A stretch of 64,000 nt of DNA from Bacteroidota bacterium (lineage in GTDB: Bacteria > Bacteroidota > Bacteroidia > Chitinophagales > LD1). Positions 1 through 64,000 of the stretch are shown one piece after another. The stretch covers positions 124,001 through 188,000 of the forward strand of contig JAFDYN010000007.1 in the NCBI GenBank assembly GCA_018267385.1. Direction: 5' to 3'. The notes under the pieces were generated by a model. It saw only the letters and a list, made by a program, of their open reading frames with translations. It made no database searches and was not told the DNA's origin. The first letter of the stretch is position 1; the number at the start of each line of letters is the position of its first letter. The translations under genes were made by a program, and so were the position numbers.

Positions 1-1
1 G

Positions 2-880
2 GCCAAGTACCTCTCTACGCTCAATGTAGATATACGCCGCTGGCGTGACAAGTGGATAGCCTTTGCTATCATAGGCATACCTATGCTGATCGTGATCGTG
101 CAGGGCGATGCCGGTTCGGCTATCGTATTCGTCGTCTTTGCGCTCGTCCTTTTCCGTGAGGGGCTGGAGTCTTACTATCTCATTATCGGTGGGTCGGTCA
201 TCTTCCTCTCGCTGCTGGCGCTCATCGTGCCGCATCTCTGGTACCTGTGGATCGCCTTTGCCATCGTAGCGGCACTGCTGATCTATTTCAATTTTAAAAA
301 CCGCCGCCTGGTCTACGCCATAGCGGGCATCGCGCTCATAGCCTCAGTATATGTGACAGGTGTCAATTTCATCTTTGACCACCTCAAACCACACCAGAAG
401 GACCGTATCAATGTGCTGCTGGGCAAAGAAGTGGAGAAGGGCAAAGACTGGAATATCCGCCAGTCTATCATTGCCATCGGCTCCGGCGGCCTTACCGGCA
501 AGGGCTATCTGCAGGGTACGCAGACCAAGCTGAAATTTGTGCCTGAGCAGAGCACGGATTTTATCTATAGCTCTATAGGCGAGGAGTTCGGCTTTGCCGG
601 CAGTGTGCTCATCATCGGGCTCTTCATCGCGCTGCTCATGCGGCTCATGTACCTGGCCGAGCGGCAGCGGTCCAAGTATAGCCGTGTGTATGGCTACTGC
701 GTGGTCTCTATCCTCTTCTTCCACTTTCTGATCAATATCGGCATGGCCATCGGGGTAGCCCCCGTCATAGGCATCCCCCTGCCCTTTATCAGCTATGGCG
801 GCTCATCACTGCTCGCCTTTACGCTGCTGCTCTTTGTCTTTATCCGTCTGGACTCGCAGCGCCTGGAGGTACTGAGATAA
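2..880 (+). CDS. rodA: RodA, SEDS-family peptidoglycan glycosyltransferase (5' truncated)
   Basis: The frame is open from the window edge, so the N-terminus is missing; an internal Met at base 83 is not the start because the upstream codons (AKYLSTLNVD...) continue the family alignment. About eight hydrophobic segments remain. The QGDAGSAIVF stretch matches the QPDxGxAxVF signature of RodA/FtsW proteins and the C-terminus carries the family hallmark PFISYGGSS near the last 30 residues. RodA polymerises lipid II into lateral-wall glycan with PBP2 in the elongasome at the inner membrane. In Bacteroidota it normally closes an mreBCD-pbp2-rodA cluster, which would lie left of the window. RodA rather than FtsW is inferred from the short C-terminus and the REGLESYY motif. 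Confidence 0.93.
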   Translation, partial: AKYLSTLNVDIRRWRDKWIAFAIIGIPMLIVIVQGDAGSAIVFVVFALVLFREGLESYYLIIGGSVIFLSLLALIVPHLWYLWIAFAIVAALLIYFNFKNRRLVYAIAGIALIASVYVTGVNFIFDHLKPHQKDRINVLLGKEVEKGKDWNIRQSIIAIGSGGLTGKGYLQGTQTKLKFVPEQSTDFIYSSIGEEFGFAGSVLIIGLFIALLMRLMYLAERQRSKYSRVYGYCVVSILFFHFLINIGMAIGVAPVIGIPLPFISYGGSSLLAFTLLLFVFIRLDSQRLEVLR

Positions 881-942
881 TTTTATTCTTTTATCAGGTC
901 AGGACATATTGCATGCGGTCATATCATGCGACTTTAGCCATG

Positions 943-1000
943 TGGTTCTTTCCTCTCCTTGGGAGAGGAAAGATGCCGAAGGCAGATAGGTGAGGTTTCT
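943..1000. repeat. Intergenic palindromic repeat, class B copy 1
   Basis: An 11-bp perfect stem (CTTTCCTCTCC at 948-958 pairing with 962-972, loop of 3) is followed by the tract gatgccgaaggcagat. The same layout recurs at 3402-3459 with a compensatory change in the stem. It lies between the convergent rodA and DUF3078 genes. Confidence 0.8.
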
Positions 1001-1018
1001 CCGCGCCATGCGGCCCAA

Positions 1019-1046
1019 CAAAAAAGCCCGGCATGATACCGGGCTC
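1019..1046 (-). terminator. Intrinsic terminator of the DUF3078 gene
   Basis: On the minus strand a 7-bp GC-rich stem (AGCCCGG...CCGGGCT, arms 1039-1045 and 1025-1031, loop 7) is followed directly by TTTTTT. It lies about 60 nt beyond the stop of the DUF3078 gene. Confidence 0.8.
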
Positions 1047-1066
1047 TATCAATAATTTTCCTTGCA

Positions 1067-1106
1067 TTTAGCCCTCCCCTATGGGGAGGGTTGGGTGGGG
1101 CTTCTA
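1067..1106. repeat. Intergenic palindromic repeat, class A copy 1
   Basis: Stem CCCTCCCC/GGGGAGGG (1072-1079 and 1083-1090, loop tat) followed by the G-rich tail ttgggtgggg. Three related units occur at 63521-63700. It touches the stop codon of the DUF3078 gene. Confidence 0.8.
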
Positions 1107-2237
1107 CTTGAATTTATAACCGAAGCCCAGTGTAAATGCCTCCCGGAACTGTGTACCACGGCCCTGATAGGTGGTGCCATCAGGCAGCAGGTGAGGCACG
1201 GCTACCGTATGGTCATACAGGAGCTGTGTCTCCAGGCTGGCAGTGATATACTTATTTACCTTAAAGGTGATGGCGGTATTCCAGTTTACATATGTATTGG
1301 GCCTGTTATCATAGTACAGGTGGTTCTGTAGATTCTTTGTAGTAGCACTTGGATTGGTCTGCTCGGACGGATAGGCCGCGTAGATAGTGTTCAACTCACT
1401 CTGTACGATGCCATCCAGCATATGTTTGTCAGTATAGTTCTGAAAGAGCTCTATGGAGGTCTTCAGGTTTATGTTCTTGTAGATGTCTTTCTGAAAGTCA
1501 GCGCGCAGGTACGCACCTACAGAGGCCCGGTAGGTCATGCCATTATCCAGGCCATATCGGGTGCGGTCTACTTTGCTGGTATAGGTGCCATTGGCAGTAT
1601 CCAGTTTATTGGCGTTCATGATGGTCAGTTTGGCTGTGACCGGAGAGAGAAATACTGAGAAGTAAGACACAGGCTTGTAGTTGATACCCAGAGAGAGCAG
1701 TACATAGCTCGGAGAGAAAGATGTAGAGGTGAGCTGGCGTGGACCTGTACCTGCGTCATAAGCGGTATAGTCCCAGCCGTTCATGACGTTTGTCTTGAGA
1801 TCCGCGAGGAAAGCCGCGGTCCAGTGTTTCTTGGCGTCTATGATATAGCCCACACGGGAGGTGATCTGGAGCATGTCCACATTCTTCCGGAAAGGATATG
1901 CATTTTTGGCTGATGGCTGGCGCAGCCTGCCCGAGGCTATACCACCCAGCGCAAAAAGGAGCTGATTGTCCCACAGCAGGTGCTTTTTCTCGTAGGTCAG
2001 GGTTGCGTTGGCATTGGCCTGTATGGAGATAGAGTTCTGTCCGCCGGCAGCCCAGTTGACCAATGCTACCTGTCCAAAGTTGACCCCGAAAAATCCTGTA
2101 TACCTCCAGTAGTGAGTATTGGTATCATTGATAGTGACTTCCTGCGGTTTGAGCGCATCTTTCAGGTCTGTCTTGGCCTGTCCAAATACCACCGCACTGC
2201 ATAGGATCGCGATAGCAATGAGTAAATGCTTCTTCAT
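1104..2237 (-). CDS. DUF3078 domain-containing secreted/outer-membrane protein
   Basis: 377 residues with a clear signal peptide (MKKHLLIAIAILCSAVVFGQ, cleavage after GQ). The part after it, WRYTGFFGVNFGQVALVNWAAGGQNS, followed by alternating amphipathic strands ending in the aromatic tail FGYGYKFK-like sequence (TLGFGYKFK), matches the DUF3078 family of Bacteroidota. The strand-rich body and the C-terminal aromatic-x-aromatic ending suggest an outer-membrane beta-barrel, which is inference. Function is unknown. It is a single-gene unit with its own terminator. ATG start at 2237 places the signal peptide at the N-terminus. Confidence 0.85.
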   Translation of the reverse strand: MKKHLLIAIAILCSAVVFGQAKTDLKDALKPQEVTINDTNTHYWRYTGFFGVNFGQVALVNWAAGGQNSISIQANANATLTYEKKHLLWDNQLLFALGGIASGRLRQPSAKNAYPFRKNVDMLQITSRVGYIIDAKKHWTAAFLADLKTNVMNGWDYTAYDAGTGPRQLTSTSFSPSYVLLSLGINYKPVSYFSVFLSPVTAKLTIMNANKLDTANGTYTSKVDRTRYGLDNGMTYRASVGAYLRADFQKDIYKNINLKTSIELFQNYTDKHMLDGIVQSELNTIYAAYPSEQTNPSATTKNLQNHLYYDNRPNTYVNWNTAITFKVNKYITASLETQLLYDHTVAVPHLLPDGTTYQGRGTQFREAFTLGFGYKFK

Positions 2238-2344
2238 AATGAAAGTTTTGATGAATGGAATACTATTGCGAAGATTTCACTATTACAGCAATGAGAGAAG
2301 CCACTTATAGACAGTCAAAATATAAGTGTCTAGTGAAGAGCGAT

Positions 2345-2836
2345 TTACTTGCCGGATGTTTTTGATATGAGGTCGGTGGTGCTGTAGCCTTTTACGATAG
2401 GCACGATGCGTACCTCGCCCCCGCGCCGGTTTACTATATCTGCACCTACTACTTTATCTGCATCATAGTCTCCGCCTTTGACGAGAATGTCCGGTTGTAT
2501 GATCTTTATTAGCTCGAGTGGTGTGTCTTCGTCAAATATCACCACGGCATCCACAAAGCTCAAAGCTGCGAGAACTGCCGCGCGTGCGGTCTGGTCATTG
2601 ATGGGGCGCGTTTCGCCTTTGAGCCTTTTCACAGAGGCATCGGAGTTGAGTCCCAGGATCACATAGTCACCATACGTGCGGCACTGCGCCAGCAGCTCTA
2701 CATGACCAAGATGCAGGATATCAAAGCAGCCATTGGTAAAGACGATCTTATTGCCTACCGCGCGCCAGTGCTGGATACGCTGCCGGAGCGTCTCTACGTC
2801 GAGTATCTTGTGCGAGATGTAGGGATGGAGTTTCAA
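2345..2836 (-). CDS. rfaE2: D-glycero-beta-D-manno-heptose 1-phosphate adenylyltransferase
   Basis: 163 residues, the size of a stand-alone HldE C-terminal domain. It transfers AMP from ATP to heptose 1-phosphate to make ADP-heptose for the LPS inner core, in the cytoplasm. The nucleotidyltransferase signature is plain: FTNGCFDILHLGHV, with the HxGH motif at residues 42-45, then LGLNSDASVKRLKG and a C-terminal VKGYSTTDLI (the ISSTxxxx-like site). The kinase half (RfaE1/HldE-N) is not adjacent. It sits upstream of dut-side genes in the same orientation, 79 bp from dut. Confidence 0.93.
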   Translation of the reverse strand: MKLHPYISHKILDVETLRQRIQHWRAVGNKIVFTNGCFDILHLGHVELLAQCRTYGDYVILGLNSDASVKRLKGETRPINDQTARAAVLAALSFVDAVVIFDEDTPLELIKIIQPDILVKGGDYDADKVVGADIVNRRGGEVRIVPIVKGYSTTDLISKTSGK

Positions 2837-2914
2837 GGCCGTGAGATGTATATATTTAAACGATATGCGTCCTTTTTTGGTATTTGATTGCTGATGATCT
2901 TGAAGTAAGGGTGG

Positions 2915-3346
2915 TTATTTGCCCGTATGGCCAAAGCCACCGTGGCCGCGCTGTGTTTCGCTTAGCTCCTCTGTCGTCTTCCATTGCACGCGCTCATACT
3001 TTGCTATCACCATCTGCGCGATACGGTCACCGCTTTTGATCACAAAATCTTCCTTAGACAGGTTGATCACCGCCACCTTCACCTCACCGCGGTAGTCACT
3101 GTCTATCGTAGCCGGCGTATTGGGCAGCGAGATACCATGCTTGAATGCCATTCCGCTCCGTGGCCTGATCTGCGCCTCATAGCCATCGGGCAGCTCTATA
3201 TAGATACCCGTAGGCACCAGCAGCCTGTCACCGGCCTTCACCGTGATATCAGCATCAGTGAAAGCCCTCAGGTCCATACCCGCGGATCCCGCTGTTTCAT
3301 ATGCCGGAAGTGGGTTGTTTGACTTATTGATGATACGTACCTGCAT
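2915..3346 (-). CDS. dut: Deoxyuridine 5'-triphosphate nucleotidohydrolase (dUTPase)
   Basis: 143 residues, normal for trimeric dUTPases. It hydrolyses dUTP to dUMP and pyrophosphate, keeping uracil out of DNA and feeding dTMP synthesis. Motif 1 is GSAGMDLRA (20-28), motif 2 [12 protein letters not shown] (61-72), motif 3 TIDSDYRGE (80-88), motif 4 GDRIAQMVI and motif 5 [11 protein letters not shown] at the C-terminus, all intact. The reading frame stays open further upstream to 3721, but that part overlaps the flippase gene in another frame; the ATG at 3346 gives the family N-terminus MQVRIINKS. Confidence 0.95.
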
Positions 3347-3401
3347 GCGGCAAAGAAGCGAAAATAATTCTAAATCAATCCTGGATGTATCATCGCTCAT
3401 C

Positions 3402-3459
3402 TGGTTCTTCCCTCTCCGAGAGAGAGGGAAGATGCCGAAGGCAGATGAGTGAGGTCTCA
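3402..3459. repeat. Intergenic palindromic repeat, class B copy 2
   Basis: Stem CTTCCCTCTC (3407-3416) pairs with GAGAGGGAAG (3422-3431), followed by the same gatgccgaaggcagat tract as at 943-1000. It fills the gap between dut and the flippase gene and touches the flippase stop codon. Confidence 0.8.
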
Positions 3460-4935
3460 CCTTCTCCTCACCACTGCCATCAAACCCCTCCCATCCACTA
3501 CAAATACAAACACCCCAAAAAGTAACAGGAACCCAAGCGAGGTCGCATAGTGCACCAGGCTGCTGGCATCCACCACGGCAAATGTATAGATGGCATACAG
3601 GATCAAAGCGAGGACAATATAAAGCACGACCTTCAGCGTCTCGTACGGCACCGGGTAGTAGTGCTGCCCCATGAGAAAAGACACCAGCGCCATCAGGAAG
3701 TAGCATACCAGCGTAGCCCAAGCCGAGCCCATATAGCCCATAGTAGGTATCAGTAGCAGATTAAGTGCGATGGTCACCGCCGCGCCGCCTATCGCTACCC
3801 ATGCACCTGTCATGGTGTGGTCGGTCAGCTTGTACCAGACAGAGAGGTTCACATATACTCCGAGGAACAGATTGGCCAGCATCAGGATCGGCACCACCGG
3901 CAGGCCCACGCGGTATTTCTCACCTATGAAATGGCCGAAGAAATCCAGGTTCAGCGTGACCATCAGGAAGATGAAGCAGCAGAAGATCACAAACCACGTC
4001 ATCACATCAGAGATCGTCTTGCGCGAGTTTTCTTTATCAGCATTGGCAAAGAAGAACGGCTCCGCCGCAAAGCGGAAAGCCTGTATGAAGAGCGACATCA
4101 GGATGCTGATCTTGTAGCAGGCACCATAGATACCTGTCTGCTCTCTCTTGAAGGTATCAGACCCCACGATATAGTGAGGCAGGATGGCGCGGTCCAGCAT
4201 CTCGTTCGTCACGCCCGCCAGTCCTATCACCACCATAGGCATAGAGTACGATAGCATCCGCCGGAATAGCGGCCGGTCAAATCCGTCTTTGATACTTTGT
4301 AGCTGTGGTAGCAGTAAGACAAGTTTTACGCCACTTGCCAGCAGGTTGGAGATAAAGACATACCCCACTCCGATGGCCGGGCTGTAAAACTTAGCCCACA
4401 GGGAGGTAGGGTCCTGATCATAGGCTCCTTTGCACAGGACGATGAAGAAAATGTTAAAACCGATATTGACGGCTATCTCTATGAGCTTGATCGCGGCAAA
4501 GTGTACCGGCCGCCCCTCCTGGCGCAGCCGGGCGAATGGCATGGCTCCGATGGTATCTATGGCCAGGATGAGGCCAAACCACTTGAAATACTCCAGGTGC
4601 TCCTGGTAGTGCAGCGCTTGCCCCATGAGCGGAGCTAATAGAAAGACGAGCACCGCAAAACAGAACGACATGGCAGACAGGAAGATAAGTGCCGTGGAGT
4701 AAGTTCTCTGCCCCTCATCCGACTTACTGAAGCGGAAGTACCCCGTCTCCATACCAAACGTCAGAAACACCCACAAGAAACCGGTATAGGAGTAAAACTC
4801 AGAGATCACGCCATACTCAGCAGGCAAAAAAAACCGTGTGTAGAGCGGAACGAGTAAGTAGTTGAGAAACCGCCCGATAATGCTGCTGACGCCATAGATC
4901 GCAGTCTGGGAGGCCAATTTTTTGAGTGGATTCAA
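3457..4935 (-). CDS. Wzx-like polysaccharide flippase (MOP/MATE superfamily)
   Basis: 492 residues with about 12-14 hydrophobic segments. The N-terminus [31 protein letters not shown]-type sequence is typical of lipid-linked oligosaccharide flippases of the MOP exporter superfamily, which move undecaprenyl-linked glycans across the inner membrane. Start: the codon at 4935 is TTG; no in-frame ATG lies before the first conserved segment, so TTG is the likely start. It is divergent from the MORN gene, with about 60 bp between the two preferred starts. Which glycan it moves cannot be told; the other glycan genes in the window are at 39-43.5 kb. Confidence 0.88.
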
Positions 4936-4998
4936 AACCTGTAAACAGTTTTTACGTAAACAAAGATGAGAATTATACGCTCACCTCACCCTAAGATT

Positions 4999-5826
4999 AT
5001 GACCAGAATCGCCACCCTTGTCGCTTTTTTTGTGCTATGCTACAGCAGCATACAGGCACAGGCCAATGTGAAATACATCAATGGAACCTATGATGGTCAG
5101 CACGATGCCAATGGTCAGCGGACGGGCTTTGCCAATGCGATATTAGACGATGGCTCTACCTACAAGGGCAACTGGGAGGCCAATATGCGCAATGGCCAGG
5201 GTGAGGCTACCTTCCCCAACGGTGATCGCTACGTAGGTGAGTGGAAGAACGACCAGCGCAACGGCAAAGGCAAGTATTTCTTCAAGAATGGTGATATCTA
5301 TACCGGTGACTTTGAGGCTGATATCATGAATGGCCAGGGCGTCTACCGCTTTGCTAATGGTGATGAATATACCGGCAGCGTGACCAACGGGCAGGTGACG
5401 GGCATAGGCATGTGCCTCTATGCCAATGGGGAGACCTATCAGGGCACCCTCCTGAATGGCAAGCGCACCGGCCAGGGCACCTACACCTACCGCGATGGCA
5501 AGGTCTACGAAGGCCTCTTCTCAGAGGACATCAAGATCGGCAAAGGCACCATGACCTTCCCTAACGGGGACAAGTATGTTGGCGACTTTACCAATAACAA
5601 GCGCACGGGTCAAGGGACCTACTACTATGCCAATGGCGACATCTACGAAGGCCAGTTTACAAACGGCCTGATGGATGGCGCGGGCAAATTCAAATGGGCT
5701 GATGGCGATGTGTTCATCGGCACCTGGAAGGCCAACAAGCGCCAGGGTGCTGGCAAGCTGATCTCCAAAGATGGTGGCGAGTCTGTAAAACAGTACTCCG
5801 CAGGCATAGAGATAGCCAGCAATTAA
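4999..5826 (+). CDS. Secreted MORN-repeat protein
   Basis: 275 residues from the ATG at 4999, which begins a signal peptide (MTRIATLVAFFVLCYSSIQAQ); an in-frame ATG at 4966 would add 11 charged residues in front of it and is less likely. The rest is about ten tandem 23-residue MORN units (pattern YxGxWxxxxxxGxGxxxxxNGD). MORN strips form elongated beta-hairpin arrays that act as scaffolds or lipid/protein binders; the periplasmic or surface role here is unknown. It is a single-gene unit facing the response-regulator gene, with an AT-rich 176-bp gap without recognisable features. Confidence 0.85.
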   Translation: MTRIATLVAFFVLCYSSIQAQANVKYINGTYDGQHDANGQRTGFANAILDDGSTYKGNWEANMRNGQGEATFPNGDRYVGEWKNDQRNGKGKYFFKNGDIYTGDFEADIMNGQGVYRFANGDEYTGSVTNGQVTGIGMCLYANGETYQGTLLNGKRTGQGTYTYRDGKVYEGLFSEDIKIGKGTMTFPNGDKYVGDFTNNKRTGQGTYYYANGDIYEGQFTNGLMDGAGKFKWADGDVFIGTWKANKRQGAGKLISKDGGESVKQYSAGIEIASN

Positions 5827-6002
5827 GCCCGGCAGCTACCATATTCAGGTTATTTGCGATGTATTTTATATATGCCGGATATTTATCCTGACATATTATC
5901 ACATCTATATTATATTAAAATTATTATAGATACAAAGCTCATGTTTGAGCATATAAGTTTCTCCCTTAGTCGGAAAACTTGGAATCGTAATATGTAAGTG
6001 AT

Positions 6003-6683
6003 CTACGCGTCGAATTTGTAGCCGATGCCTTTGATCGTCTTGAAGAGGTCCTCGCCTATCTTCTCCCGGAGCTTGCGGATGTGTACGTCTATGGTGCGGT
6101 CACCCACTATGGTGTCGTTGCCCCAGACCTTATTGAGTATCTCCTCCCGCTTGAAGACACGGCCCGGCTTGCTGGCTAGCAGGCACAGCAGCTCAAACTC
6201 CTTGCGCGGCAGGTTGATGTCGCGGCCCTCCTGTATCACCTTATACTTCTCACGGTCTATCTCTATGTTGGCCACCTTGATATTGCTTACCTGGGCGCCA
6301 TCGTCCAGCCTGCGCATCAGCGCGTGTACACGCGTGGTGAAGACCTTTGGTTTGATCGGCTTGGTGATATAGTCATCCGCGCCTGACTCGAGGCCCGCTA
6401 TCTGTGAGTAGTCCTCGTCCCTCGCAGAGAGGAAGGTGATCAGTGTATTCTTAAACTCAGGCATAGAGCGCAGCTCACGGCAGGTAGTGATACCATCCTT
6501 TACCGGCATCATCATGTCCAGTACGATGAGGTGCGGACGTACCTTCTTCGCTATCTGTATACCGTCTGCACCATTGGTGGCTGTGTATACCCAGAAGCCT
6601 TCCTTCTCCAGGCTATACTTCATAAACTCCAGTACATCCGGTTCATCATCTACCAGCAGTACCTTAAAGTCATTCATCTCCAT
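6003..6683 (-). CDS. OmpR/PhoB-family response regulator, orphan
   Basis: 226 residues. The receiver domain (about 1-120) has the acidic pair D12/D13, phospho-acceptor D56 in LIVLDMMMP, S86 and K108 in DDYITKP. The winged-helix Trans_reg_C domain (about 130-226) carries LPRKEFELL and DRTIDVHIRKLREKIG. It should bind DNA as a dimer after phosphorylation. No histidine kinase gene lies on either side, so the partner is encoded elsewhere. ATG at 6683 or the second ATG two codons later are both possible. A perfect TAnnTTTG box lies about 43 nt upstream. Confidence 0.93.
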   Translation of the reverse strand: MEMNDFKVLLVDDEPDVLEFMKYSLEKEGFWVYTATNGADGIQIAKKVRPHLIVLDMMMPVKDGITTCRELRSMPEFKNTLITFLSARDEDYSQIAGLESGADDYITKPIKPKVFTTRVHALMRRLDDGAQVSNIKVANIEIDREKYKVIQEGRDINLPRKEFELLCLLASKPGRVFKREEILNKVWGNDTIVGDRTIDVHIRKLREKIGEDLFKTIKGIGYKFDA

Positions 6684-6725
6684 ACCATGCTATTTGGCCG
6701 CAAACCTATTGACAGAATGTTACCT

Positions 6726-6733
6726 CAAAGTTA
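6726..6733 (-). promoter_or_regulatory. -7 box of the response-regulator gene
   Basis: TAACTTTG on the minus strand matches the Bacteroidota consensus TAnnTTTG perfectly and sits about 43 nt before the start codon. I see no convincing -33 TTTG at normal spacing. Confidence 0.45.
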
Positions 6734-6816
6734 AGATTAGCAGGAAGCTCTGCTGTATAGAATATTATCTGCTCGGGGCCTGAGATTGGGCTAAAGATGC
6801 GTATTATCGCCTTCAT

Positions 6817-7479
6817 ATGCGATTCAAAACCACAGAGCACAAGCTCACGATAGGCGAAAGGCTATACCGCATCCTCTCCGTCACCAACTTTGACGAGCTC
6901 TACGATGAGCTGGTAGCAAAGGGTCTGCAACACGAGGAGGTAGCCGATGAGCGTATCCCCTACTGGGCAGAGCTGTGGCCGTCTGCAGTGGGCCTGGCGC
7001 AGCATATCGCAGCCTATCCTCATCTCGTCATAGGTAAACAAACATTGGAGATCGGTGGGGGATTAGGCTTGCCGGCGCTGGTGGCTGGCGCAGTGGGGGC
7101 ACAAGTCATCTCTACAGACTACCTGCAGGACGCAGTAGACTTTGCGAAAGAGAATGCTGTGAGAAATGGCATCGGAAATATAGCTTTTCAAACACTCGAC
7201 TGGAGAAAGCCATCCGGCATAGAGCCATGTGAAGTGCTGCTGGCCTCAGATGTGGCCTATGAGCGCAGGCAGTTTGAGCCACTGCTCGCGGCCTTTGATA
7301 CGCTCGTCAAACCCAATGGCCTGATCCTCCTCAGCGAACCCAACCGCTACATAGCAGAACCACTGATCGCAGAGCTACAGGCCTCGGGCTACGGGCTAAA
7401 GAAGTTTTCCTACGAAGTAGAGATAAGGGAAGTGAAAAGCAAAGTCTCCGTTTATGAGATAAAGCGGAGCAAAGGATAA
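6817..7479 (+). CDS. METTL/Methyltransf_16-type protein lysine methyltransferase
   Basis: 220 residues with a Rossmann methyltransferase fold. Motif I LEIGGGLGLP (77-86) binds S-adenosylmethionine, an acidic residue closes the next strand (STDY), and the post-motif II DVAYE (145-149) fits the D/E-x-x-Y/F-E signature of the METTL20/21 group. The upstream RIPYWAELWPSA segment is also typical. Members methylate lysines of proteins such as ETF-beta; the substrate here is unknown. It is divergent from the regulator gene and convergent with the oxidoreductase gene 41 bp away. Confidence 0.8.
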   Translation: MRFKTTEHKLTIGERLYRILSVTNFDELYDELVAKGLQHEEVADERIPYWAELWPSAVGLAQHIAAYPHLVIGKQTLEIGGGLGLPALVAGAVGAQVISTDYLQDAVDFAKENAVRNGIGNIAFQTLDWRKPSGIEPCEVLLASDVAYERRQFEPLLAAFDTLVKPNGLILLSEPNRYIAEPLIAELQASGYGLKKFSYEVEIREVKSKVSVYEIKRSKG

Positions 7480-7520
7480 TTGTATTCCTTTGCGTCTCTC
7501 CGCCTCTGCGGTAAAAAGAA

Positions 7521-8540
7521 CTACCAGGTCACAGTGATCTTGCCTACAGTCTTTCTGCCCTCCAGCGCCGCGTGCGCCTCTGCCAGTTGCGCTACCGGAT
7601 ATACTCCGCCCACCAGCGGCTTGAATATGCCTTGCTCATGTAGTGTGACTACTTCTTTGAGGCAGCGTGCCAGAGTCGTAGGTTTATTATCTGCTATCCG
7701 CAGCATATTGACACCTATGATCGCGCGCGAGGTAGACATGAACTGTATAGGATGATAAATGCCAAATCCCAACAGGGTGCTGATCTTGCCAAAGATGTTC
7801 TGGCCTGTGATAGTAGAGGCACCATAGCATACTATACGTCCACCTCCATGTATCAGTGAGCGAAAGCCTTTCTTCACATTGCTGCCGCCCACAGCATCAA
7901 AGATCGCATCTACACCTACACCGTTGGTTTTGTCTTTGATCACCTGCTCAAAGTCCTCCCTCTGATAGTTGATAGCATGCTGCACACCTTCCTCTCGCAG
8001 CATCTTTAGTTTCGACTCCGAGCCGGCTGTAGCAAATATCTCACACTTCTTGTATCGTGCGTATTGCACCAGTGCAGTGCCCACGCCTCCGGCAGCCGAA
8101 TGGATGAGGACACGGTCTCCTTCTTGTATATTGGCGGCCTCTGCGGCGGCGTAGTATGCCGTGCAGTATTGTGTCGTGAGGGCTGTAGCCTCGCCCACAG
8201 GCATATCGTCCGGTATCACAGATATTGCCATTGCATTGGCAGCGGCATACTCTGCATAGCCACCAAAGCGTGTGAGTGCAGTGACGCGATCACCCACTTT
8301 CACAGTCTGCACATCTGGTGCTACCTCAGTGATACGGCCCACCACATCATAGCCTAGTATAGCCGGGATCGGCGGCGCATCCTGATACATCCCCTCGCGG
8401 GCCACTACATCTGCAAAGTTGAGGCCGAAGCCTTCCACCTTGATCAGTACCTCGCCTGCCTGGATTTTTGGTACTGGCACCTCTTTGATCTCAAATGCTT
8501 TGGCGGCGTCGCCTGTGCGTACGAGTACGGCTGCTTTCAT
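7521..8540 (-). CDS. Zinc-independent quinone oxidoreductase-like MDR enzyme (VAT-1/QOR type)
   Basis: 339 residues, the usual size. An N-terminal GroES-like domain (about 1-120, GFGLNFADVVAREGMY) is followed by a Rossmann NAD(P)H domain with HSAAGGVGTA (nucleotide loop 149-154). There is no structural-zinc cysteine cluster, which places it among the quinone oxidoreductase branch of the medium-chain reductases. It likely reduces quinones or enones with NADPH; the substrate cannot be told. The closest recognisable wording is the VAT-1 homologue group. The 113-bp gap to purQ shows no clear signal. Confidence 0.85.
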   Translation of the reverse strand: MKAAVLVRTGDAAKAFEIKEVPVPKIQAGEVLIKVEGFGLNFADVVAREGMYQDAPPIPAILGYDVVGRITEVAPDVQTVKVGDRVTALTRFGGYAEYAAANAMAISVIPDDMPVGEATALTTQYCTAYYAAAEAANIQEGDRVLIHSAAGGVGTALVQYARYKKCEIFATAGSESKLKMLREEGVQHAINYQREDFEQVIKDKTNGVGVDAIFDAVGGSNVKKGFRSLIHGGGRIVCYGASTITGQNIFGKISTLLGFGIYHPIQFMSTSRAIIGVNMLRIADNKPTTLARCLKEVVTLHEQGIFKPLVGGVYPVAQLAEAHAALEGRKTVGKITVTW

Positions 8541-8653
8541 GCGTGATGGGTTTTGATATAGCTAATATCACTGTCAGACGTGCTGCAGCAAACATAATTG
8601 CATTAAGATAAGTAAACGCCGTAAATCCGGCTATCAAAAGCCAGCCCCAGGGA

Positions 8654-9391
8654 CTAGTAAGAAGAGATCGCCTTGCGTGGCTCGAGCTCTGTGCTCAGCA
8701 CAGACTCTATCAGAGACTGGAATATCTGCCTGCCATCTGTATTGCCCAGGTCTGCCTCTGAGGCGCGCTCAGGGTGTGGCATCATACCGTATACATTACG
8801 GCCTTCATTGCAGATGCCGGCTATATTTTCCAGAGAGCCATTAGGGTTGGCTTCTTCAGTGATGTTGCCATTGGCATCGCAGTAGCGGAATATCACCTGA
8901 TCATTATCCTTTAGCTTTTGCAGTGTAGCGGCATCAGCATAGTAGCGGCCATCGCCATGTGCTATAGGCACCTTGAGTACCGTGCCCGGCTTTATAGATT
9001 GAGTGAGGAGGGATTCTTTGGTCTGTGTTTTCAGATAGATGTTCTTGCAGACGTACTTCATATTGTTATTGCGCAGCAGCGCACCCGGCAGCAGTCCTGC
9101 CTCACACAGTATCTGGAATCCATTGCAGATACCAAACACACGGCCACCATTATTGGCAAACTCGATCACCGCATCCATGATAGGTGAAAAGCGCGCGATA
9201 GCGCCTGTGCGCAGGTAGTCTCCATAGCTGAAGCCACCCGGCAGGATGATGCAGTCGCGATGTGTAAAGCCCTCGAGAGACGTCTCTTTGTGAAAGATCG
9301 TCACTACCTCCTGGCCCATTACATTGCCGAGCACATGCACCATATCCCTGTCACAATTAGACCCCGGGAAAACTACCACTCCAAACTTCAT
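8654..9391 (-). CDS. purQ: Phosphoribosylformylglycinamidine synthase, glutaminase subunit
   Basis: 245 residues. It is the class I glutamine amidotransferase of FGAM synthase, delivering ammonia from glutamine to PurL in purine synthesis. The nucleophile is C89 in FGICNGFQ and the catalytic pair is H206/E208 in MPHPERA; the N-terminal [15 protein letters not shown] is the PurQ signature. A separate PurQ implies a PurL/PurS-type complex encoded elsewhere. The start lies 27 bp past the stop of the DUF6427-like gene, so it can be transcribed from that operon; a TATATTTG box at 9430-9437 inside the preceding gene may add a private promoter. Confidence 0.95.
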
Positions 9392-9418
9392 ATGATTATA
9401 CTTTTCAGATTTTATACG

Positions 9419-10423
9419 CTATACCGGCACAAATATAGGCAGGTATTGAAATGTAAAGACGGACAAAATTAAGACTATAAACAGGATTTCGGCCACCAAT
9501 GCCATTTTTGTTTCCACAAAATACATAGCTGACAAGATACTCAGCGATGTAAGCACAAAAATGAGGTGTGTCAAATTAAAGTTAAACAGCAATGCTATAG
9601 CCAGCAGCGAGAAGAAGCCGCTCAGGATCAGTATAGTGATATACTTGCGTGTCTGGATCACTGATGAGTATAAGATGCCCGGCACATTGGCCAGTATCCA
9701 TGCATCTACCATTACTATCCATGCTATGGAGATATCCTGCCAGTGTGTGAGGCGCACCGTGCTCAATGCTCTCCTGTTAGACAAATTGACCATATCTGGC
9801 AGCATATCTGGCAGCCGGTCATACCACAGGTAGTGGGTAAATACGATAGCCAGGACTGACGCAAAGCCGGTAAAAATGATCATGATACCTTTCAGTGTGC
9901 CTGTACGCATGGTGAGAAAGCCTACGATCACGAGGGGAAGCATAAAGACGGACGGGAAATATACCAGCATCGCGATACCGCTCAGGAAACCGAGATCAAA
10001 CTGATTGGCATAGAGTTTCTCAGGACGCGAGAGATCAAAGAGCTGATCGAAAACCAGCAGCAGGAATAGTAGTGAAACTTGCGCAGGGCTGATCAGGGTA
10101 CACTCAGGTATCATAGAGGTAAAGATCACGAAGAGGATACCTCCCAGATAGTTTTTGCGTTGAGAAACCTTATGACGATTGATGATCCGGTTTACGAGTA
10201 GGGATTCGACTAAACACAAGGCACCACCAGCTATCGCCAGCCATAGCTGGCTCATGTGAGCAGGGTATATCAGCCTGATGAGAAAGGCTGCGGCCGGCTC
10301 AGTGTGATGATATAGTCCGGCTATGTCCAGGCCGTGTACCAAAAACACAAACCGGAATAATACGATCAATATTATATTGATCACTACCAGCGCCGGATTG
10401 TTGGATTTAAAAAAGCTGAACAT
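9419..10423 (-). CDS. DUF6427-like multi-pass membrane protein
   Basis: 334 residues, almost entirely hydrophobic, with roughly ten membrane segments separated by short loops. The start MFSFFKSNNPALVVINIILIVLF resembles the DUF6427 family of Bacteroidota, sometimes labelled in older annotations as a carotene monooxygenase without support. No catalytic motif is visible. Its start is 3 bp from the stop of the secreted protein upstream and purQ follows, so the three are probably co-transcribed. Family assignment is from memory of the N-terminal pattern and is moderate. Confidence 0.6.
   Translation of the reverse strand: MFSFFKSNNPALVVINIILIVLFRFVFLVHGLDIAGLYHHTEPAAAFLIRLIYPAHMSQLWLAIAGGALCLVESLLVNRIINRHKVSQRKNYLGGILFVIFTSMIPECTLISPAQVSLLFLLLVFDQLFDLSRPEKLYANQFDLGFLSGIAMLVYFPSVFMLPLVIVGFLTMRTGTLKGIMIIFTGFASVLAIVFTHYLWYDRLPDMLPDMVNLSNRRALSTVRLTHWQDISIAWIVMVDAWILANVPGILYSSVIQTRKYITILILSGFFSLLAIALLFNFNLTHLIFVLTSLSILSAMYFVETKMALVAEILFIVLILSVFTFQYLPIFVPV
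9430..9437 (-). promoter_or_regulatory. Possible internal -7 box before purQ
   Basis: TATATTTG on the minus strand, a perfect TAnnTTTG match, 39 nt before the purQ start and inside the last codons of the upstream gene. No -33 TTTG is found at 16-23 nt, so this is tentative. Confidence 0.3.
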
Positions 10424-10426
10424 AGA

Positions 10427-11890
10427 TCAATACTGTACCCTGACCAAGCGGAATGAGCCGTTTTTTACACTAGGTATCACCACTTCATTTGGCGCCACCT
10501 GTTTTCCTTGTTTAGGTATGAGAAAGACGTCCTTCTCCTCCTGTCCAAAAAGGATCACCCGCTGGGATGTACCAGAGCTATTGAGATCATAGGCATCCAG
10601 TGAGGCGGACGTGCTGATCTCGTCAAGGTAGAGAAAATGTACTTTATCCTTTTCATTGATGAAGGCAAAGGATGAGTTGAATCCGTCATCGTCTTCGCTC
10701 AGTTGTTTCTTGCGCATGATGGCACTCCAGTCTATGCTCCCATCGGGATTGAATGAGAATGCTATGATATCATTGTAGGCAAAAGTAAAAATGGTCCGGT
10801 AGGTATTGTAGGGCGTGCTCATGATAGAGGGCGACATGGTCACCACCTCCCGCTTGTCCCTTATCACGGATTCAGCTGTGATCAGCGCGCCGCCGTCTAT
10901 CCGCAGGAGCATTTTCCTTATATTGAAAGTAAATAGCCTATTGCTCATACCGGCGCTCCTGCCGGTGAGAGAAGTCATAAAGGCAGAAGGGAAAGGAGAA
11001 TAATTGGACTGCTTCAGCAAACCATTGGGAGCGTCATACTTGAGATAAAAAAAGCCATTAGCCGCTGCGTCAGCCGGATCTCCTTTGTCATCATAAAAGC
11101 CGCAGAACAGCAAGGTCCCGTTTACATTGTCTATTTCAAACTGTGGTTCTCCGAATATTTCCTTTTCACATTTGATGGTATAGGAGGTTTGCTGCCCATT
11201 GATCTTATCGATACGGATCACATAATATTCATCACCCCTTACGTTGTCTTGGGCATCTTTCTCGGCGGTGAAGATCAGATAGCCGTTACCCGCATTATCT
11301 ACGAGTGCTTTGGCATACTCCATATCTCTCTCTGGCCGGTTGATGGTCAGAAAGCTTTTGTATACTACCTCACCTGCACGGTCCATGCATGTCATCTTCA
11401 TGTAGCGGATCATGCCATCAGCAAATATAGGATAGTAATAAAGCGTATAGTTCTGGTCTATGGAAAGCTTGTAGTGCAGATTGGCATCTACCAGGTCCCT
11501 GCGGTCTGCAAAGGTATCTATCGTGATCGGTACACTGATATCTATAAACTTAGAATTGACCGGCTGTAGCATCAGCAGGGTCTGTTTTTTTTCTCCGTGG
11601 AGATAGACTAGTGAGCCTCCTGTCCTGTTTAGCAGGATCTGCTGCAGGTTTCCATCGCCTGATTTGAAATCCAGCGTACGTGCGGCAGCCAGCTTTAGAT
11701 CGCTATCGTAGATATGGATCAGCTCCTCGCTACCTGAGAAGCGGACTACATAGCCATCCTGGTTTTTGCCTATGATGCGCACCTTATTCAGCCGCGAGCT
11801 GAGCCGGGTAGGAGATGAGAATGAGCCTACCTGTGCTACAGCCAGCACCTGACATGATAATAATATGGCAAACAAGATGCCTCTACTCAT
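10427..11890 (-). CDS. Secreted protein of unknown function
   Basis: 487 residues with a signal peptide (MSRGILFAILLSCQVLAVAQ). I do not recognise a named domain. The body alternates short beta strands with repeated hydrophobic-aromatic motifs (DGYVVRFSG, GNGYLIFTAEKD, GTLLFCGFYDDKGD, DKVHFLYLDE), the look of a beta-propeller or similar repeat fold. There is no T9SS sorting tail and no lipobox. It lies between the peptide-transporter genes (62-bp gap) and the DUF6427-like gene (3-bp gap). Confidence 0.75.
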   Translation of the reverse strand: MSRGILFAILLSCQVLAVAQVGSFSSPTRLSSRLNKVRIIGKNQDGYVVRFSGSEELIHIYDSDLKLAAARTLDFKSGDGNLQQILLNRTGGSLVYLHGEKKQTLLMLQPVNSKFIDISVPITIDTFADRRDLVDANLHYKLSIDQNYTLYYYPIFADGMIRYMKMTCMDRAGEVVYKSFLTINRPERDMEYAKALVDNAGNGYLIFTAEKDAQDNVRGDEYYVIRIDKINGQQTSYTIKCEKEIFGEPQFEIDNVNGTLLFCGFYDDKGDPADAAANGFFYLKYDAPNGLLKQSNYSPFPSAFMTSLTGRSAGMSNRLFTFNIRKMLLRIDGGALITAESVIRDKREVVTMSPSIMSTPYNTYRTIFTFAYNDIIAFSFNPDGSIDWSAIMRKKQLSEDDDGFNSSFAFINEKDKVHFLYLDEISTSASLDAYDLNSSGTSQRVILFGQEEKDVFLIPKQGKQVAPNEVVIPSVKNGSFRLVRVQY

Positions 11891-11952
11891 GTATCAAATC
11901 TAACGAATATCCTGAATGCAATGAGGGCTATTTCACCCGTTTGAGAGGCAGA

Positions 11953-13251
11953 CTACTGCTTCAGCCTCGGATCTAGTGCCTCTGTCAGACCATCGCCTAT
12001 GAGGTTAAAGATGGTCACTGTGATGAAGATGGCAAAGCCGGGGAAGATAGCTACCCACCAGGCATGTGTCTCGCCGCGGGCCAGGGAGAGCATGCTACCC
12101 CATGTCACCTGCTCAGGAGGTACACCAATGCCCAGGAAGGAAAGGCTGGACTCCGTGAGGATAGCCGAGGCGATACCAAATGAAACTGAGATGAGAACAG
12201 ATGTAAGCGAGTTGGGCAGCGTGTGGCGCAGTATGATACGCCACTCAGGATAGCCGAGTGCCTGTGCAGCCTCCACATACTCGAGACTGCGTACGCGCAG
12301 GAGCTCCCCGCGCAGGTAGCGGGCTATGCCGGTCCACCGCGTCAGGCCTATGATCACCATCACGATCATCAGTGATGGCTTCTCTATGATGGCTACGATA
12401 GATAGTAGCAAGAGAAGGCTCGGTATAGACTCCAGTATTTCTATGAGGCGAGATACGAGTATATCTATCGGAAGGGACACTTCCCCCCCCAGGTACGGGA
12501 TCTTTTTGAAGAACCTGTCCAGCAGGTTAGGTATGGCCATGATACCCGCAAAAATGCCCAGGCTCAGGATAAAGTGCCCTGTAAACCGCCAGATAGACAC
12601 AGCCATCGCGTCGGTCAATGTATACGAGCGCACGCTGAAGGCATAGAACATTGCAAACGGAAGTGCCACTACATTTAGTACAATGGTCAGGCGGGTCATC
12701 TTGAGGCGACTGTCGCCGTAGTAGCCGGCCAGAGAGCCAAAGAACAAACCCAGCAGCAATGCTACAGACATAGATACCACGCCCACCATCATCGCTACCG
12801 TAGTGCCGTGTATCATACCGGAGAGTACGTCGCGGCCCAGATTGTCCGTACCGAGGTAGTGCTTCCAGCGGGCAGAGGCCACATTCTGCTGGTCAAAGGG
12901 ACCTACATAGTCGCGGTTTTTGCTATCCATGGTCGTAGGCGAGTATGGTACCAGCGCCCAGACTACTTTGTCGTATTGCAGGTCGCGCCAGTCTACGTTA
13001 GACAGCTCGGTAGGCCAGGTAGTGAGGCCCCAGTCCACACCTATACCGCGCAAGACGGGAAAATAGGTTTGGCCTTTGATCTCCGCATAGTATGGCTTTT
13101 CATTGGCTATAAAGTCTGCAGATATACCTATCAGGAATATGAACATGAGCAGGCGCAGAGACCATACAGCCGGGCGGTTCCTATTGAACTGCCTGCGCAC
13201 GATGGCGTTTAGCGTCTCAGCCTTTTCTACTTTATTTTTTTCCTTAGCCAT
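11953..13251 (-). CDS. Peptide ABC transporter permease, DppC/OppC type
   Basis: 432 residues, over 100 longer than typical OppC. It forms half of the inner-membrane channel of a dipeptide/oligopeptide importer. The BPD_transp_1 domain has the EAA loop EAAQALGYPEWRIILRHTLPNSL-like segment contacting the ATPase. Extra length sits after TM1 (about residues 45-125, an extracytoplasmic segment) and in a cytoplasmic or periplasmic stretch before the EAA loop. The start codon overlaps the stop of the upstream permease by one base (TAATG), so translation is coupled. No oppD/oppF ATPase gene follows. Confidence 0.9.
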   Translation of the reverse strand: MAKEKNKVEKAETLNAIVRRQFNRNRPAVWSLRLLMFIFLIGISADFIANEKPYYAEIKGQTYFPVLRGIGVDWGLTTWPTELSNVDWRDLQYDKVVWALVPYSPTTMDSKNRDYVGPFDQQNVASARWKHYLGTDNLGRDVLSGMIHGTTVAMMVGVVSMSVALLLGLFFGSLAGYYGDSRLKMTRLTIVLNVVALPFAMFYAFSVRSYTLTDAMAVSIWRFTGHFILSLGIFAGIMAIPNLLDRFFKKIPYLGGEVSLPIDILVSRLIEILESIPSLLLLLSIVAIIEKPSLMIVMVIIGLTRWTGIARYLRGELLRVRSLEYVEAAQALGYPEWRIILRHTLPNSLTSVLISVSFGIASAILTESSLSFLGIGVPPEQVTWGSMLSLARGETHAWWVAIFPGFAIFITVTIFNLIGDGLTEALDPRLKQ

Positions 13252-14678
13252 TATTTGTCAAAAGAGATTCGAGGGTCTACTACTGCATATAGGATATCAG
13301 AGATCAAGGTGCCCACCAGCGTGAGGAAGGCAGAGAACATCATCACTGTAAATACCATAGGGTAATCACGCGACTGCAGGGAGAGGTAGGCTACCTTGCC
13401 CATGCCTGGCAGGCTGAAGATGATCTCTATGATAAAGGCACCGCTGATAGCAGCAGGCAGCAGGCTCGCAAAGATCGTGATGATCGGAATGAGTGAGTTG
13501 CGCAGGGCGTGCTTCCATACTACCTTGCCCTCACTGAGCCCCTTGGCACGTGCAGTACGGATGTAGTCCTGGCGGAATACGCTCAGTACACCACCACGCA
13601 TCTGTCGGGAGAGGTACGCCAGAGATCCGTATGTGATACAGAATACAGGCAGGATAAAGTGCGATACACGCTCCATCAGCGCCTCGCTCCAGCTCATCTG
13701 ATCTGTGATTTCACCTACACCGAATGTAGGGAACCAATCCATGCCATACTCAGGCGTAGTGACAAAAGTGATAAGGAGAGTAGCCACCCAAAATACAGGC
13801 AGAGAATACAGGATAAAGAGGAAAACTGTGGTAGCCTGCTCGCCTATACTTCCCTTATTGCGTGCAGAGCTGATACCTATAGGGATAGCTATCAGATAGG
13901 ATAGCAAGATAGAGATCAGGTTGAGCATCAGCGTCCATGGCAGCGCTTCTTTGATCTTTGACCAGATAGGGCGCTTGTCTATATACGAGATACCAAAATC
14001 CAGATGTAGAAAGTGGCTCAGCCAGCGGTGATATTGATTATTGAGGCCATACCATTTCAGGGATGGTATCATATTTTTAGATGGGGTAGCCTTCTGCTTG
14101 ATCGCTGTATAAGAGGCCTGCAGATGCTGTATATCCTGATGCACTCCGGCAAGAAGCGGTGACGTGGCGGATGCCTTGTCCATCTCCGTCAGCATATCCT
14201 GTATGGTCACATCTTTATACTCCAGCAGCAGCTTGCCGGCATCGTCGCGTATCAGCTTATCCTGATCAAAAATGGTAGAGTCTTTTTTGACATCCAGCAG
14301 GTGGAGGTCTACAGCCTTGACCGCATGGTAGTACTGCTCTATCTCCGGCCAGTCTCCATATTGACCTATCAGGCGCTCGAGATTGTCACGCTCGGGCTTC
14401 TTGATGATCTTGTAGAGTGTATCCGGTGTAGCGGCATTGGAGAAAAGGAAATAAAACGACGGTAGGTCAAAGCCCAGCTGCTGTGCCATATCCAGGTATG
14501 CCTTCTCGCCGGCCATCCTGTCTGAGGAGCCATTGGTCTCGCCTTGCGCCTCCTGATTGCCTAGCGCGATCCTGACAGAGTCTCCGGGAGACATCTTGCT
14601 CAGGGCAAAGGTCAGGATAGAGATGATCAGCATCGTAGGGATGAAGATCAATACCCGTTTTAGTATGTATGAGAACAT
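13251..14678 (-). CDS. Peptide ABC transporter permease, DppB/OppB type
   Basis: 475 residues against about 310-340 for typical DppB. The N-terminal MFSYILKRVLIFIPTMLIISILTF and the core from about residue 230 (HWTLMLNL region, EAA loop RTARAKGLSEGKVVWKHALRNSL-like) are standard BPD_transp_1. Between TM1 and TM2 there is an insertion of about 150 residues (roughly 45-195), hydrophilic and helical, predicted extracytoplasmic. It follows the binding-protein gene by 33 bp and is coupled to the next permease through TAATG. Confidence 0.9.
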   Translation of the reverse strand: MFSYILKRVLIFIPTMLIISILTFALSKMSPGDSVRIALGNQEAQGETNGSSDRMAGEKAYLDMAQQLGFDLPSFYFLFSNAATPDTLYKIIKKPERDNLERLIGQYGDWPEIEQYYHAVKAVDLHLLDVKKDSTIFDQDKLIRDDAGKLLLEYKDVTIQDMLTEMDKASATSPLLAGVHQDIQHLQASYTAIKQKATPSKNMIPSLKWYGLNNQYHRWLSHFLHLDFGISYIDKRPIWSKIKEALPWTLMLNLISILLSYLIAIPIGISSARNKGSIGEQATTVFLFILYSLPVFWVATLLITFVTTPEYGMDWFPTFGVGEITDQMSWSEALMERVSHFILPVFCITYGSLAYLSRQMRGGVLSVFRQDYIRTARAKGLSEGKVVWKHALRNSLIPIITIFASLLPAAISGAFIIEIIFSLPGMGKVAYLSLQSRDYPMVFTVMMFSAFLTLVGTLISDILYAVVDPRISFDK

Positions 14679-14711
14679 CTACTCTTTTGAAAGGCTAATG
14701 ATGACTATGGC

Positions 14712-16484
14712 TTAGTTATTAGCCAGCTTAAATTCGTTGTACATGAAGCCCGGGTTGATCAGGGTTTCCTCTACAGTGTACCTCTTGTTGATCGCGATCC
14801 TATTGGCAGGGATGAACATAAATACGCAAGGGATATCATCGTGGATCATGATCTCTAGCTTCTTGTACATCTCCACACGCTTGCTCTCATCCAGCTCTCC
14901 GCGGATGCTTTCGATCAGCTTGTCAGACTCGGCATTGCCGTAGCCAAACATATTAGAGCCGCCTACTACAGCAGATGAGGTATGCCACATCTGTTTTGCA
15001 TCGCCCATAGTAGCAGACATGCTGTAGCCACCGTAGGTGGTTTCAAAGTCCCTCTTGTCCATATCCTGGATGTAGACGCTCCACTCACGTGCAGTGATAG
15101 TGAGGTCTATACCTACTTTCTTCAGGTCTTCCTTGATCAGGATGCCCGTCTGCTCGCGGCCTTTATTGCCTGCAGGTATCTTAAAGTCGAGAGAGAGTTT
15201 CACCTTCTGGCCCTTGATCATCTTATCGCGGAAACCATCTCCATCAGAGTCTTTCCAGCCGGCGTCATCCAGCAGCTTGCGCGCCAGGTCCAGGTCATAG
15301 TCAAAAGGCTTGATGTCCTTATTGTAGTGTACCTGCGTAGGATGTACAAAAGACTCAGCGATCTGGTTCCTGTTAAAGTTGATCACCTCATTGATCTCTT
15401 TCCTGTTTATACAGTGAGCGATTGCTTCACGTACTTTGCGGTCGCTGAGCTTCACATTCTTGGTATTGAAGCCGATGTAAGTCCATGCGAAGATGGATGG
15501 AGCATCCAGTTTGAGTTTTTGTTTAGCAGTCTCATTCTTGAGGAGGTCTTCGTACAGCTTAGGATTGATACCGTTCATCTCGTCTATCTGCCCATCCTTC
15601 AGGGCTGTCACAGCGGTATTGCCATCGTTGATTACCTTAAAGACGATCTTGTCGGGATATGCTATAAAATCGCGCACGTCCTTTACCTTATCACCCCACC
15701 AGTTCTTTTTGCGCACCAGAGTGATGTCCTGGCCCGTCTTCCAGCCAGCAAATTCGTATGGGCCGCAGCCTACTATACCGCCCTTCTCGCGCTGAAACTT
15801 CTCAGAGTTGAACTGATCTGCAAACTTGCGGATATCAGCATTGTCCTTTATTTTATTCCTCTTGTCATTGCTATTCAGGTCTTTGATGCTGAATTTGGCC
15901 ATCAGATGCTCCGGGTCATATACATACTCAGGGAGTACATAGTATCCGGCAAACTCTTCTACCATGAAATACTTTTCCTTGGCATATACAGTGAACTTCT
16001 TAGGATTGGCAGAGTCTATCTGTACATCTGCGAGCCAGTCATAGTATGGACGCAGCGGTGTACACTTAGTATTTGGATTGAGGATACACTTCAGGGAAAA
16101 AACATAGTCTGAAGCCAGGACAGGTGTACCGTTGTCCCATGTAGCCTCAGGGCGGATTTCAAACTCGAGTTTCTCGCCACCTTTCCACTCGCCTTCAGTC
16201 ACTTCAGATACCTTGGCACGTGCTACAGCCAGTGCCGGGGTCAGTTTGTAGTCCTTTGGGTCCTGTCCGTACATAGACATAAACATGAGGCCTGCTATAT
16301 ACCTGCCGTCAGTAGAGGTCAGATTGATGGGATTCAGCATGTCCGGGTCACTGAGGGAGTATGCATTGAGGTTGTTTGCTCCTGTACCGCCTTCATTGGC
16401 AGCCTTTTTGCCTTTGCATCCGCTCAGGATCGTGCCGGCGATCACCACCATTATGATGAGCCTGTATGAAACTTTCCAAACCAT
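14712..16484 (-). CDS. Peptide ABC transporter substrate-binding lipoprotein (SBP_bac_5)
   Basis: 590 residues from the ATG at 16484. The frame stays open to 16529, but that upstream Met overlaps a -7 box, while the ATG at 16484 gives a lipoprotein signal (MVWKVSYRLIIMVVIAGTILSGC) with lipobox LSGC. The mature part fits OppA/DppA-type family 5 binding proteins: TWDNGTPVLASDYVFSLK, WTYIGFNTKNVKLSDRKVREAIAHCI-type core and the final GFMYNEFKL. It captures peptides or similar solutes in the periplasm and hands them to the two permeases encoded downstream. First gene of the operon. Confidence 0.92.
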   Translation of the reverse strand: MVWKVSYRLIIMVVIAGTILSGCKGKKAANEGGTGANNLNAYSLSDPDMLNPINLTSTDGRYIAGLMFMSMYGQDPKDYKLTPALAVARAKVSEVTEGEWKGGEKLEFEIRPEATWDNGTPVLASDYVFSLKCILNPNTKCTPLRPYYDWLADVQIDSANPKKFTVYAKEKYFMVEEFAGYYVLPEYVYDPEHLMAKFSIKDLNSNDKRNKIKDNADIRKFADQFNSEKFQREKGGIVGCGPYEFAGWKTGQDITLVRKKNWWGDKVKDVRDFIAYPDKIVFKVINDGNTAVTALKDGQIDEMNGINPKLYEDLLKNETAKQKLKLDAPSIFAWTYIGFNTKNVKLSDRKVREAIAHCINRKEINEVINFNRNQIAESFVHPTQVHYNKDIKPFDYDLDLARKLLDDAGWKDSDGDGFRDKMIKGQKVKLSLDFKIPAGNKGREQTGILIKEDLKKVGIDLTITAREWSVYIQDMDKRDFETTYGGYSMSATMGDAKQMWHTSSAVVGGSNMFGYGNAESDKLIESIRGELDESKRVEMYKKLEIMIHDDIPCVFMFIPANRIAINKRYTVEETLINPGFMYNEFKLANN

Positions 16485-16526
16485 TGGATATCTATTAAGT
16501 TTTGTGAATAGTATGATAAGTGCGAA

Positions 16527-16559
16527 CAAATATAGCAGAATCTGTTACAGTATTACAAA
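16527..16559 (-). promoter_or_regulatory. Promoter of the peptide-transporter operon
   Basis: On the minus strand TATATTTG (16527-16534) matches TAnnTTTG and a TTTG lies 21 nt further upstream (16556-16559). The implied transcript starts near 16520 and supports the downstream ATG at 16484 as the true start. Confidence 0.6.
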
Positions 16560-16618
16560 CCGGATCCAGCGTGGCAGGATGCGCCTTTCGGAATAGTTTT
16601 TGGTAAAAAGGATATGCT

Positions 16619-17527
16619 ATGAATAAAGTATTGATCACCGGGGCAGATGGCCTGATAGGTACCAGGCTACAGCAGCTGCTAAAAAAGGATGGTTATGCAG
16701 TCCACACTATCGGCAGGGCCAAAAAGGACAAACCGGAACCTGACCAGTATATATGGGATATAGCTACGCAAACCATGGATCCGGCATCACTAAAAGGTGT
16801 GACTGCTATCATACACCTGGCCGGGGCCGGTGTAGCGGATCAGCGCTGGACTGCAGCGCGCAAAAAAGAAATCTATGACAGCCGCATAGACTCTACACGG
16901 CTAATCTATAAGACACTGGCTACTATACCTAATCAGGTGAAAACAATAGTCTCTGCCGCAGCAGTAGGCTACTATGGTGACAGGGGTGCTGACGTGATCA
17001 GTGAAACAGAACCGCCGGGAGACAGTTTCCTGGCAAAAGTGGTGCTGGACTGGGAGCGAGAGGTGGCGCAGATGGAGAAACTCAGTGTGCGGCATATCTG
17101 CTGCCGCATAGGTGTGGTGCTGGCCCGCCATGGTGGCGCCCTGCCCGAGCTGGACAGGACGGTGCCTGCCGGTATCGCGCCTTATTTTGCGAAGCAAGAC
17201 CTCTACTATCCGTGGGTGCATATAGATGATGTATGCGGCACCATGATCCATGCGCTGGAGCAGGAAGCTATGCACGGCAGCTATAATACTACAGCACCGG
17301 AACCGGTACAGATCAAAGCACTGATGCGAGCGATCATCACCGCTCGCAGGGCCCATGCCCTACTCGTGCCGGTGCCGCCGCTGGCACTGAAAGTGATGCT
17401 GGGAGAGATGAGCGAGGTGGTGCTACAGAGTCAAAGATGCAGCGACGCTAAGCTATTGGCTAGCGGGTATCAGTTTAAGTACCCCGATCTGGCCGGGGCG
17501 CTGAAAGATATTTACAAAAAGGGCTAG
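16619..17527 (+). CDS. TIGR01777-family NAD(P)-binding epimerase-like protein
   Basis: 302 residues, the normal size. The N-terminal nucleotide-binding loop GADGLIGTRL (residues 8-17), the IIHLAGAGVADQRWTAARKKEI stretch, SAAAVGYYG and the C-terminal DUF1731 extension (EMSEVVLQSQRCSDAKLLASGYQFKYP) are diagnostic of the YfcH/SulA-like short-chain dehydrogenase family. The biochemical role in bacteria is not settled. It is divergent from the transporter operon and its stop codon overlaps that of the next, convergent gene (CTAG). Confidence 0.9.
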   Translation: MNKVLITGADGLIGTRLQQLLKKDGYAVHTIGRAKKDKPEPDQYIWDIATQTMDPASLKGVTAIIHLAGAGVADQRWTAARKKEIYDSRIDSTRLIYKTLATIPNQVKTIVSAAAVGYYGDRGADVISETEPPGDSFLAKVVLDWEREVAQMEKLSVRHICCRIGVVLARHGGALPELDRTVPAGIAPYFAKQDLYYPWVHIDDVCGTMIHALEQEAMHGSYNTTAPEPVQIKALMRAIITARRAHALLVPVPPLALKVMLGEMSEVVLQSQRCSDAKLLASGYQFKYPDLAGALKDIYKKG

Positions 17528-17883
17528 AAACCCTGCTTTAGCAGGACGTAGTCTGTCACGATATTACCCTGGTCTCCGGTGCTATTGGCACTCATGAGGA
17601 TGTAGCCCTTCTTGCGCAGTTTATTGATATTGTCTACTATGATCTTCAGATTGCCGGGTTCGGTCTTCTCGCTATAGGCCTCCAGCGGTATGGTCTCCTG
17701 GTTGCCATCTTCGTAGGTGATGATGATCTTGGACCCGATAAAACCTGCACCCTGCGCCGCAAACTTATTGACGTCAAACACGCGCATGAGGCAGTAGCCT
17801 GTCTGGGCTGCGGCGCCCTTCTGAGCGCTGGCAGCAGCCGATCCGAGGCAAATGAAGGCTAAGAGTATAAGGATATGACGCAC
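17524..17883 (-). CDS. Small secreted protein of unknown function
   Basis: 119 residues with a signal peptide (MRHILILLAFICLGSAAASAQ). The mature ~98 residues contain a strand-rich segment (GSKIIITYEDGNQETIPLEAYS), a short helix (NLKIIVDNINKLRKKGY) and a final strand (IVTDYVLLKQGF), suggesting a compact alpha/beta fold. I do not recognise the family. Its TAG stop overlaps the TAG of the convergent epimerase-like gene within CTAG at 17524-17527. A TATATTTA box at 17901-17908 could be its -7 element. Confidence 0.75.
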   Translation of the reverse strand: MRHILILLAFICLGSAAASAQKGAAAQTGYCLMRVFDVNKFAAQGAGFIGSKIIITYEDGNQETIPLEAYSEKTEPGNLKIIVDNINKLRKKGYILMSANSTGDQGNIVTDYVLLKQGF

Positions 17884-18002
17884 GGGTATGATTTTGATGA
17901 TAAATATAGGCTATCCTCATGGAAAATGAAGGAAGCAGCTTTTAACAACCGGTAGCAAACCTTTGCCGGCCGGCTCCGTATATCTGTGAAAACACAACCC
18001 TT

Positions 18003-18113
18003 ATGTACATCACTCTCTTCAAGCAAGCCGTTATCATCTTCGTTCTCACTGCCGCAAATGCGGTGATCGCGATCTCTCTGGTCAATATCCTGAGGGCATC
18101 CGGCGCTATCTAA
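18003..18113 (+). CDS. Putative 36-residue single-pass membrane protein
   Basis: A short frame, ATG at 18003 to TAA at 18111-18113, encoding MYITLFKQAVIIFVLTAANA followed by VIAISLVNILRASGAI. One hydrophobic helix spans about residues 5-30, with a lysine near the start and an arginine near the end. A TATATCTG box (one mismatch to TAnnTTTG) lies at 17979-17986, 16 nt before the ATG. The rest of the 311-bp gap between 17883 and 18195 holds no other candidate. Evidence is only composition, placement and the box. Confidence 0.4.
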   Translation: MYITLFKQAVIIFVLTAANAVIAISLVNILRASGAI

Positions 18114-18194
18114 GCCAAAAGCAGGCAAAGTCGGAGTCCAGGCACCATTTGCTATACCGCACAAATGGGTTAAATTCGTGTCCCTTTCGCGGAT

Positions 18195-18995
18195 ATGAGT
18201 AATAATCCTAATGATACCTACTCCATCAAGCTCCCTCAGTTTGAGGGACCGTTTGATCTCCTCCTCTTCTTCATAGAGCGGGACGAGTTGGATATTTATG
18301 ATATCCCGATCTTCAAGCTCACACAAGACTTTCTCCACTACATCCACCAGATGGAGCACCTCAATATCGAGCTGGCCGGCGAGTTTATACTGGTAGCCGC
18401 TACGCTCATGCGTATCAAGGCCAAGCTCTTGCTGCCGCGCAAAGAGGTGAACCCTGAGACCGGCCAGGAGATCGACCCGCGGGAGGAGCTCGTGACGCGC
18501 CTCATCGAGTACAAGAAATTCAAAGAAGCAACAGAGCTGCTCCGCCAGATGGAGGATGACCGCCAGAGCATCGCAAAGCGTGGCAATATCACAGGTGAGA
18601 TGAGCGAGATCGCCACGCTCTTTGAGACAGAGTATGAGATGCAGTCGCTCACTATGTTTCGCCTGCTGAAGGCCTTTCAGACGGTAGTGACCCGTGTAGA
18701 GCGGGAGCGCAATAAGCCTGTACACACGGTGGTAGCACCCGCCTATACTATAGAAGGCGAGAAGATGCTCCTGCGCGAGCTGGTCAAAGAAAATGAGCAA
18801 GTCCTTTTTGAAAAGATCTTTGATCAGGTGGAAAATCGCGTACACGCCATCTTTACCTTCCTGGCCATGCTCGAGCTGATACAGGAGCAGGTGCTCACTA
18901 TCATAGTAGGTGATGGGTACAATAACTTCTGGATACGCTCCAAGACGGACGAAGAGCGCAATCCTACTCCTGTAGACCACGGCGATCAGCCATAA
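18195..18995 (+). CDS. scpA: Segregation and condensation protein A
   Basis: 266 residues, typical for kleisin ScpA. It bridges SMC heads and ScpB to condense and segregate the chromosome. The N-terminal YSIKLPQFEGPFDLLLFFIERDELDIYDIPI is the family signature; LAGEFILVAATLMRIKAKLLLP follows, and the C-terminal winged-helix ends near VLTIIVGDGYNNFWI. scpB is not adjacent. It runs toward a ybjQ-like gene 66 bp downstream. A long open frame on the opposite strand (17859-19055) is a coding shadow. Confidence 0.94.
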   Translation: MSNNPNDTYSIKLPQFEGPFDLLLFFIERDELDIYDIPIFKLTQDFLHYIHQMEHLNIELAGEFILVAATLMRIKAKLLLPRKEVNPETGQEIDPREELVTRLIEYKKFKEATELLRQMEDDRQSIAKRGNITGEMSEIATLFETEYEMQSLTMFRLLKAFQTVVTRVERERNKPVHTVVAPAYTIEGEKMLLRELVKENEQVLFEKIFDQVENRVHAIFTFLAMLELIQEQVLTIIVGDGYNNFWIRSKTDEERNPTPVDHGDQP

Positions 18996-19061
18996 AAGCA
19001 TAAGCCGGCACAATTTCTCTTTGCAGTTTTCGTCAGTATCTTTATCTAAAACCAATTCAAA

Positions 19062-19394
19062 ATGAACACAGCATTGCTAGTCACTACCAGTACCAATCTG
19101 GAAGGATACAAGATCACTAAACAGCTCGGCCTGGTGCGTGGCATCACAGTCCGTTCCCGCAGCGTAGTGGGCAACTTTGCCGGAGGCATTCTCGCTATCT
19201 TTGGCGGGCGCAATAGCATCTACACAGACCTCTGCGAGAAAGCACGCGAAGAAGCCTACGAGCTGATGATGGAGCACGCCCAGAAGATGGGTGCCAATGC
19301 CGTGATCAATATGCGCTACGATGCCAATGAGGTCATGCCCGGCATGACAGAGGTACTGGCATACGGTACTGCTGTAGCGGTAGAGAAGGCATAA
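19062..19394 (+). CDS. YbjQ family (UPF0145/DUF74) protein
   Basis: 110 residues, the usual length. LLVTTSTNLEGYKITKQLGLVRGITVRSRSV, the central GGRNSIYTDLCEKAREEAYELM and MGANAVINMRYDAN are the conserved blocks of this small pentameric fold. Biochemical function is not established for the family, although heavy-metal or membrane-stress links have been proposed in general. It precedes the UPF0104-type membrane gene by 53 bp in the same orientation. Confidence 0.93.
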   Translation: MNTALLVTTSTNLEGYKITKQLGLVRGITVRSRSVVGNFAGGILAIFGGRNSIYTDLCEKAREEAYELMMEHAQKMGANAVINMRYDANEVMPGMTEVLAYGTAVAVEKA

Positions 19395-19447
19395 CACTTT
19401 CATCACACGGCTCTCCTTTTCTGTCATTATCTTAGACCCGCGCTACG

Positions 19448-20521
19448 ATGGCAGAGATATCCGCTAATAGTCCCTTATCACAGTTCCGGCCGCGCCGGGT
19501 GCTACTACCTGTAGCCATAGGTGTGGCGGTCACATTGTATCTGGTCTTTGGGCTATCCAGGCTGGATATGTCCGGCCTGGCTCAGATATCACTCTCGCAG
19601 CATCTGGCTATCGGGGTCATCATTTCTATCCTCACAGTAGCTGTACGTGATATAGCATATATCTACCGTATGTGGCTGCTTACCGATCGCCAGCTCTCGT
19701 GGTGGAGGTGCTTTGAGGTGATCATGCTTTGGGAGTTTGGCTCCTCGGTCACTCCCGCCTCTGTAGGGGGCGTCACAGCTATCTTCGTGCTCCGCAAAGA
19801 GAAACTCAGCTTTGGCAAAGGCGCCGCTATCGTCCTCCTCTGCTCCTATATGGACAACATTGCTTTTATACTTGTCTTTAGCACACTGTTTCTTATCTAT
19901 GGCACGTCTATGTTTGCGCTGCCCCCTGGCTGTGCCGAACTCGGCACGGCCCCTGTCATGACTGCGATACGCACTATGGCGGGCTATGCATGGATCGGGT
20001 TCCTGGTAGTAGGTATCACTGGCAGCCTGCTGGGTTTCGGCATTTTTGTCAAACCACAATGGGCGCGGTCATTTTGCAACAGGGTGGCACGTATCAAATG
20101 GCTGCATCGCTGGCGCGCCAAAATAGAGCTGCTGGGAGATGAGATCTGGTATACCTCCAGGGAGTTTAAGACCAGGGGTGTCTTCTTCTTGCTCAAGGTG
20201 CTCATCGCTACTGTCATCTCCTGGACTGCGCGCTATGCTCTGGCCAACGCTCTCATCTGGACCTTCACGGTGGCAGACCTCAATATGCTGGATGTTTTCG
20301 TACGGCAGTGTCTGCTGCGGGTCATCACCTTTATACCTACCACGCCGGGTGGCAGTGGTGTGTCTGAGCTTGGTTTTATCGCCCTGAACTGTGACTATCT
20401 GCCCGCCGGGCTCACGACAGCCGTGGCTATCATATGGAGGTTGCTCAATTTTTACCTTTATTTGGGCATCGGCGCTATCGTACTGCCGCGCTGGATAGCG
20501 CGGGTGAATAAGGCTGACTGA
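19448..20521 (+). CDS. Lysylphosphatidylglycerol synthase-type membrane protein (UPF0104/YbhN-like)
   Basis: 357 residues with about eight membrane segments. The motifs EFGSSVTPASVGGVTAIFVLRKEKLSFGKGAA and the C-terminal FIPTTPGGSGVSELGF match the LPG_synthase_TM / UPF0104 family. It lacks the C-terminal aminoacyltransferase domain of MprF, so it is not a lysyl-PG synthase; related proteins are thought to be lipid or glycolipid transport-type membrane proteins. A 14-bp tandem motif lies in the short gap to the next gene. Confidence 0.85.
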   Translation: MAEISANSPLSQFRPRRVLLPVAIGVAVTLYLVFGLSRLDMSGLAQISLSQHLAIGVIISILTVAVRDIAYIYRMWLLTDRQLSWWRCFEVIMLWEFGSSVTPASVGGVTAIFVLRKEKLSFGKGAAIVLLCSYMDNIAFILVFSTLFLIYGTSMFALPPGCAELGTAPVMTAIRTMAGYAWIGFLVVGITGSLLGFGIFVKPQWARSFCNRVARIKWLHRWRAKIELLGDEIWYTSREFKTRGVFFLLKVLIATVISWTARYALANALIWTFTVADLNMLDVFVRQCLLRVITFIPTTPGGSGVSELGFIALNCDYLPAGLTTAVAIIWRLLNFYLYLGIGAIVLPRWIARVNKAD

Positions 20522-20526
20522 TCGTA

Positions 20527-20560
20527 TTATCTCACTACACAATACTCACTACACAATACC
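20527..20560 (+). repeat. Tandem 14-bp motif directly upstream of the HisB-type gene
   Basis: Two perfect copies of ctcactacacaata (20531-20544 and 20545-20558), preceded by tattat and ending 8 nt before the ATG at 20567. A close relative of the same arrangement sits directly upstream of the ybaB-like gene at 33171-33200. Confidence 0.75.
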
Positions 20561-20566
20561 AAACAA

Positions 20567-21142
20567 ATGAAGAAAGTCCTTTTCATAGACCGTGATGGTA
20601 CCATGATCCTGGAGACAGACGACTTCAAGATCGAGACGATGGAGAAAGTTATTTTTTATCCGGAGGTGTTCTACTGGCTGGGCAGGATCGTGCGCGAGTT
20701 TGACTTTGAGCTGGTACTGGTCACCAATCAGGATGGCCTGGGCACAGATGATTTTCCGCATGAGCCATTCTATACTACGCATCGCTTTATCATGAATACC
20801 TTTGCCGGTGAGCGTATCTTTTTTGCAGAGGAGTGCATCGATCCCCACTATCCGCATGACAATAAAGATACCCGCAAGCCCGGTACTGGTATGCTAAAGA
20901 AATACATGAATAATCCAGAATATGACCTGGCTAATTCGTTTGTAATAGGGGACCGGATCACTGATGTGCAGCTGGCCAAGAACCTTGGTGCCCGCGCTTT
21001 CTGGCTGAATGATGGCCGCGCACTGGGCGGCACAGAGGTCAAGGATAGCCGCGAAACACTGGCCGCCTATGTGGCCGTAGAGAGCCGCAAGTGGGAGGAT
21101 ATCTACAACTATCTGATCGAAAACAGGACCGGCGTACTCTAG
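20567..21142 (+). CDS. Stand-alone histidinol-phosphatase domain of HisB type
   Basis: 191 residues of the HAD superfamily. Motif I is FIDRDGTMI (nucleophile D8, D10), motif II VTNQDGLGT, motif III RKPGTGM and motif IV VIGDRITDVQLAKNLG, all matching the N-terminal half of bifunctional HisB, which removes phosphate from L-histidinol phosphate. The protein stops where the imidazoleglycerol-phosphate dehydratase half would begin, after a linker-like WEDIYNYLIENRTGVL. The loop CIDPHYPHDNKDTRKP lacks most zinc-binding cysteines of the E. coli enzyme, as is common in Bacteroidota forms. No other his genes are nearby, so another phosphate ester is possible. Confidence 0.8.
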   Translation: MKKVLFIDRDGTMILETDDFKIETMEKVIFYPEVFYWLGRIVREFDFELVLVTNQDGLGTDDFPHEPFYTTHRFIMNTFAGERIFFAEECIDPHYPHDNKDTRKPGTGMLKKYMNNPEYDLANSFVIGDRITDVQLAKNLGARAFWLNDGRALGGTEVKDSRETLAAYVAVESRKWEDIYNYLIENRTGVL

Positions 21143-21177
21143 ATTGATTAATTGCTGATTCTCATCATTTTTAGCAC

Positions 21178-21205
21178 TTTGTTGTGGCTGTGTTAATTAT
21201 ATTTG
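21178..21205 (+). promoter_or_regulatory. Promoter of the T9SS-sorted protein gene
   Basis: TTTG (21178-21181), 16 nt spacer, then TATATTTG (21198-21205), a perfect TAnnTTTG -7 box 19 nt before the ATG at 21225. Confidence 0.6.
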
Positions 21206-21224
21206 AAAGATAACACCAGCCATA

Positions 21225-22565
21225 ATGAAGAAACTCTACGTAGCCGCTCTGTTCCTATGTTTTTATGGTTTCTCAGATGCGCAGATCACTATCACGCGCA
21301 ATGATATGCCATCTATCAGGGATACAGCCCGCTATAGTACGACCAATAATAATATAGACATCACCACTACAGGTCCTAATGTGATCTGGGACTTTTCTAA
21401 TCTCGTGATCAATGGTCAGGGTATAGATAGTTTCAGGTCCATACTATCTGTCAATCCGCTATATGTCTTGTCCTTCAATATCCTGGACTATGCTATCCGC
21501 AATGATGCCTTTCCCGCTATCGCGCAGCTACAGATATCCAATCAATACAGCTTCTATAAAAAGAGCAACTCTTACCTGGAGATAGAAGGGTTTGGGGCTG
21601 AGTTTAACGGTATACCACTACCGGCAGCCTATGATGTGCCCGACAAAGTGTATCAGTTTCCGCTGACCTATGGCAGAAAGGACACTACGCCTTACGAGCT
21701 GACCATCTCCATTCCTAGCCTCGGTTCATTGCATATGGTAGGCAGGCGATTTAATAATGTGGATGGGTGGGGTATGGTCATCACTCCTTACGATACCTTC
21801 CAGTGTCTGCGCCTGCGCTCCTACCAGCAGGAGACAGACTCTTTCACTATAGACGCGCTAGGCACTACTATCGGCGTACCTAATAATAAGATCACGTATC
21901 AGTGGCTGGCAAATGGGCAAAAGATACCGGTAGTAGAAGTAACGGGCAATGACCAGTTTGGTTTTTATACGGTGACCAAACGCAGATTCCGCGATGGATT
22001 CCGCCTGCCACCTCCGCCATTTACAGTGCAGGCAGACTTTCGTGCCAATCATACTACATGTACTACGCGCGATACGATCTCTCTGATCAATAGGTCTACT
22101 CCGTTTGTGGCGGGTACTGCCTATCGCTACACGATCACCCCCAATACATTCAACTATGTTTTGGGCACTAATGACACATATGCATCACCAAAGGTAAATT
22201 TCACAGCGCCGGGTCTCTATACTGTATCGCTGCATATCGTGAGCCCCACAGGCGGCACTCCGGCCTCCGGTGATACGACCAAAGTAGACTATATCACCGT
22301 GACCTGGCCCACGGCAGTCAGCGATCTCAATAAGGATATGGCCTTGGAGATCTATCCCAATCCTGTCTCTGATGTACTCACCGTACGGACAGCAGAGCCT
22401 ATCACAGAGCTGACGCTCATAAACACGCTCGGCCAGCGGGTCATGACCCGCACCAATGAGTCAAGGTCGGTTTCCTTTAGTGTGAGGTCTTTTGAAGAAG
22501 GCACCTATCTGCTGGAGGTAGTGACAGCGTCAGGCCGCCAGCTGCAAAAGGTAGTGATACAGTAA
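21225..22565 (+). CDS. Secreted protein with T9SS type A sorting domain
   Basis: 446 residues. Signal peptide MKKLYVAALFLCFYGFSDA, then a strand-rich body of unknown fold (about 20-280), a PKD-like region (about 285-365: TPFVAGTAYRYTITPN, TAPGLYTVSLHIVSPT) and a C-terminal type A sorting domain (374-446: LEIYPNPVSDVLTVRT through GTYLLEVVTASGRQLQKVVIQ). The tail directs export through the outer membrane by the type IX system and attachment to the cell surface or release. Enzyme activity is not evident. Confidence 0.9.
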   Translation: MKKLYVAALFLCFYGFSDAQITITRNDMPSIRDTARYSTTNNNIDITTTGPNVIWDFSNLVINGQGIDSFRSILSVNPLYVLSFNILDYAIRNDAFPAIAQLQISNQYSFYKKSNSYLEIEGFGAEFNGIPLPAAYDVPDKVYQFPLTYGRKDTTPYELTISIPSLGSLHMVGRRFNNVDGWGMVITPYDTFQCLRLRSYQQETDSFTIDALGTTIGVPNNKITYQWLANGQKIPVVEVTGNDQFGFYTVTKRRFRDGFRLPPPPFTVQADFRANHTTCTTRDTISLINRSTPFVAGTAYRYTITPNTFNYVLGTNDTYASPKVNFTAPGLYTVSLHIVSPTGGTPASGDTTKVDYITVTWPTAVSDLNKDMALEIYPNPVSDVLTVRTAEPITELTLINTLGQRVMTRTNESRSVSFSVRSFEEGTYLLEVVTASGRQLQKVVIQ

Positions 22566-22737
22566 GGCACACGTCGGCAGGACCATTATTCTACACGGCA
22601 GACACACCAGATATCTCTGCCCCTTAGCGGGGTTTGACCTGTCTATTATCCCTGTCGGTACACAGATGCCTGTTTATCCTATCCTTTGGCTTTACGGATG
22701 TCCGGCTTAATTTTAAACAAACCAAAAAGCAACGCCT

Positions 22738-23328
22738 TTGTCCAAAAACGCTTCAGGACCGTTTTTGAGTGATGAAGAATTGGTGCATCGCTACCGCAAT
22801 TCTCACGACACCGCCTATATAGGAGAGCTATATGTGCGCTATACCCACCTCGTGTACGGTGTGTGCCTGAAGTACTTTCACAACGATGCAGACGCGCAGG
22901 ACGCAGTCATGCAGATATTTGAGAAGCTGATCGTAGAGCTGAAAAAGCACCACGTGGAGACCTTCCGCCCGTGGCTGCATACTGTGGTCAAAAATCACTG
23001 CATGATGCATTTCCGCAAGGAAGCCGCAGCCAGCAAGAAGGAGGCGCAGCTCCTAAATAATGTCAAGGGAGATGTGGAAAATGCTGAATCAGATCATCAA
23101 GAGAGCGAGCAGGAAAAAGAACTGATGGCGCAGCACCTCTCCTCGGGCCTCACGGTGCTGAAGGCTGAGCAGCGTCAGTGTGTGGAGCTATTTTACCTGC
23201 AAGGGCGCAGCTACCAGCAGATAGCGGAGGAGACCGGCTACTCACTCAATGAAGTGAAGAGCTATATACAGAACGGGAAAAGGAATTTGAAAATATATAT
23301 CATGGACAAGAGCAATGGCAAAGCCTAA
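22738..23328 (+). CDS. ECF-type RNA polymerase sigma factor
   Basis: 196 residues starting at a TTG codon (22738); there is no in-frame ATG before the conserved regions, so TTG is accepted. Region 2 (YVRYTHLVYGVCLKYFHNDADAQDAVMQIFEKLI, then TFRPWLHTVVKNHCMMHFRK) and region 4 (KAEQRQCVELFYLQGRSYQQIAEETGYSLNEVKSYIQNGKRNLK) are clear; region 3 is short as in ECF factors. It probably redirects RNA polymerase to envelope-response promoters. The last 14 bases overlap the start of the anti-sigma gene. Confidence 0.93.
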   Translation: MSKNASGPFLSDEELVHRYRNSHDTAYIGELYVRYTHLVYGVCLKYFHNDADAQDAVMQIFEKLIVELKKHHVETFRPWLHTVVKNHCMMHFRKEAAASKKEAQLLNNVKGDVENAESDHQESEQEKELMAQHLSSGLTVLKAEQRQCVELFYLQGRSYQQIAEETGYSLNEVKSYIQNGKRNLKIYIMDKSNGKA

Positions 23329-24502
23329 AAATATCATCCTCACGGAGGAGGGCGTGATCACGCAGGAGGCGCTGCTGGCCTATGCTCAGGGCAGGCTCAG
23401 CCCCGAGGAGGTGGCTCAGGTGGACAAGCTGTTGCGCGAAGACCCTTTTGCTCAGGAGGCGCTGGATGGAATCAGGAATAGCGCCGCCGCAGCCGGCATG
23501 CATACCGCCCTCACAGCCATCAACTCGCGCCTGAGGGATAAGGCCGGCATGCGTGAGAAAAAGCGCAAAGGCATAGAGATACACTGGGCTACATATGCCT
23601 ACGCCGCTGTGATCGTAGGGGTGCTCATTGGATTGGGTTTTGTCATGGTACACTTCATACAGCGGAACGATACCACCATAGCGATGAATAAGACTACACC
23701 GCAGGGGGAGGAGAGTATGCCTGTGGCCACTCAAAAGGCAGATACTACAGCTATGCTCCCCGATACTACACACCTGGTGGCGGCAACGCCGGCTATAGTA
23801 GCTACTGATACAGTCAAAATGATCGCTCAGAATACCGGCACATTATCAGCTAGGTCTGGCATTTCATCTGCTCCTTCAGGCTATGCTCAGGGAGCAGCCC
23901 TACCAGCTCCACTAAAGGTACCTGCAACTCCTGCCTCAGGTAATATCTTCAACCCGTCGGCGGAGAAAAGAGCTACATCTATGCAATCTGAGCAAGTGAC
24001 CGCTGCAAAAGCTACAGCACCGGTAGCCGCGGATGAGGTAAACAATACGAAAGATATGCGCACCAACACTGCAGTGGTGCAAAATGAAGCAGCCAGACCA
24101 GTGGCCCCCGCCGATACAAAAGCAGAAACAAAGAAAGAAAAGGCCAATGCGACGGTGGCAGACAATATGAAAGAGGCCAGAGCGCTCTTTGATGCCGGAG
24201 ACTTCAAGGAAGCGGGCAAAAAATATAATAAAGTGCTGTCTGACCAGCCTGAGAATATGGATGCGCTTTTCTTTGGGGGCATCTGTGAGTATAAGAACGG
24301 CAAACTAAAGCCTGCAGAAAAGAACTTTGACAAGCTGCTCAAATCTGGCCAGTATGTAGACGGATCTAAGTGGTACAAGGCAAATGTACTGCTGGACCGC
24401 GGCAAAAAGGACGAGGCTAAACGGCTGCTCGAGCAGCTGACCACTACACCCAATCCGTACAAGGACAGGGCGGTAAAGAAATACGAAGAGATTCAGAAAT
24501 AG
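23315..24502 (+). CDS. Putative anti-sigma factor with periplasmic TPR repeats
   Basis: 395 residues. A cytoplasmic N-terminus (1-90; LSPEEVAQVDKLLREDPFAQEALDG, resembling anti-sigma N-domains without the zinc-binding HxxxCxxC) leads to one membrane helix (about 93-115). Outside the membrane there is an Ala/Thr/Pro-rich linker (about 120-285) and about three TPR units (290-395; ARALFDAGDFKEAGKKYNKVLSDQPEN, and so on). The 14-bp overlap with the sigma gene couples their translation. Role as anti-sigma is inferred from topology and placement. Confidence 0.8.
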   Translation: MAKPKNIILTEEGVITQEALLAYAQGRLSPEEVAQVDKLLREDPFAQEALDGIRNSAAAAGMHTALTAINSRLRDKAGMREKKRKGIEIHWATYAYAAVIVGVLIGLGFVMVHFIQRNDTTIAMNKTTPQGEESMPVATQKADTTAMLPDTTHLVAATPAIVATDTVKMIAQNTGTLSARSGISSAPSGYAQGAALPAPLKVPATPASGNIFNPSAEKRATSMQSEQVTAAKATAPVAADEVNNTKDMRTNTAVVQNEAARPVAPADTKAETKKEKANATVADNMKEARALFDAGDFKEAGKKYNKVLSDQPENMDALFFGGICEYKNGKLKPAEKNFDKLLKSGQYVDGSKWYKANVLLDRGKKDEAKRLLEQLTTTPNPYKDRAVKKYEEIQK

Positions 24503-24503
24503 C

Positions 24504-25502
24504 CTACCAGCGGATCAGCGTACTAGCCCACATAAAGCCGCTGCCAAAAGCTGCTAGGCATACGAGGTCACCCTCTTTGACACGACCCTCCTCCCACGCC
24601 TCAGTGAGTGCTATAGGTATAGAGCCCGCAGTTGTATTGCCGTATTTATGGATGTTTGAGACTACCTGGTCATCACGCAGTCCCAGTTCTTTTTGTACCG
24701 CCTGAGTGATACGGGCATTGGCCTGGTGCGGTACGAAGATGTCTATATCGGACTCTTTCAGGTTATTGGCGGTCAGCGCCTCGCGGATCACCTCAGGGAA
24801 ATACCGGACGGCGTGCTGGAAAACCATCTTGCCATTCATATACGGTAGCATGGAGCCATCATCTATCATAGCGTGAGTAATACGCTGTTTGCGCTTGCTG
24901 CCTATGTGCTCTACCATCAGCTCCTCTGCATGCGTGCCATCAGAGTGCAGGTGTGTAGAGAGCAGGCCTTTGCCAGCTTCATCATGTGCCTCCAGTAGCA
25001 GTGCGCCGGCACCATCGCCAAAGATCGCCGCCATATTGCGCCCGCGGTCACTGATCTCCATTACATTGGACTGTATCTCTGAACCGATCACGAGTACCTT
25101 TTTGGCAAAACCAGTGCGTATATACTGGTCAGCCAGAGAGAGTGCGTATACGAAACCACCACACTGCTGCCGGATATCAAAGCATGGGATCTGCCTCAGC
25201 CCTAGCTCCCGCTGGGCCAGTACACCACAGCCGGGGAAATAATAATCCGGGCTCAGCGTGGCAAAGACCACCATATCTATATCTTCCGGCTTCCGGCCGG
25301 CACGATCCATAGCTATGCGGGCAGCCCTGGCCCCCATATTAGATACTGTATCTACACCTTCTTTGAAAAAACGGCGCTCACGTATGCCTGTACGCTCCAC
25401 TATCCACTCGTCTGAGGTGTCCATCTGTGCAGCGAGATCTGCATTGGTCACTATAGTCTCGGGCAGGTAGTAGCCCAGACCGGTCACTTTGCTATAAGGC
25501 AT
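24504..25502 (-). CDS. fabH: Beta-ketoacyl-ACP synthase III
   Basis: 332 residues, thiolase fold. The Cys-His-Asn triad is C114 (RQQCGGFVYAL), H259 (FVPHQANARI) and N289 (KYGNTTAGSIPIAL), the arrangement of FabH. It condenses acetyl-CoA or a branched acyl-CoA with malonyl-ACP to begin fatty-acid synthesis. Bacteroidota often carry several FabH paralogues, and one not linked to fab genes, as here, may serve branched-chain or special lipid priming. Its start is 3 bp from the stop of the YHS lipoprotein gene, so the two form an operon; its stop nearly touches the convergent anti-sigma gene. Confidence 0.93.
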   Translation of the reverse strand: MPYSKVTGLGYYLPETIVTNADLAAQMDTSDEWIVERTGIRERRFFKEGVDTVSNMGARAARIAMDRAGRKPEDIDMVVFATLSPDYYFPGCGVLAQRELGLRQIPCFDIRQQCGGFVYALSLADQYIRTGFAKKVLVIGSEIQSNVMEISDRGRNMAAIFGDGAGALLLEAHDEAGKGLLSTHLHSDGTHAEELMVEHIGSKRKQRITHAMIDDGSMLPYMNGKMVFQHAVRYFPEVIREALTANNLKESDIDIFVPHQANARITQAVQKELGLRDDQVVSNIHKYGNTTAGSIPIALTEAWEEGRVKEGDLVCLAAFGSGFMWASTLIRW

Positions 25503-25505
25503 TGC

Positions 25506-25796
25506 TTACTTTTGCGTGAGGTATTTAGATGGTTCCTTTTTGAATTCATCTTTGCACTCAGTGCTGCAGAAGCCATACGTCTTGCCATCATAGACCGCGG
25601 TATCAGCTATACCTCCGTCCTTTATAGGCATACCGCATACCAGGTCTTTGGGCGCTCCCAGCTGGGCAGCCGGTATAGAGATGCCGGCCTGTGGTGCCGG
25701 AGCAGATATATCCTTGGCAGGTGCATTTTCTTTATTGCCGCAGGCGCTCATGATCAGGCCCGCCGCGCAGAATACGATTACATGAAGTGCTTTCAT
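25506..25796 (-). CDS. Lipoprotein with YHS metal-binding domain
   Basis: 96 residues from the ATG at 25796, which begins a lipoprotein signal (MKALHVIVFCAAGLIMSAC, lipobox MSAC); nine further in-frame codons upstream add no signal-like sequence. The C-terminal YHS domain reads DLVCGMPI ... YDGKTYGFCSTECKDEFKKEPSKYL, with the typical three cysteines that bind a transition metal in copper- and heavy-metal-handling proteins. Anchored in the envelope. It precedes fabH by 3 bp, with no visible functional link. Confidence 0.85.
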   Translation of the reverse strand: MKALHVIVFCAAGLIMSACGNKENAPAKDISAPAPQAGISIPAAQLGAPKDLVCGMPIKDGGIADTAVYDGKTYGFCSTECKDEFKKEPSKYLTQK

Positions 25797-25914
25797 TTTA
25801 TCTTCTGGTTTTATTGTTTGCAATGATTTTCACGGTTCGCTGGTCAAAACTACAATAAAATCTACATCACCAAAAGTATAGCAGGCCCTGCTACGCAATG
25901 CCGATAGTTTGGAG

Positions 25915-25922
25915 TAATTTTG
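25915..25922 (+). promoter_or_regulatory. -7 box of the nfu gene
   Basis: TAATTTTG, a perfect TAnnTTTG match, 18 nt before the ATG at 25941. No -33 element at a normal distance is obvious. Confidence 0.45.
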
Positions 25923-25940
25923 CAGCCTGATTGATAAAAT

Positions 25941-26534
25941 ATGAGTACACCTGCTGTAGTAGAAATATATACCGAGAGCACGCCAAACCCTGAGAGCCAG
26001 ATGTTTGTGACCAACCTGCACCTGCTCCCAAACTATGTGGCGGAGTTTAAGAATAAGGAGGCCGCCGGAGAGTCAGAGCTGGCCCAGCGCCTTTTTGAGA
26101 TACCGTTTGTGAGCGGTGTTTTTATCTCCAATAACTTTGTGACCATCACCAAGAAGCCTGACTATGAGTGGTATGAGATCACTCCGGAGCTGCGCGAAGC
26201 TATCCGCTCGTTCCTCGCCTCCGGCAAGGCTCCTGTCTCTAAGGCACTCTACGAAAAAGGGAATCCTGAGCCTGTAGCGCAAACCAATAACAGCGCAGAC
26301 GCTGACCCTGAGACCAAGATCAAAGAGCTGCTGGATAAGTATGTAAAACCAGCTGTAGAGGCAGATGGCGGTCACATTGCTTTCCGCTCTTTCAATGAAG
26401 GGATAGTAAACCTGGCCCTGCAGGGATCATGCAGCGGCTGTCCGTCTTCTTCTATCACACTGAAATCCGGTATCGAGGGTCTGCTCAAGCGTATGGTGCC
26501 CGAGGTCAGAGAGGTAGTGGCTATCGAGGAGTAA
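25941..26534 (+). CDS. Nfu-type iron-sulfur cluster carrier
   Basis: 197 residues with an N-terminal Nfu_N domain (about 1-95: YTESTPNPESQMFVTN, FEIPFVSGVFISNNFVTITK) and a C-terminal NifU-like domain (about 125-197) with the cluster-binding pair C164-x-x-C167 in GSCSGCPSS. It carries a 4Fe-4S cluster, bridged between two monomers, to target apo-proteins in the cytoplasm. It is a single-gene unit whose stop is one base from the convergent serine-hydrolase gene. Confidence 0.93.
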   Translation: MSTPAVVEIYTESTPNPESQMFVTNLHLLPNYVAEFKNKEAAGESELAQRLFEIPFVSGVFISNNFVTITKKPDYEWYEITPELREAIRSFLASGKAPVSKALYEKGNPEPVAQTNNSADADPETKIKELLDKYVKPAVEADGGHIAFRSFNEGIVNLALQGSCSGCPSSSITLKSGIEGLLKRMVPEVREVVAIEE

Positions 26535-26535
26535 A

Positions 26536-27765
26536 TTACTGCGCGGCTACTTCGTTTATCGTCTCTTCTTTCACACCTTTCAGCATATTCCAGATGGGAT
26601 CTGTCCAGTAGTTGGCCTGGTTGAGTCTGTTGCTGAGGATAATGATCGTCGTATTGTCACGCAGGTTACGCGCAAAGACGTTGTTATTGCCATGCCACCA
26701 GCCATTGTGATAGATGATGTTATTGCCATCTGCCTGCCTGGCCATCCTCCAGCCATAGCCATAGTTGCGCGCATTGCAGTCAGGAAATGAAACACGCTCA
26801 AAGCTCCGCGGCTTATAAGCCTCTGCCAATGTCTCGTCTGAAAGGACTTTGCCGGTGCGGAGCGCATTGTCCCACTTCAGCATATCCTCTACGGTAGAGA
26901 AGATACCCTTGTCACCCACTGCACCGTCAAAACAGACATCACTCAGCTTGCGGCCATAGGCATCGTGTGTGCGTGCATAGTCGTGCTGAACGGTAGAGTC
27001 TTCGAAGTCGAATACATAGCTGTGCGTCATACCCAGCGGAGCGAAGATCGAATCCTGTACGAACTTCTGGAACTTTATGCCACTAGCCTGCTGTACTATG
27101 GCCGCGAGGAGCGCATAGTTTGAGTTGCTGTATTCAAATCGGGTATCTGGTTTAAAGAGGAGACGGGGCTTCTTTTGGCAAAATATATCTACCACATCCA
27201 GATTGCTCATGTAGTGCTGGCGGTCTGTGATATAGCGATTGTCCATGTAGACATAATCAGGCAGTCCGGAACGGTGGTCCAGCAGCTGGCGGATAGTGAT
27301 ACCGTATGGAAATGCCGGGAAATACTGACTGATCGAGTCGTCCAGAGTGAGTTTGCCTGCTTCTGCCAGTTTCAGCACAGCAGTGGCAGTGAAGGTCTTG
27401 CTGACAGAGGCCAGCTCAAATGGGGTATTGGGGTCCAGTGGTTTGCGCGCAGCGATATCACTGTAGCCGAAGCTCTCCTCATAGATAGGGCGGCCATTGT
27501 GTGCTACGAGTACTACGCCATTAAATTTTTCTGCGGTATGCCGGTGATTGAAATAGCGGGTCAGCAGGGAGTTGACCGTCAGCTCTGCGTCTGTGAGGGG
27601 GATAGCCACCTCAGTGGTGTTTTCCTCGTTTGCTACGCTGCCGGTCACGACACCCCCAGAGGAGCGTCCGATATGCGTCAGCGAAAATGTTAAAAAGGCC
27701 AGTAGCGCGTACTTCTTCCAGATCATTCTATCAGCAGGGTTTGCCTTTCTTTTTCGTAAAAACAT
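26536..27765 (-). CDS. Secreted serine hydrolase, class C beta-lactamase-like
   Basis: 409 residues. The catalytic SxxK is S120-V-S-K123, the YxN motif Y212-S213-N214 and the third motif H353-N-G355 replaces KTG, as in many esterase or D-aminopeptidase relatives of AmpC. Substrate is therefore uncertain; a true beta-lactamase is unlikely. The N-terminus holds a hydrophobic export segment (MIWKKYALLAFLTFSLTH), which an alternative ATG at 27726 would place at the very start. It lies downstream of the AAA gene in the same orientation, behind an 85-bp gap containing an inverted repeat. Confidence 0.87.
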   Translation of the reverse strand: MFLRKRKANPADRMIWKKYALLAFLTFSLTHIGRSSGGVVTGSVANEENTTEVAIPLTDAELTVNSLLTRYFNHRHTAEKFNGVVLVAHNGRPIYEESFGYSDIAARKPLDPNTPFELASVSKTFTATAVLKLAEAGKLTLDDSISQYFPAFPYGITIRQLLDHRSGLPDYVYMDNRYITDRQHYMSNLDVVDIFCQKKPRLLFKPDTRFEYSNSNYALLAAIVQQASGIKFQKFVQDSIFAPLGMTHSYVFDFEDSTVQHDYARTHDAYGRKLSDVCFDGAVGDKGIFSTVEDMLKWDNALRTGKVLSDETLAEAYKPRSFERVSFPDCNARNYGYGWRMARQADGNNIIYHNGWWHGNNNVFARNLRDNTTIIILSNRLNQANYWTDPIWNMLKGVKEETINEVAAQ

Positions 27766-27803
27766 GACGAATGTTACGACCTAAAAGGCTGTTCATAATT
27801 TTC

Positions 27804-27824
27804 TCCGATTTGTGGAAAATCGGA
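27804..27824. promoter_or_regulatory. Inverted repeat upstream of the serine-hydrolase gene
   Basis: TCCGATTT (27804-27811) and AAATCGGA (27817-27824) form an 8-bp palindrome with a 5-base centre, 39 bp before the start codon at 27765. No U tract follows on either strand, so an operator or a weak hairpin is more likely than an intrinsic terminator. Confidence 0.4.
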
Positions 27825-27849
27825 AAATATCCTGATACCTGCAAGAATT

Positions 27850-29325
27850 TTAACTTTCCTCGCCTTCCATTTCTTCGGGGGCAAACATAGATCCAAAGAG
27901 ATCTTTGAACTGTACACTCCGCTCAAGCATCGCCTTGCCTATCTGCGAATGCTCTGCTAATGAATGCAGTACAAACTCCATGGCTATATATTTCTCTGCC
28001 GGGTCCAGCGCAGGCATGTGCGTCTGCACCAGCCGTGAGAGGCCATCTACAGATTCCAGAGAGCTGCGGTAGGTGGCTTCGTCAGCATTCAGGAGCAAGT
28101 CCAGAGAGTCATTATTGGAAAACCAATCCAGGATGGTCTGGTAGGGCGACGGTGTCTTTTTCTTTTTCAGCTTAGACGGGTCGGGGAAGAACTGCACGAA
28201 GTAACTCCTAAGGGCCTTGCCTATCAGGTGCTGGGCTACCATGGCTGCGCCTTCCTGCTCGCCCTCATATACCAGCTCTATTTTGCCATTGATAGCTGGT
28301 ACCACCCCCCAGAGGTCGCCTATGCGGGCAGTGGTGCGATGCTCATTATTCAGCAGCATGCGGCGCTCTGCGGTAGAGGCCAGGTTCTCATATGCTGAGA
28401 TGGTGAGGCGGGCACTGACGCCACTCTTGGCGTCTACATACTCGCTCTGCCGGGCCTCATGTGCCACTTGCTCTATGAGGTCTTTCAGTATATCACCTAC
28501 TGCTACGGTTTCGCGCTGTGACGGAGTGAGGCGCGCCTCCTGCTCGGTGATCTGGCGGGAGAGCTGTATGGTCTTGGGATAGTGCGTGAGGATCTGGCTA
28601 CCTATGCGGTCTTTGAGCGGAGTCACGATGCTGCCGCGATTGGTGTAGTCTTCCGGATTGGCCGTAAAGATGAACTCGATATCCAGTGAGAGGCGCAGTT
28701 TGAAGCCACGTATCTGTATGTCACCTTCTTGCAGAATATTAAAGAGTGCTACCTGTATACGCGCCTGCAGGTCGGGCAGCTCATTGATCACAAAGATGCA
28801 CCGATGGCTGCGCGGTATGATGCCAAAGTGGATCACACGGTCATCGGCATAGCTGAGTTTGAGGTTAGCAGCTTTGATGGGGTCTACATCACCTATCAGG
28901 TCTGCTACAGATACATCAGGTGTGGCTAGTTTCTCTGCGTAGCGCTCGCTGCGGTGCAGCCAGGATACAGGTGTATCATCCCCCTTCTCCGCTATCAGGT
29001 CTTTGGCATAGCGCGTGAGTGGTATCAGTGGGTCGTCATTCAGCTCGCTGCCGGTGATCACAGGGATATACTCGTCCAGCAGCTCCGTCATCTGGCGTGC
29101 TATGCGCGTCTTGGCCTGGCCGCGCAGGCCCAGCAGGTTGATATTGTGCCGGGACAGGATGGCACGCTCCAGGTCGGGTATCACAGTATCCTCATAGCCG
29201 AGTATGCCCTTGAACACAGTTTCACACTTCCTGATCTTTGCTATCAGGTTGTCGCGTAGTTCGTCTTTGATACTTTTAGGTTGGTAGCCGGATTTCTTCA
29301 GTTCGCCCAGAGTACTTGCTCTCAT
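27850..29325 (-). CDS. MoxR/ChlI-type AAA+ ATPase
   Basis: 491 residues. Walker A is GLRGQAKT (66-73), with the AKT form used by MoxR proteins. The Walker B strand is IFVINE (177-182), with Asn in place of the usual Asp before Glu182. FIFTANPEDYTNRGSIVTPLKDRI contains the sensor-1 Asn and the downstream conserved Arg. The extended C-terminus (about 290-491) is particular to the magnesium-chelatase-like group found with VWA proteins. These chaperone-like ATPases remodel or load metal centres of client proteins; the client is unknown. The start overlaps the VWA stop (ATGA) by 4 bases. Confidence 0.88.
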   Translation of the reverse strand: MRASTLGELKKSGYQPKSIKDELRDNLIAKIRKCETVFKGILGYEDTVIPDLERAILSRHNINLLGLRGQAKTRIARQMTELLDEYIPVITGSELNDDPLIPLTRYAKDLIAEKGDDTPVSWLHRSERYAEKLATPDVSVADLIGDVDPIKAANLKLSYADDRVIHFGIIPRSHRCIFVINELPDLQARIQVALFNILQEGDIQIRGFKLRLSLDIEFIFTANPEDYTNRGSIVTPLKDRIGSQILTHYPKTIQLSRQITEQEARLTPSQRETVAVGDILKDLIEQVAHEARQSEYVDAKSGVSARLTISAYENLASTAERRMLLNNEHRTTARIGDLWGVVPAINGKIELVYEGEQEGAAMVAQHLIGKALRSYFVQFFPDPSKLKKKKTPSPYQTILDWFSNNDSLDLLLNADEATYRSSLESVDGLSRLVQTHMPALDPAEKYIAMEFVLHSLAEHSQIGKAMLERSVQFKDLFGSMFAPEEMEGEES

Positions 29326-30416
29326 CTTACTTTTCTCTTTTTGTTTCTCTCAAAATCTTCAAATAAAAACTCACCCAATCCCTTCAGGCTGGTATAAAAA
29401 GCCTTACCATTATTCGCCTCTGTAAATTCCTCGACAAAGCTCTGCAGATACGGGTCAGATGCTATCATGAATGTGGTGATCGGTATTTTCAATCTGCGGG
29501 CAGAGCGAGCCAGGTTGAGACACTTGTTTACGATCTTGCGGTCCAGCCCCCAGCTATTTTTGTAGTACTGGCCATTCTCCTTCATGCAGCTGGGCTTGCC
29601 GTCTGTGATCATGAATATCTGCTTGTTGGGATTCTTGCGTTTGTGCAGCAGGTCCATAGCCAGCTCGAGGCCCGCTGGCGTATTGGTATGGTAGGGCCCC
29701 ACCTGCAGATAGGGCAGGTCTTTGATCTCTATCGGCCAGGCATCATCGCCAAAGACGAGTATGTCCAGGGTATCTTTCGGGTATTTCTTTTTGATCAGTT
29801 CGGCCAGCGCCATGGCTACATTTTTAGCCGGAGTGATGCGGTCTTCGCCGTACAGGATCATGCTGTGAGAGATGTCTATCATCAGCACTGTACTGCTCTG
29901 GGATTTGTGCTCCTGCTCTCGTACTACGAGGTCATCTTCACTCATCATAAACTCGCCGATGCCATGATTGACCTGTGCATTTTTAAATGACTCCAGCATC
30001 GCTATCTGCTCTATAGAGTCACCAAAAGTGAAAGAGCGAAGGTCACTGCTTTGCTCGTCTCCCTGACCCGTAAATCCCGTCTTGTGGTTTCCCCGTGTGC
30101 CTTTTTTCAGTTTACCAAAGATGCGGTCCAGTGCAGACTCACGTATAGCCTGTTCCGTTTTGGCAGTCATAGACATCTGCCCGGCTTGCTCCGGGTTGTC
30201 TTTCAGATAGCCGCGCTCGCGCAGGTCATTGATGAAATCTCCGATGCCGTAATCCTTATTGGTCAGCTTGTATTCCTTGTCCAGGTCGGTGAGCCAGCTG
30301 AGCGCCTCTGCTACATCACCGCTCGTATAGGTGAGTAGTTGCTTGAAGATGTCAAACAGCTTATCAAAAGGTGCCTTCCCCTCCGGGGTATGTTTACTAA
30401 ATCTATAGCCTAGCAT
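29322..30416 (-). CDS. VWA-domain partner of the AAA+ ATPase
   Basis: 364 residues. The C-terminal VWA domain (about 175-364) has an intact metal-ion-dependent adhesion site: D181-x-S183-x-S185 (MIDISHSM), T244/T246 and D272 (ITDGKPS). The N-terminal 170 residues are charged and helical, with a basic KKGTRGNHKTG stretch. There is no signal peptide or membrane helix, so it acts in the cytoplasm. Together with the AAA gene it forms a MoxR-VWA style pair; such pairs mature or insert metals or cofactors into client enzymes. The TlpA-like gene ends 4 bp upstream of... its start is 4 bp from that stop, so all three may be one operon. Confidence 0.87.
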   Translation of the reverse strand: MLGYRFSKHTPEGKAPFDKLFDIFKQLLTYTSGDVAEALSWLTDLDKEYKLTNKDYGIGDFINDLRERGYLKDNPEQAGQMSMTAKTEQAIRESALDRIFGKLKKGTRGNHKTGFTGQGDEQSSDLRSFTFGDSIEQIAMLESFKNAQVNHGIGEFMMSEDDLVVREQEHKSQSSTVLMIDISHSMILYGEDRITPAKNVAMALAELIKKKYPKDTLDILVFGDDAWPIEIKDLPYLQVGPYHTNTPAGLELAMDLLHKRKNPNKQIFMITDGKPSCMKENGQYYKNSWGLDRKIVNKCLNLARSARRLKIPITTFMIASDPYLQSFVEEFTEANNGKAFYTSLKGLGEFLFEDFERNKKRKVR

Positions 30417-30420
30417 AATA

Positions 30421-31746
30421 TCATTTCAGCGCTTCCTGAATATATTTCTCCAGTTTGTTTTTAGGTGCAACGCGATGCAGGATGGTACCCTTCTGATCTA
30501 TGAGCACTAGTGTAGGCGTAGAGCTGATGGCGTAGTCGTTACCCGCGGTAGGTTTGCCTTCTTCCGGGAATCCGGCCAGCACATTGGTCCACGGCAGTGC
30601 GTGCTCCCGCAGATAGCTGCGCCAGTGCTGCGGGCTCATGTCCATACAGTACGCATAGATGTCAAATCCCTTACTATGGTATTTTTCATACATGGTCTGT
30701 ATCTGTGGCATCTCCTCCGTACAGTGACTGCATCCGGGAGACCAGAAAAGCAGCAATGTACATTTCGACCTCTGCACGATGTCTTTCAGTGAGCGCACCA
30801 CGCCGCCGGTGTCCGGTTTGGCTATATCTTTATAGTTATTTCCCGGCATCACTGTTCTGATATTATGGATCTTGGCCGCGAGTACAGGATTGTTTAGCGC
30901 CGCTTCATTTTCATCATAATAGCGTATCAGCATGGCCAGCATTTTTTCGCGCGAGTGCCACAGCAGCCCGTCGAAAAGTGATAGCGCGGTTTTATTGTAT
31001 ACCTTTGAGTCTGCTTTGGCGCGAGTCATCAGATCGCGGATAAATGCCTCCTCACTATTGAGCGTGCCCTCCAGCATAAAATCAATATAATTCACGATCA
31101 TATCGTGATAGACAGGTGTGGCCAGCAGCGATGGATGAGTGATCGGCACGCTGTCAAAATACCGGGCGCGGTACTCGGCAGTAGTATGGCTGATATCTGT
31201 AGCTATAGCCGGCATACGCATAGCGCACAGCACGTCAGCGGCATAGGTGCCGGGATAGCGTTTGCGAATATCGTTCAGGTCGTCTCTATAGTCCAGCAGC
31301 AAGTCATGCATATCCTGCTCACAGCCGGCACCCTCACACTGGCGAAAGTGTTTTTCCATTTTGCTGTCATTGAGCTTCATCATGGCGTAGAACCGCTTGT
31401 ACGCCTCGCTCTCAGCATCAGGTGTGACCTTTACATCCGCCACCTGATCATCTTTTACAGCAACTTCAATGGAAATATCCTTGTCGCGTGGTGAGAGCAT
31501 CAGCTCATAAGACGAACGCCCCAGCCTGACATTGTAAAGGGCCGGTGCCGCCACTGGTACATGTATACTGAAAGAGCCATCCTTGACCACGGCAGAGAGA
31601 TCATTGCCATCTTCACCCGCATTATGCATGACCACCACCGGCGGCATATTGCCTCCATTCACATTAAACCGACCATGTATATGCACTCCCTCTCCGGATG
31701 CAATAGAAGTGACAGATGCAAATAGTGCTGCAAAAAAGATTCTCAT
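30421..31746 (-). CDS. Periplasmic TlpA-like thioredoxin with N-terminal DUF4369-like region
   Basis: 441 residues, signal peptide at the start (MRIFFAALFASVTSIASG). An N-terminal beta-rich region (about 20-115; HIHGRFNVNGG...SIHVPVAAPALYNVRLG) resembles DUF4369, a helical middle follows, and the C-terminal thioredoxin fold (about 320-441) carries the redox pair C339-S-H-C342 and the cis-Pro segment SSTPTLVLID. It is likely a thiol:disulfide oxidoreductase acting in the periplasm. Transcribed ahead of the VWA and AAA genes with a 4-bp gap. Confidence 0.88.
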   Translation of the reverse strand: MRIFFAALFASVTSIASGEGVHIHGRFNVNGGNMPPVVVMHNAGEDGNDLSAVVKDGSFSIHVPVAAPALYNVRLGRSSYELMLSPRDKDISIEVAVKDDQVADVKVTPDAESEAYKRFYAMMKLNDSKMEKHFRQCEGAGCEQDMHDLLLDYRDDLNDIRKRYPGTYAADVLCAMRMPAIATDISHTTAEYRARYFDSVPITHPSLLATPVYHDMIVNYIDFMLEGTLNSEEAFIRDLMTRAKADSKVYNKTALSLFDGLLWHSREKMLAMLIRYYDENEAALNNPVLAAKIHNIRTVMPGNNYKDIAKPDTGGVVRSLKDIVQRSKCTLLLFWSPGCSHCTEEMPQIQTMYEKYHSKGFDIYAYCMDMSPQHWRSYLREHALPWTNVLAGFPEEGKPTAGNDYAISSTPTLVLIDQKGTILHRVAPKNKLEKYIQEALK

Positions 31747-31833
31747 TTGATGTACAGATCAGGGATTATAAAACTACCAAATAATTAACCGGGTGGACGG
31801 CGATTTTGTTTTTTTGACAAGGTGGTCCCGCGC

Positions 31834-32877
31834 TTATTTCGCCTTCCTGCTTTTGACCGGAGCAGCAGCGGCGGGCTGTGCCATGGCTGGCTTAGGCAGC
31901 TTTACTTTCAGGCCGAGCTCCTCACCTATACCTATGATAGAGCGGTAGTTGAGCGGAAACTCCATAAAGACATGCAGCATGCTCAGCAGGAAGAGGACCT
32001 CCAGACCCAGCATATAGTCATAGGCGTAAAGGCCCACACTGATCACCCAGAGTATACCTACTATCACCAGGTATCGGGCCGGCACCTTGTGCCACTTGAT
32101 CACCGAGGTCTTGGAAAACCAATTGAGGTAATGATAGGTATAGGCAAAGGCTATGAAACGCATCACGCTCTGGCCGGGCACGGAGTGGAAGACAAAATCC
32201 TCAAAGCTCTTGAATGTGCCATGGTCCATATTGAGCAGATGGGCAAAAGAGGCCACCAGCCCGTCAAAGCGGATGCCCGTAATGCTGCGCTGGGCATAGG
32301 GGTGTACCTGATACCATGAAATAGTGGGATGGTACACAAAGAAGCTGACGCCACAGCCTACAAAGACCAGTACTGACAGCAGACCCAGCACGCTTTTATT
32401 TTTCAGCGCACCGTAAATGATGAATAAACCCGTGAAAAGAAACACATGTACAAGTGTAGGCAGGTACATGCCAAAGGCTAGCTGCACGCCATGTGCCGAG
32501 CTGATGATATATCCTCCTATGAATGCGCCCAAAACGAGGATCAGCTTGTAAAACCAACTCTCCAGCACTACCATACCCAGCGCAGCTACCAGGCAGATAA
32601 ATATCAGGTTGGTAGACCAGCGCGCAGCTTCTTCTCCTTGTGTATTGGTTACCACCATGAGTGTGAGCAGCACGCAAAGTGGAATGAAGACCACGTAGTC
32701 CATCTTGCCTGTGGCAAAGTAATCACGCTTATGCAGCCAGGAGATCTCGGTCAGGTAGTGCAGCGGGCCCAGTACGGCATATGAAAAAAGGAACAGCTCA
32801 AACGGCAATAAATAAGCCGCTACGCACGATATGATCATGAGTATGATATTGGCTATATCTATTGTTTTGGTATCCAT
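31834..32877 (-). CDS. His-rich multi-pass membrane protein, function unknown
   Basis: 347 residues with roughly ten membrane segments and a basic C-terminal tail (KSRKAK). Several histidines lie inside or at the edge of predicted helices: GPLHYLTEISWLH (about 37-49), LVHVFLF, TYHYLNWFSK, IKWHK and LHVFMEFP. Such a pattern is seen in di-iron or heme membrane enzymes, including the Brp/Blh carotene dioxygenases, but I cannot confirm that family. It precedes the ybaB gene's reading direction: ybaB ends 1 bp before it starts, so the two are probably co-transcribed. Confidence 0.7.
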   Translation of the reverse strand: MDTKTIDIANIILMIISCVAAYLLPFELFLFSYAVLGPLHYLTEISWLHKRDYFATGKMDYVVFIPLCVLLTLMVVTNTQGEEAARWSTNLIFICLVAALGMVVLESWFYKLILVLGAFIGGYIISSAHGVQLAFGMYLPTLVHVFLFTGLFIIYGALKNKSVLGLLSVLVFVGCGVSFFVYHPTISWYQVHPYAQRSITGIRFDGLVASFAHLLNMDHGTFKSFEDFVFHSVPGQSVMRFIAFAYTYHYLNWFSKTSVIKWHKVPARYLVIVGILWVISVGLYAYDYMLGLEVLFLLSMLHVFMEFPLNYRSIIGIGEELGLKVKLPKPAMAQPAAAAPVKSRKAK

Positions 32878-32878
32878 T

Positions 32879-33163
32879 CTATCCTAGCCCCGGTATATTA
32901 GGCATTACTCCTTTCATCTCGCTTTGCATCAGGTTGTCAGCTTTGGCCAGCGCTTCGTTCAGCACATTGACCAGATGATCGCTCAGTTCATCATTGCTTG
33001 CAGATTGCTTGATCTGTATATCTGTCACCTTACGATTGCCATTGACAGTCACCTTGATGAAGCTATTCTCCTCTGACACGGTGATCGTATCGAGGCGGTT
33101 TTTCACTTCATCCATTTTTGATTTCAGCTCATTGAGCTGCTTTAGCTGATCCAGAAAGCCCAT
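32879..33163 (-). CDS. YbaB/EbfC-family nucleoid-associated protein
   Basis: 94 residues. The start MGFLDQLKQLNELKSKMDEVKNRLDTITV and the segment NGNRKVTDIQIKQSA fit the small DNA-binding YbaB/EbfC family, which binds DNA as dimers. The C-terminal helix LNEALAKADNLMQSEMKGVMP is also typical. It is usually found beside dnaX/recR, but not here. Its 5' flank carries the 14-bp style tandem motif also seen before the HisB-type gene. The His-rich membrane protein follows after one base. Confidence 0.88.
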   Translation of the reverse strand: MGFLDQLKQLNELKSKMDEVKNRLDTITVSEENSFIKVTVNGNRKVTDIQIKQSASNDELSDHLVNVLNEALAKADNLMQSEMKGVMPNIPGLG

Positions 33164-33170
33164 TGTTTTT

Positions 33171-33200
33171 AGTATTGAGTATTGCGTATTGAGATAATAA
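33171..33200 (-). repeat. Tandem 14-bp style motif directly upstream of the ybaB-like gene
   Basis: Read on the minus strand: ttattatctcaatacgcaat followed by actcaatact, that is ctcaatacgcaata plus a partial second copy, ending 7 nt before the start codon. It matches the motif at 20527-20560 at most positions, including the preceding tattat. Confidence 0.7.
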
Positions 33201-33237
33201 AAGTTGTATTACTGCCACCTGCCAGCCGCCACCAGTG

Positions 33238-33729
33238 TTAGCTTTTCATGTTTTCAAACTGTAGTGGGAAACCAAAGTCCTGTTTCCGCAGATCTGCCAT
33301 TACAGCTTGCAGGTCATCTATCTTCTTGGCAGTCACGCGTACGATCTGATCCATCTGAGAGGCTTGCACTTTCAGCCCACCATCTTTGATTGCCTTGGCT
33401 ATTTTCTTCATTGCCTCCTTGTCGAGACCATTTTTCATCTTGAGGTCCTTCTTGAGCATGGTGCCTTGCGTGTATGCTTCCTTACTCTGGTCATAGCTGC
33501 GCGGGTCCAAGCCCTGCTTGATGCCACGGTTTACGATGATATCCATGATCGTATCCATACGCATCTCGGTCTCGGTCACGATATGCATGGATAGTTCTTT
33601 TTTATTAAAATCTATAGACGTATTGGACCCGCTGAAGTCATAGCGGTTCTGTATCTCTTTCTTTGCCACATTGATAGCATTCTCCACCACCTGTGGGTCT
33701 ACTTTGCTGGCTATATCAAAACTAGGCAT
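33238..33729 (-). CDS. YajQ-family nucleotide-binding protein
   Basis: 163 residues, the family length. MPSFDIASKVDPQVVENAINVAKKEIQNRYDFSGSNTSIDFNKK is the diagnostic N-terminus, and RGIKQGLDPRS and IKDGGLKVQASQMDQIVRVTAKKIDDLQAVM follow. YajQ proteins have two RNP-like domains; some bind cyclic di-GMP and act on transcription, others bind tRNA or GTP. Which ligand applies here cannot be told. It is separate from its neighbours, with 74 bp before the ybaB side. Confidence 0.94.
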   Translation of the reverse strand: MPSFDIASKVDPQVVENAINVAKKEIQNRYDFSGSNTSIDFNKKELSMHIVTETEMRMDTIMDIIVNRGIKQGLDPRSYDQSKEAYTQGTMLKKDLKMKNGLDKEAMKKIAKAIKDGGLKVQASQMDQIVRVTAKKIDDLQAVMADLRKQDFGFPLQFENMKS

Positions 33730-33782
33730 GGCAGATATTTTCTGTGTTTAAAATTAGCCAGATTCCGGGTTTGTCAAAAACA

Positions 33783-34532
33783 TCATAGATATTCCACCTC
33801 CTTCAGCCCAAATTTAAACTGGCGTCCGTTACTCTCTATGATCAGCTTACCTTCTTTGGTCACACCCATTATCTCCCCGCGAAACTCCTGGCCGTCTTTG
33901 CGATAGAGTGCGGTCTGATTGTACCGATATAGATGCACCGTATAGGCTTTATCCAGAAAGTTATAGTGCAGGTTTCTGAGCTGCAGGTAGTATTTCTCCA
34001 GATAGGCGCTTAGTTTCTCTGTGATATGCCGCAGGTCCTGCTGCTGTCCCGACTCTGAGCGCAGCGATGCAGGGTTGGGCAGTGCCGTGTCAAAATCTAC
34101 CTGGTTCACATTCAGCCCGATACCCACTACTGATGACGATAGCTGGCTGCCACTGATCGTATTTTCTATCAGGATACCGGCCAGTTTACGACCGTTATGG
34201 TAGATGTCATTGGGCCATTTGATACGGATATCATCATTGATCACCTCCTCACACAGCTCACGTACCGCCAGGCTCACTGCCATACTGAGAAAAAACTGCC
34301 TGTCAGCTGCCAGAAACGTAGGATAGAGGATAAAAGATGCTGTGAGGTTCTGCCCCGGCTCGGTATGCCATCTGCTTTCTGCCTGGCCCCTGCCGGCGGT
34401 CTGCTCTGAGGCTGTGATGAGGGTGCCCTCCGGTACCCGCTGCGAGGAGAGGAGGTTTTTAGCATAGTTATTGGTAGAGTCTACGCTATGCAGGGCTATG
34501 TGGTTGGCTCCGGCAAACAAGGGGTGGGGCAT
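33783..34532 (-). CDS. birA: Biotin--[acetyl-CoA-carboxylase] ligase
   Basis: 249 residues, without the N-terminal winged helix, so an enzyme-only (group I) BirA. It makes biotinyl-AMP and attaches biotin to the carrier protein of acetyl-CoA carboxylase and other biotin enzymes. SVDSTNNYAK, TAGRGQAESRWH (adenylate loop), IRIKWPNDIYHNGRKLAGILIE and the small SH3-like C-terminal domain (YRKDGQEFRGEIMGVTKEGKLII) are all present. Divergent from rsfS, with about 128 bp between starts. Confidence 0.94.
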   Translation of the reverse strand: MPHPLFAGANHIALHSVDSTNNYAKNLLSSQRVPEGTLITASEQTAGRGQAESRWHTEPGQNLTASFILYPTFLAADRQFFLSMAVSLAVRELCEEVINDDIRIKWPNDIYHNGRKLAGILIENTISGSQLSSSVVGIGLNVNQVDFDTALPNPASLRSESGQQQDLRHITEKLSAYLEKYYLQLRNLHYNFLDKAYTVHLYRYNQTALYRKDGQEFRGEIMGVTKEGKLIIESNGRQFKFGLKEVEYL

Positions 34533-34610
34533 GCCTTAGATCGTGTGGTCATGGCGGAGACATTATCACTGCATCTATATGCGCAGGACATGAGTACGGC
34601 CTGTATCCTT

Positions 34611-34638
34611 TTTGTTTGGTGAAAATGAATTACTTTTG
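34611..34638 (+). promoter_or_regulatory. Promoter of the rsfS-ftsH unit
   Basis: TTTG (34611-34614), 16 nt spacer and TACTTTTG (34631-34638), a perfect TAnnTTTG box, 22 nt before the TTG start at 34661. The spacing equals that of the promoter at 21178-21205. Confidence 0.6.
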
Positions 34639-34660
34639 ACGGTACTAAAAATAAGACATA

Positions 34661-35371
34661 TTGGCTAAAAAGAAAGCGGGCGATACAGAAATACTCAAAG
34701 ATCTGGTAATAGACGCTATACTGGACAAAAAGGGCCAGGACGTGGTCAGCCTCGACCTCAGGGATATACACGATACAGTAGCAGATTATTTTATCATCAC
34801 TCATGGCGACTCTGGTACGCAGGTCAATGCTATTTTCCAGAGTGTACTGGAGAAGACCAAAGAAAACGGACAGCTGCCATTCCACGCCGAGGGCCAAAAG
34901 AATGGTGAGTGGGTGATAGTGGATTTCGTAGACGTGGTGGCGCATATTTTCTATAGGGAGCGCAGGGACTTCTACCAGCTGGAGGAGCTCTGGAGCGATG
35001 CTAAAGTCTCCAAACACGATGATGCGGCTGCAATAAAAACCAAGGCAGTACGTCCTTCCAATAAGAAAACCAGAACGGACGATAATGAGATGACGATCGA
35101 AGAGGTAGAAAGGTCACTCTCTCCACAGGAGCGCAAGGACCTGAGGGAGAGCCTGAATAAACCATCTATCAGGAGGTCACTCGCAGAGGATGTCATCCCT
35201 AAGGAAAAGCCAGTCCGCTGGACAGCAGACAAACCATATAAAGACAAGAAAGCGCCTGCGCGCAAGACTGCAAGCAAAAAGCCGGCGTCAAATGCTGCAG
35301 GCAAAAAATCAGCGGCCAAAGGCGCAAAAGCAACGAAACCCGCGACTAAAAATACAAGCAAGAAGAAGTAG
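34661..35371 (+). CDS. rsfS: Ribosome silencing factor RsfS with basic C-terminal tail
   Basis: 236 residues from a TTG start at 34661; no in-frame ATG precedes the domain. Residues about 10-115 form the RsfS domain (LKDLVIDAILDKKGQDVVSLDLRDIHDTVADYFIITHGDSGTQV ... GQKNGEWVIVDFVDVVAHIF), which binds ribosomal protein uL14 and blocks joining of the subunits in stationary phase. Families normally end here at about 110-130 residues. The remaining ~115 residues are Lys/Ala-rich, ending in a histone-H1-like KKP/AAGKK pattern, and are unusual. ftsH begins 6 bp after the stop, in the same transcript. Confidence 0.9.
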   Translation: MAKKKAGDTEILKDLVIDAILDKKGQDVVSLDLRDIHDTVADYFIITHGDSGTQVNAIFQSVLEKTKENGQLPFHAEGQKNGEWVIVDFVDVVAHIFYRERRDFYQLEELWSDAKVSKHDDAAAIKTKAVRPSNKKTRTDDNEMTIEEVERSLSPQERKDLRESLNKPSIRRSLAEDVIPKEKPVRWTADKPYKDKKAPARKTASKKPASNAAGKKSAAKGAKATKPATKNTSKKK

Positions 35372-35377
35372 CATATC

Positions 35378-37378
35378 ATGGAAAATCAGAATGAAAAAGG
35401 CAATAAGCCTTTCTATAGAGACCAAAAGCCGCGGGGCAGTGAGGATGACGGTGGACTCAAGTTCAACTTTATGTGGGTCATACTCCTGCTGGGAGTCATT
35501 ATAGTCCTCTTTAATCTTCCACTATTCCAGCACCATACTGAGGATATCTCTATAGATCAGCTCACGCAGATGCTCATGGACAATGAGGTCAAAGGCGTGG
35601 AGATAGTAGGAGGCAGAGAGGGATATGTCTATCTCACAGACTCCGCGCTGAAGCTCCCTAAATATGAGGAACTCTCAAAAAATAAGATACTCAGCACTGT
35701 AAATAGTGGCCCCCATTATGTATTCACAGTAGCCTCCAACGATAAGTTTGAAGATTTCTATAACAACTTCTATAAAGACCACCCGGAGAAAAGGCACATT
35801 CTGAAAAACTACCGTGAGGCCAAAGACTATAATGGTCTGATCGGCTGGGTAGTGGTCATAGGGTTGTCATTCCTTTTCTGGATGTTTATGCTGCGCCGCA
35901 TGGGTGGTGGCGGTGTAGGCGGACCGGGCGGTAATATCTTTAACATAGGACGCTCTAAGGCTATCCTTTTTGACAAGGATGACAAGATCAAGATCACCTT
36001 TGATGATGTAGCCGGGCTGGACGAGGCCAAAGAAGAAGTACAAGAGATCGTCAGCTTCCTCAAAAATCCTAAAAAATATACCTCCCTCGGTGGCAAGATA
36101 CCAAAGGGAGCCCTGCTCATAGGCCCTCCGGGCACAGGCAAGACACTGATAGCAAAGGCTATGGCCGGTGAGGCCCAAGTACCATTTTTCTCTATATCCG
36201 GTTCGGACTTCGTAGAAATGTTTGTAGGGGTAGGTGCATCACGTGTGCGTGACCTCTTCCGCCAGGCACGCGAGAAGGCTCCATGTATCATTTTCATAGA
36301 TGAGATAGATGCCATAGGCCGTGCCCGTGGCAAGACGCTCGTACAAGGCAATGATGAGCGCGAAAGCACGCTGAACCAGCTCCTGGTAGAGATGGATGGA
36401 TTCAGCGGAGAGAAGGGCGTGATCATGATCGCAGCCACAAATAGACCGGATGTGCTCGATCAGGCACTGCTCAGGCCGGGCCGCTTTGACCGCCAGATAT
36501 CTATAGACCGCCCGGATCTGAAGGGCCGGGAGCAGATATTCAAAGTACACCTGAAGGCTATCAAGACAGCTGCAGGTGTAGATCCGCTCAAGCTGGCTGC
36601 ACAGACCCCGGGCTTTGTAGGTGCCGATATCGCCAATATCTGCAATGAAGCTGCCCTCATCGCAGCACGCAAGGAGAAGTCAGATGTAGATTTTGAGGAC
36701 TTTAACGATGCTATAGACCGCGTGATAGGTGGTCTGGAGAAGAAGAATAAGATCATACAGCCGGATGAGAAGAAGATCATAGCCTATCATGAGGCTGGCC
36801 ACGCATTGTGTGGTTGGTTTCTGGAGTATGCGCATCCGCTGGTCAAGGTCTCTATCGTACCGCGCGGTGTAGCTGCGCTCGGCTATGCGCAGTACCTGCC
36901 TAAGGAGAAATACCTGGAGACCACCGAGGAGATGAAAGACCGTATGTGCATGACCATGGGTGGCCGTGCAGCGGAGCGCGTGGTATTTGACCGTATCTCT
37001 ACAGGCGCTATGAGCGATCTGGATGTAGTGACTAAGATGGCCTATGCAGCTATAGCATACTATGGTATGAATGAAAAGGTAGGTAATGTATCCTTCTATG
37101 ATATGGTCAATAATAGCGCCTTCTCAAAACCATACAGCGATGAAACGGCTAAGATGATAGATGAGGAAGCACGCAAACTGATAGATGAGCAATATGTCAG
37201 GGCGCAAAGCCTGCTGCGCGAGAAGCGCAACCTGCTGGATATCCTGGCCAACGAGCTGCTCACCAAGGAGGTGATCTTCAAAGATGACCTGGAGCGCCTG
37301 CTGGGCAAGCGTCCTTTTGACAAGCAGGAATCGCCGGAGGAGAGTACACCTACCACCGCTACTCCGGACGGCATCTGA
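35378..37378 (+). CDS. ftsH: ATP-dependent zinc metalloprotease FtsH
   Basis: 666 residues. Two N-terminal membrane helices (about 29-47 and 160-175) frame a periplasmic domain. The AAA domain has Walker A GPPGTGKT (249-256), Walker B IIFIDEID, and the second-region homology [12 protein letters not shown]. The M41 protease has zinc site HEAGH (471-475) and the third ligand Asp in the following helix. It degrades unfolded membrane and regulatory proteins as a hexamer at the inner membrane. Downstream of rsfS by 6 bp, with a terminator after it. Confidence 0.97.
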
Positions 37379-37408
37379 TAGACAATTTTTATATTTTAAA
37401 TATTTGAG

Positions 37409-37438
37409 GGGATGATAATTTTTTATCATCCCTTTTCT
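37409..37438 (+). terminator. Intrinsic terminator after ftsH
   Basis: Perfect 10-bp stem GGGATGATAA (37409-37418) and TTATCATCCC (37423-37432), loop of four T, then TTTTCTTT. Confidence 0.85.
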
Positions 37439-37495
37439 TTTATCACAAGGATTGATATTTTCGACCCCATTATTTTATTACCTAAACAAACGAAA

Positions 37496-38011
37496 ATGAA
37501 AAACCTGAGAATTCTCCTCGCCTTTGCTTTTGTGCTTACACTCCTCGCTTCTTGCAAAAAATCTGATCCCACCACTGCTAGCATCCTGACCAGTCACAAG
37601 TGGGTACTCTCGACCAGTACAAGACAGATATCTGGTGATACTAATTATACGATAAACAATCTCCGTTATGACACGCTGCCATGCCAGCAGGATGGCTACA
37701 GGGAGTTTAGGGATTACCTGAATAATACTGCGCAAAGAAGCTACTATGACTACGCAGAGACCAAGTGCCTCAATGAGACCAGCGATGTGACCACGGGCTA
37801 TTGGGATTTGGACAAGGACAATGCGTTCATTTCCTTCTCCGGTAGTGGCTCTACCCAGACTTATAGCTGGAAGATCACAAGCATAGATGGTTCTAAGATG
37901 GTGCTTACGGCTACTTATACCACCTCCGTCACTGTGCCGACTAATACATCTCCGTATTATAGAGTAGTGACAAGAACTATCACCGACCAAGATACCTGGA
38001 GTACAAAGTAA
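37496..38011 (+). CDS. Small lipoprotein, possibly lipocalin-like
   Basis: 171 residues from the ATG at 37496, which starts a lipoprotein signal (MKNLRILLAFAFVLTLLASC, lipobox LASC); the frame extends 28 codons upstream, but across the ftsH terminator, so that start is rejected. The mature protein has a strand-rich order (HKWVLSTSTRQISGD ... GYWDLDKDNAFISFSGSG ... YSWKITSIDGSKMVLTATYTT) like the lipocalin-like DUF families of Bacteroidota, with two cysteines near the middle (CQQDGYREFRD, KCLNETS). Function unknown; envelope location. Confidence 0.8.
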   Translation: MKNLRILLAFAFVLTLLASCKKSDPTTASILTSHKWVLSTSTRQISGDTNYTINNLRYDTLPCQQDGYREFRDYLNNTAQRSYYDYAETKCLNETSDVTTGYWDLDKDNAFISFSGSGSTQTYSWKITSIDGSKMVLTATYTTSVTVPTNTSPYYRVVTRTITDQDTWSTK

Positions 38012-38034
38012 GAATCAAGACACATCACCATAAT

Positions 38035-38065
38035 ATGCCGCCCATATCCGGGGCGGCATTTTTTA
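38035..38065 (+). terminator. Intrinsic terminator after the lipoprotein gene
   Basis: 9-bp stem ATGCCGCCC (38035-38043) and GGGCGGCAT (38051-38059), loop of seven, followed by TTTTTT. Confidence 0.85.
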
Positions 38066-38231
38066 TGCCACAGTGTTTGTATGTTGATGGCTACTGTCTA
38101 ATAATCTGAATAGTATGGATCCGAGGGTTGAAAATCATAACTGACAATTTTTTAACCCACCCCCGCAATTTTTCAATTTTGGAGGGAGGCGGGGAGTACC
38201 CTGTGCAGAAGAATAACCAAAAGAATGGCAC

Positions 38232-39056
38232 ATGTATACAGAAGACAGTAATAGCGGCTTTCTGGGAAATTTGAAAAATCTGTTTTCGTCAAAGAAAACT
38301 TTAAGGCAGTCTGATGTAGATGACACAGAGTTGAACCATTCTCTGGTCGAGGAGTATATCCCGCCTGTCAAAACAATGCCTGTAGATATACCTCAGGGTC
38401 CTATGGGTACGCGTACAGTAGACTTTAGCCATGTGGCATTCACTCCGGTGACCAAAGTGATAGAGGAGACACAGGCTATGCAGCCCGTACATGCAGAGGA
38501 AGCAGCAGAACGGACTGATCTGGATATACAGTTCGCCAGCGCCCTGATAGAAAAGGGTGGTAAGTTTATCTACTGCGAGTCCATCAGTGATGTAGTGGCC
38601 GAGCTGAAGATAATGGCGCAGGATATGGGCTGGGCCCACGTATTCTGCTGGGAAAACGAGATCAAAGACGCTTTCTGTGAAAACGATTTCCAGAAAGGTG
38701 CGATCGGCTTTACGCTGGAAAACTCCAGTGCTGCTATATGCCTCTGCGAGACGCTCGTAGCCGACGCGGGCAATCTGATACTGAATCCTAAACAAGCATC
38801 GCGCAGGAGGCTGCCCGTATTCCCACGTACACAGATATTCCTGGCGGATACTACGCGTCTCGCTGCCGACCTAAATAAGGCTATAGATATCTTCAATCTC
38901 AGAAACCGTGGTGAGCTGCCATCCGTACTGGACCTCACAGATAATGTCAAAGGCCACTACTATCACGATGGCAATCTGGTGCTGAAAGCAGAAGGAACAG
39001 CGGATATTTATGTGTTTCTCATAGACGAAAAGATCAAGCCTAGCCAGAGATCTTGA
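38232..39056 (+). CDS. LUD-domain (LutC/YkgG-like) protein with N-terminal extension
   Basis: 274 residues. The C-terminal 170 residues carry the LUD/DUF162 pattern: a strand-helix core (KFIYCESISDVVAELK), and AICLCETLVADAGNLILNPKQASRRRLPVFPRTQIFLA, equivalent to the substrate-sensing ADTGTL region of LutC. The N-terminal ~95 residues (FLGNLKNLFSSKK..., PPVKTMPVDIPQGPMG) are not part of the domain. LutA and LutB are not adjacent, so lactate oxidation cannot be assumed. Last 4 bases overlap a possible TTG start of the next gene. Confidence 0.75.
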   Translation: MYTEDSNSGFLGNLKNLFSSKKTLRQSDVDDTELNHSLVEEYIPPVKTMPVDIPQGPMGTRTVDFSHVAFTPVTKVIEETQAMQPVHAEEAAERTDLDIQFASALIEKGGKFIYCESISDVVAELKIMAQDMGWAHVFCWENEIKDAFCENDFQKGAIGFTLENSSAAICLCETLVADAGNLILNPKQASRRRLPVFPRTQIFLADTTRLAADLNKAIDIFNLRNRGELPSVLDLTDNVKGHYYHDGNLVLKAEGTADIYVFLIDEKIKPSQRS

Positions 39057-39094
39057 GTTTAGCAGATACAGGATTACTTCTTAGATTGAGTACG

Positions 39095-40399
39095 ATGCCA
39101 GCACGCAGAGTAGCTTTGATCTTGTTTTGTCTTTGTGTTTTTGCCGCTTCGGTTTTTCAGGGCATGCGCAGAAACAACCAGTGGGATTATTTCCTAATGC
39201 TCTCATGGGATTCACTGGGATATTATCTCTACCTGCCCGCAGTAGCTGTCAATCACAGTTTTGAAAATCTGGATACGCGCCCTGATAATGACAATCCGGA
39301 CACCTACACATTTAGACCGTATCCCGGCACCAAACGTGTCTTCACAAAGTACACTTATGGTGTGGCCTTAATGGAGTCTCCCTTTTTTCTCACATCGCGA
39401 TGGCTGCATAAACTGCGCTATCATGATGAGCCCGGCTTTTATTCTCCGGGGTATATGAAATCCATTATTGTGTCGGGTGCTTTTTATCTTGCAGCCGGCC
39501 TTTTTATTCTGGGACTTTTGCTGCTGAGGTATTTTTCGCTGCCGGTAGTGATACTGAGCGAACTCATTATATGGTTAGGTACCAACCTCCTTTACTATTC
39601 TTCTTTCGCTATAGGTTTTTCTCACGTCTATTCTTTCTTTCTCATCACCTGTATACTATACCTAACTCCCATGATGTATGAAAGGCGCAGTGTGATATAT
39701 GTATTACTGTTAGCAGTTTTGCTTGGGATAATCACAGTGATCCGGCCTACCAATGCTGTGGTTGCGTTCTATATTTTCCTTTATGATGTACATTCCTGGG
39801 TGCAACTCAGGGTGCGAGTGATATATCTGATAAAGAAGTGGCCACAGCTCCTGCTGTTTCCGGTCTGTGGCTTTCTGGCCTGGATGCCACAGTTTGCATA
39901 TTGGCACTACGTATCCGGACATTGGCTGCTGTACTCATATGAGCAGGAGGGTTTTATTTATTGGAAAAACCCCAAGATACTTAGTGTCCTTTTTCATCCG
40001 CAAAATGGTTTTTTTCTGTTTGCACCACTTATGCTATTGAGCATGGCCGGGCTATATATGATCCTACGTAGAAAACAGCATTCAGCACCAGTCATACTAT
40101 TGATATTTTTACTCACAGACTACATCTGTGGTAGCTGGTGGTACTGGAATTTTGGTGCTGCATACGGTTTTCGCCCGTATATCGATCTGCTGCCTTTGCT
40201 AGTATTACCTTTGGCATATTTCCTTTCCGTCGCTTCAAATTGGAGATTGCCGGTCCGTGCTGTGGGTTTGACAATTATTGCTTTTCTCTTACTTCTCAGT
40301 CTGAGATTGCAGCAGATATATTCCTATCCATGGCAGGGACCGGACTGGGGCTGGAAGGACATTTTGCGTATACACAAGGAAGCCCTGTTTATCAAGTAG
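39095..40399 (+). CDS. Multi-pass membrane protein, probable GT-C-type glycosyltransferase
   Basis: 434 residues from the ATG at 39095; a TTG at 39053 in the same frame would overlap the LUD gene by 4 bases and add 14 residues, and cannot be excluded. About ten membrane segments and a large first extracytoplasmic loop with acidic residues near the end of the first helix (WDSLGYYLYLPAVAV) resemble lipid-sugar-dependent GT-C enzymes (ArnT/PMT-like architecture). No catalytic residue can be proven. It faces the GT4 gene six bases away and opens the glycan block. Confidence 0.65.
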   Translation: MPARRVALILFCLCVFAASVFQGMRRNNQWDYFLMLSWDSLGYYLYLPAVAVNHSFENLDTRPDNDNPDTYTFRPYPGTKRVFTKYTYGVALMESPFFLTSRWLHKLRYHDEPGFYSPGYMKSIIVSGAFYLAAGLFILGLLLLRYFSLPVVILSELIIWLGTNLLYYSSFAIGFSHVYSFFLITCILYLTPMMYERRSVIYVLLLAVLLGIITVIRPTNAVVAFYIFLYDVHSWVQLRVRVIYLIKKWPQLLLFPVCGFLAWMPQFAYWHYVSGHWLLYSYEQEGFIYWKNPKILSVLFHPQNGFFLFAPLMLLSMAGLYMILRRKQHSAPVILLIFLLTDYICGSWWYWNFGAAYGFRPYIDLLPLLVLPLAYFLSVASNWRLPVRAVGLTIIAFLLLLSLRLQQIYSYPWQGPDWGWKDILRIHKEALFIK

Positions 40400-40405
40400 A
40401 CTCGT

Positions 40406-41530
40406 TCATACTACAGATTCATATACTTGCATTACTCTTTGCGCAAATAATTTGTCCGTCATTGTAGCGGCATGCTCTCGTCCTGCCAGCACTAGCTGAC
40501 CTTTTAGATTTTCATTCAGCAAAACCATGATGACCGCTCTCGCAATGGATTCCGGTATCAAAGGGTCAATCTTCACCGCAGCCAGGCCTGCTGCTTCTGC
40601 TATAGCGCCACTACCTGTCGTTATCACAGGCACACCAGATACCAGGGCCTCCAGTACTGGCATACCAAAGCCCTCCATTAGTGCAGGGTATACGAATAAA
40701 TCTGAAGCCTGGTACAGCAAAGGCATTTCATCATTACTAACATTCGTTAGTGTGATTATTCTATCAGCTAGCTGCCTTTCTTTGATCATTTCAGATATCT
40801 CTGGCATCATATTCCCCGCTCCGCCGGCTAGTACCAGGCGATGTGGTATTTTGTCCTTTATCAGATCAAAAGCCTCGATCAGTTTGAGCTGGTTTTTACG
40901 TGGGAAGAACGAACTGACGTTGAGGATATACTGGTCGGATAATTGAAACTTTTTGCGGAAAGCTCGCAGCACAGCTGCAGCTGCAGCTGCATAAAATCTC
41001 GGGTCAATGCTCTGGTAGATCACTTTTATTTTTTTCTCAGGCACATGATAGTACTCTATCAGGTCCCGCTTTGTTTCCTCACTGACAGCTATGATCCTGT
41101 GAGCATATCTGGCTGCGTACTTTGTTTTGACCATATACACCTGCCTGTCCAGCCAGGGATATTGCTCCCTATGCTTTAGAAATATAAGATCATGTATTGT
41201 CACCACAGTCGGGATTCTGGAGCGGTGTATATTGAGCGGTAGCTCATTGCTCAGGCCGTGATATACATCTACCATATTTTTCAGCAGATCCTCTGTGATG
41301 CTGTAGCTGCGCCACCATGGGTGCAGCGCCTGAGCAAATTTGGATCCCGGCATTTCTATTGAAAAGGCACCATGCAGCTCATTCAGATATCGATCATCTA
41401 TTTTGGGCGTGTAGAGTTGATATTCATTTTCAGGATAGTCGCGCATGAGGGCATTGGCCAGGATCCGTGCGTGATTGCCCAGTCCTGTGCCGTTATTCAG
41501 CATTCGCTTTGCATCGAGGGCTATCTTCAT
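40406..41530 (-). CDS. GT4-family glycosyltransferase
   Basis: 374 residues with a GT-B fold. The N-terminal domain begins MKIALDAKRMLNNGTGLGNHARILAN, and the C-terminal domain has the KVIYQSIDPRF region, LVLAGGAGNMMPEI, and the E-x7-E pattern LYQASDLFVYPALMEGFGMPVLEALVSG, typical of retaining mannosyl- and related transferases of family 4 using nucleotide sugars. It likely adds a sugar to the LPS or an exopolysaccharide. The stop of the GT2 gene overlaps its start by 4 bases, so the three minus-strand genes 40.4-43.5 kb are one operon. Confidence 0.9.
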   Translation of the reverse strand: MKIALDAKRMLNNGTGLGNHARILANALMRDYPENEYQLYTPKIDDRYLNELHGAFSIEMPGSKFAQALHPWWRSYSITEDLLKNMVDVYHGLSNELPLNIHRSRIPTVVTIHDLIFLKHREQYPWLDRQVYMVKTKYAARYAHRIIAVSEETKRDLIEYYHVPEKKIKVIYQSIDPRFYAAAAAAVLRAFRKKFQLSDQYILNVSSFFPRKNQLKLIEAFDLIKDKIPHRLVLAGGAGNMMPEISEMIKERQLADRIITLTNVSNDEMPLLYQASDLFVYPALMEGFGMPVLEALVSGVPVITTGSGAIAEAAGLAAVKIDPLIPESIARAVIMVLLNENLKGQLVLAGREHAATMTDKLFAQRVMQVYESVV

Positions 41531-42261
41531 TTGATAGCGAGATAGTATTTCATAAATGTCTCACGTGCTTTGTAGCGACTGATCATCCAGCCGGCATACC
41601 CGTCTGTGAATCCCTTCTGCAAAATATAGCTCTTCAGAAATTTGGCAGGCGTATTCAGCACTATTTTGAGTGCCAGATAGAAGATGCCTTTACCTTTCAA
41701 TGATGCAGCTGCGAGCTTCCCATACCGGTCTGCGCGCACCTTCATCTCCTCATAGCTGTCATAGCTGAAGTGCAGCAGGTCTCCGGAGAGAAACGTCGGT
41801 TTTTCGATCATGATGAGTTCCTCGTGCACAGGTTTATCGTCCCAGCGGGCCTTGCGCCTGTCATAAAGCCTGGTGCGGATATCAGGATACCAGCCACAAG
41901 ATCGCACAGCTCTACCTGCTATATGGTTCAGACGATTTACATAGTAACAGCCCGAAATACCACTTTGCTTCAGGCCAGTGATAGATTCACGGAGTTCTGC
42001 CGAAAGCACCTCATCCGCATCTATAGAGAGAATGTAGTCATTCGCCGCCTGGGTGGCCCCATAGTTTTTTTGCCCTCCAAAACCTTCAAATTTTTTTTCG
42101 ATCACCTGGGCTCCTTTTGCCCTCGCTATGGCGGCTGTTTCGTCATCTGAGCTGGAGTCTATCACTATCACTTCATCGGCCACACCGGCCAGTGAGTCTA
42201 TACAGGCTTCGATGTGCTTTGCCTCATTGTGCGTGATGATGAGTGCTGAGATCTTAGTCAT
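41527..42261 (-). CDS. GT2-family glycosyltransferase (WaaE/KdtX-like)
   Basis: 244 residues with a GT-A fold: SALIITHNEAKHIEACIDSL, DEVIVIDSSSDDETAAIA and the D-x-D motif SIDADEVLS, then the acceptor-side RLYDRRKARWDDKPVHEELI. This pattern matches the WaaE/LgtF group that adds glucose or heptose to the LPS core. The enzyme is cytoplasmic or peripheral. It overlaps the GT4 gene by 4 bases and the ligase gene by 8 bases, indicating tight translational coupling. Confidence 0.9.
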   Translation of the reverse strand: MTKISALIITHNEAKHIEACIDSLAGVADEVIVIDSSSDDETAAIARAKGAQVIEKKFEGFGGQKNYGATQAANDYILSIDADEVLSAELRESITGLKQSGISGCYYVNRLNHIAGRAVRSCGWYPDIRTRLYDRRKARWDDKPVHEELIMIEKPTFLSGDLLHFSYDSYEEMKVRADRYGKLAAASLKGKGIFYLALKIVLNTPAKFLKSYILQKGFTDGYAGWMISRYKARETFMKYYLAIK

Positions 42262-43501
42262 GGATGGCAGGGCTATGATCGATACTGGTCAGGAAAATAA
42301 GCAAAAACAGCAGATAGAATGTGCTGCCTATCTGCTCCTCGAGCGGTGCCTCCGTGAGAAATGCCGAAAAGAAGATCAGGAAGAGGAGAGCCATGAGCCA
42401 GGTACCCTTACGAAAGCTACTCACAAATGGATATATGAATGCGGCAAGGTAGGCCAGCAGCCCCAGTATACCCGCTGCTGCCCATATCCAGATAAATTCA
42501 TTGTGTGGCATTTTGCGGTCGTCTTCATTTACTATAGAGGGGAATAATTCGTGCGATATGGCTTTTGACTCTACCAGCAGGTCTCCGGCGCCTACACCTG
42601 TCAGCGGGTGGCGCTTTATGATCTCCATGCCGCTGCGCCAGGACGCGATACGCATCGCGTCAGACATATTGTCTATATGCCCGGCCGCTACCTCGCCTGC
42701 TGTCCAGCGCATATAGTTGATCTTATTCTGAAAACTGGGAATCAGGAAGTACAATGCCAAGGGAGCAACGATAGTAGACAGCGCGATAGCAGAGCCGATC
42801 GCATATCTGCGTGTACGGATAATATACACGACGGCATAAAGTAGTAAACCGCTGTAGAGCGCTATCCAGCCGCTGCGTGACGACAAAATATGAATGACGA
42901 CAAAGAGGAATACAGCCAACGGGAGTACCTGATACCCGGATATCGCCCGCTGCTCATATAGCCGGATCAAACAGAAAAATGCAAACACCAACAGTAGCGT
43001 ATACCGTATGTGTGAGAATGGTGTAGGGATGATGCCGCCATAACTGACACTGCGGGTGATCTCATCGTAATGCAAGGCATAGTTTACCATGACACCCACC
43101 GCACTGAGTACCATTATTATACTAAAAGCGATCAGTAGCTTATGAAAAAATGAACTATCGAAGAATTGAAAGGCGCAGAATGCTACAGGTAAAAAGAGGA
43201 AAGGTAGTTTGATCTGCACAAAGGTAGCCCAGAGGTGTTTATCATCTGAGTTGATACCTGATAGTAGTATGGTCAGAAGGAAAATAACATTGATATAGTA
43301 GGCCGGACTGGAGAGATAAGTGCGCAGCGTCTGGCCTATGTCAAAGGCCAGCAGGCCATATGCTATCAGCCCTATCACACCGACACTGATCATGGCGCGT
43401 GAGAGTGAGAAGCCCGCAAAGACCGACACACATAGCAGGTAGACGACCCATTGATCCCTGCCCTCAGGGAGCACTTTGTGTATGACCGTCTTTTGCTGCA
43501 A
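42254..43501 (-). CDS. O-antigen ligase/polymerase family protein (Wzy_C)
   Basis: 415 residues with about 10-12 membrane segments and a large extracytoplasmic loop (about 225-335). The conserved loop motif GVGAGDLLVESKAI ... KMPHNEFIWIWAAAGILGLLAYL, with the His in PHNEF, is the Wzy_C/WaaL signature for joining an undecaprenyl-linked glycan to lipid A-core or another acceptor. The start is TTG (43501); no ATG lies before the first helix. It is first in the operon with GT2 and GT4, and divergent from meaB with 23 bp between. Confidence 0.88.
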   Translation of the reverse strand: MQQKTVIHKVLPEGRDQWVVYLLCVSVFAGFSLSRAMISVGVIGLIAYGLLAFDIGQTLRTYLSSPAYYINVIFLLTILLSGINSDDKHLWATFVQIKLPFLFLPVAFCAFQFFDSSFFHKLLIAFSIIMVLSAVGVMVNYALHYDEITRSVSYGGIIPTPFSHIRYTLLLVFAFFCLIRLYEQRAISGYQVLPLAVFLFVVIHILSSRSGWIALYSGLLLYAVVYIIRTRRYAIGSAIALSTIVAPLALYFLIPSFQNKINYMRWTAGEVAAGHIDNMSDAMRIASWRSGMEIIKRHPLTGVGAGDLLVESKAISHELFPSIVNEDDRKMPHNEFIWIWAAAGILGLLAYLAAFIYPFVSSFRKGTWLMALLFLIFFSAFLTEAPLEEQIGSTFYLLFLLIFLTSIDHSPAIHD

Positions 43502-43524
43502 ATGTTTTATATTTTCGATACGCT

Positions 43525-44421
43525 ATGCTTGCGCAAAATACGACCATCCTGTCCGATTTTAAAACCCTGGCCCGCACTATCTCTCTGGTGGAGAATGAGG
43601 CGGACGGTTTTGAAACTATACTCGGGTCGCTCGCGCCACATGATATCCCGGTCATCGGCCTCACTGGTCCCCCTGGTGCCGGCAAGAGTACGCTCCTAAA
43701 CGCGGTGATCGGTTATTTATTGGGTGAGGGTAAAAAAGTAGGCCTGATCCTGGTAGATCCTTCTTCGCCGTTCAATCTCGGCGCCGTACTGGGTGACAGG
43801 CTGCGCATGACTGCTCATTTTACAGACCCCAATCTCTTCATTCGGTCTCTGGCCTCACGCGGGTCTCTCGGCGGCCTGAGCGATAAGATCATAGAGGTAG
43901 TAGAGGTGATGAAGGCTTATCCCTTTGACTATATATTCATAGAGACAGTAGGTGTAGGCCAGAGTGAGGTAGAGATAGCCGGCCTGGCGGATACCACTGT
44001 AGTAGTACTGGTGCCGGAGGCGGGCGATTCGGTACAAGCTATGAAAGCGGGCCTCATGGAGATAGCAGATATTTTTGTAGTCAATAAAGCAGACCGGCCC
44101 GAAGCGGATGCGATGGTCAATTTTTTATCGCTGCAGCTCCACATCAGCGGGCGGGACCATATACCCGTGCTGCGTACGGTAGCGGTGGAGGCCAAAGGTG
44201 TCAAAGAATTGATCAGTACGATCATGCAGACTGAGTCCAAAGGCAATGAGGAAAGGAGGATCAGCCTGATGGCAGATAAAGCCTACAAGATCATCCAGCG
44301 TCACAGGATGAAGGGATTTGACAAGAAGGCGCTGCGCCAGCAGCTCATAGACTCAGCAGCGCAGCCAGGCTTCAGCCTGTATCGCTTTACGCACGGCTTC
44401 CTCCGACCGCTTGAGAGCTGA
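43525..44421 (+). CDS. meaB: Methylmalonyl-CoA mutase-associated GTPase MeaB
   Basis: 298 residues. P-loop GLTGPPGAGKS (G48-S55 within it), DPSSPFNLGAVLGDRLRM (switch region), the IETVGVGQSEVEIAGLAD G3 segment and the NKADRP G4 motif are complete. MeaB guards B12 loading and reactivation of methylmalonyl-CoA mutase. The mutase genes (mutA/mutB) are not next to it. The gap to the divergent ligase gene is only 23 bp and contains a TATATTTT box at 43509-43516, too close to the ATG to be certain. Confidence 0.94.
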   Translation: MLAQNTTILSDFKTLARTISLVENEADGFETILGSLAPHDIPVIGLTGPPGAGKSTLLNAVIGYLLGEGKKVGLILVDPSSPFNLGAVLGDRLRMTAHFTDPNLFIRSLASRGSLGGLSDKIIEVVEVMKAYPFDYIFIETVGVGQSEVEIAGLADTTVVVLVPEAGDSVQAMKAGLMEIADIFVVNKADRPEADAMVNFLSLQLHISGRDHIPVLRTVAVEAKGVKELISTIMQTESKGNEERRISLMADKAYKIIQRHRMKGFDKKALRQQLIDSAAQPGFSLYRFTHGFLRPLES

Positions 44422-44493
44422 TACCCATGCCCGGGGCACATCAGGCTAGCTTTTTGTAGCTTTAGGCCGGTCAAATATTCAAATCTATCAGCC

Positions 44494-47115
44494 TTGAGAT
44501 CATTAGCCAGAGTTTTAGTATTAGTCTCCCTTGCAGCGGTGCTGGGTACATTTATTTCTTCATGCCGGTCGGCGAAGGCGGCATATGACGATAAGCACGC
44601 CATCCTGCTGGATACAATGCAGATCACAGTGCCCAGGGAAAATCCATATAGGGCCGCAGCTACTAAGTACTGTGATCTGGTACACACCAGGCTGGATGTG
44701 CGCTTTGACTGGGCGCACCAGTGGCTGTATGGCCAGGAACATATCACGCTGTCACCGCATTTTTATCCGCAGGCCAGTGTCAAGCTCGACGCAAAGAACC
44801 TGGATATCTACAAAGTAGAGCTGGTCGGCGCCAATGGCAATACCAGCCCCCTCAGATACACCTATGATACGATGAAACTGGATATCACGCTGGACAGGGA
44901 GTACAAGGAGGGAGAGAAGTTTACCCTTTTCATAGACTATAAGTCTAAACCTAATGAGCGCCGTATCGGGGGCTCCGATGCGATACAGGAGGACAAGGGG
45001 CTTTACTTTATCAATCCGCTGGGCACAGACTCAGACAAGCCGCAGGAAATATGGACCCAGGGAGAGACAGAGTCAAACTCCTACTGGTTTCCTACTTTGG
45101 ATAAACCTAATTTCAAGTGTACAGATGATATCTATATCACAGTAGACAAAAAGTACACGACGCTGTCAAATGGTGTACTGGCTTCGCAAAAGGATAATGG
45201 AGATGGTACCCGCACCGACTACTGGCATATGGACCTGCCCCACTCGCAGTATCTCGTGATGATGGCCGTGGGAGAGTTTGTAGTCACTAAGGAAAAATGG
45301 CGTGATAAAGAAGTAAACTACTATATCGAGCCTAAGTATGCTCCTTATACCATGAAGATGTTTGGCGAGACACCTGCCATGATGGAGTTTTTTTCTCAGC
45401 GGCTGGGATATGACTACCCCTGGCAGAAATACTCACAGGTGGTAGTGCGCGACTATGTCAGCGGGGCTATGGAGAATACCACAGCTACTCTGCATGGAGA
45501 AAACCTCAACCGTACACCACGCCAGATGCTCGATGAGGACTATCACGATTATATCTCCCATGAGCTGTTTCATCAGTGGTTTGGAGATCTGGTCACCGCC
45601 AAGACGTGGAGCAACACTACACTGCATGAATCCTTTGCTGACTACAGTGAGTACCTGTGGAATGAGCACCGCTATGGCCGTGAATATGCAGACTGGAAAA
45701 ACTACCAGGCTTTTGCCAAGTATATGGCCGATGTGCGCAAAGGCAAAAACTATGATCTGGTCCGCTTTCACTATGATGATAGAGAAGAGGTTTTTGATGC
45801 ACACACCTATGAAAAGGGCGGTCGCATCCTCCATATGCTGCGCTATGCGGTAGGAGACGATGCTTTTTTCAAATCCCTGCAGCTCTATCTCCAGCGCTAT
45901 GCATATAAAAATACAGAGGTACCTGCACTGCGCATGTGTTTTGAAGATGTCACAGGCCGTGATATGAATTGGTTCTTTGATCAGTGGTACTACAATACTG
46001 GGCTACCGGTCCTGGATTTCAAATACAGCTATGCACATGATAGTGTCTATGTCAAGGTCTCTCAGAAACACAGTACGGATAAGCCTCTCACCTATCAGCT
46101 ACCATTCCGTATAGACATGCACTATGATGACATCGTGGTATCAGAGAATGTGACGCTGACAAAGAGAAAACAAACCTTTGCCTTCAAGGCACTGGGCAGA
46201 AAGCCTGACCTGATAGATGCAGACGGAGAGCGAGTACTGCTATGCGAGAAATCTGAGAATAAGAGTATAGCAGAGTATGAATTTCAGTACCGGAAAGGCA
46301 CGCGCTATATGCAGCGGCGCGAGGCTCTCGACTCGCTAAAGGGTGCTCAGAAAAATAATACCGGAGTAGCTGCCCTATATAAGGATGCTCTGAGAGACCA
46401 CTCGGAGAGCATCCGCGCGCTGGCCGTCAGGAATATCCTGGTGACCGAAGCTGACAGAGATGGTATTCTTCCCGCGTTGCAGGCCATGCTGGAGACAGAT
46501 AGCGCCTCTCATGTACGCGCGGCTGTGCTGGACAAGCTGGGCAGAGAGAAAGCGCGCAAATATGAAGCCGCTGTGGAGAAAGCCTTGGGGGATTCGTCTT
46601 ATCTCGTAGCCTCTACGGCGCTCATCACTCTGAATAAGCTGGATTCGCTCAAGGCGCTGCAGGCCATCAGGCTCTTTGCAAAGGAAAAGGTTTTTGACAT
46701 GAAGAATGCAGTGTACACGGTGGTCGCTCTGAGTGGCGACTCCGGGTACAACGGATACTTTGAGAGAAAACTGAAGGAGGACAAGGGCTTCTCCAAAGCT
46801 ATGCTGATGTATCACTATGCTAATTTCCTCTGCCGTATGCAGCCGGCGCTGAGCGCCCGTGGTGTAGTGACGATCAAGGCGGAGCTCCTGGCTGACCAGG
46901 AGAAAAGTAAGCAACTTCTGGGCTTTGGTCTCGGCGCGCTGGAGCGTATCAAAGAAACATACGAGCGTGAAAAGGCTGTCTACGAGCAGGTAGAGAGCAG
47001 CGGCAGCCGCACAAAGGAGAAGTACAAGACCGCGCTCAAAGCAGAGATCAAAGAGATAGATAATGTGATCAAGACTGCTAAGACAGCTATAGAAGAGGTC
47101 AAAGCTGTGGAGTGA
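44494..47115 (+). CDS. M1-family aminopeptidase, lipoprotein
   Basis: 873 residues from a TTG start at 44494, which gives a lipoprotein signal (MRSLARVLVLVSLAAVLGTFISSC). The N-terminal beta domain (about 60-260) precedes the exopeptidase motif GAMENTTATLHGE and the zinc site HELFH (356-360) with the third ligand E379 (HESF), spaced as in gluzincins. The C-terminal part from about 610 has HEAT-like helical repeats. It cleaves N-terminal residues from peptides in the periplasm or at the surface. Its stop TGA forms the palindrome TGATCA with the stop of the convergent PKD gene. Confidence 0.94.
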   Translation: MRSLARVLVLVSLAAVLGTFISSCRSAKAAYDDKHAILLDTMQITVPRENPYRAAATKYCDLVHTRLDVRFDWAHQWLYGQEHITLSPHFYPQASVKLDAKNLDIYKVELVGANGNTSPLRYTYDTMKLDITLDREYKEGEKFTLFIDYKSKPNERRIGGSDAIQEDKGLYFINPLGTDSDKPQEIWTQGETESNSYWFPTLDKPNFKCTDDIYITVDKKYTTLSNGVLASQKDNGDGTRTDYWHMDLPHSQYLVMMAVGEFVVTKEKWRDKEVNYYIEPKYAPYTMKMFGETPAMMEFFSQRLGYDYPWQKYSQVVVRDYVSGAMENTTATLHGENLNRTPRQMLDEDYHDYISHELFHQWFGDLVTAKTWSNTTLHESFADYSEYLWNEHRYGREYADWKNYQAFAKYMADVRKGKNYDLVRFHYDDREEVFDAHTYEKGGRILHMLRYAVGDDAFFKSLQLYLQRYAYKNTEVPALRMCFEDVTGRDMNWFFDQWYYNTGLPVLDFKYSYAHDSVYVKVSQKHSTDKPLTYQLPFRIDMHYDDIVVSENVTLTKRKQTFAFKALGRKPDLIDADGERVLLCEKSENKSIAEYEFQYRKGTRYMQRREALDSLKGAQKNNTGVAALYKDALRDHSESIRALAVRNILVTEADRDGILPALQAMLETDSASHVRAAVLDKLGREKARKYEAAVEKALGDSSYLVASTALITLNKLDSLKALQAIRLFAKEKVFDMKNAVYTVVALSGDSGYNGYFERKLKEDKGFSKAMLMYHYANFLCRMQPALSARGVVTIKAELLADQEKSKQLLGFGLGALERIKETYEREKAVYEQVESSGSRTKEKYKTALKAEIKEIDNVIKTAKTAIEEVKAVE

Positions 47116-50100
47116 TCATCGTAGCAATGTGATGTTGCCTTTCAGCTGCACATTGTCCTTATTGATCAGCGTAGCGTCTACGGTGTAGGTATAAACCTCC
47201 ATAGGCTGCGGTGCGCCGCGATAGATACCATCCCAGCCTTTCTTCGGGTCATTGCCCTGATATACCAGCTGGCCCCATCGGTTATAGATGCGAAAATCCA
47301 TAGCTATGATACCCTTGCCCTCTACAAATACTATATCATTTACACCGTCTCCGTTTGGAGAGAAGGCATTGGGCACGCCTATCAGCGGTATGAAGCGGAT
47401 ATAAAGGCTGTCGCATACACTATCGCGACAGGGGGCACCTTGATTGTACACCTCCAGGCACACTACCTGCCAGTCTATAGTATGGTCGTAGATGTGGGTC
47501 GGATTGGTTTCCAGTGAGCTGTCGCCATCTCCAAAGTGCCAGATCGATGTATTGTAGTGCTGACTGGTATTGATAAAGTCTACCGGCGTCTCAAACAGAT
47601 ACGTATCCATGGCAGTAGTATAAGAGGCTATCGGCTGGGCATAGACAGTGATATTTTGTCGCAAAGTATCGTACACATCACAGGTGCTCGTATCTATGAT
47701 AGAGAGTTGTACAGTATAGTTGCCATCTGAGCCATAGAGATGTGCAGGTGAGTAGACTGCAGATCCCTGCCCATCACCAAACTGCCACTGGTATGTGGCG
47801 GACGGATTGCTCTGATTCACAAAACTTTCTGTCTGCCCCAGGCAGATATCGCCGAGTGTGAAGTGCAGCACCACATTAGGTTTCAGCGTGACGGTACGGT
47901 ACATAGAGTCGCGCGGATGGCAGCGGGTGGTATCTACGGCCAGCAGCTTGATGGTATAGGTGCCCGGAGTGTAATAATGCTGGGAAGGATTGCCAAGGGT
48001 AGAGCTATTGCCATTGCCAAAGGTCCAGTAATACTGAGTAGCGTTTACACTGTTATTGACCAGCTGGATGGATAGGTCAGAGTCGCAGTCATTCAGTACC
48101 TGTACGTCAAAGCGGGCATGCACCGAGTCATCTATCACTACGATCGTAGCATAGTTGGAGTCTATATTCACGCACGCATTGGAATCTATAGACACACATA
48201 ACACCTGGTAGCTGCCTACCGGTGAGAATGTATGCTGCACCGGTGAGCCTATAGCCGTATCTCCATCGGGGAAGAACCAGTAGTAATGTGTAGTAAACAG
48301 TGGTGATACACCATACATAGTAGCGGTGAAAGGCACGCAGCCTATGGTATCTGGTACCGATACCGATGTCTGCAGCGGACTCAGGCTGATGATCACCCGC
48401 GCCGTATCGTAGGGGTGGCATATTTTAGTACTGTCGTATAATATGTGCGTGATCGTATCAAAGGTGCTGCCCCGATAGGTGTGCGAAACCGTAGCGGCTG
48501 TAGAGGTATAGCCATCGCCAAAGTCCCACTTTTGCCATGTGGCACCTACATAGCTGGAGTGTACCGTCACGTCTACGGAGTCACAATTATAGAAGTGCCT
48601 GCTCACACTGAATCCTGCATCGGCTGAGGAGTCTATGGCTATCACGTGCATCACCAGGGTGTCTGTCTTATTGCAGGTAGTAGAGTCATAGAGGGTCACT
48701 CGCACGGTATAGTGGCCTCCCTGTGTGTAGGTATATACAGGGTTAGGCAGGGAAGAAGTATCCCCGTTACCCAAATCCCAGTGATAGCTACCCGCAGATG
48801 GTGTCGTATTGCCAAAGTGTACAGTGAGAGGGATGCAGCCCACAGTATCAGTCGGACTCAGCGTGAGCCGCACAATAGGTGGGGTGATCACCTTCCTCTG
48901 GTAGGTGGCCTGGAGGTTACACTTGGTAGTATCTGTCACAGTGAGTGTCACAGTATATGATCCCGGCGCCGCGTAGGTATGTGTAGCGGTGGGGCTGGCT
49001 ATAGAGGTAGTACCGTCACCAAAATTCCACAGATAGTGGGTGGTAGGATAGTTAGTAGTAGTGAGGGTCACATTCCTGTTGTAGCAGTCTACAAAGACAC
49101 TATCACCAAAGAATGCGGAAAGGCTGTCATCTCGCACCCATACATCTATATAGGCTGTGTCTGCGGAGTTGCATTGTGCAGAGTCTGTACCTATCAGCGA
49201 TACAAAGTAGTGCCCGGTATCCGTATAGGTGTGTACGGGGTAAGGCTGTACCGAGCTACTGCCATCGCCAAAGTTCCAGTACAGGTGCTGCACGTTGCTG
49301 GTCTGTGATTGAAACTGTACGGTGAGGGGCACGCAGCCTGTGGCGCGCGGAGAGGCATTTACATCTACGTACGCTCCCGAGTAGTTCATCTCAAATTTCA
49401 GCGCTGAGTAGTTGCAGTTATAGCTATTGTTGTTGGTCGACCACGCTCCCGGTGTAGCCGGGAAAAAACTATTGCCGCCGCAGCCGGAGCAGACGGCAGA
49501 GTAGATCGTACCGTTTTTATCAAAGCGGCAGGTGCCTCCGTCCACATGCTCTCCTACCTGCGCCCTGCCTCCGTAGAAAGTACCATATAGTATGCTCGAT
49601 AACCCACTGGATAAAACAATGAAGTACATATCACTCCCGTCCGTACTGGTTTGTACAGCATTGGATGTGGTGGGTAGGCCTGTTGTATTGCCGGTAGCCG
49701 GGTTATAAAACTGGTTATTGACATTGCCCCCCCAGCCTGCTACGTACACATTGTTGCAATTATCTACGAGAAACGCTGTTGGCGAGATATTGACATAGCC
49801 GCCACCGGTACCGAATGTCGTAGACCTTATGGACGTTGTCAGATTGTTATTCAGTACTTGTATGAATTGACTCGCCCCAGCGTGAGAATATGCTGCATTG
49901 CTGACCGGATAGGTGCCTAGTGTCTGGCCTACGATGTAAACCTGATTTTGGCCGTCTATCTCAGCAAAGAAGCACTGGTCATGATCACTGGTACCGAGAT
50001 AGGTAGACGCCATGAGAGAAGCGCCATTATTGCTGATCTTGCATACATAGCCGTCACAGTCACCGCCCTGGTAGCCCGTGTGCAGCGCGCCCGACGTGGT

Positions 50101-51624
50101 GCGAAAGTTACTGCTGGCAGTAGGGCCGGTCACGATCAGGTTATTGCTGTGGTCCAGTTTTACAGAGTAGGCAGCATCTTGTGCCGACCCACCCAGATAG
50201 GAGCACCACAGCATAGAGGTCAGGTTACTGTTCATTTTAAATACACAACCATCCAGCGCTCCACCCGCATTAGGCTGAAATACCCCATTGGTCACAGGGA
50301 AGTTAGACGAGTGGGTGGACGAGGCTACGTATACATTGGACAGGCTGTCCAGTATGATCTCTCCCCGCACCTCATCACCATAGTTATAGGTAAAGAACTC
50401 CTCCAGGTTACGCCCGTCATCCTCAGATCCGCCCACATATGTAGATCCGAGCAGGGCTGTGCCGGTGGCGTTCATCTTGGTCACGATGATGTCTACATGA
50501 CCGTTATGGCTGCGGTCAAAAGCGCCCGATGTAGTAGGATAATCGGTAGAAAGCGTCGAGCCCATGATGTAGAGCTCATTGTTCTGGTTTACGATCAGGG
50601 AGTGTGGCCAGTCCCAGCCATTGCCACCGAGGTAGGTAGAGTAGAGCAGGTGAGCCCCGGTAGAGTCAAATTTTGAGATCGCTATATCACAGGTATCTCC
50701 ATTGTAGGTACTGCCGGAGTAGCTGGTCTGAAAGGCACCCGCAGTAGTAGGGTAGGTGCCGGGCCCGGACTGTGTGTAGACGTAGTCGCCATACTCAAAT
50801 ACAATGCCCCCGGCATAGAAGCTACCCTGATTATCATAGGCGGCAGTAAATCCCCAGTTGTCTGCAGTAGCTCCGGTATACGATGCAAAAATGAGTGTGG
50901 GATCTATGACCAGTTCGCGCGTGTGGTCATATCCATGCGGCAGGTCAAAGGTCACCAGGTGCGTCAGGGCATCCAGCCTGTAGCGGCACCTGACCATATT
51001 GGTCTTATCTCCATCCTGCTGGTAGGTCACGGGCGCCAGCTCTGTAAAGGCTCCCACAGTTGTTTTATATGTCAGGTCCCCGCCTTTGAGCGCCATATCG
51101 TCTGCTCCCTCATAGCGCAGCCGGATAGCCGAGGCATCAGCTCCGGGATGCACGCGAAACTGGTACTTCAGATGGTCGCCGTCTCCCATCACCTCCGCGT
51201 CTATACCGGGGTAGAGATCGTGATAGACCACCCTGCCATACATCCTGACCTCTGATGCCCACCGCGTGGGGTCATTGCCCAGGTAGTAGTTGCGGTAAAA
51301 TTCTTTTTTCGCCTCCGGCAAAACAGCTGCGTGCATGTTAGCCCCTTCAAATGTTATCCGCATCAGATGGGCATGTACAGGTGCAGTACTTTTGTGTCCA
51401 TGCTCATGTACGGCATCATTCAGATAGAATGTAAGCTTATCCTGCTCCAGGATCAGTTTGCCGTTTTTCAGGTCTCCCATGTACTTTACCCATGGAGCCC
51501 ATTGATTTTTATTTTCAGCAAAAGTCAGGTCAGATGGTTGGGACCGGGGTATCGTGCTAGCCGCATGCACCTGTGGTAGCAGAGCGGCCAGTAGTAGTAG
51601 AAATATAGTCCCTTTGTATTTCAT
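47116..51624 (-). CDS. Giant surface protein: DUF7948-like N-domain, SBBP repeats, 8 PKD domains, CHU_C tail
   Basis: 1502 residues with signal peptide MKYKGTIFLLLLAALLPQVHA. The first ~240 residues resemble the DUF7948 domain preceding SBBP repeats. Several SBBP-type propeller units follow (LLYSTYLGGNGWDWPHSLIVN, STYVGGSEDD, WCSYLGGSAQDAAYSV; about 250-720). Eight PKD domains (about 750-1410) each carry a WxFGDG-type centre, most with a Cys pair. The last 91 residues (1412-1502, VPNAFSPNGDGVND ... KGWDGIYRG) are the gliding-motility-associated C-terminal (type B) domain that sends proteins out by T9SS. Likely a surface adhesin or gliding-related protein. Confidence 0.9.
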   Translation of the reverse strand: MKYKGTIFLLLLAALLPQVHAASTIPRSQPSDLTFAENKNQWAPWVKYMGDLKNGKLILEQDKLTFYLNDAVHEHGHKSTAPVHAHLMRITFEGANMHAAVLPEAKKEFYRNYYLGNDPTRWASEVRMYGRVVYHDLYPGIDAEVMGDGDHLKYQFRVHPGADASAIRLRYEGADDMALKGGDLTYKTTVGAFTELAPVTYQQDGDKTNMVRCRYRLDALTHLVTFDLPHGYDHTRELVIDPTLIFASYTGATADNWGFTAAYDNQGSFYAGGIVFEYGDYVYTQSGPGTYPTTAGAFQTSYSGSTYNGDTCDIAISKFDSTGAHLLYSTYLGGNGWDWPHSLIVNQNNELYIMGSTLSTDYPTTSGAFDRSHNGHVDIIVTKMNATGTALLGSTYVGGSEDDGRNLEEFFTYNYGDEVRGEIILDSLSNVYVASSTHSSNFPVTNGVFQPNAGGALDGCVFKMNSNLTSMLWCSYLGGSAQDAAYSVKLDHSNNLIVTGPTASSNFRTTSGALHTGYQGGDCDGYVCKISNNGASLMASTYLGTSDHDQCFFAEIDGQNQVYIVGQTLGTYPVSNAAYSHAGASQFIQVLNNNLTTSIRSTTFGTGGGYVNISPTAFLVDNCNNVYVAGWGGNVNNQFYNPATGNTTGLPTTSNAVQTSTDGSDMYFIVLSSGLSSILYGTFYGGRAQVGEHVDGGTCRFDKNGTIYSAVCSGCGGNSFFPATPGAWSTNNNSYNCNYSALKFEMNYSGAYVDVNASPRATGCVPLTVQFQSQTSNVQHLYWNFGDGSSSVQPYPVHTYTDTGHYFVSLIGTDSAQCNSADTAYIDVWVRDDSLSAFFGDSVFVDCYNRNVTLTTTNYPTTHYLWNFGDGTTSIASPTATHTYAAPGSYTVTLTVTDTTKCNLQATYQRKVITPPIVRLTLSPTDTVGCIPLTVHFGNTTPSAGSYHWDLGNGDTSSLPNPVYTYTQGGHYTVRVTLYDSTTCNKTDTLVMHVIAIDSSADAGFSVSRHFYNCDSVDVTVHSSYVGATWQKWDFGDGYTSTAATVSHTYRGSTFDTITHILYDSTKICHPYDTARVIISLSPLQTSVSVPDTIGCVPFTATMYGVSPLFTTHYYWFFPDGDTAIGSPVQHTFSPVGSYQVLCVSIDSNACVNIDSNYATIVVIDDSVHARFDVQVLNDCDSDLSIQLVNNSVNATQYYWTFGNGNSSTLGNPSQHYYTPGTYTIKLLAVDTTRCHPRDSMYRTVTLKPNVVLHFTLGDICLGQTESFVNQSNPSATYQWQFGDGQGSAVYSPAHLYGSDGNYTVQLSIIDTSTCDVYDTLRQNITVYAQPIASYTTAMDTYLFETPVDFINTSQHYNTSIWHFGDGDSSLETNPTHIYDHTIDWQVVCLEVYNQGAPCRDSVCDSLYIRFIPLIGVPNAFSPNGDGVNDIVFVEGKGIIAMDFRIYNRWGQLVYQGNDPKKGWDGIYRGAPQPMEVYTYTVDATLINKDNVQLKGNITLLR

Positions 51625-51922
51625 GAATGGCTGTTCAAAGCCGGTTAAAATTACGTAAACGATGCCAACAGTTTACTATAGACGATAAAGAGAGGTGAAA
51701 AGACACGAAATTTTACAATAAACGGACATAAACCTATCATGTATCTAGTCAGCTCTATCGGGCCTCCCAGTGAAGCTGTTCAATTATTGATACAACTCTG
51801 AGATCAGTAGACGCATAGCTGTTCATAAAAACAATCGCCCCTTAAGACTAACATAACGGACCTTGTGGCATGTTAATATATATTCGCCTTTGCATATTTA
51901 GATAAACCCATAATCTGTCTGC

Positions 51923-54900
51923 ATGAAAAAACTTAGACTTCTCACCACAGCTGTACTCATTATTCTGGCTACGGGGCTATTCGCTCAGTCGTCAGTGCCG
52001 CTGGGTATCAGCTACCAGGCCGTGGTGCGCAATGCGCAGGGATCGGTCGTATCAAACACTGCGGTGTCTGTACGCTTTTCCATCCACGATGTCTCACCTA
52101 CCGGAAACATTATTTTTCAGGAAACCCACCAGGTCACTACTAATCAGTTTGGCCTTGTCAATGCTGTGATAGGCAGTGGTAATGCGAGTGGTATTTCCAA
52201 CCTGGCCGACGTGAGCTGGGGAGTAGGCGACAAATACCTGCAGGTAGAAGTAGACGTAGCTGGTGGTACCAACTATGTAGATATGGGTACCTCCCGTATG
52301 ATGAGCGTTCCTTACGCATTATTTGCAGCTAGCGGTATAGGTGCCACAGGCGCTACCGGTGCTACCGGTGCCGTGGGCGTTACCGGTGTTACTGGCCCTG
52401 TGGGTGCTACCGGTGCAACAGGCGCTGTGGGTGCTGCAGGTGCCGATGGCGCTACCGGTGCTACGGGTCCTGCCGGTGTAGCTGGCCCTACGGGCGCAGC
52501 TGGGGCTGATGGCGCTACCGGTGCCGCAGGCGCAGTAGGTGCTACAGGCGCCACTGGCGCAGATGGCGCTACAGGTGCAGCTGGTCCTACCGGCCCTACG
52601 GGCGCAGACGGTGCTACAGGTACAGCCGGATCAGATGGTCTGACAGGCCCTACCGGTGCAGATGGGGCGCAAGGCCCGACCGGCCCTACTGGTGCCAATG
52701 GAGCTAATGGTACTAATGGTATAAATGGTGCTACGGGTGCTACTGGTCCTGCCGGTGCAGATGGTATCAATGGCACAAACGGTGCTACGGGTGCCACAGG
52801 TGCTACCGGCGCTGCGGGAGCTAACGGTGCCACAGGCGCCACTGGTCCTGCCGGTGCAGACGGTATCAATGGCCTGAACGGTGTCACAGGTCCTACTGGT
52901 CCTGCAGGCTCTGTAGGCTGGCCTGGTGCTACTGGTCCTGATGGTGCTACCGGCCCTACTGGCCCGGCAGGTGCTGATGGCGCAGTAGGTCCCCAAGGCC
53001 CCGCTGGTGCTGACGGTGTAGACGGCGCAGTAGGTCCACAAGGCCCTCAAGGTCCGCAAGGTCCTGCAGGAGCTGATGGCGTAGACGGTGCTGTAGGTCC
53101 ACAAGGTCCTCAAGGCCCGGCTGGTGCTGACGGCGTAGATGGCGCAGTTGGTCCTCAGGGTCCTCAAGGCCCTGCAGGTGCTGACGGCGTAGACGGTGCT
53201 GTAGGTCCTCAGGGTCCTCAAGGTCCGGCAGGTGCTGACGGTATAGATGGCGTAGACGGTGCAGTCGGTCCTCAGGGTCCTCAAGGTCCGGCAGGTGCTG
53301 ACGGTATAGATGGTGTAGACGGTGCTGTAGGCCCGCAAGGTCCTCAAGGCCCGGCAGGTGCAGACGGCGTAGACGGTGCAGTTGGTCCTCAGGGTCCTCA
53401 GGGCCCACAAGGTCCTGCCGGTGCTGACGGTATAGATGGCGTAGACGGTGCAGTTGGCCCACAGGGTCCACAAGGCCCTGCAGGTGCTGACGGCGTAGAT
53501 GGCGCAGTAGGCCCGCAAGGTCCTCAAGGTCCGGCTGGTGCTGACGGTATAGACGGCGTAGACGGTGCAGTTGGTCCTCAGGGTCCGCAAGGCCCGGCAG
53601 GTGCTGATGGTGTAGACGGCGCAGTAGGTCCGCAAGGTCCTCAAGGCCCGGCAGGTGCTGATGGTGTAGATGGCGCAGTAGGTCCACAGGGTCCTCAGGG
53701 CCCACAAGGTCCGGCAGGTGCTGACGGTATAGATGGCGTAGACGGTGCAGTTGGCCCACAGGGTCCACAAGGCCCGGCAGGTGCTGACGGCGTAGATGGC
53801 GCAGTAGGCCCGCAAGGTCCTCAAGGTCCGGCTGGTGCTGACGGTATAGACGGCGTAGACGGTGCAGTAGGTCCACAAGGCCCGCAAGGTCCTCAAGGCC
53901 CGGCAGGTGCAGACGGCGTAGACGGTGCAGTTGGTCCACAAGGCCCGCAAGGTCCTCAAGGCCCGGCAGGTGCAGACGGCGTAGACGGCGCAGTAGGTCC
54001 ACAAGGCCCTCAAGGTCCTGCTGGTGCTGACGGCGTAGATGGCGCAGTAGGCCCTCAAGGTCCACAAGGTCCGGCCGGTGCTGACGGTATAGATGGCGTA
54101 GACGGTGCAGTAGGTCCACAAGGCCCTCAAGGTCCACAAGGTCCGGCAGGTGCTGACGGCGTAGATGGTGCAGTAGGTCCTCAGGGTCCTCAAGGTCCTG
54201 CGGGTGCTGACGGCGTAGACGGCGCAGTGGGTCCACAAGGTCCTCAAGGTCCTGCTGGTGCTGATGGTATAGACGGTGTAGACGGCGCAGTAGGTCCTCA
54301 GGGTCCTCAAGGTCCGGCTGGTGCAGACGGTACTAACGGAGCTACCGGTCCTACAGGCCCTACAGGCAGTGTCACAGGTACCGCTAATGCTATTGGCCGT
54401 TTCGATGGCAGCGGCAATCTGGGAAGCAGTGCAGTGATTTCTGACGACGGCACGGACGCGACAATCTCTGGTGGACTGACTGGTACTACTTCTGGTACTG
54501 TAGCAGCGCGCTTTACAGCTACCGGTGTAGCATCGGCTACTTATGGAGTGGATGGATACGGTCAAGGCTCCGGCAGCTTTGTGAATTATGGTGTCAGTGG
54601 TACAGCCAGCGGCGGATTCATCAACTATGGTACTTTTGGATATGCTAATGGTAGCGGAACTAACTACGGTGTGTATGGCAATGCAAGTGGCGGCGGTACT
54701 AATTATGCTGGTTACTTTAACGGTGACGTGACAGTGACAGGTACATTTACCAATCCATCAGATCAAAAGCTGAAGAGAGATGTACAGCCTATGTCAAATG
54801 CACTGGCTAGCCTCAGGATGCTCCGTGCGGTGCAGTACTACTATCGTACTGATCTGAGCAATATGAAACTCGCATCAGGTCTGCAGTATGGATTCATAGC

Positions 54901-55141
54901 ACAGGAGCTGGAGAGGATATATCCTACACTCGTGAGGGAGCAGGTCAATCCGGGAGGCATAGACCCTATCACCAAGAAGCAGTATCAGGCTATCACTTAC
55001 AAGTCTGTAAACTATACAGGCCTGATACCTGTAGTAGTGAGCGCTGTACAAGATCAGCAGAATCAGATAGACGCACAGCAAAAGCAGATACAAGACCTGC
55101 AAAAGCAGATCGAAGAACTCAAAGCGCTGCTTAAAAAATAA
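51923..55141 (+). CDS. Collagen-like protein with S74 intramolecular chaperone tail
   Basis: 1072 residues. Signal peptide [22 protein letters not shown]; an N-terminal domain (about 23-137; [27 protein letters not shown]) shared with the next gene; uninterrupted Gly-x-y triplets from about 138 to 816. The first half is Thr/Ala-rich (GAT, GPT), the second a run of about 23 near-identical 18-24 residue units ([18 protein letters not shown]). Glycine-rich head repeats (about 850-935) lead to a Peptidase_S74 domain (about 940-1030) with S946 in [10 protein letters not shown] and a C-terminal coiled coil ([12 protein letters not shown]). Such chaperones trimerise fibres and then cut themselves off. 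No T9SS tail. Confidence 0.9.
52977..54341 (+). repeat. Tandem coding repeats of collagen-like gene 1
   Basis: About 23 in-frame units of 54, 63 or 72 nt encoding AVGPQGP(QGP)AGADG(IDG)VDG. Units differ by whole triplet-of-codons steps and scattered third-position changes. The units make long false open frames on the opposite strand. Confidence 0.85.
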
Positions 55142-55171
55142 ACAAGCTGATATTCACAGATAAATGATCTT

Positions 55172-55206
55172 AAAGCCCCGTCTTTTTAGATGGGGCTTTT
55201 TTTGTC
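55172..55206 (+). terminator. Intrinsic terminator between the collagen-like genes
   Basis: Stem AAAGCCCC(GTC) at 55172-55182 and GGGGCTTT at 55192-55199 followed by TTTTTTT, 31 bp after the stop of the first gene. Confidence 0.85.
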
Positions 55207-55345
55207 ATATCACGCGGACACAGACAGCTTTACAAAAGTTTGTTGTATCAAGGCATTTACCAGGCGAAAGATTTTACCGAAAAAGCAGTAATGCCTTTTT
55301 CGCAATGTGTATCTTCACTGCACTTTTCAACTCAAATTTTCCTAC

Positions 55346-57604
55346 ATGAAAAAACTAAAACTCCTTACTACAGCTGTTTTATTGTCCACGGTGGTATGGG
55401 TATCTGCCCAGGCTCCTCAGGGCATCAGCTATCAGGCAGTCGTGCGCGATGCACAGGGTGCTATACTCCCCAATACTCAGGTGGCCGTCCGGTTTACGAT
55501 CCATGACGGTACCTCCGGCGGCAATATCGTTTTTCAGGAAGTACATCAGGCTTCCACAAATCAGTTTGGCCTTTTCAATGCTATAATAGGTGGCCTGAAT
55601 GGCACCGGCATAGGCAATCTTAGTGCCGTAAACTGGGGCACCGGAGCCAAATACCTGCAGGTAGAAGTAGATATCACAGGCGGCAGCAGCTATACAGACA
55701 TGGGCACCTCGCAGATGATGAGTGTACCATATGCACTGTTTTCAGGCAATGGCATAGGATCTACGGGTGCTACAGGAGCCACCGGTGCCGCAGGTCAGAC
55801 CGGTGCTACGGGTGCTACGGGCCCTACTGGTGCTGGTGCTACGGGCCCTGCAGGTGTGGCTGGTACTGATGGCGCTACCGGTGCCACAGGGGCTACTGGC
55901 CCTACAGGCGCGGTGGGTGCTACAGGATCAGCAGGCAATGATGGCGCTATGGGCGCTACAGGTGCCACCGGTCCAACCGGTATTGGTGCTACCGGCCCTG
56001 CCGGGGCAGACGGTACAGACGGTGCTACCGGCCCGACTGGTACCGCAGGCTCGGATGGTCTGACGGGCCCTACAGGTGCTGATGGTATAGATGGCGTAGA
56101 CGGTGCAGTAGGTCCACAAGGCCCACAGGGTCCTCAGGGTCCGCAAGGCCCGGCAGGTGCTGACGGCGTAGACGGTGCAGTAGGCCCACAAGGCCCGCAA
56201 GGCCCGCAAGGTGCTGACGGCGTAGACGGCGCAGTAGGTCCACAAGGTCCACAGGGTCCACAAGGCCCACAGGGCCCTCAAGGTCCGGCAGGTGCTGATG
56301 GTATAGATGGTGTAGACGGAGCAGTAGGCCCTCAAGGTCCTCAAGGCCCGGCAGGTGCTGATGGCGTAGATGGCGCAGTAGGTCCACAGGGCCCACAGGG
56401 TCCGCAAGGCCCGGCAGGTGCTGATGGTGCTCAGGGTCCTACCGGCCCTGCTGGTGGTGCTACGGGTCCTACTGGTCCGGCAGGTGCTGACGGCGTAGAT
56501 GGCGCAGTAGGTCCACAAGGCCCTCAAGGTCCACAAGGTCCTGCAGGTGCTGACGGTATAGATGGCGCAGTAGGTCCACAAGGCCCTCAAGGTCCGCAAG
56601 GTCCTGCAGGTGCTGACGGCATAGATGGCGCAGTAGGTCCACAGGGCCCACAGGGTCCGCAAGGTCCTGCAGGTGCTGATGGCGTAGATGGTGCAGTAGG
56701 TCCGCAAGGTCCTCAGGGCCCTCAAGGTCCTGCAGGTGCTGACGGTTTAGATGGCGCAGTAGGTCCTCAAGGCCCTGCAGGTGCTGATGGCTTAGATGGT
56801 GCAGCAGGTCCACAGGGCCCACAGGGTCCGCAAGGCCCGGCAGGTGCTGATGGTGCTCAGGGTCCTACGGGGTCTGACGGTCCTACCGGCCCTGCTGGTG
56901 GTGCTACGGGTCCTACTGGTCCGGCAGGTGCTGACGGCATAGATGGCGCAGTAGGTCCGCAAGGTCCACAAGGTCCTCAAGGTCCGGCAGGTGCTGACGG
57001 CATAGATGGCGCAGTAGGTCCACAAGGCCCTCAGGGTCCGCAAGGTCCTGCAGGTGCTGACGGTATAGACGGCGCCGTAGGCCCACAAGGTCCTCAAGGT
57101 CCTGCCGGTGCCAACGGTGCTGCAGGCCCGACTGGTCCTGCCGGCACTAATGGCACGACCGGTGTGACTGGTCCTACCGGCCCGGTGGGCGCACAAGGTC
57201 CTGCGGGCCCTACAGGTGCGGGAGTTGCCGGTCCTACTGGTCCTACCGGTGCGGCAGGTTCTGCAGGCGCACAAGGTCCTACTGGCCCTACAGGTGCGGC
57301 AGGTACTATTTCTGTGACCACGGTATCCGTTACGAATACAATACTCTCTACAGCCAGCCAATTTGTGCTCGTATCGGGCGCTATCAATGTGAAGCTGCCG
57401 GCCTCTCCGGTCACGGGTCAGATCCTGTATTTCTACGCTGATAATAACTCGTCTACTATAGATCCCAATGGCCAGACTGTACATCAGCAGGGCAATGATT
57501 ATCCGGGACTTTCGACCTTTGTAGATTTTGGCACCAGTTCTACGCATGCGCTCACGCTGATCTTCAATGGGTCAAAGTGGTATCCGCTTGCTGAGGGATT
57601 TTAG
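55346..57604 (+). CDS. Second collagen-like surface protein
   Basis: 752 residues from the ATG at 55346, which begins the signal peptide [22 protein letters not shown]; the frame extends 13 codons upstream without a signal-like start. The N-terminal domain (about 23-135) parallels that of the preceding gene ([16 protein letters not shown]). Gly-x-y triplets run from about 138 to 650, again with a GAT/GPT part and the [10 protein letters not shown]...GADGIDG block. The end is different: about 100 residues of strand-rich sequence ([21 protein letters not shown] ... [12 protein letters not shown]), resembling a capsid- or TNF-like trimer cap, with no S74 domain and no T9SS tail. Confidence 0.87.
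56080..57112 (+). repeat. Tandem coding repeats of collagen-like gene 2
   Basis: In-frame repeats of the same family as in the first gene, many with the variant [21 protein letters not shown], interrupted by two [12 protein letters not shown] spacers. The nucleotide similarity to 52977-54341 is high enough for recombination between the genes. Confidence 0.8.
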
Positions 57605-57623
57605 TACTGATCTCATATTATTT

Positions 57624-57656
57624 GACAAGCCGGGGCGAATGCTCCGGCTTGTCTGT
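57624..57656 (+). terminator. Likely terminator after collagen-like gene 2
   Basis: Long stem GACAAGCCGG (57624-57633) and CCGGCTTGTC (57644-57653) followed by the weak tract tgtttcc; strong hairpin, poor U tract. Confidence 0.6.
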
Positions 57657-57693
57657 TTCCGGGCACTGCATAGGCCACCAGCCGATTATTCCG

Positions 57694-57701
57694 TATTTTT
57701 G
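57694..57701 (+). promoter_or_regulatory. -7 box of mtaB
   Basis: TATTTTTG, a perfect TAnnTTTG match, 11 nt before the ATG at 57713. No clear -33 element. Confidence 0.45.
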
Positions 57702-57712
57702 CAGCCCTCCGG

Positions 57713-59047
57713 ATGTACTACAATCGCAAAATAGCGCTCACCACTCTCGGCTGCAAGCTCAACTACAGCGAGACCTCTGCCATCGGCAGGGCGCTGTCGG
57801 AGCATGGCTACCAGCGCGTAGACTTCTCCGAGCGGGCAGACTACTATGTGATCAATACCTGCTCCGTCACAGAGAATGCCGACAAGCAGACCCGCTACGT
57901 GGTCAAGACCGCCCTCCGCACCAATCCTGATGCAAAGGTGATCGTCATCGGCTGCTACGCTCAGCTGAAGCCAGACGAAATAGCCTCCATCCCCGGTGTG
58001 AGCATGGTACTCGGCGCCAACGAAAAATTCAAGCTGCATGAACATCTGGATAAACTGGAAGAAGCCGAAGCACCCGTTGTACTAAACGGAGCCATAGACG
58101 ATGTGGCTTTCTACAGCGATGCCTTCTCTCACGGTGACCGCACCCGTACCTTCCTCAAGGTGCAGGACGGCTGCGACTATATGTGCTCTTTCTGCACCAT
58201 ACCATTAGCCCGTGGCAAGAGCCGCAGCAACTCTATCGCAAAGACCATAGAGCTCGCGCAAAAAGCCGCAGCCACTGGCGTGAAGGAGATCGTACTCACA
58301 GGAGTCAACCTCGGCGACTTTGGCAAAACACCCGATGGCAATGAGCGCACCTCGGAGAACTTCTACCAACTTATTCAGGAGCTGGAAAGGATAGAAAGCG
58401 TGCAGCGTTGGCGTATCTCCTCCATCGAGCCCAATCTCCTCACAGACGAGATCATAGCCTTTGTAGCAAAGTCAGATAAGTTCGCACCGCACTTTCACAT
58501 ACCTCTGCAGAGTGGTAGCGACCGTATACTCAAATATATGCGCCGCAAATACCTCACGCCGCTCTATCGCGAGCGTGTAGAGACGATCAAGAGGTTAATG
58601 CCACATGCTTGTATTGGTGTAGATGTCATCGTTGGTTTTCCCGGCGAGACGGATGAAGAGTTTCGCACCACCTATGATTTCATCAACTCGCTGGATGTCT
58701 CTTACCTCCACGTCTTCACCTACTCCGAACGCGCCAATACCCGCGCCCTAAATATCACTCCCGTAGTACCCAAGGCCATACGCAAAGAGCGCAACGAAAT
58801 GCTGCGTATCCTATCGGAGAAAAAGAAACGCGCCTTCTATGAGCAGCACCTCAGCACCGAACGCCGCGTACTCTGGGAGATGGAGAATGATGGCGGTACC
58901 ATGTACGGCTTCACCGACAACTATATCAAAGTCGGTACACCACACGATGAGTCTCTCTCCAAGACCATGCAGACTGTACGCCTCACAGATGTGGCAGGCT
59001 CAGGCTTTGTAAAGGTGGAGATGAGTGGTGAGGTCGCGGCGCTTTAG
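57713..59047 (+). CDS. mtaB: tRNA (t6A37) methylthiotransferase MtaB
   Basis: 444 residues. It converts t6A37 of ANN-decoding tRNAs to ms2t6A with radical SAM chemistry. The N-terminal UPF0004 domain has its three cluster cysteines C14, C50 and C81; the radical SAM motif is C154-x3-C158-x2-C161 (CDYMCSFC); a short TRAM-like C-terminal region ends in GSGFVKVEMSGEV. The order TLGCKLN...SET is the MtaB rather than MiaB pattern. Its TAG overlaps the TAA of the convergent toxin gene by bases 59044-59047. Confidence 0.92.
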   Translation: MYYNRKIALTTLGCKLNYSETSAIGRALSEHGYQRVDFSERADYYVINTCSVTENADKQTRYVVKTALRTNPDAKVIVIGCYAQLKPDEIASIPGVSMVLGANEKFKLHEHLDKLEEAEAPVVLNGAIDDVAFYSDAFSHGDRTRTFLKVQDGCDYMCSFCTIPLARGKSRSNSIAKTIELAQKAAATGVKEIVLTGVNLGDFGKTPDGNERTSENFYQLIQELERIESVQRWRISSIEPNLLTDEIIAFVAKSDKFAPHFHIPLQSGSDRILKYMRRKYLTPLYRERVETIKRLMPHACIGVDVIVGFPGETDEEFRTTYDFINSLDVSYLHVFTYSERANTRALNITPVVPKAIRKERNEMLRILSEKKKRAFYEQHLSTERRVLWEMENDGGTMYGFTDNYIKVGTPHDESLSKTMQTVRLTDVAGSGFVKVEMSGEVAAL

Positions 59048-59331
59048 GCTAACTTAGATCCAAGTATGAAGCGATATACTGTAAAATCGTATCCTTTGAT
59101 CTGATAGGCTACGATCCATTTTTGTCTATAGGTAAAACATCTATAACCGCGGCGGGCGAGTGCTTCGTTTTGACAGATAGCGTGCAGCACTCCTGAGCGT
59201 GCAGCCGATTGCAACGTTTCTATGATTCTGCTGAACCACCGATCTCCGGCACCATCCGTGTTGATCATATTTACCCACGCCGCAGTATCAGCTATAGCAT
59301 TAGCGGCATTTTTCCTTATCACCAGATTCAT
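59044..59331 (-). CDS. RelE/ParE-family toxin
   Basis: 95 residues. IADTAAWVNMINTDGAGDRWFSRIIETLQSAA, then RRGYRCFTYRQKWIVAYQIKGYDFTVYRFILGSK resemble the RelE/ParE fold with its four-strand sheet (ending YRFILGSKL). It likely cleaves mRNA at the ribosome or blocks gyrase, which the sequence alone does not settle. It overlaps the antitoxin stop by 4 bases and lies downstream of it. Its end overlaps the end of mtaB. Confidence 0.8.
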   Translation of the reverse strand: MNLVIRKNAANAIADTAAWVNMINTDGAGDRWFSRIIETLQSAARSGVLHAICQNEALARRGYRCFTYRQKWIVAYQIKGYDFTVYRFILGSKLA

Positions 59332-59633
59332 GCACGTTTCCGCTGGGATTTTAGCTCCTCGTATCGCTTTCTCATATAGTCGAGCGCCTCATCACCAGAT
59401 AGAAATTCGTCTTCCTCATCTCTGTCCAACCATTCTTCTACCTGCTCTCTGGTAGGCACCCTGCCACCTGGGAGCGCCATTTCTTCATCTGTGAGCGGAG
59501 CATCATGCAAGACATCGGCGATCCTATCTTCTGCAAAATCCAGCAATACTTTTTTCAGCGCCTCGAGGATACGGGCGTCCTCGATGAGGTCTATTTCTCT
59601 TTTGATCCTTTCTTTTTCGAGCGTCAGATTCAT
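59328..59633 (-). CDS. Antitoxin of the RelE/ParE-type pair
   Basis: 101 residues, acidic in its second half (DAPLTDEEMALPGGRVPTREQVEEWLDRDEEDEFLSGDEALDYM) with an N-terminal helix (ERIKREIDLIEDARILEALKKVLLDFAEDR) that could mediate dimerisation. No classical DNA-binding domain is obvious. Its stop and the toxin start overlap by 4 bases, as in typical type II toxin-antitoxin operons where the antitoxin comes first. I cannot name the antitoxin family. Confidence 0.75.
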   Translation of the reverse strand: MNLTLEKERIKREIDLIEDARILEALKKVLLDFAEDRIADVLHDAPLTDEEMALPGGRVPTREQVEEWLDRDEEDEFLSGDEALDYMRKRYEELKSQRKRA

Positions 59634-59693
59634 ACTGCCAGTTTACGATAAAGATACAGCTTTTTGAGCAGCGTGGTTTCAGATCCGGGTACA

Positions 59694-60491
59694 CTAAAAT
59701 CCCTTTCCCCGCAGCCAGTCGAGTGAATACTGTGCTACCTCTTTCCAGCCGCTATCCAGTATCAGTGAGTGACCACGGTTTTCAAACTCATGGTACTCCG
59801 TCACCACGCTCTTGTTGTATTTAGCCAGTGATGCCTGCCCGAAGATTGGCGGGGCTATGTGGTCTTTCTCTCCACCAGTGATCAGCAGCGGCCCGCGGGT
59901 AGTATTCTCTGTATCGACCTTAGTTTCCGAACCAATAAATGTCGCCATCGCCGCCTGAAAAAGTGGGCGTGCCGGCGCCGGTATAGGCCACTTCTCATAC
60001 AGCTCACGGGCCTCCTGCTCTGACACTGCATTCGCAAAACCAAATCGGAACTGGTCAAATGAAAGCGAGACTGCCTTATTGATATTAAAAGGATTGCTCA
60101 GGATACCAAAGGATGCACGTAGCGCTGAGAAGGGCAGCTGCCATACACCCTTGATCGGTGCAGGGTCTATCGCTACGCCAGCTACCGCTGTGCCGCGCCC
60201 CAGCAGTATCTGCGTCAGCAGCCCGCCAAATGAATGCCCTATCAGGATCGGCTTCTCCGGCAGCGCTTTGATCTGCTGCTCCAGGTAGTCGGCTATTTCT
60301 TTTACGCCGCGATTGCCTATTGGCGTAGGATTAGCGCGGCTCGCAGCGATAGTATCAGAGTCTCCGGGCCAAGAGAGCGCCACAGTCTTGTAGCCATTCT
60401 GCTCAAAGAAGTCCATCCATGCCTGCCAGGACGTACGGTGCATCCATAGGCCATGAATAAACGCGACCGTCTTAGTGGGAGTGGTTGCCAT
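59694..60491 (-). CDS. Alpha/beta hydrolase
   Basis: 265 residues. Oxyanion strand FIHGLWMHRTSW, nucleophile S87 in GHSFGG, a late Asp in GGEKDHIAPP and the catalytic His241 in ENRGHSLI complete the triad. A short lid lies between about residues 120 and 185. No signal peptide. Such enzymes hydrolyse esters, haloalkanes or amides, or have lost activity; the substrate is not indicated by the neighbours. Between its start and the next gene (60492-60638) I see only AT-rich sequence. Confidence 0.88.
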   Translation of the reverse strand: MATTPTKTVAFIHGLWMHRTSWQAWMDFFEQNGYKTVALSWPGDSDTIAASRANPTPIGNRGVKEIADYLEQQIKALPEKPILIGHSFGGLLTQILLGRGTAVAGVAIDPAPIKGVWQLPFSALRASFGILSNPFNINKAVSLSFDQFRFGFANAVSEQEARELYEKWPIPAPARPLFQAAMATFIGSETKVDTENTTRGPLLITGGEKDHIAPPIFGQASLAKYNKSVVTEYHEFENRGHSLILDSGWKEVAQYSLDWLRGKGF

Positions 60492-60638
60492 GATGTGTGG
60501 GTTTAATTATAGAGAGCTTTACCTACAATGTAGTAAAAGTTTATCAAAACACATTGTACAAATTGACATGTATTCTGCTAACGCTAATCAAAGCTAAACA
60601 AGTAATGCGTCGTATAAGGTTGAATGAAGCTTAAGTAG

Positions 60639-61865
60639 TTACCATTTCCAGACCCGCTCTTCATTTTGCCAAATTAGTAGTCTGAACACTTCAAAATTAT
60701 TACCGGTACCTATTGTGTGATTGTCACGATGTCCCTTATCTAATATTAATTTATGAAGCATTCCCGAATACGAACCGACCAAAAGAGTTGTCTCGTCATC
60801 AGACACGGCCATGCCGGTGATAGTAGAGCCAATAAAATGCTCCCACAATAGTTTGCCGTCTTTAGTAATGGCTTTGATCCAGCCATATGCATCTCCTAAT
60901 ATATAAAAGCTACTGGTTGATACACCTTGATAGACTCTCATATTATCATCTATTAATTTATAGCTATCACTTTCTTTGAAGGGTTCTAGAGTCAGACCAG
61001 GTAAATTTAATGTATCTACCGCGATTGTAACTCCATTATAAAAGTGACAGGAGTTAGATAGAAATTGTGTTGAATCCTTTGAGAACAGGCAAAAATGTGG
61101 ATAGGATGACTGCGGACCGATAGTTGCAATTATACTTCCGTCCTTGCCAATAATTGTATGTTGGAGATCTTGGTCGCCAATAGCTAGAAAGTTATTATCT
61201 GGAGACAATGCTATGTTTTCCATACTTAGAAATATATCATCGCTCGCATTATCATCGGGGAATATTCTAATGTCCTGATCTTGAGATAAGACAAATATAC
61301 CTTGGGGAGATAGTAGAAATACCGACATCCCATCATTTGAAGGAATTATCTGGGAAATATCTGCCGATAAACTTCTTGTTCGGGGGAAGTATTTGATCTG
61401 ACTTCCTTGCCAATTTTGAGTAGTTATTACTGAAGCATCATTAGCAATGGCGAAGACGTTATTTCTGGGAGACTTGCCTATACTCGTTATTGATGTTTCA
61501 AGAGGGGCGACAGTGTCATTATCCAAAAGATAGGGAATCCTTTTTCCCTTGGAAGGATCAGCAAAAAAAACTGCACGATCTGAGTCGATGAAATTGATCT
61601 GCTCTATTCTTTGCCCACTTGCTTCTAGAAATTGAGTAAAAGGCGCATAAGAGGGAGGGAATAAATATCTGAATTGTTCGACCTTATCTTGTTTGTTTGC
61701 ATCCCGAAGTAAACTTAGAACCTCTTGAGCTAAATGAGTTCGGGTATCTACAGGGTCCGGACCTTTCCAGTTTTCCCATCCATGTATTTGAGCGTATTTG
61801 AGAATATCATTGAAAGCCCTTGCGTATTTCTCTCCTTCCTCAATCCACTCTTGATGTATGCTCAT
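60639..61865 (-). CDS. Beta-propeller-like protein of unknown function, AT-rich
   Basis: 408 residues, no signal peptide. The N-terminal ~70 residues are helical (MSIHQEWIEEGEKYARAFNDILKYAQ) and the rest repeats WD40/PQQ-like strands (SPRNNVFAIANDASVITTQN, SPDNNFLAIGDQDLQHTIIGKDGSIIATIG, SDDETTLLVGSYSGMLHKLIL), giving about six to seven blades. The codons are markedly more AT-rich than in every neighbour, hinting at acquisition from another genome. A family is not recognised; its last residues (IWQNEERVWKW) look like a conserved end tag. Confidence 0.7.
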   Translation of the reverse strand: MSIHQEWIEEGEKYARAFNDILKYAQIHGWENWKGPDPVDTRTHLAQEVLSLLRDANKQDKVEQFRYLFPPSYAPFTQFLEASGQRIEQINFIDSDRAVFFADPSKGKRIPYLLDNDTVAPLETSITSIGKSPRNNVFAIANDASVITTQNWQGSQIKYFPRTRSLSADISQIIPSNDGMSVFLLSPQGIFVLSQDQDIRIFPDDNASDDIFLSMENIALSPDNNFLAIGDQDLQHTIIGKDGSIIATIGPQSSYPHFCLFSKDSTQFLSNSCHFYNGVTIAVDTLNLPGLTLEPFKESDSYKLIDDNMRVYQGVSTSSFYILGDAYGWIKAITKDGKLLWEHFIGSTITGMAVSDDETTLLVGSYSGMLHKLILDKGHRDNHTIGTGNNFEVFRLLIWQNEERVWKW

Positions 61866-61899
61866 AGATTTTCAATATTCAATTATAATTAGCCCCGCC

Positions 61900-61923
61900 G
61901 GTTCAAGCGTCCTCGCTTGAACC
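61900..61923 (-). terminator. Hairpin immediately after glyS
   Basis: A perfect 10-bp stem, GGTTCAAGCG (61900-61909) and CGCTTGAACC (61914-61923), loop of four, lies 9 nt beyond the glyS stop. On the minus strand there is no U tract after it, so it may be a stem that stabilises mRNA ends or a repeat element instead of a complete intrinsic terminator. Confidence 0.5.
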
Positions 61924-61931
61924 CACACAAA

Positions 61932-63473
61932 CTACCTCCCAGCCTTCCTCCAATCTACCTTCTCACCTACGATGCGCCGCAGTTCAGAGATGTCCACACG
62001 CTCCTGCGTCATCGTATCGCGGTCGCGGATGGTCACCTTATTGTCGGTCAGTGTATCGTGATCTACAGTGATGCAGAATGGCGTACCGATCGCATCCTGG
62101 CGGCGGTAGCGCTTGCCTATAGAGTCCTTCTCGTCGTAGAAGCAGAGATGATCGTACTTCAGCTCGTCCATGATCTCACGCGCTTTCTCCGGTAGGCCGT
62201 CTTTCTTCACCAGTGGCAGTATCGCAGCCTTGATCGGCGCGAGGAACGGCGGGAACTTCAGCACCACGCGCTCCGTGCCGTCTTCCAGCTTTTCATTCTG
62301 GTAGCTATTGCTTAGTACCGCCAGTATCGTACGGTTTAGCCCGATAGAGGTCTCTATCACATATGGCACGTAGCTTTCGTTCAGCTCCGGGTCAAAGTAC
62401 TGGAGCTTCTTGCCGCTCAGGTTCTGATGCTGCGTCAGGTCAAAGTCCGTACGCGAGTGGATACCTTCTATCTCTTTGTAGCCAAACGGGAAGTTGAACT
62501 CGATGTCCACCGCTGCATTCGCATAGTGCGCCACCTTCACGTGATCCTTAAACTTCAGGCCGCTCTCTTCAAATCCGAGCGACTTGTGCCAGGCCATGCG
62601 CGTCTCTTTCCACTTGTTGTACCACTCCATCTCAGTGCCGGGGCGCACGAAGAACTGCATCTCCATCTGCTCAAACTCCCGCGTGCGGAAGATGAACTGG
62701 CGCGCTACTACTTCATTACGAAAGGCCTTGCCCACCTGCGCGATACCAAACGGGATACGCTGGCGCGAGGTATTCAGCACGTTGAGGAAGTTCACAAAGA
62801 TACCCTGCGCCGTCTCCGGGCGCAGGTAGATCGTGTCAGACTCCTCTGCCACAGCGCCCACCTGCGTGGAGAACATCAGGTTAAACTGCCTCACCTCTGT
62901 CCAGTTGCGCGTGCCACTGATCGGGCACACAATCTCCAGATCAATGATGATCTGGCGCAATTCGGCCATATCGTTGGCCTCTAGTGCCGCCTTGAAGCGC
63001 GCCTCTGTAGCCGTTATCTTTTCCTTATTGCGCAGCACATTCGGATTCGTCTGGAGAAACATCGCCTTGTCAAACGTCTCCCCAAACTTCTTCGCCGCCT
63101 TCTCCACCTCCTTGGTGATCTTATCCTCCATCTTCACGATAGCCTCTTCTATCAGCACATCCGCACGGTAGCGCTTCTTAGAGTCCTTATTATCCACCAG
63201 CGGATCGTTGAATGCATCCACGTGGCCCGATGCCTTCCACGTCTTCGGATGCATAAAGATAGCCGCATCCAGCCCCACGATATTCTCATGCAGCTGCACC
63301 ATGCTCCGCCACCAGTAGTCCTGTATATTCTTCTTCAGCTCCACGCCATACTGGCCGTAGTCATACACCGCCCCCAGGCCATCATAGATCTCAGACGACG
63401 GGAATACAAAACCATACTCCTTCGCATGGCTGATGATCTCTTGCAAAATGTTTGCGCTATTGTCCTTACTCAT
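61932..63473 (-). CDS. glyS: Glycyl-tRNA synthetase, homodimeric type
   Basis: 513 residues from the ATG at 63473 (MSKDNSANILQEIISHAKEYGFVFPSSEIYDGLGAVYDYGQYGVELKKN). The frame stays open further upstream to 63638, but that stretch lies in the palindromic repeats and has no protein-like sequence. Class II motifs are clear: motif 2 GKAFRNEVVARQFIFRTREFEQMEMQFF, motif 3 IGLNRTILAVL, and GIHSRTDFDLTQHQ for glycine. It charges tRNA-Gly in the cytoplasm. Downstream is a hairpin. Confidence 0.95.
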   Translation of the reverse strand: MSKDNSANILQEIISHAKEYGFVFPSSEIYDGLGAVYDYGQYGVELKKNIQDYWWRSMVQLHENIVGLDAAIFMHPKTWKASGHVDAFNDPLVDNKDSKKRYRADVLIEEAIVKMEDKITKEVEKAAKKFGETFDKAMFLQTNPNVLRNKEKITATEARFKAALEANDMAELRQIIIDLEIVCPISGTRNWTEVRQFNLMFSTQVGAVAEESDTIYLRPETAQGIFVNFLNVLNTSRQRIPFGIAQVGKAFRNEVVARQFIFRTREFEQMEMQFFVRPGTEMEWYNKWKETRMAWHKSLGFEESGLKFKDHVKVAHYANAAVDIEFNFPFGYKEIEGIHSRTDFDLTQHQNLSGKKLQYFDPELNESYVPYVIETSIGLNRTILAVLSNSYQNEKLEDGTERVVLKFPPFLAPIKAAILPLVKKDGLPEKAREIMDELKYDHLCFYDEKDSIGKRYRRQDAIGTPFCITVDHDTLTDNKVTIRDRDTMTQERVDISELRRIVGEKVDWRKAGR

Positions 63474-63520
63474 AATTGACGGCGAATATAACCAAAGCCC
63501 CACGAGCGACAAATAGATAT

Positions 63521-63700
63521 TAAGCCCTCTCCTTTGGAGAGGGTTGGGAGAGGTGGCTGTTCTGCATTCAAGCCTCCCTTCAGGTCGTAGATCCCGATGC
63601 CGTCGGGAGAGGTTTGGAGGGCTGGCTGTTTGCATCATTCTGAAAATTCTGATTCAGACATTGTATTAAAGCCTTCCCCGTGGGGGAAGGTTTGGATGGG
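63521..63700. repeat. Cluster of three intergenic palindromic repeats, class A
   Basis: Unit 1 (63521-63555): stem CCCTCTCC/GGAGAGGG. Unit 2 (63569-63626): arms cctccc and gggagagg, interrupted by a second palindrome TCCCGA (63592-63597)/TCGGGA (63603-63608). Unit 3 (63667-63705): stem CCTTCCCC/GGGGAAGG. All three end in a ttgggagagg-like G-rich tail, like the unit at 1067-1106. They fill the 284-bp gap between glyS and the next gene. Confidence 0.75.
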
Positions 63701-63757
63701 GCCGGCATTGAAACAATCTCCTATCAAAAACGTATACCAAACATACATTGTGAAGTA

Positions 63758-64000
63758 ATGAAGTACCTGCTCACCATTTCCGCTCTGGCTTTTGCGCTCA
63801 TCTCAGGCCGCGCCGCCATACCAGAGAATGATAACAAGTTCGAATTCGCCAAGCCAGTCTACAAGATCAAAGCTACCATCCGCAAAGCTGATGGAGACTA
63901 TATCCTCATACCCGCGGATAGCAAGAGTTCAAAATTTATCCCGGCCTACCTGCCTGATGAGTACAAGAAGAATGGCCTGGAGGTGACCTTTGACGGTGAT
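63758..64000 (+). CDS. Small secreted protein, 3' truncated by the window
   Basis: 81 codons are present from the ATG at 63758, with a signal peptide (MKYLLTISALAFALISGRA) and a mature start AAIPENDNKFEFAKPVYKIKATIRKADGDYILIP. The frame is open to the window end. I do not recognise the domain; the alternating charged-hydrophobic strand pattern suggests a small beta-rich envelope protein. It follows the palindromic repeat cluster. Confidence 0.7.
   Translation, partial: MKYLLTISALAFALISGRAAIPENDNKFEFAKPVYKIKATIRKADGDYILIPADSKSSKFIPAYLPDEYKKNGLEVTFDGD

Follow-up and report, generated by a model that had tools for sequence, protein, structure and literature searches.

Polar arrays of tandem heptads at gene starts and stops in an uncultured Bacteroidota bacterium and its relatives

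The window analysed here is a stretch of 64,000 nucleotides (contig JAFDYN010000007.1 of assembly GCA_018267385.1, positions 124,001 to 188,000, forward strand) from an uncultured member of the Bacteroidota; among named records, the metagenome-assembled genomes SZAS-58, SZAS-59 and UBA1941 are nearest to it. It contains a gene for a HisB-type phosphatase and, on the opposite strand, a ybaB-like gene, each with a short repeat array just before its start codon. The features of the two sites, as read from the sequence, are:

20522..20530, + strand: element A, outer cap (TCGTATTAT), immediately after the upstream stop codon at 20519-20521
20531..20558, + strand: element A, four C-type heptads aimed at the hisB-type start
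20559..20566, + strand: spacer of 8 nt (CCAAACAA) from the array to the start codon
20567..21142, + strand: HisB-type phosphatase gene (191 aa) with element A at its start edge
33194..33203, - strand: element B, region of the outer cap (CTTTTATTAT)
33173..33193, - strand: element B, three C-type heptads aimed at the ybaB-like start and kept in relatives
33164..33172, - strand: spacer of 9 nt (CTAAAAACA) before the start codon
32879..33163, - strand: ybaB-like gene (94 aa) with element B at its start edge

At site A, two perfect copies of CTCACTACACAATA (20531-20544 and 20545-20558) are immediately preceded by TATTAT (20525-20530) and followed, after 8 bases, by the ATG at 20567, and the element occupies nearly the entire gap between the upstream stop codon, which ends at 20521, and the start. 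Site B, on the minus strand, consists of one copy of CTCAATACGCAATA (33193-33180) and a partial copy, CTCAATA (33179-33173), the whole array being CTCAATACGCAATACTCAATA (33193-33173), with TATTAT (33199-33194) before it and 9 bases between it and the ATG at 33163. An earlier note on this DNA had described both sites in this way, and the layout is confirmed; its 14-bp repeat unit has to be halved, as both sites read cleanly as 7-bp heptads (CTCACTA, CACAATA, CTCACTA and CACAATA at site A; CTCAATA, CGCAATA and CTCAATA at site B), and Tandem Repeats Finder returned a period of 7 for site B. Within the window, the 14-mer with three mismatches allowed was not enriched (17 matches versus 15.3 expected), and no known structured RNA family of Rfam 15 matched above its gathering score. 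The window also carries two adjacent long genes (51923-57604, + strand; 1072 and 765 aa) with tandem repeats (GGTCCACAAGGTCCT..., with periods of 9, 27, 54 and 63) that read as collagen-like Gly-X-Y.

Genome-wide counts, with the reversed pattern in the same genome as the control, identify the two sites as members of one family. The exact 14-bp motif, for which the earlier note had proposed such a count, has six matches versus none for the control, and the generalised double heptad CTNAMTACTNAMTAC has 100 exact matches versus one. Its members are polar elements about 39 bp long, each made of an outer cap and typically four tandem heptads of either the CTAAATA/CTTAATA/CTAACTA type (A-type) or the CTCAATA type (C-type, with the variants CGCAATA and CCCACTA); the general form of the heptad is CTNAMTA, and the consensus by position is CTWAATA CTTAATA CTAACTA CTWAATA C. 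Four heptads is the most frequent copy number in this genome (38/65 arrays), and some arrays are long, with at least 13 copies. The cap, often TTGYATT, is found exactly as TTGYATT plus 2-3 nt plus T in 34 of 109 elements and within one mismatch in 70 of 109, compared with 19 of 107 for a control window taken upstream. Coding sequence holds only three of the 65 arrays, each a two-copy array that resembles a chance match; the two outcomes that the earlier note had named as refuting its observation therefore did not occur. The sampled regions show no genome-wide lag-7 periodicity of intergenic DNA, so the arrays are discrete sites. The regions analysed were the stretches around arrays and a set of sample regions, in which genes were called with a codon model and starts are predictions.

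Multiple unrelated heptad classes coexist. A further class, CTTGNYT, was seen in this genome at five loci (L117:19435, L103, L106, L112 and L129), once with the same TTGCATTGT cap. A GC-rich palindrome of the CCTGCCTNCCGGCAGGCAGG type is inserted within or beside arrays at the trigger-factor start edge of genome G005 (L254) and at L116:1889 (G000:C27), which gives the impression that a second small repeat targets the arrays. Two contigs terminate inside CTAAATA arrays, G000:C12 at its right end with 3 copies and G000:C21 at its left end with about 15 (L095, L102); these may be neighbours that one long array has split in the assembly.

The arrays are placed and oriented by rule with respect to the coding sequences. 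The end reading ...AATAC is the nearer to a gene edge in 48 of 53 arrays of this genome (p=3.5e-10) and in 47 of 51 arrays of the sister species G005 (p=1.2e-10), so that the heptads lie at the edge of the coding sequence, pointing into the gene, and the cap lies toward the middle of the gap. About 60% of the arrays (32/53 in this genome) are at start edges in sense orientation, at spacings of mostly 4-12 bp, and about 40% (21/53 here and 20/51 in the sister species) are at stop edges in reversed orientation, at spacings that run, apart from a few exceptions, from -11 to +16 bp, which often puts the stop codon inside the first heptad. In all, 41 of 53 arrays are within 12 bp of an edge, which none of 5000 uniform placements matched. 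Array-bearing gaps are rare and most carry a single arm, but about 18 outward pairs ('<>') in one gap occur among 84 array sites, and inward pairs ('><') never do. Gaps between co-directional genes account for 72 of the 79 that bear arrays, compared with 154 of 225 in the sampled regions (p=4e-5). The adjacent genes, whose translations were read by eye, are ordinary ones (among them EF-G, EF-Ts, ATP synthase, SdhA, trigger factor, PurA and PurL); no shared function or regulon is evident among the genes flanked by arrays, and an association with surface or contingency genes, the signature of phase variation, was absent, the proximal genes having mostly core functions. The suggestion in the earlier note of a repeat family that inserts into 5' untranslated regions is thus borne out as to the family, with dozens of sites in this genome, and only in part as to the location, since some two fifths of the arrays aim at stop codons in reverse.

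Between species the sites are retained, whereas the number of heptad copies and their sequence change as a block. The start edge of ybaB bears an array in all five readable species, C-type in G000, G004, G005 and G002 and A-type in G006. In two relatives the start edge of hisB carries C-type arrays, with two and four heptads; in a third it carries an A-type array, in a fourth an array of another heptad (ACTTAAA, ACTTATA, ACCTACA), and in a fifth no array. A heptad array likewise lies near the start of a second gene for a HisB-type phosphatase (L083, G000:C6), and the heptad found there in the sister species is not the same. Of 37 edges of this genome located in G005, 29 bear an A- or C-type array there, four bear another heptad class (CTACTAT/CCAGCAT x9, CAACTGA/CATCTGA, ATTCTCT and AACCTAC, with shuffle p of 0 to 0.008) and four bear none; a heptad array of any class is thus kept at 33 of 37, which is an upper estimate, since about 24 of the 37 edges were located through the G005 arrays themselves. 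Flips between A-type and C-type as a block were seen at 6 or more edges. Copy number at orthologous edges also varies, being 4 versus 8 (L093/L196) and 4 versus 6 (L110/L213), and a single heptad remains at L255, compared with about five at the matching edge of this genome (L091). With respect to the terminal inverted repeats and target-site duplications of MITEs and IS remnants, most copies are single-armed and some orthologous edges are down to one heptad, which suggests contraction.

The family extends beyond its own genus: triple heptads of this type occur sporadically in 32 of 395 Bacteroidota genomes, of which G046 and G365 are rich in arrays. At loci in about 20 of these genomes, 44 of 53 arrays aim at the nearer gene edge, a count that was made with simple (crude) open reading frames and includes one array of the present genome (L265); of the nine arrays that do not, several appear to reflect starts called in the wrong place. 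Copy number in the distant genomes ranges from 3 to 13 and lacks the preference for four units. In genome G034, of another family in the same order, TAACTCA arrays with up to 14 or more copies lie at gene starts (L221-L250), with CACTTTT and GGTTAGT heptads close by. Arrays of the same heptad as in the present genome, in G016 and G021 (L050, L059, L049), seem to be inside coding sequence and read LNTQYSQLNT, followed by a KGIYF motif that, by eye, resembles a T9SS sorting domain. The reversed pattern that serves as the control has up to 60 matches in some genomes of genera g38 (f21) and g83 (f34), probably representing another heptad family, so that it is no clean null there.

No earlier description of a CTCAATA/CTAAATA family was found in a literature search of incomplete coverage. 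The STRR of heterocystous cyanobacteria are, like the present arrays, intergenic tandem heptamers, differing in sequence and taxon. The omega operators, or parS sites, of pSM19035 are likewise runs of adjoining 7-bp units, both direct and inverted, but are sites of plasmid partition and repression, unlike the dispersed gene-edge elements described here. A close parallel is with the GGGAATC and GGGGA(C/T)T heptamers of Xanthomonas and Nostoc, which have a four-unit mode and have been linked to G-quadruplex formation (Rehm et al. 2015, PMC4692102). Those heptamers are intergenic and near a gene, and their G strand is antisense where they precede a start and sense where they follow a stop; they prefer co-directional genes, form inverted pairs in one orientation only, are associated with no functional class of genes, and have 83% of their positions in common between two species although their length is variable (PMC4692102). 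The Bacteroidota arrays resemble them in the heptamer unit and, within this genome, the four-unit mode; in polarity, the G strand being antisense at starts and sense at stops in each of the three sets of arrays (48/53, 47/51 and 44/53); in the preference for co-directional gaps and avoidance of divergent ones; in the single orientation of inverted pairs and the lack of a functional class among the genes; and in the retention of positions (33/37 in the sister species, as an upper estimate) with variable length. They differ in their sequence, the outer cap, the swaps of heptad type at conserved edges and the stop codons on the G strand. None of the 109 elements has four G2 or G3 tracts, which excludes a G-quadruplex as the basis of arrays with these sequences. 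Every testable feature of the Rehm heptamers is thus common to the Bacteroidota arrays except the quadruplex, and quadruplexes are not needed for the architecture.

Direct repeats of another heptamer, TAACTGA, occur in marine Beggiatoaceae, in cyanobacteria and in a few Bacteroidetes, with a sporadic phylogenetic spread (MacGregor 2015, PMC4679880). In the main genome of that study they occur in 2-6 copies; most face forward and lie immediately before start codons, the majority of which have no Shine-Dalgarno sequence, and in Flexibacter litoralis one set lies directly after a stop codon, reversed (PMC4679880). The start-edge arrays described here are similarly forward (32/53) and most are within 12 bp; unlike the TAACTGA repeats, stop edges are a major class, and near-variant heptads, rare in the Beggiatoaceae genome, are frequent. 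Membership in the TAACTGA family was rejected, since the unit is absent as a doublet from this genome (0 matches); among the 40 genomes searched, one had a match.

The two strands of an array have distinct properties as RNA. The strand that reads into the gene (the C-strand) is 2.2% G, contains a start triplet in 7 of 109 arrays compared with 75% of random intergenic 28-mers, and has an RNA MFE of -1.5 versus -6.2 kcal/mol. Its complement (the G-strand) contains a stop codon in all 109 arrays and stops in all three frames in 68 of 109, compared with 2.75% of random sequences; seven not being a multiple of three, stops often fall in all three frames within 28 bp. The leading interpretation, to which a probability of only about 0.38 is assigned, is that the arrays serve as punctuation of the mRNA, as a leader free of G and of start triplets before genes and as a trailer with stops in all frames after them. 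Heptad slippage and occasional copying from other sites would create and refresh the arrays, and their retention at gene edges would come from a role in the mRNA. Before a start codon, the nearly G-free strand with little structure and few start codons would form an open leader over the ribosome-landing zone; after a stop codon, the complement as the sense strand would form an end mark independent of frame. In favour of this interpretation are the enrichment (100 versus 1), the four-copy peak, the polarity in this genome, the sister species and unrelated Bacteroidota, the spacing at both kinds of edge, the preference for co-directional gaps, the strand properties just given and the conservation of edges through block swaps of heptad type. 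These leader and trailer properties follow largely from base composition, and selection need not be involved. The TAA present on the C-strand of A-type arrays as well counts against the punctuation interpretation, as does the absence of an evident function or regulon common to the genes, and the idea of an end mark does not extend to Xanthomonas, in which the G strand of GGGAATC has no stop codons with the same polarity.

A close rival, possible but on balance doubtful, is that the arrays are functionless tandem repeats driven by slippage and tolerated in gaps without promoters, their polarity being the result of purging of harmful orientations. Differences in copy number at orthologous edges (4 versus 8, 4 versus 6, one versus about five), the coexistence of unrelated heptad classes, arrays of 13 copies or more and the ordinary housekeeping functions of the flanking genes are all consistent with it, and the enrichment in co-directional gaps may reflect the absence of promoters. 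Such a filter does not readily explain placement flush with the edge (41/53 within 12 bp) over placement in the middle of the gap, the fixed polarity at stop edges or the four-copy mode. In our judgement, flush placement and stop-edge polarity favour function, while heptad swaps and changes in copy number favour slippage as the source of the arrays. Arrays pointing inward from both ends of a gene are naturally a rule at the level of DNA, as they would be if a heptad-binding protein marked gene edges or blocked the exit of polymerase in one direction. Direct and inverted unspaced 7-bp arrays are bound by omega-type ribbon-helix-helix proteins of plasmids. Wholesale swaps at conserved edges (CTCAATA, CTAAATA, CAACTGA, CTACTAT, TATTCTC) are hard to square with a single sequence-specific binder, making a boundary element of this kind distinctly unlikely; the protein-binding site proposed in the earlier note may still apply, though the swaps argue against one such binder.

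An element acting solely as a translation leader, the idea of MacGregor for TAACTGA and also of the earlier note, could suit the start-edge arrays, about 60% of the total and mostly 4-12 bp from the start; it is nevertheless very unlikely to account for the family, about 40% of which aims at stops in antisense, these stop-edge arrays being, on present indications, as conserved and as polar as the start-edge ones. The gaps with two arms, common although array-bearing gaps are rare, and the near-perfect palindromes among pairs in distant genomes (L289, L294) might be taken as hairpins, with the two '<>' arms pairing in the mRNA and thereby linking adjacent genes or keeping them apart. A single arm is all that most gaps have, however, and arms in the same gap are no more alike than arms in different gaps (permutation p=0.59 and 0.96), so a hairpin with co-evolving arms is disfavoured and the hairpin explanation in general is highly improbable. 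Least probable of all is a promoter module in which the cap is a Bacteroidota -7 box that fires into the gene: TTTG is often present in the cap and one site has TATATTTG (L093), but TAnnTTTG precedes only 5 of 109 arrays, no -33 or other sequence is conserved upstream of the cap, and the stop-edge copies would yield antisense RNA. The cap is thus disfavoured as a promoter, and punctuation of the mRNA is still the leading interpretation of the arrays.

The architecture of these elements was already known from Xanthomonas and Nostoc, and the Bacteroidota CTCAATA/CTAAATA arrays are a version of it without a quadruplex. Arrays that show the same pattern without the capacity for quadruplexes weaken quadruplex folding as the explanation of the pattern in Xanthomonas and Nostoc; the cause would then lie elsewhere, whether in the period of 7 nt, at the gene edge or in the way that arrays arise. 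A broader and speculative proposal, toward which we remain sceptical, is that bacteria in general use polar heptad arrays at gene edges as punctuation, either through convergence or as a very old trait, with selection acting on the period of 7, the polarity and the place and leaving the sequence free. If this were true, the GGGAATC repeats of Xanthomonas, the TAACTGA repeats of Beggiatoa and the heptads of Bacteroidota would be one system, and the quadruplex account would be a special case. The heptad families of Bacteroidota swap type at fixed edges, making sequence separable from period, and thus the question of why the units are heptamers and why they lie at gene edges becomes testable.

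Follow-up and report, generated by a model that had tools for sequence, protein, structure and literature searches.

Among the described systems closest to the genes reported here are the mosaic adhesive trimer (MAT) fibres of Bdellovibrio bacteriovorus, which, in the available part of PMC10769870, carry an N-domain of the kind considered below and end in S74 (SDxxxK) or other tips, with 21 MAT paralogues per genome. The words 'collagen' and 'Bacteroidetes' each occur 0 times in the main text of that source. Bacterial collagen-like adhesins (Scl1/SclA, Scl2/SclB, Lcl and Pasteuria Pcl) form a second related group, in which a Gly-X-Y stalk stands beside non-collagen parts; PMC6460258, going by the available part, deals with polymorphism in Lcl. 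A third is formed by phage tail fibres with an S74 chaperone. A literature search on concerted evolution of bacterial collagen-like genes returned no paper, and in the accessible portions of related literature we noticed no case of collagen stalk exchange such as that proposed here.

We describe two tandem genes, A and B, which on balance we think encode MAT-like fibres with collagen stalks, the stalk cores evolving in concert at the shared locus. The stretch of DNA analysed (the window, 64 kb) is positions 124001-188000 of contig C25 in a host genome of 4.55 Mb and 27 contigs. Gene A occupies 51923-55141 (+ strand, 1072 aa) and gene B 55346-57604 (+ strand, 752 aa counted from ATG, in a frame already open upstream from a GTG at 55307). 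The original prediction had placed two collagen-like genes with a common N-terminal domain here; the open reading frame list confirms its coordinates, and the two N-domains share 64% of their residues and 68% of their nucleotides. Both proteins run from a signal peptide (assigned by eye) through a beta-rich N-domain and a Gly-X-Y stalk to a tip, with the following features:

51923..52336, + strand: signal peptide of gene A (by eye) followed by its beta-rich N-domain, the proposed anchor; sub-cut-off Bdello_MAT_N match, alignment, A-locus orthologues 79-95% nt identical
52337..52981, + strand: gene A N-proximal Thr-rich Gly-X-Y flank, last heptad GPAGADG (52961-52981); unbroken sister-species alignment up to 52980
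52982..54331, + strand: gene A stalk core of PQ-type units, from unit positions; TN-type units at the sister's equivalent
53309..53592, + strand: gene A segment with a second copy at 53606-53889, 94% identical by self-comparison
54332..55138, + strand: C-flank of gene A and its S74 tip, whose end looks by eye like a coiled coil; Pfam S74, SDQKLK at 54758-54775, PHROG tail-fibre matches
55172..55199, + strand: terminator-like hairpin in the A-B intergenic region, a stem of 12 pairs followed by a run of T
55346..55753, + strand: signal peptide (by eye) and N-domain of gene B; N-domain alignment, sub-cut-off Bdello_MAT_N match, AF2 pLDDT 83
55754..56086, + strand: gene B N-proximal Thr-rich flank, last heptad GPTGADG (56066-56086); unbroken sister-species alignment up to 56085
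56087..57118, + strand: gene B stalk core of PQ-type units and two AQGPTG...GGATGPTG islands, from unit positions and self-comparison
57119..57601, + strand: C-flank of gene B followed by its cap (57305-57601), for which the sister species shows 84% aa identity and no Pfam family scores above cut-off

Above cut-off, Pfam assigns Collagen (1.9e-100) and Peptidase_S74 (4e-12) to A and Collagen alone (7.6e-71) to B. The Gly-X-Y run of A is unbroken over 678 residues, and Lys and Arg are absent from both stalks. A scan for terminator-like sites found 3, against 3.2 expected from shuffles, and no RNA family reached its gathering score within the 64-kb window. The pair is flanked by a divergent PKD/CHU_C protein gene and by a radical SAM gene, which we take to be mtaB. 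From this layout A and B would be exported, surface-anchored and probably trimeric fibre adhesins, in which the beta-rich N-domain would fix the fibre at the cell, the collagen-like stalk would lengthen it and the tip, different on each, would bind a target.

The link to MAT fibres, whose superfamily is characterised by a beta-rich domain of about 130 aa directly behind the signal peptide, comes through the N-domain. The profile Bdello_MAT_N (NF053851) was matched at E<=0.01 by 26/26 N-domains (best 1.8e-12), a set made up of the 2 from the window and 24 from records picked for likeness to them, with matches spanning about half of the profile. The two window domains score 28.7-37 bits against a curated cut-off of 60, which is reached by 0/16 of the N-domain copies in the host genome, and 0/14 control genomes gave any match. 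With the N-domain of B as query, matches were obtained in 34/40 genomes, host included. An AF2 model of the gene B domain has a pLDDT of 83; no clear fold relative emerged from the PDB (Foldseek best E 2.6e-3; VIA-align best Z 6.7). The host genome holds 18 collagen ORF pieces, and since one gene is split by a run of 114 N and two pieces lie at contig ends, the number of host collagen genes is 16 to 18. Three N-domain copies were seen without a collagen match, two near each other at G000:C24:76356-78262 and one at G000:C7:43431-43805.

A and B resemble MAT fibres in that a signal peptide is followed by a beta-rich N-domain that is conserved, by a fibre and by tips of several kinds, S74 with SDxxxK among them. 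Paralogues are also numerous in both cases, 21 per genome being given for Bdellovibrio in the available text and 16 N-domain copies being counted here. They are unlike curated MAT members in their sub-cut-off N-domain scores, and unlike MAT fibres in the stalk, which is collagen-like Gly-X-Y instead of an intertwined trimeric beta-prism; a short beta-prism could be present in tip A. Because the beta-prism fibre was not found, we do not file A and B as MAT members. Provided that they are surface-located and trimeric, A and B would function in the manner of MAT fibres in which collagen serves as the stalk. Sequence comparison also connects collagen fibres of Bacteroidota with the anchor domain of the fibres that Bdellovibrio uses in predation.

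The tips follow the MAT pattern, that of A being an S74 domain with SDQKLK (residue 946) and that of B a non-S74 cap, with no S74 match and no Pfam family above cut-off. This bears out the difference between the C-terminal ends that had been predicted, S74 in one and another cap in the other; the description of the B cap as strand-rich is not borne out, its structure model having been set aside at pLDDT 38. A Phage_depo_C match to the B tip (Pfam E 0.039) lay under cut-off and was not used. Like phage tail fibres with an S74 chaperone, the A tip matches PHROG tail-fibre families (best 6.9e-24). Unlike them, it sits on a signal-peptide protein with a chromosomal paralogue family, and 0/3 of the neighbouring genes scanned are phage genes. 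In the sister species the B cap (57305-57601) is 80% identical in nucleotides, compared with 95% for the B N-domain.

With the collagen-like adhesins A and B have in common a long Gly-X-Y stretch beside non-collagen parts, and they differ from them in both N-domain and tips. The NCBIfam SclB equivalog scores above cut-off on gene A (51923-55138; 350 vs 325 bits), apparently through the Gly-X-Y repeats. The LPXTG cell-wall anchor that is a feature of this equivalog (Scl2/SclB) is absent from A and B, making the match a likely source of wrong annotation.

Both stalks show the predicted common unit design, GAVGPQGP(QGP)AGADG(IDG)VDG. Gene A has 23 unit starts spaced 15-24 residues apart and gene B 14, with the same spacing except for one of 30 and two that contain islands (43 and 49). 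Exact self-tracts extend to 92 bp (A) and 63 bp (B), lengths matched by 0/200 codon shuffles under either of two nulls, one amino-acid-only and one context-preserving (positional codon use kept). Each gene also carries a block duplication, in A of 53309-53592, found again 297 bp further (94% over 284 bp), and in B of 56435-56643, found again 444 bp further (94% over 209 bp). The predicted likeness of units at the DNA level within each gene is upheld by the self-tracts, and the predicted expansion inside each gene by self-tracts and duplications together. Homogenisation peculiar to A and B was rejected: among the 31 of 41 collagen ORF pieces with enough sites for the ranking, 26/31 arrays had a codon excess at <=1/200 shuffles, B ranking 13th and A 20th.

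The longest tract that A and B share exactly measures 47 bp, a length matched by 2/200 amino-acid-only and 42/200 context-preserving shuffles. Tracts of at least 36 bp number two, matched by 12/200 and 136/200 shuffles respectively. Recent conversion between A and B is therefore not to be read off exact tracts, which are in no excess under the context-preserving null. The DNA likeness from which exchange between the genes had been predicted does not bear it out, and support for exchange comes from the comparison across species given below. Exact sharing of at least 24 bp between the A/B stalk DNA and 15 other collagen loci amounts to one 24-mer only.

The shortness of these tracts bears on another explanation, that draft metagenome assembly fused the repeats of A and B or joined them wrongly. 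Contigs do stop inside collagen arrays (C4 and C5 of the host; C6 and C11 of G004), and N runs lie within the collagen of L010, L013 and L014. A mis-join would leave long identity, however, and the longest exact A-B identity is the 47 bp of the window and 29 bp in the sister cores; moreover, the window contains no N. We consider an artefact of this kind very improbable. The gaps inside arrays are at L010 8946-9059 and L013 4862-4950, and contig ends fall in L012, L014, L027, L032 and L035. Repeat counts are unsafe in draft assemblies of such collagen genes, and since arrays with long exact repeats may have failed to assemble, those recovered may be biased towards higher divergence.

Three relatives were compared, all draft MAGs with one genome per species: SZAS-58 (G001), the sister species, whose N-domains are 95% nt identical to those of the window, SZAS-59 (G004) and UBA1941 (G005). 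Outside the stalk cores, the pieces listed are 86-93% nt identical to the window in SZAS-58, 81-84% in SZAS-59 and 79% in UBA1941 (a long upstream piece). In the sister species anchors and tips are kept and both stalks are built of a different, TN-type unit, TNG/TDG/VTGPT. In UBA1941 A is PQ-type, like the window, and B is TN-type, with tips different from those of the window, while in SZAS-59 both arrays are interrupted by contig ends. A third, GPM-rich unit type in SZAS-59 was discarded, being visible only near contig ends or as a short stretch.

The change lies in the cores. Among the pieces listed of the sister alignment (>150 bp), high identity in A ends at 52980 and in-register alignment resumes at 54185, with only out-of-register pieces of 62-70% between. 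B has no in-register alignment over 56086-56833 and resumes at 56834, inside the second island. Both 5' breaks (52980 in A, 56085 in B) fall at most one base from where a GP(A/T)GADG heptad ends, and the 3' edges are less sharp. The N-domains are 79-95% nt identical among A orthologues, 76-95% among B orthologues and 68-75% between A and B; they track their locus, so the anchors have not been converted. The number of units varies among the species, the stalk length in triplets being 226, 200 and 191 for A and 170, 154 and 178 for B in the window, sister and UBA1941 respectively. The Thr share of the stalk is 6-8% in window A and B and 6% in UBA1941 A, against 20-23% in sister A and B and UBA1941 B. 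The exact PQ motif occurs in 2/30 family genomes, host included, with 22 copies in window A, 11 copies in window B and 15 copies in UBA1941 A. The exact TN motif, likewise in 2/30, has 15 copies in sister A, 5 in sister B and 8 in UBA1941 B; neither motif was found elsewhere in these 30.

To place A and B among other stalks we used 17 reciprocal best orthologue pairs between the host and the three relatives (N-domain >70% nt) and cosines of 3-triplet spectra. The five host-sister pairs, from a sister genome 77% complete in which 3/8 loci fetched gave no collagen ORF under the filter, have cosines of 0.06 for A, 0.08 for B and 0.91, 0.59 and 0.88 for the others. Six host-G004 pairs, five of them truncated in G004, range over 0.08-0.80, and six host-UBA1941 pairs give 0.59 for A, 0.03 for B and 0.05, 0.08, 0.47 and 0.08 for the others (one truncated). 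By these spectra stalk turnover is general at larger distance, and the joint change of both neighbours between sisters is unlike the three other sister pairs. Within one genome, A against B gives 0.81 in the window, the highest among 153 stalk pairs of the host, 0.75 in the sister and 0.02 in UBA1941. UBA1941 A has cosines of 0.59 to window A and 0.62 to window B, and UBA1941 B of 0.74 to sister A and 0.77 to sister B. The A/B stalk differences from the sister species suggest that neighbouring fibre genes can exchange stalk repeats.

Codon use in the heptad GPAGADG gives some indication of direction. Its fifth codon is GCT in A-locus arrays (window 20/24, UBA1941 16/17, sister 17/17) and mostly GCA in the relatives' B-locus arrays (UBA1941 7/8, sister 4/7). 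Window B has GCT in 14/14 and a consensus heptad identical to that of window A, which fits units moving from A to B in the window lineage; by these codon signatures, locus A appears to be the source of the window B units. By heptad, window B is nearer to window A than to the B arrays of the sister (4/5000) or UBA1941 (0/5000), and by heptad alone no nearer to window A than to UBA1941 A (3052/5000). Units of window A and B are nearer to each other than to UBA1941 A by a nearest-3 statistic (5/2000 and 11/2000 label shuffles) and an all-pairs statistic (13/2000 and 55/2000), in comparisons that, like those of heptads, rest on 6-24 units each with several tests uncorrected; among 18 unit-comparison statistics only the smallest (5/2000) is <0.05 after Bonferroni correction. 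Bootstrap intervals for a unit being nearer to the neighbour gene than to UBA1941 A are 0.008 to 0.131 for A (zero excluded) and -0.018 to 0.097 for B (zero included).

In the sister species, codon identity between A and B is at the amino-acid-only expectation in two of three segments (0.432 vs 0.434, 0.460 vs 0.472) and above it in the third (0.459 vs 0.408), so a plain copy from B to A is not shown. The sister A heptad is nearer to window A than to UBA1941 B (1/5000) and only marginally nearer to it than to its own B (314/5000). UBA1941 B is nearer to sister B than to sister A in one TN segment (14 and 75 of 2000), the other being unclear (594 and 255 of 2000). The sister A array combines TN units with A-type heptads and has a codon excess of 0.204, 8th of 31; it appears to be chimeric and may be a young array that grew from a chimeric founder.

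Two of the three sister codon identities are also what would be expected if A and B had inherited the same minor flank seeds and each species had amplified one separately, perhaps for shared stalk chemistry. TN-like seed units are indeed present in the flanks of window A and B, and the host stalks L010 and L021, on different contigs and not neighbours, are alike in unit protein (cosine 0.76) without shared codon use. Such convergent amplification sits poorly with the codon signatures common to window A and B. The confinement of both exact motifs to the A/B locus in 30 family genomes makes a chance pick of the same unit by two neighbours unlikely, and we regard this explanation as unlikely overall. 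Replacement of whole stalk cores, or of the whole locus, through homologous recombination with PQ/TN-bearing lineages would account for the occurrence of both types in UBA1941, which has 79% nt identity over its long upstream flank, for its different tips and for the lower identity of the sisters' B cap than of their B N-domain (80% vs 95%). On the other hand, sister B aligns unbroken outside the core in the pieces listed (93% before; 86% after, from 56834), the sister A heptad retains the A-type GCT codon in 17/17 and a search within the family found no donor; we give such replacement little credence.

Under concerted evolution within the pair, the reading we favour, stalk cores would turn over through unequal recombination inside each gene, and units would also cross between A and B with junctions at the GP(A/T)GADG heptads found in both unit types. 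The present arrangement of UBA1941, with A built of PQ and B of TN units, may be the ancestral one. PQ units would then have spread from A to B in the window lineage, and in the sister lineage TN sequence would have entered A, where a chimeric unit, still with the GPAGADG half of A, would have formed and then expanded. More tentatively, and with rather less confidence, PQ and TN might be stalk cassettes that different species retain as exchangeable modules of two tandem fibres, moved between the neighbours by recombination at the shared heptad. Both fibres would then switch together between a Thr-poor and a Thr-rich, possibly glycosylated core, while anchors stay and tips swap on a slower clock. 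The locus would be a natural case of a bacterial fibre whose anchor, stalk and tip evolve separately, and for that reason the use of collagen stalk sequence, as opposed to length, becomes testable in existing relatives.

Some minor features of the locus were also noted. At the radical SAM gene, G003 has a different adjoining collagen gene, and no collagen gene was seen in the corresponding stretch of G002. A stretch of 28-30 codons from the end of the radical SAM gene occurs a second time near it in two relatives, at G004:C11:340401-340490 and G001:C18:5501-5584. Long open antisense frames cross the repeats on the minus strand (52631-54565 and 52956-54236), probably a mechanical outcome of repeated codons. 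Two small overlapping ORFs of 95 and 101 aa at 59044-59633, minus strand, look by eye like a RelE/ParE-type toxin-antitoxin pair.
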